DNA from: a virus
Virus record (IMG/VR): IMGVR_UViG_3300004782_000004
Coordinates: 1 to 29,816 of that record
Length of the DNA stretch: 29,816 nt
Direction: 5' to 3' (one strand)
Part shown: positions 1 through 29,816 of the stretch, one piece after another
How positions within the stretch are numbered: the stretch's first letter is position 1
How the letters are laid out: every line of letters begins with the position of its first letter
The notes under the pieces: generated by a model
Database searches by the model: none
Seen by the model: the letters and a program-made list of their open reading frames with translations, nothing else
What the model was told of the DNA's origin: nothing
Made by a program: the position numbers and the translations under genes

Positions 1-1091
1 CCGACGCCCATCTCGATCTTCAGCCCGTCCAGGGCGTCTCCGGAGTTGGTGACGTCGAGCCACGGCTTGCCGGAGGCCACCGCCGTGATGTGCGGCCCCA
101 CCCCACCGCCCCCTGGCGGGGCGTAGTCGGGCGGGATGGGCTTGGGGTCGAGGATGTCCTGGCCGGGGAACCAGACGAACCGGTCCGGGGCGGCCTCCCA
201 GGTCCGCGGCTGGCGCATCCCGTCGTGCACGCCCTTGGCGATCTGGCGCTCCAGGGCGATCCGGTCCCCGGCCCGCCTCCACGACCAGTCCTCGATCGCC
301 GAGATCAGCAGGACGATGGTGTCGTCGGGGTCGGCCTGTCCGGCGCCGCAGTACTGCCCGGCCAGGAACGCGATCCGGCTGGCCCCGTTGGCGCCCTCGC
401 CCTCGGGCAGCGCGGAGAGCTCGTCGCGCAGCTGCAGCAGGCGCTCGCGCACGCTGTCGGCCGAGGCCGCGTTGGCGGGGTCGGCCACCCGGTGCATCGC
501 CTGCCGGGCGGCCTGGTCGTCGCGGTAGAGCCGTTCGATCCAGGCGGGCAGCGGGGCGATCGGCAGGTTGTCGACGATGGTGTAGCTGCCGCGGACGTCG
601 TCGTCGTCCACGAAGCATCCGGGCAGCACGACGTACCCGCCGGTGGAGCGGATGTCGATCCCGGGGCCGAGCAGCGCCCGGGTGGTGATCACCAGATCCG
701 TCGGCAGCCGGTAGTAGAAGTGCCAGCCGCCGGACGGGGTGCGCACGGTGAAGGTCGGCACGTAGCCTTCGCGCGCACAGTGTTCGCGCCAGTTGTACTC
801 ACCGTTGTCGGGGTGGGGCCGCTTGATGTCGACGTCGATGACGAGCAGCCCGGCTGCGCCGCAGTGCAGCGCCCAGTTGCACTCGGGGTAGGCCGCCGTC
901 CACCCCTGCAGCACCTGGATCTTCGTGGTGGCGTCCCACACCCCGTGCCCGACGTTGCCGCACTCGCCCTTGCACACTCCGCGGCGTGGGTCGCCCTTGG
1001 GGTGCGCCGAGGCGATGGCCGGGATCTTGGTGCGGGCGCGCAACGGGAAGACGGGCCACCCGCTGGCGACGACGTCCTGGAACAGGGTCAC
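1..1091 (-). CDS. Bifunctional DNA primase/polymerase (prim-pol), C-terminus cut by window edge
   Basis: This protein should synthesise primers, and possibly DNA, at the phage replication fork. About 363 codons are present; the frame runs off the left edge without a stop. Prim-pol (AEP) signatures are visible: GVWDATT near residue 51, the metal-binding pair D86 and D88 in LLVIDVD, TPSGGWHFYY with H124, and GIDIRSTGGYVVLPG with D146. The order matches the N-terminal domain of the prim-pol family (PF09250 type). The later part is helical and has no visible helicase motif before the edge, so a C-terminal ATPase could lie outside. I chose GTG at 1091, which overlaps the upstream stop as GTGA. An in-frame ATG at 1115 would add eight residues; neither has a strong Shine-Dalgarno. 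It is the last visible gene of the leftward operon. Confidence 0.88.
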   Translation of the reverse strand, partial: MTLFQDVVASGWPVFPLRARTKIPAIASAHPKGDPRRGVCKGECGNVGHGVWDATTKIQVLQGWTAAYPECNWALHCGAAGLLVIDVDIKRPHPDNGEYNWREHCAREGYVPTFTVRTPSGGWHFYYRLPTDLVITTRALLGPGIDIRSTGGYVVLPGCFVDDDDVRGSYTIVDNLPIAPLPAWIERLYRDDQAARQAMHRVADPANAASADSVRERLLQLRDELSALPEGEGANGASRIAFLAGQYCGAGQADPDDTIVLLISAIEDWSWRRAGDRIALERQIAKGVHDGMRQPRTWEAAPDRFVWFPGQDILDPKPIPPDYAPPGGGGVGPHITAVASGKPWLDVTNSGDALDGLKIEMGV

Positions 1092-1372
1092 TCGCGACCC
1101 CCGGGCGGAGTCCATCCGGCGGCCACGAGCAGATCCCAGACCTCCCCCTCGACGATGACCTCGGCGCGCCCGGCGAACTGCAACCGGCGTGGGGAGAGCT
1201 CGAGGGAGAGCTCGGGCAGAGAGGCGACGTCGGCACGCAGGGTGATCCCGGAGCAGTACTTCGCGACGTCGATCCCGCCGACGATGACCGTGGTGTCGTC
1301 GCGGCGGCCGAGCTTGATCTCCACGTCCTGCATGCCGTCGTCCGGCGCCGAAGTTCCGACAGGGTCGCTCAT
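1088..1372 (-). CDS. Conserved-looking hypothetical phage protein, 94 aa
   Basis: I do not recognise a defined function. The protein has a short charged N-terminus, then a compact region with IVGGIDVAKYCSGITLRADV and DLLVAAGWTPP. The pattern of an internal GIDVA segment, alternating hydrophobics and a GWTPP end suggests a small beta-rich fold, which is inference. The ATG at 1372 has a strong Shine-Dalgarno, AGGAGG seven bases upstream. It overlaps the preceding membrane-protein gene as ATGA, and its own stop overlaps the prim-pol start, so it is translationally coupled within the leftward DNA-metabolism operon. Confidence 0.75.
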   Translation of the reverse strand: MSDPVGTSAPDDGMQDVEIKLGRRDDTTVIVGGIDVAKYCSGITLRADVASLPELSLELSPRRLQFAGRAEVIVEGEVWDLLVAAGWTPPGGRE

Positions 1373-1710
1373 GGGAGATCCTCCTGATGGTGGGCGGCGT
1401 CGAGCTCGCGGGGGACGCCGGGTGCTTGACGGTAGACCGCACCACCGACGCTTCGTGGCAGGTCCGCAGGATTCGCCCCATGGACGTTGAGCACGTTGTA
1501 GGTGATGTTCACCGTGCTCGGGGCGGGGCCGGGTCGCCGGTACGGCGGGGCGTTGTGGCGACGCTTGGCCCAGGCGATCAGTGGTCCGAGGATCGCCACC
1601 GTGCCGAGGTAGGCGAAGACCGCCGGCCACGGGTCCAGGACGAACATCACGCCCCAGATCAGCGTCGCTGCGACAGCCACGGTGACGTAGATCAGCACTC
1701 GCCAGTTCAT
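1369..1710 (-). CDS. Small two-span membrane protein, 113 aa
   Basis: Two hydrophobic helices follow the short N-terminus: residues about 5-25 (LIYVTVAVAATLIWGVMFVL) and about 28-47 (WPAVFAYLGTVAILGPLIAWA). After the basic stop-transfer sequence KRRH comes a soluble Pro- and Asn-containing tail of about 65 residues. This points to a small inner-membrane protein with a cytoplasmic tail. No catalytic motif is seen and no function can be named. The ATG at 1710 overlaps the exonuclease stop (ATGA), and its stop overlaps the next start the same way. A membrane protein inside a replication operon is slightly unusual. It could be a superinfection or host-takeover factor, but nothing in the sequence proves that. 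Confidence 0.75.
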   Translation of the reverse strand: MNWRVLIYVTVAVAATLIWGVMFVLDPWPAVFAYLGTVAILGPLIAWAKRRHNAPPYRRPGPAPSTVNITYNVLNVHGANPADLPRSVGGAVYRQAPGVPRELDAAHHQEDLP

Positions 1711-2240
1711 CGGTGGACCGCGTCCCAGGTCCGCATGATCCACCGCACGTCGCCCATCGCGGTGTGCCGGTCCTCGGGCGGTTCGACGCCGACGGCGAGG
1801 GAGAGCAGGCTGGAGTCCCAGGGCAGCTGCGGGGCGACTCCGTACTTGCCACGCAGGTACCCGGCGACGTAGGTCTCGATGTCGATCAGGTGGTAGTGCC
1901 AGCCCTCGCGCAGGTCGAACCGGCGCAGGATCCGGGCCAGCCGCTCGGTGTCGAAGTTGGGGACGGCGCCGACGACGTGTGGTCGGTCGGTGAACACCTC
2001 GTCGGCCATGTGCTCGCAGACGGTGAGCGGATCCTGCGCCGCCGCCGCGTCCCAGCGTGCGTCGTGGTCGGCACGGAACCACTCGGGCAGGTGCTCGACC
2101 TTGCGCAGGTCGTGGTGCAGGAACCAGTGGAATTCGTGTTCGCTCCCGTCCGCCTCGCGCCGGATGGCCGCGATCTCCCAGATGTGGTCGTCCGGGTCCA
2201 GCCCGGTGGTCTCGGTGTCCAGGAAGACGATGGCGCTCAT
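1707..2240 (-). CDS. DEDDh-family 3'-5' exonuclease (RNase T / DnaQ-like)
   Basis: The 177-aa protein carries the three exonuclease motifs of the DnaQ/RNase T superfamily. Exo I is FLDTETTGLD with D8 and E10, Exo II is GAVPNFDTERL with D97, and Exo III is HTAMGDVRW with H159 and D164. The H-x4-D spacing makes it the DEDDh subtype. The expected activity is metal-dependent removal of nucleotides from 3' ends of DNA or RNA. The length is that of a stand-alone exonuclease domain with no polymerase attached, so it may proofread in trans for the prim-pol or a host polymerase, or process nucleic acid ends. The ATG at 2240 follows a moderate GGGATCGG and overlaps the MazG stop (ATGA). Confidence 0.9.
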   Translation of the reverse strand: MSAIVFLDTETTGLDPDDHIWEIAAIRREADGSEHEFHWFLHHDLRKVEHLPEWFRADHDARWDAAAAQDPLTVCEHMADEVFTDRPHVVGAVPNFDTERLARILRRFDLREGWHYHLIDIETYVAGYLRGKYGVAPQLPWDSSLLSLAVGVEPPEDRHTAMGDVRWIMRTWDAVHR

Positions 2241-2596
2241 GATCCGATCCCGTGTCCTTGTGGGTTCGCCAGCCAGTCGCGTCGACTGACTTCGGACCAG
2301 CGGTCCTCGATCGCTGATGCCAGGTCGAACTTGTAGAACTGGGCGACGTCGCACAGCTTGATGAAGACGTCGGCCGCCTCCTTGCGTAGCTCGGCGTCCC
2401 ACTCCTCGCGGGTGCCGCGGATGCCCTGCGAGCGCTTCACGGCGGCGCGCATCACCTCGCCGACCTCCTCGACGAGGCCGCCGACGGTGGCGAACTCGTT
2501 GTCGTTGCCGAAGTTGTGCAGTACCCAGGTGGCGATGACGTGCTGGTAGGTGGCGATGTTGTCGTTGCGCATGTGGTCGTAGTTGGGGTAGTTCAT
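2237..2596 (-). CDS. MazG-like nucleotide pyrophosphohydrolase
   Basis: This 119-aa all-helical protein has the MazG/all-alpha NTP-PPase signature: GLVEEVGEVMRA (E43, E44, E47) followed about 26 residues later by RKEAADVFIKLCDVA (E73, D76). These acidic residues bind the magnesium ions used to hydrolyse NTPs or dNTPs to monophosphates and pyrophosphate. In phages such enzymes are thought to clean or rebalance the nucleotide pool or lower (p)ppGpp; which applies here is unknown. The ATG at 2596 has an excellent Shine-Dalgarno (AAGGAGG) and overlaps the zinc-finger gene stop (ATGA). The gene sits between helicase and exonuclease, consistent with a nucleotide-metabolism role during replication. 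Confidence 0.88.
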   Translation of the reverse strand: MNYPNYDHMRNDNIATYQHVIATWVLHNFGNDNEFATVGGLVEEVGEVMRAAVKRSQGIRGTREEWDAELRKEAADVFIKLCDVAQFYKFDLASAIEDRWSEVSRRDWLANPQGHGIGS

Positions 2597-2733
2597 TCCG
2601 ATCCCTCCTTCATTCGTGTCGTCGAATCGCCGTGGCGCTCGGTGTGATGGCGGTCGAAAGCGACGATTTCCTCGGGATCGACGGAGATCAACTTCGCGCC
2701 GCAGACCAAGCAGGTGATCGTGTATCTGGACAT
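2593..2733 (-). CDS. Tiny zinc-finger-like protein, 46 aa
   Basis: This gene is too short for usual length cut-offs but is well supported by context. ATG 2733 follows GGAGG at five bases and overlaps the helicase stop as TGATG, and the gene's stop overlaps the MazG start as ATGA. The protein has CLVCG (C8, C11) and DRHHTERH (H29 or H30, H34), a C-x2-C...H-x4-H arrangement that would bind one zinc, as in C2H2-type fingers. A DNA- or protein-binding accessory role is plausible. The partner is unknown, although the tight coupling to the helicase is suggestive. Confidence 0.72.
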   Translation of the reverse strand: MSRYTITCLVCGAKLISVDPEEIVAFDRHHTERHGDSTTRMKEGSE

Positions 2734-4028
2734 CAGCCCTCCAGGAATCGTGGCCAGGTGGTGACGGTCTTCGCCGCCCGGGTCAGCCCGGTGTAGAGCC
2801 AGGGCTGCAGGTTCCAGCCGACCCGCACCTGGCGGGCCGGTTCGACGACCAGGGCGACGTCGTCCCACCCGCTGCCCTGCGCCTTGTGCACGGTCATCGC
2901 CTGGGCGAAGGTCATCAGGGCGATCTCGTCGCGCCAGCCGGCGCCGCGGGCCTTGAGCGCCTTCTCCCCGGCGAGGGATTCGAACGCCTCGGGGAAGGCC
3001 TGGACCGACCACTCCTCGCCGAGGTCGTCGATCAGGTCGAGTTCGAGCAGCCCGCTCCGCCCGGTGTAGGCAGCCTCGACGGTGAAGGTCTGCCCGTTGA
3101 ACACTCCGAGGTCACGGTTGTTCGTCAGGCAGATCACCTGGTCGCCCTCCTCGGGCACTCCAGGTTCGCGACCCTGATCCTGGCGGATCGCCTCGATCAG
3201 GCGCCACCGGGTGTCGTTGAACGCGACGAGGACCTGCGCCCCCTCGACGTCGCCGATCCGCATCGGTGCGGACGCCTCGAGGTGGACGGCCCGGGCCAGC
3301 ACGTCGCCCGGGCGCACCTCGCGCACCCAGGTCGCGTACCTGATCACGTCGGAGTCCATCTCCTGGCGCAGCACCTGGCTCAGGTGCAGGGTCTCGAACC
3401 GGGCAGCCGAGGCGGTGAAGAACCCGCCGCCCTCGATCGGGGGCAGCTGGTGCGGGTCGCCGACGACGAGGATCTTGGTGTCGTAGCTGAGCAGGTCCTT
3501 GCCGAGCTTCTCGTTGACCATCGAGACCTCGTCGCAGACCAGCAGGTCGGCCTCGGCGATCGGGGACTCCTCGCTGCGGGCGAACGCCATCCTGCGCGCC
3601 GGCCGCTCGAGCTCGGCGATGCGTGCCTGCAGGCGACCGCGCTGGGCAGCGGGCAACGGCAACGGGTCGACCGGGGTCCGCTCGTAGGTCGGGTCGGCCA
3701 GTCGGCTCCGGACCAGGTCGTCGTGCGCGAGCTCGTCGAGCAGCATGTCCCGCTCGACCTTGGCCGGGTTGCCGGTGCGGATCTGGCACAGCGAGTGCAG
3801 GGTGGCCGCGCCCTCGCATCCCCTGGTGCGCAGGACATGTGCCGCTTTGCCCGAGTACGCCCCGAACAGCACGTCGGCCTCGGCCAGGGACTGCCGGACG
3901 TGGCCGACCAGCGTGGTCTTGCCGGTCCCGGCGGGACCGAACAGGCGCAGGACCTGCGGGGTTCCGGGATCCTCGAACCAGCGCACGATCTCGTCGTGGA
4001 CGGCCTGTTGTTCGTCGGTGAGTCGCAC
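2733..4028 (-). CDS. SF1 DNA helicase, RecD/Dda-like
   Basis: This 431-aa ATP-dependent DNA helicase should unwind DNA at the phage fork or during recombination. Visible motifs in order: Q-like LTDEQQAV (residues 3-10), Walker A GPAGTGKTT (31-39), Walker B DLLVCDEVSM (D166, E167), motif III GDPHQLPP (190-197), and near the C-terminus TVHKAQGSGWDDV (motif V region) and YTGLTRAAK (motif VI). The UvrD_C_2-like end puts it close to RecD2/Dda (SF1B, 5'-3' movement by family knowledge). GTG 4028 is chosen because AAGGAGG lies four bases upstream; upstream in-frame ATGs lack a Shine-Dalgarno. It is the first gene of the leftward operon and abuts the divergent control region. Confidence 0.92.
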   Translation of the reverse strand: MRLTDEQQAVHDEIVRWFEDPGTPQVLRLFGPAGTGKTTLVGHVRQSLAEADVLFGAYSGKAAHVLRTRGCEGAATLHSLCQIRTGNPAKVERDMLLDELAHDDLVRSRLADPTYERTPVDPLPLPAAQRGRLQARIAELERPARRMAFARSEESPIAEADLLVCDEVSMVNEKLGKDLLSYDTKILVVGDPHQLPPIEGGGFFTASAARFETLHLSQVLRQEMDSDVIRYATWVREVRPGDVLARAVHLEASAPMRIGDVEGAQVLVAFNDTRWRLIEAIRQDQGREPGVPEEGDQVICLTNNRDLGVFNGQTFTVEAAYTGRSGLLELDLIDDLGEEWSVQAFPEAFESLAGEKALKARGAGWRDEIALMTFAQAMTVHKAQGSGWDDVALVVEPARQVRVGWNLQPWLYTGLTRAAKTVTTWPRFLEG

Positions 4029-4092
4029 GGTGCCTCCTTCCGTTGACGACGCGCTCATCATGCCATGACAATGCGTTGTAAAGCGAGGGACG

Positions 4093-4112
4093 CTTGACAG
4101 CACGTGGTCAAG
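4093..4112. repeat. Operator-like inverted repeat with two -35-like halves
   Basis: CTTGAC and GTCAAG form 6-bp arms around an 8-base centre. Each arm reads TTGAC outward, so a bound regulator or RNA polymerase would affect transcription in both directions. No repressor gene is seen nearby to pair with it. Confidence 0.45.
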
Positions 4113-4172
4113 CCCCGCATGCTGGTCATGTATCGGTGCGGGTTGCCTCCAGCGCTGAACGTGTGTGATGAG

Positions 4173-4225
4173 CGGCCCCTGTCCTCGGCTCAACTGGGTG
4201 TGCATCCGGATGAGGACAGGGGCCG
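4173..4225. other. Long perfect hairpin (14-bp arms, 25-base loop)
   Basis: CGGCCCCTGTCCTC (4173-4186) is the exact reverse complement of GAGGACAGGGGCCG (4212-4225). There is no run of T after either arm, so it is not a textbook intrinsic terminator. The loop contains the palindrome ATCCGGAT (4204-4211). It lies about 50 bases upstream of the terminase gene start. It could be an attenuator, a protein-binding site, a small structured RNA or a bidirectional terminator. Confidence 0.7.
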
Positions 4226-4260
4226 ATCGCATTCTCCCCGGCACGACGTACGCATCGCCG

Positions 4261-4266
4261 TACCAT
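4261..4266 (+). promoter_or_regulatory. Leaderless -10 box (TACCAT) of the terminase operon
   Basis: TACCAT fits the TAnnnT -10 pattern and ends seven bases before ATG 4274, so transcription should begin at or next to the start codon. No Shine-Dalgarno precedes the ATG. The -35 area (CCCGGC with an 18-base spacer) is poor, so strength or need for an activator is uncertain. Confidence 0.5.
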
Positions 4267-4273
4267 CCGGGAC

Positions 4274-4771
4274 ATGGGAACCACTGGACCTGCGCCGAAC
4301 CCCACCGCCCTGCGCCGCTCTCGTGACCGCGACAGCTGGCGGCGCTTGCCGCCACACGGCCTGACCACCGACCACGACATCCCGCCGTGGCCGATGGAGA
4401 TCGACATTCCGTCCACAGGTGAGCTCTCGATGTGGACAAGGCTGTGGAGGGAGAAGCCGGTCGCCTGGGAGTGGCTGCGCTACGGCCTGATGGATCAGGT
4501 GGCCATGTACGTGCGCTACTACCTGCGCGCCGCCGACGCTGCCAACGGTCCCCTCGCCGGCGAGGTCCGCCGCCAGGCTGTCGCACTGTGGCTGGACATC
4601 GACTCGATGCGCAAGGCGAAGATGGACATCGACCCGAACATCACCGAGCCGGTGAACGGCCTGGACGCCCCTGAGCTCCCGGCGGACAAGTCCGGCACCG
4701 TGACCCGGCTGCCCTCCACGCGTGACCGGATGCGCAAGCGGGGCGAGGACGGCAAGGGGCCGCAGTCGTGA
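4274..4771 (+). CDS. Terminase small subunit (probable)
   Basis: This 165-aa protein should recognise the packaging site and hand the genome to the large terminase. The motif order RDSWRRLPPHG, then PPWPMEID, then SMWTRLWREKPVAWEW followed by MYVRYYLRAADA, matches small terminases of many actinophages. The rest is helical with a basic C-terminus (DRMRKRGEDGK). It is the first rightward gene, two genes ahead of the large terminase. The ATG at 4274 is supported by the leaderless -10 box and the lack of a Shine-Dalgarno. Family assignment rests on sequence pattern and position rather than a catalytic motif, since small terminases have none. Its stop overlaps the next GTG as GTGA. Confidence 0.75.
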   Translation: MGTTGPAPNPTALRRSRDRDSWRRLPPHGLTTDHDIPPWPMEIDIPSTGELSMWTRLWREKPVAWEWLRYGLMDQVAMYVRYYLRAADAANGPLAGEVRRQAVALWLDIDSMRKAKMDIDPNITEPVNGLDAPELPADKSGTVTRLPSTRDRMRKRGEDGKGPQS

Positions 4772-5046
4772 AGCCGCACCAGCTGGACGTGCTGCTGGAG
4801 ATCCCGATGAGCCAGGCCGACCGGATGGCCCGCGACCGCGGCGCCATCGGGCCGGAGATCGTCGACATGTCCAGGTGGCGTGCGGAGGAGCTCTGTCGGG
4901 AGGCCGGCGGGACGCTGCGCACCGACCGCACCCCGGAGTTCACGATGAGCGAGGGGCAGTCCCCCCTGCTCGGCGACATGCTGTTGGTCGGCTCCCGGTG
5001 GTGGGCCGAGGTCCCGGAGAACTTCGTCCCCGATGCCACCGGGTGA
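4768..5046 (+). CDS. Hypothetical protein, 92 aa, between terminase genes
   Basis: I do not recognise this protein. It starts with GTG overlapping the small-terminase stop (GTGA) and its end overlaps the start of the large terminase by 14 bases, so it is locked into the packaging operon. The N-terminal half is helical (MSRWRAEELCREAGG), and the C-terminal half reads as a small beta region (GDMLLVGSRWWAEVPENFVPD). No metal-binding or membrane segment is seen. Position suggests a packaging accessory protein, or simply a conserved phage gene carried between the terminase subunits. Confidence 0.7.
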   Translation: MKPHQLDVLLEIPMSQADRMARDRGAIGPEIVDMSRWRAEELCREAGGTLRTDRTPEFTMSEGQSPLLGDMLLVGSRWWAEVPENFVPDATG

Positions 5047-6688
5047 GGACTGGGTCGTCGACTTCCCGACCCTGTCGGTGGCGGCGGACTGGATCGAGGC
5101 GCACTGCGTCGTCCCGGACGGGTTCAGGCGGGGCGAGCCGTTCCTGCTGACCGACTGGCAGCTGTGGCTGGTCGCCAACCACTACCGGATCAAGATCGAC
5201 GCCCCGCTGCCGGACGAGGACCGGCCGGCGATCGGGGCGGCGGCGTTCCACTACCGGCGCTCGCAGGTGGTGCTGCCGCAGAAGGCCGGCAAGGGGCCCG
5301 TCTCGGCGGCCATCGTCCTGCTCGAGGGCTGCGGCCCGACGATGTTCACCGGCTGGGCCACCGGCGGGGAGACCTACCGCTGCTCCGACTTCGGCTGCCC
5401 GTGCGGCTGGGCCTACGAGTACGAGCCGGGCGAGCCGATGGCGATCCCGCGCCCCACCCCCCTGATCCAGCTGACCGCCTACAGCCAGGAGCAGGTGGAC
5501 AACGTCTACGGCGCGCTGCGCCCGATGGTCGACTTCGGCCCGCTGAGCGAGGTCGTCCCGGTCACCGGGGAGTCGTTCACTCGACTGCCGGACAACGGCC
5601 GGATCGACGTGGTGACGAGCTCGCAGCGTTCGCGCCTGGGCCAGCGGGTGACCTTCGTCCTGCAGGACGAGACCGGGATCTGGTTGCCGCAGAACGCGAT
5701 GGACGTCGTCGCGAAGACCCAGCGCCGTGGCGTCGCCGGCATGGGGGGCCGGCTGATGGAGACCACGAACGCTTGGGACCCCTCCGAGCAGTCGGTCGCC
5801 CAGGGCACCTACCAGGCCTCGCTCAAGGTCCACGACATCTTCCGGCTCCACCCGCTGGCCCCGCCGGGGCTGTCCTTCACCAACAAGGTCGAGCGCCGGC
5901 GGATCCTCAAGTACGTCTACCGGGGCAGCCCGTGGGTCGACCTCGAGGGTTCGATCGAGCCGGAGGCGCTCGAGCTCATCCAGGCCGACCCGGCCAACGC
6001 CGAGCGCTTCTTCGGCAACCGGATCGTCGCCGGCCTGGGTGCCTGGCTCAAGGAGTCGGTGATCGACGACGCCGCGGCGCCCGAGGTGGTCGCCCCCGGT
6101 ACCCCGGTCGCGGCCGGCTTCGACGGCTCGGAGTCCAGCGACTGGACCGCGATCACCCTGGAGACCCAGTCCGGCTATTCCTTCGTCCCGACCTACGGCC
6201 CCGATCGCCGGCCGACGTTCTGGGACCCGGCCGAGTGGGGTGGCACGATCCCGCGCGGGGAGGTCAAGGCCGCGGTGGCCGACATCGCCTCGACGTACCG
6301 GTTGCGCCGCCTGTACGCCGACCCCAGGGACTGGCGCAGCGAGATCGGCGACTGGGCGCTCGAGTTCAGCGACGAGGTGGTCTTCGAGTTCGACACCTAC
6401 GTGCTGACCCGGATGTTCCCGGCGCTGTACCGCTACCGGATCGATCTGATCGAGAAGCGCATCCACCACGACGGCAACAGGATCGTTCGCGATCACCTGC
6501 TCAATGCCCGCAAGGCCGCCAAGCCCGGCGACAAGTACCTGCTGGTCAAGCCGGACCCAGCCCGCAAGATCGACCTGGCAATGACCGCCGTCCTTGCTCA
6601 CGAGGCCGCAGCTGACCTGCACGCTGAGGCAGCATGGGGCGAGCCGTCCGCCGTGCGGTGGGCGATCGGCAAGACCTGGGTGCGGTGA
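5033..6688 (+). CDS. Terminase large subunit
   Basis: This 551-aa packaging motor combines an ATPase that pumps DNA into the procapsid and a nuclease that cuts concatemers. The ATPase half shows a divergent Walker A (VVLPQKAGKG, residues 79-88), an adenine/motor region (LTAYSQEQVDNVYG, 147-160) and Walker B VTFVLQDE (D212, E213). The nuclease half shows the metal-binding acids D364 (AGFDGSES), D430 (RRLYADPRDW) and D514 (RKIDLAMTAV). Between residues 117 and 124 there is a cysteine-rich insertion, YRCSDFGCPCGW, which could bind a metal. ATG 5033 lies 12 bases after GGAGA and overlaps the previous gene. Length is normal for the family. Confidence 0.95.
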   Translation: MPPGEDWVVDFPTLSVAADWIEAHCVVPDGFRRGEPFLLTDWQLWLVANHYRIKIDAPLPDEDRPAIGAAAFHYRRSQVVLPQKAGKGPVSAAIVLLEGCGPTMFTGWATGGETYRCSDFGCPCGWAYEYEPGEPMAIPRPTPLIQLTAYSQEQVDNVYGALRPMVDFGPLSEVVPVTGESFTRLPDNGRIDVVTSSQRSRLGQRVTFVLQDETGIWLPQNAMDVVAKTQRRGVAGMGGRLMETTNAWDPSEQSVAQGTYQASLKVHDIFRLHPLAPPGLSFTNKVERRRILKYVYRGSPWVDLEGSIEPEALELIQADPANAERFFGNRIVAGLGAWLKESVIDDAAAPEVVAPGTPVAAGFDGSESSDWTAITLETQSGYSFVPTYGPDRRPTFWDPAEWGGTIPRGEVKAAVADIASTYRLRRLYADPRDWRSEIGDWALEFSDEVVFEFDTYVLTRMFPALYRYRIDLIEKRIHHDGNRIVRDHLLNARKAAKPGDKYLLVKPDPARKIDLAMTAVLAHEAAADLHAEAAWGEPSAVRWAIGKTWVR

Positions 6689-6703
6689 GAGGGGACCACG
6701 AGC

Positions 6704-8206
6704 GTGGCCGTGATGACGGACCTCGAGTCACTCTCGCCCCGCTGGTGGCTGCGTCGGCTCTACACCAAGCTCGGTGCGGCACGGACGGCGAACGAGATCC
6801 TGCGCAACTACTACCTCGGCAACCACCCTGTCCCCTGGCTCACCGCCGAGGCCCGTGAGGAGTTCCGCCGGATCCTGCTGCTCACCCGCTCGAACTACCT
6901 CGGCCTGGTGGTCGACGCACAGGTCGAGCGTCAGGAGGTCGTCGGGTTCCGGGTCGGCCAGGCCAGTGACGCCGGCGACAAGGACCTGGACGCCGACGAC
7001 GACATGTGGCGGATCTGGCAGGCCAACGGCCTGGACTCCTGGTTCGACGCCGGCCTGCTCGAGTCGGCGGTCACCGGGGCCGCGTTCCTCATGGTCGAGC
7101 CGCCGCAGCGCGGGGAGCAGATCGCCCGACTGCACATCGAGCACCCCGACGAGTTCATCGTCGAGCACACCCCGGGCACGAACCGGCGCGAGGTGGCGGC
7201 CGGGCTGAAGCTGTGGCTGGACGAGTGGACCGGCAAGACGATGGCCACCCTGTACCTGCCCGGCTACGTCTGGAAGTTCGCCTCCTCCAGCACGCTGGGC
7301 TCCACCCTGCCGTCGGACCCGACGTGGATCCCTCGCCTGGGCGGGGGCAGCGAACCGGAGGCCGAGCGCACCGGGATCCCGATCGTGCCGGCGTGGGAGC
7401 TCCCCAACAACCCACTGCTCGGCCTGGGTGGGCGCTCGGAGATCGAGGATCTGATCCCGATCCAGGACCGGATCAACAAGGGCCTGGCCGACCGGCTGAT
7501 CGCCCAGGACTTCGGGGCCTTCCCGCAGAAGTGGGCGACGGGCTGGCCCGAGGTGGACCAGTTCGGCAACCCCACCGACAAGATCAAGATCGGCATGCAC
7601 CGGATCGTGTCGACGGCGGCCATCGACACCAAGTTCGGCCAGTTCACCGCAGCCGACCTCGGCGGGTATATCGAGACCAAGAACGCCGACGTCAAGGACA
7701 TCGCCTCCCGCTCGCGCACCCCCGCCCAGTACCTGCTCGGGGATGTCGCGAACGTGGCCGGCGACACCCTGCGGATGGCCGAGTCGGGTCTGGCCGCCAA
7801 GGTCCGTCAGCGCAACCGGCCACACTCGCTGTCCCTCGAGCAGGCGATGCGCTGGGCGCGGCGACTGTCCGGGATGGGCGAGGTGCCCACCGATGCCACG
7901 GTGGAGACCCTGTGGCGCAACCCCGAGTTCCGCTCCGAGGGCGAGCTCGTCGATGCCCTGGTGAAGATGAGCACGATCGGCGTTCCGCAGGAAGCGCTGT
8001 GGGAGCGCTGGGGCGCCACCCCCAGCGAGGTCAAGAAATGGCGGGTCATGCGCGAGGAGGAGCTGCGCCGGATGCAGGCGATGGATCCGCTGGCCGCGCT
8101 CGCCCCGCGCTACGGCCAGCCGACCGGCACCAGTGCGAACGGGCAGCGGCCGGACGCCTCACGCGCCGGGTCCTCCACCAGGACGTCCGGCGCGGTCGGT
8201 TCGTGA
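6704..8206 (+). CDS. Portal protein, SPP1 gp6-like
   Basis: This 500-aa protein should form the dodecameric ring at the capsid vertex through which DNA enters and leaves. Its N-terminus has NYYLGNHPVPWL and RSNYLGLVVDAQVERQEVVG, a strong match to the SPP1-type portal family, followed by the mixed alpha/beta stem and clip region and a long helix (DRINKGLADRLIAQDF, then SGLAAKVRQRNRPHSL). The C-terminus is Ser/Thr/Gly-rich. GTG 6704 follows GAGAGGGG; ATG 6713 is a possible alternative that would drop three residues. It directly follows the terminase, as expected, but the next gene is reversed, breaking the usual portal to head-protease order. Confidence 0.93.
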   Translation: MAVMTDLESLSPRWWLRRLYTKLGAARTANEILRNYYLGNHPVPWLTAEAREEFRRILLLTRSNYLGLVVDAQVERQEVVGFRVGQASDAGDKDLDADDDMWRIWQANGLDSWFDAGLLESAVTGAAFLMVEPPQRGEQIARLHIEHPDEFIVEHTPGTNRREVAAGLKLWLDEWTGKTMATLYLPGYVWKFASSSTLGSTLPSDPTWIPRLGGGSEPEAERTGIPIVPAWELPNNPLLGLGGRSEIEDLIPIQDRINKGLADRLIAQDFGAFPQKWATGWPEVDQFGNPTDKIKIGMHRIVSTAAIDTKFGQFTAADLGGYIETKNADVKDIASRSRTPAQYLLGDVANVAGDTLRMAESGLAAKVRQRNRPHSLSLEQAMRWARRLSGMGEVPTDATVETLWRNPEFRSEGELVDALVKMSTIGVPQEALWERWGATPSEVKKWRVMREEELRRMQAMDPLAALAPRYGQPTGTSANGQRPDASRAGSSTRTSGAVGS

Positions 8207-8233
8207 TGGGCCGGCACGCCGCGGTCAGGCCCA
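8207..8233. terminator. Possible weak bidirectional terminator
   Basis: TGGGCC (8207-8212) and GGCCCA (8228-8233) form 6-bp arms around a 15-base loop, exactly between the convergent ends of the portal gene and the reversed gene. There is no T-run on either side, so termination is uncertain; the position is the main argument. Confidence 0.3.
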
Positions 8234-8518
8234 CGCCTCCCCCCATGCGCCACGCTTTCCGTCGATCGTGGCGATGGTCCATTCGACCCGGATCTCGACG
8301 ACGTCGGCGTCCTGCCGTTCGCAGGTGACCCACTCCCCGTCGCCCAGACGGGCGAAGGACACCTCGACGCAGGCGTGGTCGACCGGTCTCCAGCCATGCT
8401 GGGCGAGCAGTCGCATCGCCGCGGCATGGCAGTACGTTCCGCGAGCGAGGTCGTCCAGGTTCTCGTGCAGGTCGATCGGCAGCGAGTGCTCGGTGGCGTA
8501 GAAGCGTGACTGGGGCAC
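8225..8518 (-). CDS. Reversed accessory gene in head operon, 97 aa, unknown
   Basis: I do not recognise this protein. It contains SRFYATEHSLPIDLHENLDD, then LARGTYCHAAAMRLLAQHGW (a likely helix), then a beta-rich tail with WVTCERQDADVVEIRVEW. No signal peptide or membrane helix is seen. It is the only minus-strand gene among the structural genes. It begins with GTG 8518 without a Shine-Dalgarno, and TAAGCT ends six bases upstream, so it is probably translated from a leaderless transcript. A separately promoted, oppositely oriented small gene inside a late operon is the classic form of a moron gene expressed independently of lytic growth. Its function cannot be inferred. Confidence 0.72.
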   Translation of the reverse strand: MPQSRFYATEHSLPIDLHENLDDLARGTYCHAAAMRLLAQHGWRPVDHACVEVSFARLGDGEWVTCERQDADVVEIRVEWTIATIDGKRGAWGEAWA

Positions 8519-8524
8519 GGTCGC

Positions 8525-8554
8525 AGCTTAGTTCCGTTGACAACCAGTAGTAAA
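8525..8554 (-). promoter_or_regulatory. Leaderless promoter for the reversed accessory gene
   Basis: Reading leftward: TTTACT (-35, 8554-8549), an 18-base spacer, TAAGCT (-10, 8530-8525), six bases, then GTG 8518. No Shine-Dalgarno is present. Its spacer contains the -35 box of the rightward promoter, so the two promoters interlock and probably exclude each other. Confidence 0.6.
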
Positions 8555-8566
8555 CTCCCCTACCGT
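8537..8566 (+). promoter_or_regulatory. Leaderless promoter for the forward accessory genes
   Basis: TTGACA (8537-8542, consensus -35), an 18-base spacer and TACCGT (-10, 8561-8566) are followed by six bases and ATG 8573. There is no Shine-Dalgarno. The geometry mirrors that of the opposite promoter. The near-palindrome GTTGACAAC (8536-8544) covers the -35 box and could be an operator. The stretch from 8559 to 8570 recurs exactly at 27444-27455. Confidence 0.68.
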
Positions 8567-8572
8567 CGTCCC

Positions 8573-8779
8573 ATGGCGAAGCGGATGACCGAGAAGGACT
8601 GGCTGAGCCTGGCCAGGCTGGCCGGCATCACTCTCGCCGAGGCCAAGCACGACCCCGGGTTCGCCATCCGGCGCGCTCGGCAGAAGCTGGAGTTCCAGGT
8701 CGAGACGGCCAAGGTCGCCCAGGACAAGCTGGCGATGCTGGCCGAGCTGGAGCGCCGCATCGAGCAGACGAGGAGGTGA
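8573..8779 (+). CDS. Small helical protein, 68 aa, unknown
   Basis: The protein is mostly charged helix, with KLEFQVETAKVAQDKLAMLA and ELERRIEQTRR giving a likely coiled coil over residues 35-68. The first part (MTEKDWLSLARLAGITLAEA) resembles a short helix-turn segment. Function is unknown. ATG 8573 is preferred over the longer TTG frame opening at 8537, because that TTG is the -35 box of a well-formed leaderless promoter ending six bases before the ATG. It is the first of four closely packed forward genes in the accessory cassette. Confidence 0.65.
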   Translation: MAKRMTEKDWLSLARLAGITLAEAKHDPGFAIRRARQKLEFQVETAKVAQDKLAMLAELERRIEQTRR

Positions 8780-8783
8780 GCGG

Positions 8784-9050
8784 ATGAGCGTCGCCGAGGA
8801 ACGCTGCGAGATCACCGATCTGGTCAGGTCCTGGTGCAGCCACTGCCGGGAGCAGGCCGCTCCTCCGGCGAGGATCGAGTCGGCCCCGCGCGACATCCTC
8901 GCCCCCGAGCGACCCGGGCACGGCCCGTTCTTCACCGCCTCGTTCCGCTCCCCGTGCGCCGAGTGTCTGGACGACATGCACGAGGGCGACTGGATCTGCG
9001 CGGTCGACGACGTCGGCTGGTGCCACAAGGAATGCTGGGAGGCGATGTGA
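8784..9050 (+). CDS. Cysteine-rich probable zinc-binding protein, 88 aa
   Basis: Two C-x2-C pairs (WCSHC with C18 and C21; PCAEC with C58 and C61) and a C-terminal WCHKECW (C80, H81, C84) give enough ligands for two zinc ions. The fold is probably a treble-clef or zinc-ribbon type, which is inference. The C-terminal part, DWICAVDDVGWCHKECW, looks like a short beta ribbon followed by a ligand knuckle. A role in binding DNA or protein is possible but not shown. The start is firm: AGGAGG lies seven bases before ATG 8784. The stop overlaps the next start by one base (TGATG). Confidence 0.75.
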   Translation: MSVAEERCEITDLVRSWCSHCREQAAPPARIESAPRDILAPERPGHGPFFTASFRSPCAECLDDMHEGDWICAVDDVGWCHKECWEAM

Positions 9051-9274
9051 TGACCGGGGTCGGAGATCAGTTCGAGCCGCTGTTGACCATCGGCGACCTC
9101 GCGCGAATCTGTTCGGTCGAGGTGAGCACGGTGAGGCGCTGGCGATTCGATGGGACCGCCCCCCGCGGCATCATCGTCGGCCGTCATCTCAGGTTCCGCC
9201 CCGAGGACGTCCGCGAGTGGCTCGACTCGCGCCAGACGAAGGGCTCCACCCGCGGGCAGCGCGAGACCCGATGA
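9050..9274 (+). CDS. Winged helix-turn-helix DNA-binding protein, MerR/excisionase-like
   Basis: The 74-aa protein is essentially one DNA-binding domain. LTIGDLARICSVEVSTVRRW (residues 12-31) gives the helix-turn-helix, and VGRHLRFRPEDVREWLDSR (43-61) gives the wing and following helix. This is the HTH_17/excisionase-type pattern (AlpA, Xis). Such proteins bend DNA during prophage excision or act as small transcription regulators. Here it lies between structural genes, with no integrase in the window, so a local regulator of the two adjacent divergent promoters is at least as likely as an excisionase. It overlaps the previous gene by one base and the next by four. Confidence 0.85.
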   Translation: MTGVGDQFEPLLTIGDLARICSVEVSTVRRWRFDGTAPRGIIVGRHLRFRPEDVREWLDSRQTKGSTRGQRETR

Positions 9275-9573
9275 AGCTCCTGGGCGTCGCCGATACGGTC
9301 GCCGCGCTGGCCCTGCCCGTCGCTGCGGGGCCGCTCGGCTGGGTGATGGTCTCTCCGCAGATGCTCTCCGCCCTGGCGCCGCTCGTGGTCGCCTTCTGGA
9401 TCGTCGGGGACTTCCTGCTGTACCGGCGCGCCGAACCCGGGCACGTCTCGGTGCACAACTGGATCCACAGCTGGCCGCACGACAAGCCGCCATCATCTGA
9501 GCGTGAGCGTCCAACCGTCCACGAGGTCGAGCCCGGCAACGTCATCCCTCTCCGCCGCGCAGACGAGGGCTGA
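9271..9573 (+). CDS. Small membrane protein, 100 aa
   Basis: Two hydrophobic segments are clear: residues about 5-26 (GVADTVAALALPVAAGPLGW) and about 30-50 (LSALAPLVVAFWIVGDFLLY). They are followed by a soluble tail containing HNWIHSWPHDKP and a basic end. It is likely an inner-membrane protein with both spans near the N-terminus. No function is recognised; superinfection exclusion is a possible role for such a cassette protein but is speculation. Its ATG overlaps the regulator stop (ATGA). It overlaps the next gene by 71 bases, an unusually long overlap. Confidence 0.65.
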   Translation: MKLLGVADTVAALALPVAAGPLGWVMVSPQMLSALAPLVVAFWIVGDFLLYRRAEPGHVSVHNWIHSWPHDKPPSSERERPTVHEVEPGNVIPLRRADEG

Positions 9574-10462
9574 GCTCGAGCAGGAGCGTCGCCTCGTCGT
9601 CCAGATGGCGGCGGCCGGTGCAGTCATAGGTGCCTGGCAGCAGATCGACCCCCGGTCGATCCTGAGCGACTGGCTCGGCGGGCTGGGCGCTCGGATCTTC
9701 GCCGCGCTGTCGCTGGCGCAGGAGGCGATCGCCGCGATGGCGCCGAGCTTCGTCGAGGACATCCTGGCGCTGATGGACGAGCCGGTGCTCACTCCCGCGC
9801 TGGATCCGCTCGCGTTCGCCGGCCGCTCCTTCGAGGGGGTCGACCTCGAGTCGGTGCTGCGCCTGGCCCCGGTCCGCGCCGAGGCCCTGGTGCGCTCGGG
9901 CATGGCCGATCGGGTCGAGGCGCTCGCGCGCGCTCAGCGGTTCCTCGAGATGGTCGTGATGACCGAGACCGCCGACGCCGGCCGCGCGGCCGACCAGGCC
10001 GTGCTGATCGGATCGGAACCGACCGAACCGGGACAGAAGTTCACCTACGGCTGGATCCGGGTGATCGAGCAGGGCGCCTGCTCGCGGTGCGCGATCCTGG
10101 CCGGCCGGTTCTACAAGTGGAACCGCGGCTTCGAGCGGCACCCGAACTGCCGGTGCCTGCACATCCCGGCGACGGTGGCCGCGGTCGGCACGATGGCCAC
10201 CGATCCCCGCGCCTACTTCGACTCCTTGTCCCCGGCCGAGCGCACCGCGCTGTTCGGCAAGGCGGTCAGCGAGGCGATCGAGGCCGGCGCAGACATCAAC
10301 CGGGTGGTGAATGCGGCCACCAGGGGCAAGGTCTCGATCGCCGGCGACGGCACTCGGACCAAGGGCGGCAAGCCCACTCCATGGCAGTTGATCAAGGATG
10401 CTGCAGGTGACCGTGCCGAAGCGGCGAGGCTGCTCGCGCAGTTCGGCTACATTCGCGCCTGA
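9503..10462 (+). CDS. MuF-like minor head protein (annotated as capsid maturation protease in related phages)
   Basis: This 319-aa protein is the usual partner of the portal, joining the head interior. The N-terminal 150 residues are helical (LEQERRLVVQ, AWQQIDPRSILSDWLGGLGA). The centre has the MuF/VG15 signature: GACSRCAILAGRFYKW, then ERHPNCRCLH (C193, C196, H213, C216, C218), a probable metal or structural Cys cluster. The C-terminus holds a small domain with KGGKPTPWQLIKDAAGDRAE. A protease active site is not evident, so the protease label is family habit. GTG 9503 is the only in-frame start before the conserved helix, despite its 71-base overlap and weak Shine-Dalgarno. Confidence 0.82.
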   Translation: MSVQPSTRSSPATSSLSAAQTRAELEQERRLVVQMAAAGAVIGAWQQIDPRSILSDWLGGLGARIFAALSLAQEAIAAMAPSFVEDILALMDEPVLTPALDPLAFAGRSFEGVDLESVLRLAPVRAEALVRSGMADRVEALARAQRFLEMVVMTETADAGRAADQAVLIGSEPTEPGQKFTYGWIRVIEQGACSRCAILAGRFYKWNRGFERHPNCRCLHIPATVAAVGTMATDPRAYFDSLSPAERTALFGKAVSEAIEAGADINRVVNAATRGKVSIAGDGTRTKGGKPTPWQLIKDAAGDRAEAARLLAQFGYIRA

Positions 10463-10524
10463 GCGACCATGGGCCGGAACGGTCCGCGGCGATCCCCGCA
10501 ACGGGAAAGGGCCACACCTAGATC

Positions 10525-11106
10525 ATGCGCATTCGTCTGCATCGCTACCGCTACTCCTCCGAGGGCACCGTCGTCGGCGCAACGCTGGGCGGCTCCACCG
10601 GAACCTTGACCGGCGACCCCGCAACGGGACCGCAGGACGATGGCCAGGGGAACGAGAGCCAGCAGCAGCAGCCGGACCCGACGAAGCTCCAGGCGGAGCT
10701 CGAGCGGTGGAAGCGGCAGGCACGGGACAACGAGACCCGGGCCAAGGCGAACGCGGATGCGGCGAGGAAGCTCGCCGAGATCGAGGACTCCACCAAGTCG
10801 GACACCGAGCGGCTGACTGCGAAGTCGGCCAAGCTCGAGGCCGACCTGGGTTCGGCGAACGCCGAGGTCGCGCGCCTCACGGCGGCGATCAAGCACGGCC
10901 TGGGCTTCGAGGACCTGGTTCTCCTGCCGAGGGGCCTGAGCGTCGAGGAGACCGAGAGCGCGGCGAAGTTGCTTTCCGAGCGGATCCAGGGCAGTGGCCG
11001 GCAGCAAGATCCCCCGTCCTTCGACGGCGGAACTCGCGGCACCCCCGCTGCCGGCGGATCGTTCGACTCCACGGTGCGGGACGCTCTGAGGAACCGCCGT
11101 CGCTGA
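10525..11106 (+). CDS. Scaffolding protein (probable)
   Basis: The 193-aa protein is strongly charged and helical, with a coiled coil over residues about 50-130 (KLQAELERWKRQARDNETRA, then DTERLTAKSAKLEADLGS) and a basic tail, DALRNRRR. This composition and its place directly before the major capsid gene are the hallmarks of phage scaffolding proteins, which guide capsid assembly and then leave. The N-terminus has a low-complexity linker (DDGQGNESQQQQPDP). ATG 10525 is used. The Shine-Dalgarno is poor: a purine run, GGGAAAGGG, sits somewhat far upstream. Confidence 0.82.
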   Translation: MRIRLHRYRYSSEGTVVGATLGGSTGTLTGDPATGPQDDGQGNESQQQQPDPTKLQAELERWKRQARDNETRAKANADAARKLAEIEDSTKSDTERLTAKSAKLEADLGSANAEVARLTAAIKHGLGFEDLVLLPRGLSVEETESAAKLLSERIQGSGRQQDPPSFDGGTRGTPAAGGSFDSTVRDALRNRRR

Positions 11107-11127
11107 TCCCCTGAGAGGGACTCCGCG

Positions 11128-12144
11128 ATGACCCAGCTGCACCGCGCCGATGGCCGGCGCATCCACAAGTACTCCTACAGCGCCTACAACTCGCTGACCT
11201 CGCGCACCGACGTCTCCCCGCTGATCCCCGAGCAGGTCGTCAACGACATGCTCGGCAAGGCGGTCGAGGAGAGCGCGGTGCTCGCCCTGTTCCCCCGCCT
11301 CCCTGTCGGTGGCGGCCAGATCCGCTTCCCCATTCTGAGCGCCCTGCCGATCGCCTACTGGGTGAGCGGCGACACCGGTCTCAAGCAGACCACCGAGCTC
11401 AGCTGGGCCAACAAGTACATGACCATCGAGGAGATCGCGACGATCCTCCCGGTACCCGAGAACGTCATCGACGACCTGACGATGAACATCTGGGAGGAGT
11501 CGCGTCCGCTCCTGGTCGAGGCCATCGGTCGCGTCCTGGACGAGGCCGTCTTCTTCGGTGCCAACGCGCCAGCCAGCTTCCCGACCAACATCCTCGCCGC
11601 GGCTGCCGCGGCCGGGAACGTGATCGACGAGGGCACCAACGCCGCTGCTGCCGGTGGGTTCCTCGGTGACGTGGACGACCTGTACGCGGTGATCGAGGCC
11701 GACGGCTACGACGTGACCGGCTTCCTCGGTCCGATCTCGCTGCGGACCAAGCTGCGCAAGGCTCGCGCCACCGACGGCCAGAAGCTCGACATCGGCCGCA
11801 TCGGTGGGGACCTGAACAGCCTGGACGGGCACCGGATCGTCTACCCGATGCGCGGCCTGTGGCCGGTCTCGGGTGGGGTCGGGGTGAACGGCGTGCGCCT
11901 GATGGGCGGCTCGTGGAGCCAGTTCCGCGTCGGCATCCGCAAGGATGTGTCGTACAAGGTGCTCGACCAGGCCGTGATCACCGACAACACCGGCGCCATC
12001 GTCTACAACCTGCCGCAGCAGGACATGCTCGCGCTGCGCGTGACCTTCCGGGTCGGCTGGCAGGTCTCCAACCCGATCAACCGCGACCAGCCCGTCGAGG
12101 GCAGCCGGTACCCGGTCGGATACATCCGCACCGTCGGCGCCTGA
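11128..12144 (+). CDS. Major capsid protein, HK97 fold
   Basis: This 338-aa protein should build the icosahedral shell. It shows the usual order of an HK97-type capsid protein: an N-terminal arm (residues 1-40), an entry strand with VGGGQIRFPILSALPIAYWV, the long spine-helix region with IPVPENVIDD-like ATILPVPENVIDD and NIWEESRPLLVEAIGRVLDE, then the A-domain with LDGHRIVYPMRGLWPVSGG and the core strand IRKDVSYKVLDQAVI, ending VSNPINRDQPVEGSRYPV. No protease-cleaved prohead domain is obvious, consistent with a separate scaffold gene upstream. GAGAGGG precedes ATG 11128. Confidence 0.92.
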   Translation: MTQLHRADGRRIHKYSYSAYNSLTSRTDVSPLIPEQVVNDMLGKAVEESAVLALFPRLPVGGGQIRFPILSALPIAYWVSGDTGLKQTTELSWANKYMTIEEIATILPVPENVIDDLTMNIWEESRPLLVEAIGRVLDEAVFFGANAPASFPTNILAAAAAAGNVIDEGTNAAAAGGFLGDVDDLYAVIEADGYDVTGFLGPISLRTKLRKARATDGQKLDIGRIGGDLNSLDGHRIVYPMRGLWPVSGGVGVNGVRLMGGSWSQFRVGIRKDVSYKVLDQAVITDNTGAIVYNLPQQDMLALRVTFRVGWQVSNPINRDQPVEGSRYPVGYIRTVGA

Positions 12145-12166
12145 TCCGTAGAAGGAGCATTCGATC

Positions 12167-12568
12167 ATGAGTGGAATGGCACCCCTGGCCCGTAAGTACG
12201 AGGCCGAGGTCCCGGCGATCGCCGCTGCCAACACCGGTTCGGCCGCGGTGACCTGCGAGTACGCCGGCGTGGTCACTTCGGTGACCTACGTCCCGGTGGC
12301 TGCGATCACCGGCGCCGCGACCAACAACCGGACCATCTCGGTGGTGAACCGGGGCCAGGACGGCTCGGGTAGCACGGTGGTGGCGTCGCTGAACTTCGCC
12401 AGCGGTACCAACGCAGCGGCGTTCGACGAGAAGACCATCACCCTGTCCGTCGTGGCGAACGCCACCACCGTCGCCGCCGGCGACGTGCTGGAGCTCCGTT
12501 CGGCCGCGGTCGGCACCGGCATCGCCGATCCCGGTGGTACCGCGTTCATCACCATCAGCCGCAGCTGA
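12167..12568 (+). CDS. Probable head decoration protein
   Basis: The 133-aa protein is beta-rich, with many short strands rich in Val, Thr and Ala (YAGVVTSVTYVPVAAITGA, RTISVVNRGQDGSGSTVV, KTITLSVVANATTVAAGDVL). It has no catalytic or membrane motif. Its place right after the major capsid gene, and its compact all-beta pattern, suit a protein that coats the outside of the head. AGGAG precedes the ATG. A short virion structural protein of another kind is the main alternative. Confidence 0.65.
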   Translation: MSGMAPLARKYEAEVPAIAAANTGSAAVTCEYAGVVTSVTYVPVAAITGAATNNRTISVVNRGQDGSGSTVVASLNFASGTNAAAFDEKTITLSVVANATTVAAGDVLELRSAAVGTGIADPGGTAFITISRS

Positions 12569-12582
12569 GGAAGGACACCGAG

Positions 12583-12888
12583 ATGGCTGACGACACCAAG
12601 GCAGCCGCGCCTGCCGAGAAGAAGACTGCCCTGCCGCAGAAGGCGCCGAGCCGACTCCCGCAGACCACCAACCCGCCTCGTCAGGACGCGTTGCCCGCCG
12701 ACGCGATCGCCGACGAGCCGGGCGCGGCGGCCCTGCAGGAGCTCGTTCGGGACAACGCCGTCAAGCGTGCCGAGCAGGGCTACATCGGTACGAAGCTCGA
12801 CCGCACTCCGCGGGAGAACTACACCCTGGCCGGCGTGGGGCAGGGTCTGCCGACCCCGGAGACCACGGTCCTGCAGGAAGACGCCTGA
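12583..12888 (+). CDS. Hypothetical virion-region protein, 101 aa
   Basis: The first 40 residues are low-complexity Ala/Lys/Pro (KAAAPAEKKTALPQKAPSRL) and look disordered. The rest contains one helix (AAALQELVRDNAVKRAEQGY) and a tail, GVGQGLPTPETTVLQED. No function is recognised. It lies between the decoration protein and the head-tail adaptor with a good GGAAGGAC-type Shine-Dalgarno region before ATG 12583. It could be a small head-associated protein or an assembly factor. Confidence 0.6.
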   Translation: MADDTKAAAPAEKKTALPQKAPSRLPQTTNPPRQDALPADAIADEPGAAALQELVRDNAVKRAEQGYIGTKLDRTPRENYTLAGVGQGLPTPETTVLQEDA

Positions 12889-12891
12889 CCG

Positions 12892-13383
12892 ATGCCGTTC
12901 ACCGCGTCGGTCGCTGACGTCGAGGCCCGTCACGGGGCGCTGTCCGGACCCGACTCGGACCTCGCCTCGGTGCTCGTGAAGGATGCGCTGGTCAAGCTGC
13001 GCGGTCTTCGCCCGAGCGTGCCGGGCCTGATCGACGCGGCGGACGACGCGGCGGCAGCCGTTGGAGCGACGGCCACCCAGATCCAGACCGCTGCCGACTG
13101 GGAGCGTCTGATCCGGGTGGCCGTCGCCGAGGCGGTCATTCGGGTCCTGATCAACGCCGAGCAGTACCGGTCCACCTCGATCGGTGCGGACGGCTCGATC
13201 TCGGTCAGCTACACGGTGGCGGCCGAGGTGCCCCGGGCACGCCTGGCGTTCTCCGGTGACGACCTCGCCGACATCGACCGCAAGATCCGCCAGACCACCG
13301 GCTCCGGGTCGGTGGTCTCCATTGGCCTGACGTCCCTGGCGACCGAGGCCGAGACACAGCTGTCCACGCTCCCCACCCCCTGA
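12892..13383 (+). CDS. Head-tail adaptor protein (connector, gp6/Gp15-like)
   Basis: This 163-aa protein is predominantly helical. The motif FTASVADVEARHGALSGPD begins it, and DWERLIRVAVAEAVIRVLIN follows in the middle. It then has ISVSYTVAAEVPRARLAFSG, DDLADIDRKI and a short variable tail. This is the recurrent pattern of the adaptor that binds under the portal and starts the neck. It is the first of four neck or tail-joining genes, though the next one (head closure at 15629) is displaced by an insertion of four structural genes. Confidence 0.75.
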   Translation: MPFTASVADVEARHGALSGPDSDLASVLVKDALVKLRGLRPSVPGLIDAADDAAAAVGATATQIQTAADWERLIRVAVAEAVIRVLINAEQYRSTSIGADGSISVSYTVAAEVPRARLAFSGDDLADIDRKIRQTTGSGSVVSIGLTSLATEAETQLSTLPTP

Positions 13384-13396
13384 CAGGGAGAACGCG

Positions 13397-14098
13397 ATGA
13401 GCACGAGCCAGGCGGCGGGCCGCCTCACCATGAAGCCGTTGCGGCTTCCGCTGCGGCCCGGCATCCGCACGGTTGCCGACGCCGTCGAGCACGGTCAGCG
13501 CTGGCGGCGGTGGCGTCCCACCATGTTCCTCGGCCGGCTGCAGCGCCAGGCGCTGGAGTGGCAGCGCTCCAACGCCGAGCACTTCGAGCGCAGCCTGGAC
13601 TCGATGCGCCGCTTCGAGCTCAACCCGGGACCGCTGGGCACCCTGTGGGGCGCCGTCCTGCGTCCGCAGGGGGAGGTCCTGGATCTCGGCCTGCTGTCCT
13701 GCCGGGTGGTGACCGACGCCGGCTCCGGCTACCTGATCGATTCACTGCAGGGACTCGTCGAGCCCGAGTTGCTGCGCTACCACGCCCTGGGCACCGGCAC
13801 CACGTCCGAGTCGGCGAGCCAGACCGCCCTGACCACCGAGCTCACCACCCAGTACACCCCGGCGAACACCCGGGCGACCGGCTCCCAGGGCGAGCTCGCG
13901 GGTGACCCGAAGACCTACGAGACCATCGGCACCAACACGGTCTCGGCCACGGTGGCGGTCACCGAGCACGGCGTGTTCTCGCAGGCGGCGGCCGGCGGCG
14001 GCACGTTGCTGGACCGTAGCGTGTTCTCCGTGGTGAACCTGAACTCCCTCGAGTCGTTCGCCACGACCTACCGGTACACCCTGCCGTCCGGCGGGTAA
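13397..14098 (+). CDS. Phage structural protein, 233 aa (possible head fibre or appendage)
   Basis: The N-terminal third is basic and helical (HGQRWRRWRPTMFLGRLQRQ). The rest is a beta-rich domain with ELLRYHALGTGTTSESASQT, TTQYTPANTRATGSQGEL, TVAVTEHGVFSQAAAGGG and LLDRSVFSVVNL. This ordered set of motifs recurs in virion proteins of many phages and usually has no assigned role. No enzyme motif is seen. GGGAGAA precedes ATG 13397. Since it lies among head-connector genes, a head appendage or neck-associated protein is the most economical guess. Confidence 0.65.
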   Translation: MSTSQAAGRLTMKPLRLPLRPGIRTVADAVEHGQRWRRWRPTMFLGRLQRQALEWQRSNAEHFERSLDSMRRFELNPGPLGTLWGAVLRPQGEVLDLGLLSCRVVTDAGSGYLIDSLQGLVEPELLRYHALGTGTTSESASQTALTTELTTQYTPANTRATGSQGELAGDPKTYETIGTNTVSATVAVTEHGVFSQAAAGGGTLLDRSVFSVVNLNSLESFATTYRYTLPSGG

Positions 14099-14102
14099 CC
14101 CG

Positions 14103-15137
14103 GTGGCCACCTACGCCTTCGACACGTACACGGGGGCCGACGGGACGCCGTGGTCGACGGGGATCTGGATCGCCGGGAACTCCACCTCCGGGTCCTCGGC
14201 CACCCTGTCCGGCAACCAGGGCCGCCTGGACGCCGGCAGTGTCACCGGGTACGAGGGCAAGTGCGCCCGTCGCCTGACCGGAGTCTCCGTGGTCGAGGCC
14301 CGGGTGCGGACGCGGGTCGCATTCCGGTTCTCGGTCGACGGGGCATTCCGGATCTACCTGCGTGCCGACGACGCTCTGGACCACCAGACCGGCTACGTGA
14401 TCATCCTGGATCGCGCGACCCAATCGGTCGGCATGTCCCGTCTGGTCAACTACAGCGCGACACCGATCGGCGGTGGGTCCAAGCCGTACGCGATCGCCCA
14501 GGACGTCGCACACGAGGTCGACTTCCAGGCGCTGGGCAGCCAGATCAAGTTGTGGGTGTGGCCGGTCGGCGACGCCAAGCCGACGTCGCCGACGATCTCC
14601 GCGATCGACACCGCCGTCACCGCGCCGGGGGCGATCGGCCTGCTGGCCGTCGGCGGCGGCTCGGGTGGGTTCAAGGTCGACGTCGATGACTTCGTTGCCA
14701 CCGATGGCCAGGGCGAGTTGCTCGTCACCGGCGCGTCGAGCGCCACCGGTTCGCTGCTGCGCCAGCCACGCCGACGCTTCGCCGGGTCGGCCACCGGTGG
14801 CGGACTGCTGTTCGGCACCAAGGTCGTCCTGCGAGTCTTCTCCAGCAGCACCGTCGCCAGCGGCACGTTCGTCCTGGCGCGGTTGCGCGCATTCGCCGGC
14901 ACCACCACCGCCGCCGGCACGGTGCTGCGCCAGCCCCAGCGCATCATGGCCGGATCGTCGAGCGCCACCGGCCTGATCCGCCGGGGCTTCCTGCGCGTGC
15001 TCACCGGGTCGGCGAGCGCCACCGGAGCCCTGGTCAGCGACTTCCTGGGTCGCGTCGTCGGTGAATCGGCGACCGTGAAGATGACGGTCAGCGCCCTATC
15101 GTGGGTCCGTATCACCGTGCGCCGGTGGACCAGCTGA
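14103..15137 (+). CDS. Structural protein with LamG-like domain and C-terminal tandem repeats
   Basis: Residues 1-200 read as one jelly-roll/LamG-like domain: FDTYTGADGTPWSTGIWIAG at the start, strands such as VVEARVRTRVAFRFSVDG, and a final GFKVDVDDFVATDG. Such domains often bind sugars in virion appendages. Residues 208-325 are six imperfect repeats of about 19 residues, each with [ST]-[AST]-x-A-[TS]-G followed by a basic, hydrophobic strand (for example SSATGSLLRQPRRRFAG and SSATGLIRRGFLRVLTG). The repeats suggest an extended beta stalk or solenoid. GTG 14103 is just four bases after the previous stop. Its role, such as a head fibre binding cell-wall glycan, is inferred. Confidence 0.68.
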   Translation: MATYAFDTYTGADGTPWSTGIWIAGNSTSGSSATLSGNQGRLDAGSVTGYEGKCARRLTGVSVVEARVRTRVAFRFSVDGAFRIYLRADDALDHQTGYVIILDRATQSVGMSRLVNYSATPIGGGSKPYAIAQDVAHEVDFQALGSQIKLWVWPVGDAKPTSPTISAIDTAVTAPGAIGLLAVGGGSGGFKVDVDDFVATDGQGELLVTGASSATGSLLRQPRRRFAGSATGGGLLFGTKVVLRVFSSSTVASGTFVLARLRAFAGTTTAAGTVLRQPQRIMAGSSSATGLIRRGFLRVLTGSASATGALVSDFLGRVVGESATVKMTVSALSWVRITVRRWTS

Positions 15138-15147
15138 GGAGGCTCGC

Positions 15148-15450
15148 GTGCTCACCCCCGTCCAGGCCGACGCGCGGGACATCATCGTCGGTCAGCCGCT
15201 CAAGGTGGGTGCGGAGTTCCGGGTCGAGGGGGAACCCAAGGACCCGACCGTCCTGTATTTTCACGCCAAGTCGCCATCGGGAGTCAGGAGCACGCGGGCG
15301 AAGGTCGACCTGCTGAGCGCCGAGGTCGGCTATTGGTACACGGTGGTCGTCGCCGACGAGCCGGGGTGGTGGGCCTTCCGGTTCGAGGGGTCAGGCGTCG
15401 CCGACGGGGTACAGGAGATCGAGGTCTACGTCCGTCCGTCCGCATTCTGA
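15148..15450 (+). CDS. Small beta-sandwich virion protein, 100 aa
   Basis: The protein reads as a single Ig-like or beta-sandwich domain: VGQPLKVGAEFRVEGEPKDP, LYFHAKSPSG, YWYTVVVADEPGWWAFRFEG and a final IEVYVRPS. The pattern (PLKV, then VLYFHAKSPSG, then GWWAFRFEG) is common in small phage structural proteins with no known function. GAGGAGG lies just before GTG 15148. It may decorate the head or help the neighbouring repeat protein attach; nothing decides this. Confidence 0.65.
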   Translation: MLTPVQADARDIIVGQPLKVGAEFRVEGEPKDPTVLYFHAKSPSGVRSTRAKVDLLSAEVGYWYTVVVADEPGWWAFRFEGSGVADGVQEIEVYVRPSAF

Positions 15451-15460
15451 GGAGTGAATC

Positions 15461-15625
15461 GTGTCCAAGTCGGAAGCCCCCCGTGAGGAAGCGCAGCCGG
15501 AGGACGTGGAGCCGCAGCAGGAGATCGTGGAGGCGGCCCCCGTCGAGCGGCCCTACCTCGACGCGATCACCCCTGAGCACCGAGCCGTCCTCGAGGAGGC
15601 CGGCCAGCTTCCCCAGGAGGAGTGA
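15461..15625 (+). CDS. Very small acidic protein, 54 aa
   Basis: This short gene is supported by a strong Shine-Dalgarno (GAGGAG) before GTG 15461, tight packing between neighbours, and a stop three bases before the next GTG. The protein is dominated by Glu, Pro and Gln (EEAQPEDVEPQQEIVEAAPV), then YLDAITPEHRAVLEEAGQLP, a short amphipathic helix. It is probably mostly disordered. The function is unknown; a small assembly factor is possible. Confidence 0.6.
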   Translation: MSKSEAPREEAQPEDVEPQQEIVEAAPVERPYLDAITPEHRAVLEEAGQLPQEE

Positions 15626-15628
15626 GCC

Positions 15629-16027
15629 GTGCCCGACGCCCGCAAGCTCGTGGCGATCGGGCGTCGGTTGATCGCGTCCACGCTCCTGGACGAGGCGATC
15701 ATCGGTGACCGCACGCTGGTCTCCGACGGCTACGGGGGGTGGACCGAAGCCTGGGCCGATCGGGCCTCGGCCACTCCGAGCCGCTACGTGTCGCGGCAGA
15801 TGGGGATCCAGACCGACGCCGATCCCCGCGTCGGCGCCGGCGAGTTCGGCTCGCCCGAGGGGATCGCGGTGCTCCTGCCGGTCGGGACCGACGTCGCCGA
15901 GGGGGACCGGATCACCGACCCGGCGACCGGCAGACGCTGGATCGTCACGGCCGAGCGGACCCCCCTGTCCCAGCTGCAGACGGTGCTGCGGGTGATCGTG
16001 CGGGAGATGGACACCGGTTCGCCATGA
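15629..16027 (+). CDS. Head closure / head-tail joining protein
   Basis: This 132-aa protein probably forms the stopper ring beneath the adaptor. It has an N-terminal helix (LVAIGRRLIASTLLDEAI), then a small beta barrel with DRTLVSDGYGGWTEAWADRA, IAVLLPVGTDVAEGDRITDP and GRRWIVTAERTPLSQ. The DRI-x-DPATGRRW turn is typical of SPP1 gp16/HK97 gp7-type closure proteins. GGAGGAG lies before GTG 15629, and its stop overlaps the next ATG (ATGA). Order with the next two genes (completion, terminator) supports the call. Confidence 0.75.
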   Translation: MPDARKLVAIGRRLIASTLLDEAIIGDRTLVSDGYGGWTEAWADRASATPSRYVSRQMGIQTDADPRVGAGEFGSPEGIAVLLPVGTDVAEGDRITDPATGRRWIVTAERTPLSQLQTVLRVIVREMDTGSP

Positions 16028-16404
16028 GCATCGGTTGGCGGGTGATCCGCAACGACTTCCCCAAGGTGATCGCCGGCATGCGGCGCGAGCTTCCGCTCGG
16101 CGTCGAGGCGACCGGGACCGAGATGGTGGAGCACCTGATCCCGATCCTCTGGATCGACACCGGCGTACTGCGGAGCACCGCCGAGGTCTACAAGGAGGGT
16201 GGTCTGCGCGTATCGGTCGGGGTGGGTCTCAACCCGGCACGCTCCGGACACGGTGCGCGGGCGCACGGTTTCTACGCCGCCTACCAGGAGTTCGGCACGT
16301 CCAGGCAGCGTGCCCGGCCCATCGTCGGCCCGACTGCGATGCTGTTCGAGACCCGCTACGCCCAGCGGATGGCCGAGGCAGTCAGGAAGGCGTGCAGCGT
16401 ATGA
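16024..16404 (+). CDS. Tail completion / HK97 gp10-like protein
   Basis: The 126-aa protein begins with a helical segment (NDFPKVIAGMRRELPLGV, ATGTEMVEHLIPILWIDTGV) and ends with the characteristic HGFYAAYQEFGTSRQRARPI followed by MLFETRYAQRMAEAVRK. The Y-x-EFGTSR-x-RARP stretch is the signature of HK97 gp10-family proteins that act at the head-tail junction. It overlaps both neighbours by four bases (ATGA), as is usual for these neck genes. Confidence 0.85.
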   Translation: MSIGWRVIRNDFPKVIAGMRRELPLGVEATGTEMVEHLIPILWIDTGVLRSTAEVYKEGGLRVSVGVGLNPARSGHGARAHGFYAAYQEFGTSRQRARPIVGPTAMLFETRYAQRMAEAVRKACSV

Positions 16405-16823
16405 GCACCGGGATCGAGGTCGTCGATGTCGTCGACCGCTGGCTGCAGGAGACCCTGTCCGGCGACGCCACGCTCAGCGCAATGGTCGGGGGTCGGATCA
16501 CCGGTGACGAGTACCCGGCCGAATGGGCGAACCCGCTGGTCCACTTCGACATGTCCTCGACCCGCGACATCATCGGCGTCGGCTACCAGCGGGTGGCCGT
16601 CCATGCCGTGTACCTGGTCAAGGTGATCGGGGAGAGCTCGAGCTACGCACCGCTGCGCCCGATCGCTTCGAGGATCGACACCCTGCTGCAGCAGACGCAG
16701 GCCACCGCGGCCTATGGTTCGGTCACCTGCGTGCGCGAGTCGGTGGTCCGCTACGGGGAGGCACTCAACGGCGTGCGGTACAGACACCTCGGCGGGATGT
16801 ACCGCATCTTCGCGACGACATAG
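16401..16823 (+). CDS. Tail terminator protein
   Basis: The 140-aa protein starts with VVDVVDRWLQETLSGDATLS, then AEWANPLVHFDMSSTRDIIG, VAVHAVYLVKVIGESSSYAP, a helix with IASRIDTLLQQTQA, and a closing YRHLGGMYRIFA. This is the usual plan of phage tail terminator (lambda gpU/SPP1 gp17-like) proteins, which cap the finished tail tube and allow head joining. The position immediately before the tail tube gene agrees. ATG 16401 overlaps the previous stop (ATGA). Confidence 0.78.
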   Translation: MSTGIEVVDVVDRWLQETLSGDATLSAMVGGRITGDEYPAEWANPLVHFDMSSTRDIIGVGYQRVAVHAVYLVKVIGESSSYAPLRPIASRIDTLLQQTQATAAYGSVTCVRESVVRYGEALNGVRYRHLGGMYRIFATT

Positions 16824-16883
16824 CCGGTCACCCCCGGGCTAGCCTGACGCGCGAGAGCCTGACCGCGCGACGAGGAGACCCCG

Positions 16884-17885
16884 GTGCCCGAGCGTAGTTC
16901 CATGACCCAGGGTGTATTCCTGGGCGTCGAGTCGACTCCGGGCCCCGCGGTCACCGCGACCCGCAAGCTCGGCTCCGTCGGGTTCTCCCCCGGCGTCAAG
17001 GCCGAGTTCACCGAGCAGCGCCCGATGGGTCAGAAGTGGCTCAACGCCGCCCTGCTCGGCAAGGAGTGGAGCGAGTCCGCGATCGAGGGGGCGCCCTGCT
17101 ACACCGAGCTCCCCTACGTCTTCGCCTCGCTGCTGTCCGCCCCGACGATCACCCCGATCACCGATGGCGTCACTCCGACCGGCGGCTCGACCTGGGTGTT
17201 CACGTCCAACTCGAGCGGCGACGACGCCCCGAAGACCTACACCGTGGAGCAAGGCTCGTCGGTGCGCGCCCACCGCGCCGCCAACGTCATCATCAACGAG
17301 CTCACGATGGCGTTCTCCCGCGAGGAGGTCACCCTCGAGGGAGCGGCACTCGGTCAGGCCATCGAGGACGGCATCACGTTGTCCGGCTCCCCGACGATGC
17401 TGCCGCAGGTGATGGCCCTACCCAAGCACTTCTCGGTCTACCTGGACACCACCGCGGCGGGGCTCGGCACGACGAAGTTGACCCGGGTGCTCTCCGGGGA
17501 GATCGGCATCTCCGACCGGTACGGCCCGCTGTGGGTGGTCGACGCGGCCAAGCCGTCGTTCGTGACCACGATCGAGACCGCGCCGACCGGCTCGGCGAAG
17601 CTGCTCATGGAGGCCGACGCGCAGGGCATGGCCCCCTTGGTTCAGATGCGCGGCGCCACCACGAAGTTCCTGCGGATCGAGGCCGTCGGCCAGAACATCT
17701 ACACCGGCGGGGTGACGGTGGACCACCGGCTGCGCTGGGACGCCGCGGTCCAGGTGAACGAGCCGAGCGAGTTCTCCGACGAGGACGGCGTCTACGCGAT
17801 GGAGTGGGGTTTCTCGTTCGTCCACGACCCGACCTGGGGCAAGGCCGTCTCGGTCGAGGTCGTCACCACGACGTCAGCGCTCTAG
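16884..17885 (+). CDS. Major tail tube protein
   Basis: This 333-aa protein should polymerise into the tail tube. It begins TQGVFLGVESTPGPAVTATR, a common tube-protein start, and continues with a beta-rich body: DGVTPTGGSTWVFTSNSSGD, KTYTVEQGS, VIINELTMAFSREEVTLEGA, TKLTRVLSGEIGISDR, FLRIEAVGQNIYTGG and AMEWGFSFVHDPTWGKAV. It is longer than a minimal 150-200 aa tube protein, so an additional surface domain may be present. GTG 16884 is preceded by GAGGAG. The 60-base gap upstream holds TAGCCT (16840-16845), a possible -10 box, without a clear -35. Confidence 0.85.
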   Translation: MPERSSMTQGVFLGVESTPGPAVTATRKLGSVGFSPGVKAEFTEQRPMGQKWLNAALLGKEWSESAIEGAPCYTELPYVFASLLSAPTITPITDGVTPTGGSTWVFTSNSSGDDAPKTYTVEQGSSVRAHRAANVIINELTMAFSREEVTLEGAALGQAIEDGITLSGSPTMLPQVMALPKHFSVYLDTTAAGLGTTKLTRVLSGEIGISDRYGPLWVVDAAKPSFVTTIETAPTGSAKLLMEADAQGMAPLVQMRGATTKFLRIEAVGQNIYTGGVTVDHRLRWDAAVQVNEPSEFSDEDGVYAMEWGFSFVHDPTWGKAVSVEVVTTTSAL

Positions 17886-17891
17886 TAACCT
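17886..17891 (+). promoter_or_regulatory. Leaderless -10 box (TAACCT) before the tail chaperone gene
   Basis: TAACCT overlaps the end of the tail tube gene and ends six bases before GTG 17898, with no Shine-Dalgarno between. The -35 area (GTCACC, 18-base spacer) is only partly like TTGACA. The geometry equals that of the 8518/8573 promoters. Confidence 0.42.
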
Positions 17892-17897
17892 GCGCAC

Positions 17898-18218
17898 GTG
17901 AAGCTCAGGGAAGCACTCGGCGCTGCGAAACCCCTCGACATCAAGATCGGTGACGGCGTCCTGCACGTCACCTACGTGCCGGCCGAGTACACCGCGGCCG
18001 AGCTCGAGGAGATCGTCGCTGGCGACGCCACCGCGAAGATCGTTTCGATCGTGAACCTGGTCTGCCAGCACATCAAGGCGTGGGACCTGGAGTACAACGA
18101 CCGCGACGAGGTGATCCCGCTCGACCCGGACGTGGTCCGCGTCGAAGTCCCCGTCACGATCCTGACCACCGTACTCAAGGCAGTGCAGAAGGAGACACAA
18201 CCCGACCCGGAAGCGTGA
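17898..18218 (+). CDS. Tail assembly chaperone, G-like first frame
   Basis: This 106-aa protein is the upstream half of the usual tail chaperone pair (lambda G/T arrangement) between tail tube and tape measure. It contains VLHVTYVPAEYTAAELEEIV, VNLVCQHIKAWDLEYNDRDE, IPLDPDVVRVEVPVTILTTV and ends in QKETQPDPEA. The IKAWDL and IPLDPDVVRVEVP segments are typical of this family. These proteins coat the tape measure during assembly and are absent from the virion. GTG 17898 is used with no Shine-Dalgarno; a leaderless -10 box sits just upstream. The stop overlaps the next start as GTGA. Confidence 0.82.
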   Translation: MKLREALGAAKPLDIKIGDGVLHVTYVPAEYTAAELEEIVAGDATAKIVSIVNLVCQHIKAWDLEYNDRDEVIPLDPDVVRVEVPVTILTTVLKAVQKETQPDPEA

Positions 18219-18418
18219 AGCTCCTCAAGCGCTACCTCGTCACGGACGGGCGCATTGGGGAGTTGCCCCACTGGTATCGGATCATCAACGCCGCTCGCTA
18301 CCTCCGGGTCGCGCCCTGGGAGCTCGCGCAGCGATCGGCCTTCTGGCTGCACGCGGCCGAATCAGCGCAGGCAGCCGAGGCAGCCGCCCAGAATAGGCGC
18401 CAACGCAAGGTCGGGTGA
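18215..18418 (+). CDS. Tail assembly chaperone, T-like second frame
   Basis: The 67-aa product is ELPHWYRIINAARYLRVAPW, then WELAQRSAFWLHAAESAQAA and a basic end. The YLRVAPWELAQRSAFW motif is the standard C-terminal part of the chaperone family. It lies in the -1 frame relative to the previous gene and that frame is open well upstream, so in related phages it would be made as a G-T fusion by -1 frameshifting. I find no canonical X-XXY-YYZ slippery heptamer in the last 40 bases of the first gene. Independent starting at GTG 18215 (GTGA coupling) is therefore equally possible. Confidence 0.78.
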   Translation: MKLLKRYLVTDGRIGELPHWYRIINAARYLRVAPWELAQRSAFWLHAAESAQAAEAAAQNRRQRKVG

Positions 18419-18439
18419 GATGTTCCGAGGGAGGCGGTC

Positions 18440-21400
18440 ATGGCTAAGGTCGCCGAGCTCTCGGTCGACATCGACGCCGATGATCGCGCCACCCCGAAGA
18501 TCGTTGCAGTCGATGCTCTGATCAAGCGGCTCGGCGGCGAGGACATCCAGCTGATCATCGAGGCCGCGATCGCCAAGGCGCTGGGCGACCTCAAGGCCGT
18601 CGAGGACGTGGTCGACAAGCTCGACGGGCGGACGGCCGACGTCGAGGTCGATGCCCAGACCGCCTCGGCCGAGGCATCGGTGGCCGGGTTGCAGGCACTG
18701 CTCGACTCGCTGCGCGACCAGGTGATCAACCTCGGCGTCGATGTCGACGACAGCGCGCTGACCTCGCTGCGCAGTCAGATCGACGCCCTGAACCCGACGG
18801 TCGACGTCGATGCCGACGTCGCCGCGGCCATGGCGAAGATCGCCGAGATCCGCGCCGCGATCCAGGCGATCGTCAACGACCCCAGCATCGACCTCGACCT
18901 GGACACCGGCGCCGCCCTGGCCGACCTCGCCGTCTTCGAGGCGATGCTCGACGCCGCCACCCGCGACCGCGAGGTCAACGTCAGGATCGACACCTCGGGT
19001 CTGCCATCCCTGGACCAGCTGGCATCCTCGGCCACCCGCGCCTCCGGCCAGGTCCGCGGCGTGACGGCCGCCGTCCTGGCTCTCGGTCCCGCTCTGGTGC
19101 CGATCGCCGCGGTGGCCGCGGTCGGCTTCGGCGCGCTCGGCGCTTCCGTGCTCGCGGCCACCGCCGGCGTCGTGGCCTTCGGTGCGGTGACCTACGGCGT
19201 CTACGCCCCGGTGGTCGATGCGCTCAAGAAGATGCAGACCCAGCAGGAGGCCTACAACCGCGCGGTGACCGACAAGCAGCGCGAGACGGCCCTGGCCAAG
19301 GAGAAGGCCATCTGGGACAGCCTGACCCCGGCTCAGCAGCGAGCCGCGGCCGGGATCAAGGAGGTCACGGACGCCTGGAACGCCCTGGTCGCGGCGATGA
19401 GCAACGACGTGCTGAACGTGACCGGCCGAGCGCTGTCGATGGTCGCCGACGCGCTCCCCGCGTTGACGCCGATGCTGCGCTCGATGGGCGTGGCGTTCGA
19501 CGGCCTGCTGACCTCACTGGAACGCAACGTCGCCAGCCCGTTCTGGCAGCAGTTCCTGACCAGGATGAGCGAGCTGGCCGGCCCGATGACGGCCAGCCTG
19601 ATCCGCTCGTTCGGCAACATCGTCACCGGGATCGCGGGGATCCTGAACGCGTTCATCCCGATGTCGCAGGAGATTACCTTCGGCCTGGAGGACCTCACCG
19701 CACGCTTCGCCGAGTGGGGCAGGCAACTCGCCGACTCCCCCGGGTTCCGGGCCTTCACCGACTACGTCCGCGAAGCATGGCCGATCGTCAAGGACGCGAT
19801 CCGGGCGGTCGCCGACGCCCTGGTCGAGCTCGTCCAGGCTGCCGCCCCGATCGGCGAGCAGATCCTCGGGGTCATCACCAGCGTCGCCGACGCGATCGCC
19901 AAGCTCGGTGACGAGCACCCCCGGTTGTTGCAGCTGGCGCTCGCCGCCACCGGCCTCGCGGTCGCCTTCCTGAACCTCCTCGGCCCGGTGGTCGCGATCA
20001 CCGCTTCGCTCGTGCGGTTCAAGGCTGGCGCCGAGGCCGTCGGGCTGATCTTCGAGCAGATCCTGGCCCGGGTCGGCCTGACCGTCGCCGGATTCGGACT
20101 CATCGCCGGGGCCATCGCCCTGGTCGTCGGCGCGTTCGTGCTGCTCTACCAGCAGTCGGCCACCTTCCGCGAGGCGATGGACGAGATCGCCCAGGCAGCC
20201 AAGGATGCGTTCGACAGGATCGAGAAGGACCTCGAGGAAGCGGTTCACGCGATCAGGCAGTTCATCGATGAGCAGACGGCGGACTGGAGGCGGTGGTGGG
20301 AGGAGAACCGTGACGTGCTCACTGCCGCCGCCGTCGACATCCGCGGCGTCGTCTCGGCCCTGGTCGGCTTCCTGCGCGATGAGTTCGGCGGGGCCTGGGA
20401 CGTCCTGACCGACGCCGTGCGGGTCGCCTGGGCCGCCATCACCGGCATCATCGACGGCGCCATGGACGTGATCCGCGGCATCATCCTGATCTGGGGCGGG
20501 GTCATCGCCGGTGACTGGTCCGCGGTGTGGGACGGCTTGGTCCAGGTGTTCAACGGATTCGTCAGCATGCTCACCGAGCCGTTCAAGCGGGTGTGGGAGG
20601 AGCTCAAGCAGATCCTCGACGAGGGCGGCATCGACCTCGAAGCCAAGTGGAGCGAGCTCTGGAACAACCTGAGCAACGTCGACATCGACTGGTCGGGGAT
20701 CCTCTCCGCGATCTGGAACGGCTTCCTGTCTGCACTCGGCTCCCTGGAAGGCCTCAACGCCGCGGTGGCCGATTGGTTCGCCGGCTTGTGGAGCACTGAC
20801 AACCTGAACATCGACATCAACTGGTCGGGGATCCTCGGGGCGATCGGTGGTGCGTTCGTCATCGCACTGCAAGGCCTGGAGAACTTGAACGCCGCGGTGG
20901 CCGACTGGTTCGCCGGCCTGTGGACGGGGCTGACCGGCATCCAGGTCGACTGGTCCGGGATCGTGGCGTCGGTCAAGAACGCGTTCAAGGCCGCCTGGAA
21001 CGCTGCGGACGACCTGGGCACCACGATCAACACCTGGTTGGCCAGCAAGTTCGCCAACATCGGCGGGGTCAGCGTCGACTGGTCCGGGATCGTGGCGTCG
21101 ATCAAGAACGCATTCAGGGCCGCCTGGAACGCTGCGGACGACCTGGGCACCACGATCAACGAGTGGCTGCGCAGCAAGTTCGCCAGCGTCGGCGTCAACA
21201 TCAACTGGTCCGGCATCATCGATCCGATCAAGAACGGGTTCAAGGCCGCTTGGAACGCCGCCGACGACTTCGGCACGATGGTCAACGAGTGGATCGGCAA
21301 GGGCACCACGAAGGCGCTCGAGGCGATGGACAAGTTCGGTACCGCCATCAACGAACGCCTGAGCAGGTTGTTCGGCGGCGGGGGGAGCGGCTCGTCCAGC

Positions 21401-22951
21401 GCGCAGGCCGAACTCACCGCGCAGCTGGACGCGATCGTGGCGACGATGCAGCAGAAGTTCGCTCAGATGCAGCAGATATGGATCGACGGCTGGGCCAACC
21501 TGTCCCAGCTCAACACCATCACCTGGGTCGGCATCAACGCCGCCGTCGCCGCGCAGATGGCCACGCTCAACGCCACGGTGGCCGCCGGGTTCGCCGGCAT
21601 CCAGTCCGCCTGGATCACCGGCTGGGCCAACCTGTCGACGATGACCACGATCGCCTGGGTCGGCATCATCGCCGCGGCGCAGGCGCAGATGACCACGCTC
21701 TCTGCCACCATCGCCGCCGGGTTCGTCGGACTGCAGGCGACCTGGGTGGCCGGGTGGGCGACCCTGGCCGCGGCCACCGTGACCGGCTGGGCACCGATCC
21801 AGACCGCGGTCGCTCAGCAGTTCCTCACCATGCAGTCCACGTTCAGCGCAGGCTTCACCGTGCTGAACAGCAGCTGGACCCAGGGTTGGGCGACGCTGGC
21901 CACCTCGACGGCGACCGGCTGGGCGCCGATCCAGACCGCGATCGCTCAGCAGTTCCTGCAGATGACCACCACGTTCGCCACTGGCTTCACCGTGCTGAAC
22001 AGCAGCTGGACCCAGGGCTGGGCGCGGATCCTGACCTCGACGACGACCGCCTGGACCAGCATCCAGGTCACGGTGCTCACCCAGATGACCACCCTGAACA
22101 CGATCATCGCCAGCCAGCTGACAGTGATCCAGGCAACCTGGACGACGCGCTGGACCGCGGTGCTCACCTCGGCCACCACGATCTGGACCTCGATCGTCGC
22201 CCTGATCACGGCCTACACGCTGCAGGTCGTCACCGTGATCACCACCGGGATGACTCAGCTGCAGACCGTCTGGCAGACCGGCTGGGCGCAGATGCTGCTC
22301 ATCGTCACCCAGATGATGACGCAGATCCTGGCTCTGTCGACCACCACGGTCACGAACATGGTCTCGATCTGGACGGCCGGCTGGAACCAGATCGTCGCCT
22401 CCACGCGGAACGCGGCCAGTCAGATCGCCTCGATCGTCAATTCGATGGGCCAGAACATCATCGGCACGCTCAACTCGGTGGCCTCGCGGGCCTACTCGGC
22501 CGGCGCCTCGATCGGGTCGAACCTGGCCGCCGGTATCCGCTCCCAGGTCGGCGCGGTGCAGGCGGCAGCCCAGGCCCTCGCCAACGCTGCCTCCGCGCCG
22601 CTGCCCGGCTCTCCGGCGAAGGTCGGCCCGCTGTCCGGCTCCGGCTACGCCCTGCTGCGCGGCCGGCGGATGGTCGAGGACCTCGCGGCCGGCCTGAGCC
22701 GCAACACCCCGGTGGCCACTGCGATGGGCGACATCGCCGACCTGATGGCCTTGAGCATGGCGCCGAGGGCAGCCATGGCGGCCATCACCTCCGGGCGCAA
22801 CATGCTCGGCCAGGGCGGGGACATCATCGTCGAGGCCGGTGCGGTGCAGGTGCAGGTCGGCGCCGGAGTCGACCCGGCCGCGGCCCGCGTGGCATTCAGC
22901 GACGCCGGTGAGGAACTGGCCTCGCTGCTGACGGCCCTGCGCCGCCGGTAG
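18440..22951 (+). CDS. Tape measure protein
   Basis: This 1503-aa protein sets tail length and runs inside the tail. Order: an Ala/Asp-rich helical start (residues 1-200), hydrophobic blocks at about 207-255 (AAVLALGPALVPIAAVAAVG), 495-523 (LALAATGLAVAFLNLLGPVV) and 544-571 (LTVAGFGLIAGAIALVVGAF), then a helix with KRVWEELKQILDEGG. Five 42-44-residue repeats containing [VI]-[DN]-W-S-G-I occupy residues 749-960, and a Trp-rich array of 44-residue repeats covers 1014-1310. The C-terminus has SAPLPGSPAKVGPLSGSGYA and RGRRMVEDLAAG, a standard tape-measure end. At roughly 1.5 angstrom per residue (family rule) the tail would be about 225 nm. GAGGGAGG precedes ATG 18440. Confidence 0.95.
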   Translation: MAKVAELSVDIDADDRATPKIVAVDALIKRLGGEDIQLIIEAAIAKALGDLKAVEDVVDKLDGRTADVEVDAQTASAEASVAGLQALLDSLRDQVINLGVDVDDSALTSLRSQIDALNPTVDVDADVAAAMAKIAEIRAAIQAIVNDPSIDLDLDTGAALADLAVFEAMLDAATRDREVNVRIDTSGLPSLDQLASSATRASGQVRGVTAAVLALGPALVPIAAVAAVGFGALGASVLAATAGVVAFGAVTYGVYAPVVDALKKMQTQQEAYNRAVTDKQRETALAKEKAIWDSLTPAQQRAAAGIKEVTDAWNALVAAMSNDVLNVTGRALSMVADALPALTPMLRSMGVAFDGLLTSLERNVASPFWQQFLTRMSELAGPMTASLIRSFGNIVTGIAGILNAFIPMSQEITFGLEDLTARFAEWGRQLADSPGFRAFTDYVREAWPIVKDAIRAVADALVELVQAAAPIGEQILGVITSVADAIAKLGDEHPRLLQLALAATGLAVAFLNLLGPVVAITASLVRFKAGAEAVGLIFEQILARVGLTVAGFGLIAGAIALVVGAFVLLYQQSATFREAMDEIAQAAKDAFDRIEKDLEEAVHAIRQFIDEQTADWRRWWEENRDVLTAAAVDIRGVVSALVGFLRDEFGGAWDVLTDAVRVAWAAITGIIDGAMDVIRGIILIWGGVIAGDWSAVWDGLVQVFNGFVSMLTEPFKRVWEELKQILDEGGIDLEAKWSELWNNLSNVDIDWSGILSAIWNGFLSALGSLEGLNAAVADWFAGLWSTDNLNIDINWSGILGAIGGAFVIALQGLENLNAAVADWFAGLWTGLTGIQVDWSGIVASVKNAFKAAWNAADDLGTTINTWLASKFANIGGVSVDWSGIVASIKNAFRAAWNAADDLGTTINEWLRSKFASVGVNINWSGIIDPIKNGFKAAWNAADDFGTMVNEWIGKGTTKALEAMDKFGTAINERLSRLFGGGGSGSSSAQAELTAQLDAIVATMQQKFAQMQQIWIDGWANLSQLNTITWVGINAAVAAQMATLNATVAAGFAGIQSAWITGWANLSTMTTIAWVGIIAAAQAQMTTLSATIAAGFVGLQATWVAGWATLAAATVTGWAPIQTAVAQQFLTMQSTFSAGFTVLNSSWTQGWATLATSTATGWAPIQTAIAQQFLQMTTTFATGFTVLNSSWTQGWARILTSTTTAWTSIQVTVLTQMTTLNTIIASQLTVIQATWTTRWTAVLTSATTIWTSIVALITAYTLQVVTVITTGMTQLQTVWQTGWAQMLLIVTQMMTQILALSTTTVTNMVSIWTAGWNQIVASTRNAASQIASIVNSMGQNIIGTLNSVASRAYSAGASIGSNLAAGIRSQVGAVQAAAQALANAASAPLPGSPAKVGPLSGSGYALLRGRRMVEDLAAGLSRNTPVATAMGDIADLMALSMAPRAAMAAITSGRNMLGQGGDIIVEAGAVQVQVGAGVDPAAARVAFSDAGEELASLLTALRRR
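20684..21325 (+). repeat. Five WSGI repeats (126-132 bp) in the tape measure gene
   Basis: Repeat units begin at 20684, 20816, 20945, 21074 and 21200 with [VI]-[DN]-W-S-G-I, then a helix (for example KNAFKAAWNAADDLGTTIN). Units three and four share an almost identical 87-base block (20945-21031 and 21074-21160, differing at only a few bases), offset by 129 bases. This indicates recent duplication or recombination. Confidence 0.85.
21479..22369 (+). repeat. Trp-rich 44-residue (4 x 11) repeat array in the tape measure gene
   Basis: Six consecutive units of exactly 132 bases start at 21479, 21611, 21743, 21875, 22007 and 22139 (WxxGW-type starts), then a 99-base unit from 22271. Each unit is four 11-residue blocks with large hydrophobics at block positions 5 and 8, such as WIDGWANLSQL, NTITWVGINAA, VAAQMATLNAT and VAAGFAGIQSA. 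A 35-base stretch is exactly repeated at 21851-21885 and 21983-22017. Confidence 0.88.
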
Positions 22952-22969
22952 GCGCGGGAGAATCCGAGC

Positions 22970-25900
22970 GTGCCGACCCAGATCACCACCGCCGCGCACC
23001 AGGACTCCCTGTCCGGCTCGAGCGAGAAGCGCCTCGACATCGCCCCCGACGGGACGCTGTGGCTGGCGGTGGCCGACACCAACCGGGTGCGGTTCTTCTC
23101 CTCGGCCAACGGCGGTGCCAGCTGGGCCGTGGCCTCGAACTCCGACCTGGCCTACGGCTCCGGCCAGGACACCGGTACCCCGTCCTTCTTCATCGACGCC
23201 GACGGCTACGCCCACGTCACGTTCGTGCGCTGGCAGCAGACCCCGCAGACCCTTCTCTACGCGCGGGGCAAGCCGCGGACCGGGGGCGGCTGGTCCTGGA
23301 CCACGTTGACCGTCTCCCCGGCCGGCGGCCGGATGAACGTCGACAGCGACGTGATCGCGTTCCGCAACGGCACCGGGTGGGTCGCCTTCGTCACCTGGTC
23401 CTACGGGTCGACGGCTGGCTCCAGGGTGAGCCGCATCGACATCTCCGCGTCCGGCACGCTCACCCTGGGCAGCCTCGTGCACGGCCCCGCCTCCGGGGAC
23501 GCAGCGTGGCAGTTCGGCGCCCTCGCCTACGCCTCGGACTCCAAGGTTCCCCAGGCGTCCTCGCACGTCTTCCTGGTCACCGCGAGCCAGACTGCGAGCT
23601 CACCGGTCTACGCCCACCGAGCGCAGTACTCCTCGGGCAGCTGGACCTGGGGCACCCCGATCTCGCTGGCCACCGGCGTCACCATCCTCGAGACCGTGAT
23701 GTGCTGCGCCCACGACGGCACCCGGCTGATCACCGCCTGGTCCCCGAACGACACCACGGTCAAGGTCAGCCAGTGGGACGGCGTCGCCGGCTCGGCCACC
23801 GCGATCAATCCGCCGGCCCTGTCGCAGGGCACCGTGCTCGGCGTCTCGATCGCGATCGATCCGGCGACCGCCGACATCTACCTCGTCGCCTACGACGCGA
23901 CCAACGGCGATGTGTTCTGGACCAAGTACACGCGAGCCACCCCGGCCTGGTCGGCGTGGGCCTCGCTCGTCTCGCGTTCGCCGAGCGGGCAGGACGGCGA
24001 CGTCCAGCTGGTGCGCAATCCCACCCGCGAGGCCGTCGACCTGGTCTACGCGACTGGCACCTCGCCGAACAACGTGCTCTGGTACCAAAGGGTCGCCGGC
24101 CTGACCCGGGTGCCCGCCGCGCCGACACTGATCTCCCCCGCCCCGGGGGTGCGGGCAGACCTGGCCGCCGGCGCGACGTTCGTCTGGCAGCACTCCAAGC
24201 TCTCCCCGGGCGACTCCCAGTCCCAGTGGCAGCTGCGCCGCAACGACGGAGCCACCACCGAGTACTGGAACGACGCGACGCAGACGTGGTCGGGGTCGGA
24301 CACCACGTGGAACGTCTCGACCGCCGAGCAGGTGACCTTCCCGGCAGCGAAGTGGACCAACGGCACGACCTACAGCTGGACGGTGCGCACCCGTTCCGCC
24401 GACGGGTCGACGTCGCCATTCGCGGCGGACCGCACCGTCATCTCCACGGCGGCGCCGGTGGTCGTCGTCACCGCACCGATCGGCATCGTCTACGGCACCT
24501 CGACCCCGACGGTCACCTGGACCTACTCCGGCCTGAAGTCGCAGCGCGACTACGAGGTGCGCATCCTCGATCCCGCGGCCGGAGCCATCGATCCGAACGA
24601 CCCGACCCCCGCGGTGTGGACGAGTGGGCAGGTGTCCTCGGCCGTGGCGCGCGCGGTCGCGGTGACCACGCCGCTGCCCGATGTCAACGGCACCTACCGG
24701 GCCTACCTGCGGGTCAACGACACTGACGGCACCCCTTCGGTATGGGTCTACTCGACCTTCTCCCTGTCGGCGGTCCCCCCGCTCGGGCCGTCGTTGCGAG
24801 TGGAGGCGTACCGCCCGTACGAGACCGGTGTGCCTCGGGCCAAGCTGCGTCTGCTCGGGCGGTGCAACTACCTTGCCGAGGCGCAGGCGGCCGGCGGGAC
24901 CGGCTGGGACACGGTGTCCAACGCCACGGTGGCCGCCGTCACTGAGAACTCCCTGCTCGGGCGCCTGCCCGGCTACTCGGTGACCACGACCGGCAGTGGC
25001 GACGCCAGGGTCCGTACCGCTGTCGGCTCCCCTCCGGAAGCACCGTTCGGGCGCCCCGCCCTGGCCGGGCCGCTGGATTTCCCGACGATCCCCGGCGTCG
25101 ATTACACGGCCATGGCCTCGATCCGGGTCGCCGACGGCGGGGCGTCCCGCGCGGCTCGGATCCTCATCGAGTGGTACGCCACCGACGACGGTTCGGTGTT
25201 CGCCCCGCCCGGGGTCCTGCCCGGCCCGTCGGGCACCGCGGGTAACGCAGTGCCCGGCTACGCGGTGCCCGGCAACACCTCGACGGCGTCGTGGGTCAGC
25301 GGCGACAGCACGATCGTCGGGATCACCATCGGACTGCAGAGCGCCGTCACCGACGCCGGCTACGTCCAGGTCCTCGCGCAGGCCGTCGCCCCGCCGGGGG
25401 CCATCCGTGGACGGGTCGTCGTGGAGATCCTCGCCACCGCCGGCAGTGGCGAGGTGTTCTACGTGGGTAAGGCCTCGTTCGCCCCGGGGCGCAGCACCGA
25501 GTGGCGCCCCGGGGGGAACGCACAACGTCAGACGGTTCGGATCGAGCGCAGCATCGACGGCCGGGTGACCTGGGAGGAGATCTCCTCGGGAGTGAAGACC
25601 GACTACTGGCAGGAGTTGGTCCTGGACGACCGGACCGTGCCGTTCGGCGTCACTGTCGCTTACCGAGGATGGTCGGACATCGTCGAGACGTCCGGCGCGA
25701 AGACGGTCTCCGAGGAATCGCTGATCGCCGAGGTGGAGGTGGAGTCGCCGACGTGGGCGCTGCGCGACCCGGCGCAGGACGCCACCGAGGTCCTCCTCTA
25801 CGTCACCGAGTACTCCCGGGCCGAGGACGACGCTGCCGTGGTGACCTGGACGGCCGGCTCCGCCTACCCCACGGTCGATGTCGAGGACGTCCGGGTCGGC

Positions 25901-26104
25901 GGCGGATCCCTGACCGTCTACGTCAAGCAGGCCTACGCCGCGGCCACCTCCGACACCCTGCGCCGCGCGACACCCCTGGTCCTGACCTCCCCGGTCGGAG
26001 AGGTGCTGTGGATCCGGGTCCTCAACCGGGCCTACGACGCCGTGCACCCGGCCAACCGCGAGTACCGGCTGGACTTCGCCGTGGTGCCGGCCGGGAGTGG
26101 CTGA
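22970..26104 (+). CDS. Large tail protein with beta-propeller and FN3-like domains
   Basis: The 1044-aa protein probably belongs to the tail tip or a side fibre. Residues 1-380 read as a beta-propeller of sialidase/BNR type: a near Asp-box SANGGASW (45-52), with repeating blades such as GTLWLAVADTNRVRFFSS, DADGYAHVTFVRWQ and DVIAFRNGTGWVAFVTWS. Two FN3-like beta-sandwiches follow (about 383-490 with TYSWTVRTRSADGSTSPFA, and about 490-605 with YRAYLRVNDTDGTPSVWVYS). A lectin-like segment (about 640-850) and a C-terminal tail domain (GVTVAYRGWSDIVETSG, LWIRVLNRAYDAV) end it. No catalytic residues of sialidases can be assigned, so binding to host glycan is more likely than cleavage. GTG 22970 follows GCGGGAG. 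Confidence 0.78.
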   Translation: MPTQITTAAHQDSLSGSSEKRLDIAPDGTLWLAVADTNRVRFFSSANGGASWAVASNSDLAYGSGQDTGTPSFFIDADGYAHVTFVRWQQTPQTLLYARGKPRTGGGWSWTTLTVSPAGGRMNVDSDVIAFRNGTGWVAFVTWSYGSTAGSRVSRIDISASGTLTLGSLVHGPASGDAAWQFGALAYASDSKVPQASSHVFLVTASQTASSPVYAHRAQYSSGSWTWGTPISLATGVTILETVMCCAHDGTRLITAWSPNDTTVKVSQWDGVAGSATAINPPALSQGTVLGVSIAIDPATADIYLVAYDATNGDVFWTKYTRATPAWSAWASLVSRSPSGQDGDVQLVRNPTREAVDLVYATGTSPNNVLWYQRVAGLTRVPAAPTLISPAPGVRADLAAGATFVWQHSKLSPGDSQSQWQLRRNDGATTEYWNDATQTWSGSDTTWNVSTAEQVTFPAAKWTNGTTYSWTVRTRSADGSTSPFAADRTVISTAAPVVVVTAPIGIVYGTSTPTVTWTYSGLKSQRDYEVRILDPAAGAIDPNDPTPAVWTSGQVSSAVARAVAVTTPLPDVNGTYRAYLRVNDTDGTPSVWVYSTFSLSAVPPLGPSLRVEAYRPYETGVPRAKLRLLGRCNYLAEAQAAGGTGWDTVSNATVAAVTENSLLGRLPGYSVTTTGSGDARVRTAVGSPPEAPFGRPALAGPLDFPTIPGVDYTAMASIRVADGGASRAARILIEWYATDDGSVFAPPGVLPGPSGTAGNAVPGYAVPGNTSTASWVSGDSTIVGITIGLQSAVTDAGYVQVLAQAVAPPGAIRGRVVVEILATAGSGEVFYVGKASFAPGRSTEWRPGGNAQRQTVRIERSIDGRVTWEEISSGVKTDYWQELVLDDRTVPFGVTVAYRGWSDIVETSGAKTVSEESLIAEVEVESPTWALRDPAQDATEVLLYVTEYSRAEDDAAVVTWTAGSAYPTVDVEDVRVGGGSLTVYVKQAYAAATSDTLRRATPLVLTSPVGEVLWIRVLNRAYDAVHPANREYRLDFAVVPAGSG

Positions 26105-27186
26105 TGTGGCCGACCAGCGCAGCCTTCGAGACGGCCCTGGCGCTCAAGCATCGCCGGTGGCGCAGCAAGGTCGAGGTGTTCTACGACTCTGACTACGTGA
26201 CCTCCCTCGACGTGGTGGTCGACGGCAGGGTCGCCCTCGACGACGTCGCCGTCCGGCGCAGCGCCGACATCGAGCTTCTCGACCCCGTCGGCGCCATCAC
26301 CCCCGTCGAGGCCACCGACCTGCTCAGCCCGAAGGGCACCGAGCTCCGCCTGTCCAAGGGACTGGTGCTCGGCAATGGCACGGTGGAGTGGGTGCCGTTG
26401 GGGGTGTTCGGGATCGACGAGCCGGAGGTGTCCAGCCACGACGGCGCGACCACGGTCAGGATCAGCGCGACCGATCGGGTGGCGGCGGTCAAGGCGCGAC
26501 GGTTCGACGCGCCCTACCCGATCGCCTCCGGCACCGCTACGACGGCGGCGATCGTCGGCATCGTCACCTCCCGACTGGACGTCCCGACCCGCGTCGTGAC
26601 GACCGGGAACACCACCCCGGAGGTCGTCTACGAGGAACTCAGCGACCCCTGGGATGCCATCGAAGAGCTCGCCGAGGCGGACTCCCTGACCGCTTACTTC
26701 GATTCGTTGGGCACTCTCGTGGTCGAACCACGCCAGACGGTCTCCACCGGGCGTCGCTACGCCGACGACGGCACCGGCGGCCTGGTCCGCTGCACACGTG
26801 GGGTCAGTGCGGAGAAGACCTACTCCGGCGTGATCGTGAAGGGTGAGCACCCCGACTACGACCCGGTCCGGGTGGTCGTCTGGGACACCGACGCCACGTC
26901 CCCGACGTACCACCTCGGCCCGTTCGGCAAGCGTCCCTACGGCTTCACCTCGCCACTGATCAAGGACTCCACGATGGCCACCGCCGCGGCGAACACGATC
27001 CTGGCGCGGGTGACCGGCATGGTGCAGCCCGCCGAGATCGAGACCACCGGGCACCCCGGGCACGACATCGGGGACGTGGTCACGGTCAACGACGAGAAGT
27101 CGAAGACCTACGGCAACTACGAAGTGGTGGGCGGGTCGGTGCCGCTGCGCCCGGGGAAGAACACGCTCAAGCTGCGGAGGCTGTGA
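26104..27186 (+). CDS. Minor tail / baseplate hub protein, DUF5047-like
   Basis: This 360-aa protein matches the plan of DUF5047 tail proteins. It starts FETALALKHRRWRSKVEVFY, then DGRVALDDVAVRRSADIELL, DLLSPKGTELRLSKGL, and GTVEWVPLGVFGIDEPEV. The later domain has ATDRVAAVKARRFDAPYPIA, WDAIEELAEADSLTAYFDSL and a basic end, KNTLKLRR. The second half resembles a hub or Tal-like domain that contacts the tail tip, and GHPGHDIGDVVTVNDEKSK is a typical loop. It overlaps the previous stop (TGATG) and couples to the next gene in the same way. Confidence 0.82.
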   Translation: MWPTSAAFETALALKHRRWRSKVEVFYDSDYVTSLDVVVDGRVALDDVAVRRSADIELLDPVGAITPVEATDLLSPKGTELRLSKGLVLGNGTVEWVPLGVFGIDEPEVSSHDGATTVRISATDRVAAVKARRFDAPYPIASGTATTAAIVGIVTSRLDVPTRVVTTGNTTPEVVYEELSDPWDAIEELAEADSLTAYFDSLGTLVVEPRQTVSTGRRYADDGTGGLVRCTRGVSAEKTYSGVIVKGEHPDYDPVRVVVWDTDATSPTYHLGPFGKRPYGFTSPLIKDSTMATAAANTILARVTGMVQPAEIETTGHPGHDIGDVVTVNDEKSKTYGNYEVVGGSVPLRPGKNTLKLRRL

Positions 27187-27419
27187 TGGATCGGCTGGCC
27201 GACCTCGCCCGCACGATCGAGGAAGCGCAACCGCCCGGGCAGTGCAAGCTGCGCATCGCCAAGATCACCGCGGTCGGTGGGGACGGCCGATTGCAGACCG
27301 ACCTGACCGGCACGGCGTGGCTGCGACGCAACACCGACATCACGACGTTCGCCACGAATCAGCGTGTTCTGGTCATCCAGCAGGGCGGCACGGCTGTCGT
27401 GGTCTGCCCGGTCGGTTGA
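27186..27419 (+). CDS. Small baseplate-associated protein, 77 aa
   Basis: The protein starts with a helix (MDRLADLARTIEEAQPPGQ), then reads as a small beta barrel: KLRIAKITAVGGDGRLQTDL, AWLRRNTDITTFATNQRVLV and IQQGGTAVVVCPVG. This OB-fold-like pattern is frequent in small proteins following the tail hub. Coupling (TGATG) to the hub gene supports a tail-tip role. ATG 27186 is preferred to GTG 27183. No enzyme motif is present. Confidence 0.68.
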   Translation: MDRLADLARTIEEAQPPGQCKLRIAKITAVGGDGRLQTDLTGTAWLRRNTDITTFATNQRVLVIQQGGTAVVVCPVG

Positions 27420-27445
27420 TCGCGCGGCCAGCCATCGGGCTCACC

Positions 27446-27451
27446 TACCGT
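27446..27451 (+). promoter_or_regulatory. Probable -10 box (TACCGT) before the lysis region
   Basis: CCTACCGTCGTC at 27444-27455 is identical over 12 bases to the box of the accessory cassette promoter (8559-8570). No good -35 box is seen at the right distance; TTGATC (27416-27421) is 24 bases away. Here a leader of about 28 bases with AAGGGAG leads to GTG 27486. Confidence 0.45.
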
Positions 27452-27485
27452 CGTCGAGAAGCCGTCCGAGTAAGGGAGACTCCTC

Positions 27486-27638
27486 GTGTTCGCCGTCGTC
27501 GCACTCCTCGCATTCGTCCTTGCCCTGTTCGATGTCGATTTGGCCGGATTGGATCTGGTCATCTTCGGCCTGGCGTTCGTGGCTGCGCATCTCGCGTTCG
27601 GCTCGCCGTTCGCGACCCCTTGGCCGCGACGGCAGTAG
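27486..27638 (+). CDS. Very small membrane protein, 50 aa
   Basis: The protein is dominated by hydrophobic residues: FAVVALLAFVLALFDVDLAG, then LDLVIFGLAFVAAHLAFG, ending SPFATPWPRRQ. Two short membrane helices with a tiny polar turn are likely, and the basic end should face the cytoplasm. AAGGGAG lies seven bases before GTG 27486. It is a candidate small lysis-region protein, for example a holin partner, but proteins of this form also occur elsewhere in phages without known function. Confidence 0.62.
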   Translation: MFAVVALLAFVLALFDVDLAGLDLVIFGLAFVAAHLAFGSPFATPWPRRQ

Positions 27639-27688
27639 TCGCCCCGCTGACCGCACCCTGATTCCCGCGCCGGAACGCAGGTCTCGCT

Positions 27689-27694
27689 TACCGT
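27689..27694 (+). promoter_or_regulatory. Probable -10 box (TACCGT) before the four-span membrane gene
   Basis: TACCGT sits in the 98-base gap 27639-27736, which has no gene. The -35 area is weak. The leader of about 36 bases carries GAGGG ahead of GTG 27737. It is the third TACCGTCG site in intergenic positions of this window. Confidence 0.38.
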
Positions 27695-27736
27695 CGAATC
27701 GGACCTGACCTGCGACGCAACACCTGAGGGACGAAG

Positions 27737-28162
27737 GTGGCTGAACGACGATCCGGCTGGGCACTCCATCGGCGGTTCGGGCATCGGCTCGGCCGCCGAG
27801 GCATGTTCTTGTTGTTCCTGACCCTGTTGGACGTGATCTACGCCTACTCCCTGGCCTACCCCACGCCGCGATCGCTCGTGACACCCACGTACACCTTCCT
27901 CGCCCATGTCGCGCCGCTGCAGGTATGGGCGTCGTTGTGGGCGGTCATCGGGATCATCACCGGAACCTTCGCCTTCCGGCTCAACGATGCTGTCGGGTAT
28001 GCCGCCGCAATGTTCTTGAAGATCCTCTGGGGTGGCACATTCCTGCTGGGGTGGCTTGTCGGTTCGGTCGAGCGGGGGTACCTCTCCGCTGCGATCTGGT
28101 TGTCGTTCGCCGCCGTGGTCGGGCTCATCTCGTCATGGCCCGAGGCAAGGCACCGGCCGTGA
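27737..28162 (+). CDS. Four-span membrane protein, 141 aa
   Basis: After a basic N-terminus (RRSGWALHRRFGHRLGRRG) come four hydrophobic helices: about residues 22-41 (GMFLLFLTLLDVIYAYSLAY), 60-80 (PLQVWASLWAVIGIITGTFA), 86-108 (VGYAAAMFLKILWGGTFLLG) and 115-133 (YLSAAIWLSFAAVVGLISSW). GAGGG lies six bases before GTG 27737. It sits in the lysis region, so a holin or pinholin role is possible, but four spans with loops are also compatible with a general membrane protein. The stop overlaps the next GTG (GTGA). Confidence 0.68.
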   Translation: MAERRSGWALHRRFGHRLGRRGMFLLFLTLLDVIYAYSLAYPTPRSLVTPTYTFLAHVAPLQVWASLWAVIGIITGTFAFRLNDAVGYAAAMFLKILWGGTFLLGWLVGSVERGYLSAAIWLSFAAVVGLISSWPEARHRP

Positions 28163-28497
28163 CCAACGCTCCGGTCGCCATCGCCTCGATCGCCGCCCTG
28201 CCCGGCATCTTCGCTGCATGGGCGGCCTACACCGGTGCCCGGCGGACCGCGATACAAGCCCACCGCACTTCGATGCTGGCAATCGAGGCTGGCGCCTACG
28301 AACGCGCGCGGGCGGCCTACGAGGGGGGCATCGAGCAGTTGGAGGAGCAGGTCGAGCGGCTGCGGCTGCAGATCCAAGAGGAACGCGGCGTCTCCGACGT
28401 GCTGCGTCGGCAGATCATGGAACTGGAGGAGACGGTGGCCAGGATGCGGGTGCAACTCATTCGAGCGGGGATCGACCTCCCCGCGGTCTACTCGTGA
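28159..28497 (+). CDS. Membrane-anchored coiled-coil protein, 112 aa
   Basis: An N-terminal hydrophobic stretch (VAIASIAALPGIFAAWAAYT) is followed by charged helix: RTSMLAIEAGAYERARAAYE and IEQLEEQVERLRLQIQEERG, a clear coiled coil over residues about 50-100, ending RAGIDLPAVYS. The single span plus coiled coil recalls an inner-membrane spanin-like or holin-associated protein. GTG 28159 overlaps the previous stop; an in-frame ATG at 28135 would add eight residues. It precedes the endolysin, with GTGA coupling to it, so a lysis role fits but is not proven. Confidence 0.65.
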   Translation: MTNAPVAIASIAALPGIFAAWAAYTGARRTAIQAHRTSMLAIEAGAYERARAAYEGGIEQLEEQVERLRLQIQEERGVSDVLRRQIMELEETVARMRVQLIRAGIDLPAVYS

Positions 28498-29252
28498 TCG
28501 TCTACCCGAAGGCCGACCGCACGGTTCAGTGGTTCGGCGACGGTGGGCCGGCGGTGACGCCGGAGATCCTCGTCCTGCACACGACCGAGGGCTCGGGATG
28601 GCCGTCCTACGACCAGGGTCGACAGGCGCCACACCTGACCGTCATGCCGCTGATGGGACGCTCCCAGCTGGTCTGGCGTCAGCACTTCCCGCTCGGGCGG
28701 TCCGCGCGTGCCCTGGCTCACCCGCTCGGCACGGTCGAGACCAACAACCGCGGCGTCGTCCAGGTCGAACTGGTCGGAACCTGCGTGAAGCGCGGCCCCG
28801 GCATGCACTGGCCTTCCGCCCCGGGGTGGGCGCTGCGAGACCTGGCTCAGTTCGTCGGATGGCTGATGGCCCAGTTCCCGATCCCACTGCTCGCCCCAGC
28901 TGCGTGGCCGGCCTACCCGACGTCGTACGGACAGACCTCGGCTCGGTTCACCCCGCAGCAGTGGCTGTCGTTCCGGGGCATCTGCGGGCACCTGCACGTC
29001 CCGCACAACACCCACGGCGACCCCGGCGACTTTCCGATCGGACGCCTGATCGACCACATCCAGGGAGACAAGGACATGCCACTGAGCAAGGCTGATCTCG
29101 ACCAGATCGTCGGTGCTGTCTGGAGTGCCGGGTTCGGCCCGGCCGGCGAACGGCAGACCGCCGGACAGCGCCTGGCCGCCGCCGCCTCCAAGGAAGACCT
29201 GCAGGAACTCGAGCAGCGCCTGCTCGCTGCGATCGAGGGGGCTCGGCGGTGA
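28494..29252 (+). CDS. Endolysin, N-acetylmuramoyl-L-alanine amidase (Amidase_2-like)
   Basis: This 252-aa protein should cut the amide bond between the glycan and peptide parts of peptidoglycan to release virions. Its catalytic domain has EILVLHTTEGSGWPSYDQG with zinc ligand H29, a central VVQVELVGTC strand, and WLSFRGICGHLHVPHNTHGD followed by PGDFP. D176 together with H166 or H168 are the expected other zinc ligands. After residue 190 comes a helical tail (LSKADLDQIVGAVWSAGF, EDLQELEQRLLAAIEGA) rather than a recognisable LysM or peptidoglycan-binding domain. No signal peptide is seen, so release through a holin is expected. GTG 28494 overlaps the upstream stop. Confidence 0.88.
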   Translation: MIVYPKADRTVQWFGDGGPAVTPEILVLHTTEGSGWPSYDQGRQAPHLTVMPLMGRSQLVWRQHFPLGRSARALAHPLGTVETNNRGVVQVELVGTCVKRGPGMHWPSAPGWALRDLAQFVGWLMAQFPIPLLAPAAWPAYPTSYGQTSARFTPQQWLSFRGICGHLHVPHNTHGDPGDFPIGRLIDHIQGDKDMPLSKADLDQIVGAVWSAGFGPAGERQTAGQRLAAAASKEDLQELEQRLLAAIEGARR

Positions 29253-29656
29253 ACGTCGTGCTGCGCGACTTCGCCGAGCGGCTGGTGCGTCAGCTGTCCC
29301 AGGTGGCGCTGCCGATCCTGATCGCGGCGTCCGATCCGGGCGCCGGTCGCCCGGGGGCGATCGAGTGGCGGATGTTCGCGATGGCCACCGCGATCACTAT
29401 GGCAATCACCGCGGCGAAGGTGGTCGCGGTGATGCTGGCCGAATGGAAAGCCCGCGGCCAGTGGCAGGACCTCCTCGACCGCGGGCTGAGCGCCGGGCTG
29501 ACCACCTTGCTCGGGTTCTTCCCGGTCTCGGTGGTCGAGCCCGACGCTGTCGACTGGCAGTTGGTCGGCTACATGAGCGTCCTGTCGGCACTCATCGCGG
29601 TCGCCCAGTACTACGCCTCACCTCCGACCTACTCGGTGGGTCGGCACGTCGCCTGA
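29249..29656 (+). CDS. Holin candidate, 135 aa
   Basis: The gene overlaps the endolysin stop (GTGA), the classic place for a holin. Three hydrophobic segments are seen: residues about 41-65 (WRMFAMATAITMAITAAKVV), a moderately hydrophobic stretch with GLSAGLTTLLGFFPVSVV, and about 105-125 (LVGYMSVLSALIAVAQYYAS). The N-terminal region is amphipathic (VVLRDFAERLVRQLSQVALP). The size and three-span layout fit a class I holin. The other small membrane genes upstream compete for the role, so the assignment is by position and topology. Confidence 0.7.
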   Translation: MNVVLRDFAERLVRQLSQVALPILIAASDPGAGRPGAIEWRMFAMATAITMAITAAKVVAVMLAEWKARGQWQDLLDRGLSAGLTTLLGFFPVSVVEPDAVDWQLVGYMSVLSALIAVAQYYASPPTYSVGRHVA

Positions 29657-29816
29657 GAGGGGTCGCTGCGGACCGGGATGGCTTGTCGGCGAGGTGTGGG
29701 GCGGCACGGACAGTCGGTCAGGCGCGGAGCGGCGCAACCGGGAGAGGCTTGTCGATTCGGGATCGGAGCGGCGCGGCAAGGTCTGTCGTGCCGGGGGGGG
29801 GGTATGGCTAAGGGGG
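29657..29816. other. GC-rich non-coding right end with short repeats and a G10 run
   Basis: No credible gene is seen. GGCTTGTCG occurs at 29680-29688 and 29746-29754, and CGGAGCGGCGC at 29725-29735 and 29764-29774. Ten consecutive G bases lie at 29793-29802, followed by an ATG at 29804 that runs off the window. It could be intergenic DNA, part of a packaging (cos/pac) region, or a low-quality contig end. Confidence 0.5.

Follow-up and report, generated by a model that had tools for sequence, protein, structure and literature searches.

Portal and MuF-type head protein genes normally lie side by side, and the locus studied here raises the question of what the DNA that separates them represents. 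The window analysed, the 29,816-nt IMG/VR phage contig IMGVR_UViG_3300004782_000004, carries a reversed gene (8225-8518) followed by four closely spaced forward genes (8573-9573) between portal and MuF genes that were identified with PHROGs and Pfam profiles and lie 1.3 kb apart; scaffold and major capsid genes come after MuF. A preliminary description had taken the five genes, among them one for a DNA-binding protein, for a single self-regulated moron-type module with its own promoter pair and a convergent hairpin at its left edge. The interval was compared with L010 (IMGVR_UViG_3300049491_000970, 48.9 kb), the nearest well-covered relative, and with L013 (IMGVR_UViG_3300049917_000275, 4.2 kb), whose contig ends ~105 nt into the region referred to below as the slot, so that the comparison of reversed gene, promoters and slot covers three distinct lineages. 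The features of the window are as follows.

6704-8206, plus strand: portal protein gene, left flank (phrog_104, E 2.7e-107; Pfam SPP1_portal, 2.9e-23)
8225-8518, minus strand: rev97, reversed gene of 97 aa with a GTG start, read as backbone, at the same place in L010 and L013
8525-8554, minus strand: predicted leftward promoter, -35 TTTACT (8554-8549), 18 nt, -10 TAAGCT (8530-8525), 6 nt before the GTG
8537-8566, plus strand: predicted rightward promoter, -35 TTGACA (8537-8542), 18 nt with the conserved GTAAAC, -10 TACCGT (8561-8566), 6 nt before the ATG
8573-9486, plus strand: variable slot, limits approximate, from sequence comparison with L010 and L013
8573-8779, plus strand: slot gene 1, encoding a charged and probably helical protein of 68 aa
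8784-9050, plus strand: slot gene 2 (cys88), 88 aa, eight Cys
9050-9274, plus strand: slot gene 3, 74 aa, HTH_17/MerR-like DNA-binding protein of the BldC/excisionase type, by profile and structure matches
9271-9573, plus strand: slot gene 4 (TM), 100 aa, two hydrophobic segments by hydropathy
9503-10462, plus strand: MuF-type head protein gene (head maturation protein), right flank (phrog_1522, E 1e-47)

The split of portal and MuF by a reversed gene and four small forward genes was confirmed, both in the window and in two further contigs of 99.99-100% identity to it, and because these show the identical arrangement an assembly error is unlikely. Slot genes 2 to 4 are joined by TGATG/ATGA overlaps, the TM gene overlaps MuF by 71 nt, and the GTG start of MuF in the window aligns with the MSVQ start of the L010 MuF. 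In codon-position G+C, all five interval ORFs follow the pattern seen across the genome (GC3 0.86-0.96). Among viral portal relatives with a detectable MuF, the two genes lay no more than 60 bp apart in 62 of 72 and more than 150 bp apart in nine; the corresponding numbers for loci in bacterial genomes were 41 of 46 and four. The normal adjacency that had been assumed is thereby borne out, and the interruption is unusual to a moderate degree. Several of the larger gaps contain one or two unrelated small forward ORFs, so that insertions recur at this interval across the wider family. Differing small forward ORFs between portal and MuF were observed in other portal relatives, at L031:5969-6189, L023:5629-5895, L025:5680-5853, L070:4574-4783, L079:2807-3070 and L004:3611-3778. 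A small reversed ORF (69 aa, GC3 0.90) lies between portal and MuF in the Labedaea rhizosphaerae genome (L148:5378-5587, minus strand), and a profile search found no relationship between it and rev97.

The three lineages share a backbone of differing divergence, the portal and MuF of the window being 82% and 71% identical to those of L010 and the portals of L010 and L013 95% identical to each other. The slot, set in this backbone, holds four genes in the window, a different Cys-rich gene in L013, beginning MADTDDGWAWEKNEEHWCGCCGVQ, and none in L010. In L010 its place is taken by a short unrelated stretch, and the rightward promoter reads straight into MuF, the first ATG after it (MPDQHPCRHHEGMSVQ...), 9 nt from the -10, being in frame with MuF. 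The left border of the slot falls at or beside the rightward start codon; at the right border, homology between the window and L010 resumes at GCCGCCATCAT (~9486 in the window, ~4950 in L010) and continues without gaps to the MuF start. The borders show no direct repeat of 7 nt or longer that is exact, and a search of the remainder of the L010 record found neither cys88 nor the HTH_17 gene. As a separate observation, the terminase large subunit gene of this relative (L010:208-3006) contains a long intein-like insertion in frame, running approximately from ALDTPVPTPTGWSTVGDL to GRHATLTHN, which the TerL of the window lacks.

This comparison supports the reading of the four forward genes as an accessory block that L010 lacks, and the accessory insertion that had been proposed is upheld, at a site that elsewhere holds other small genes or nothing. 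The block that is present or absent in portal-MuF intervals consists of the four forward genes; the five-gene cassette is not present or absent as a unit, and we rejected it as such, since both L010 and L013 retain rev97 and the promoters. Because L010 keeps rev97 and both promoters without the block, these belong to the backbone and not to a cassette. Gain of the block in the window and loss in L010 would both be compatible with the three lineages. Slot turnover is fast, and faster than that of the backbone, as the slots of L010 and L013 differ despite their nearly identical portals.

Between rev97 and the slot, the window, L010 and L013 have in common the sequence GTTGACA-N7-GTAAAC-N5-TACNGT. 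Read rightward, it gives TTGACA, 18 nt, TACCGT or TACTGT, and 6-9 nt to an ATG; read leftward, it gives TTTACT or TTTACC, 18 nt, TAAGCT, TAGAGT or TAAAGT, and 6-8 nt to the rev97 start codon. These two arrangements of -35, -10 and start codon are the sole such matches in each record (29.8, 48.9 and 4.2 kb), and shuffled sequences yielded 0-0.03 matches, a statistic that is descriptive since the pattern was defined after the sites had been seen. The promoter core is identical in 8 and 7 of 10 columns, while nearly all blocks beyond it show 0-2 of 10, conservation dropping within 10-20 nt outside the promoter block. Among 2.9 million viral contigs, the pattern occurred in this clade and in one unrelated contig only. 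This single outside match, at L173:4522-4552, was dismissed as chance; it falls where a coding gene ends, and the contig has 53% G+C and no head-gene homology. A generic E. coli-type scanner flagged no promoter at the locus, the -10 TACCGT being weak by the E. coli consensus, and because of this silence and the post hoc definition of the pattern the argument rests on conservation. Phylogenetic footprinting indicates that the promoter pair is real.

The layout is that of actinobacterial leaderless SigA-like promoters (a TANNNT -10 about 6-9 nt before the start codon and a -35 at 17-18 nt), and it is found in both directions in all three lineages. Since the -10 boxes stand only 6-9 nt from the start codons, leaderless mRNAs are predicted both ways, and the first genes of both directions are probably read from them. 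Leaderless mRNA is a common habit in actinobacteria. In Mycobacterium avium, such mRNAs account for a third of mapped genes, according to the part of the report cited here (PMC3774663). The spacers of the two face-to-face promoters overlap, which would make simultaneous use of both unlikely. Imperfect dyads lie between -35 and -10 in L010 (GTAAACTAGTCTAC, L010:4906-4919) and L013 (GTAAACGCGCTTAC, L013:4102-4115), and the dyad centre of the window counterpart, at 8550-8563, is not symmetrical. From these few sequences, the dyads are a possible candidate operator.

The reversed gene itself was found at the same place in L010 and L013 with equal length and no indels, at 53% and 55% amino acid identity, respectively. 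Between L010 and L013 its dN/dS is 0.32, indicating purifying selection. Between the window and L010, rev97 evolves faster than its neighbours, with a dN/dS of 0.61 that is about twice that of either portal (0.26) or MuF (0.31). The AlphaFold model (pLDDT 77) has a beta-alpha-beta-beta-beta fold without an HTH; it gave no significant PDB match and is weakly similar to small phage proteins that are themselves uncharacterised (best E 1.7e-3). By tblastn no relatives of rev97 were found in 50,697 phage records, its relatives in IMG/VR are limited to this clade, and 396 Actinomycetota genomes gave chance-level matches only.

Apart from the HTH protein, the slot proteins are near-orphans, as expected of accessory genes. 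Slot gene 1 matches phrog_33642 weakly (E 0.002) and no Pfam family, its best tblastn match in the 50,697 phage records has an E of 0.04, and its viral relatives in IMG/VR are the same phage only. Residues 44-85 of cys88, in its C-terminal half, match two phage families of unknown function (phrog_1581, E 2.5e-5; phrog_28043, E 0.004). For both cys88 and TM, tblastn found nothing in those phage records, IMG/VR yielded the same phage only, and the Actinomycetota genomes gave chance-level matches; the structure model of cys88 (pLDDT 43) was unusable. The hydrophobic segments of TM cover residues ~1-28 and ~31-52, and its charged C-terminus is encoded in the out-of-frame overlap with MuF. Slot gene 3 matches Pfam HTH_17 (E 8e-11, 42.4 bits against a cut-off of 27) and phrog_66 (E 1.7e-10), its nearest PHROGs being excisionase and regulator families. 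Its closest PDB structures, over the DNA-binding domain, are 6ama (E 6e-4) and 6amk (E 3e-3), which we take, from the aligned sequence, to be Streptomyces BldC. The protein is thus like BldC and excisionase-type HTH_17 proteins over that domain, but scores far below the cut-off of the NCBIfam BldC subfamily (25.6 bits against 77). BldC itself binds direct repeats as cooperative multimers, as stated in the part of PMC5859096 drawn on here. Among PADLOC models, the HTH domain of slot gene 3 resembles mad1 (E 1e-7) and a methyltransferase model (E 0.01) through the shared domain only, and the other four interval proteins gave no match. For none of the slot proteins was a match to a known family of anti-defence or exclusion proteins obtained; such roles, or one in host control, are possible for these genes.

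The actinobacterial phages of this group are probably lytic. L010 carries replication genes of lytic type; it encodes Prim-Pol, a Dda-like helicase, exonuclease, endonuclease VII and a C5 methylase. A search of its 48.9 kb revealed no tyrosine integrase, serine integrases and repressors not having been sought exhaustively. Given these replication genes and the lack of a tyrosine integrase, a role in lysogen conversion is less likely than one in the lytic cycle.

Taking these observations together, we consider it probable, with moderate confidence, that the interval is an accessory-gene slot in the head operon behind a SigA-like promoter, most likely used for host-interaction delivery. Its fixed part is the leftward rev97 with the two predicted SigA-like promoters that face each other; as their spacers overlap, RNA polymerase would probably use one at a time. 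Its changeable part starts at the rightward start codon and, in the window, comprises four co-translated small genes ending in the MuF overlap. With a newcomer placed behind the standing promoter, the host polymerase would express it and the late-operon programme need not be awaited. The most likely use would be to deliver host-interaction proteins that change fast, whether for anti-defence, exclusion or host control, and read-through would add transcription of MuF and later head genes. It is also possible, though we hold it as no more than a tentative proposal, that the locus is an 'expression dock', a fixed bidirectional leaderless promoter with rev97 at which whole accessory genes would be swapped at the exact rightward start codon, rev97 perhaps acting on the promoter or the cargo. 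That the rightward promoter serves mainly to boost MuF together with the head genes behind it, while the slot genes ride along, seems unlikely to us but deserves weight: L010 with its empty slot keeps the promoter fully and its first ATG is in frame with MuF, yet a leftward gene of equal conservation accompanies the promoter, which is atypical of a late promoter, and in most wider relatives the portal-MuF gap is too short to accommodate one like it.

A classical moron, that is a self-contained five-gene cassette expressed in lysogeny from its own promoters and closed by its own terminator, we regard as improbable. The block does sit at a normally adjacent gene pair, is absent from L010, and has beside it a reversed gene inside a late operon and divergent promoters. 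The promoter pair attributed to the cassette exists and is conserved but is backbone, being kept in L010 together with rev97 without the block, and the proposed left-edge hairpin fell away, as no terminator-like site was found in 7900-10600, the hairpin has no T-run and neither relative conserves its fold. The block moreover runs into MuF, its base composition (G+C 68-70%, GC3 0.87-0.96) is that of its neighbours, and the lack of a tyrosine integrase in L010 also counts against the cassette. Less probable again is a small genetic switch in which rev97 and the HTH protein would cross-regulate from the shared promoter region; the overlapping spacers of the divergent promoters, the imperfect dyads of L010 and L013 and the BldC/MerR-like protein encoded in the window would fit it, but L010 keeps the promoter without an HTH_17 gene in its record, the window has the HTH gene without a symmetrical dyad centre, and the rev97 model has neither an HTH nor a confident structural match. 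With the promoter so retained in L010, the self-regulation that had been suggested is not supported for the HTH protein. Ordinary virion-assembly genes lost by L010 would be co-directional with MuF and overlapping, as the block is, and a deletion in L010 is compatible with the data; this is nevertheless very improbable, as neither an HTH protein nor a membrane protein is of assembly type, L013 carries a different gene there and most wider relatives carry none.

If the reading of an accessory slot behind a standing promoter is correct, the reversed gene with paired leaderless promoters after the portal gene would be a simple sequence handle with which to collect rapidly changing accessory proteins from actinobacterial phages that have not been cultured, and one backbone with its slot full, replaced or empty would offer a natural comparison. 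It would also be a caution that a promoter adjoining an accessory cassette need not be the cassette's own. The locus resembles phage morons, a term of Juhala et al. 2000 (as cited in the part of PMC7067206 used here), in that accessory genes separate two late genes which are usually neighbours and an independent promoter lies nearby, but differs in that the promoter lies outside the variable DNA, there is no terminator and no composition shift, and the relative looks lytic. In the extended start-associated sequences (ESAS) of Cluster K mycobacteriophages, SigA-like hexamers spaced by 17-18 bp lie close to start codons and are accompanied by an imperfect inverted repeat, and Adephagia gene 90 has a separate predicted leaderless transcript (PMC11373665). 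The putative promoters described here are alike by layout in their SigA-like hexamers near start codons and imperfect inverted repeat, but unlike ESAS they are single-copy in each record, bidirectional and placed in the head operon. In Microbacterium phages of Clusters EC, ED, EF and EJ, the canonical head operon is broken up by additional or leftward genes, and in Cluster EC a repeated motif lies upstream of one such gene; those insertions involve other positions and genes, and the part of that account cited here describes no conserved divergent promoter with a changeable slot (PMC7302621). The present locus thus belongs to a known kind, accessory genes inserted in a structural operon, of which its architecture is an unusually clear case.
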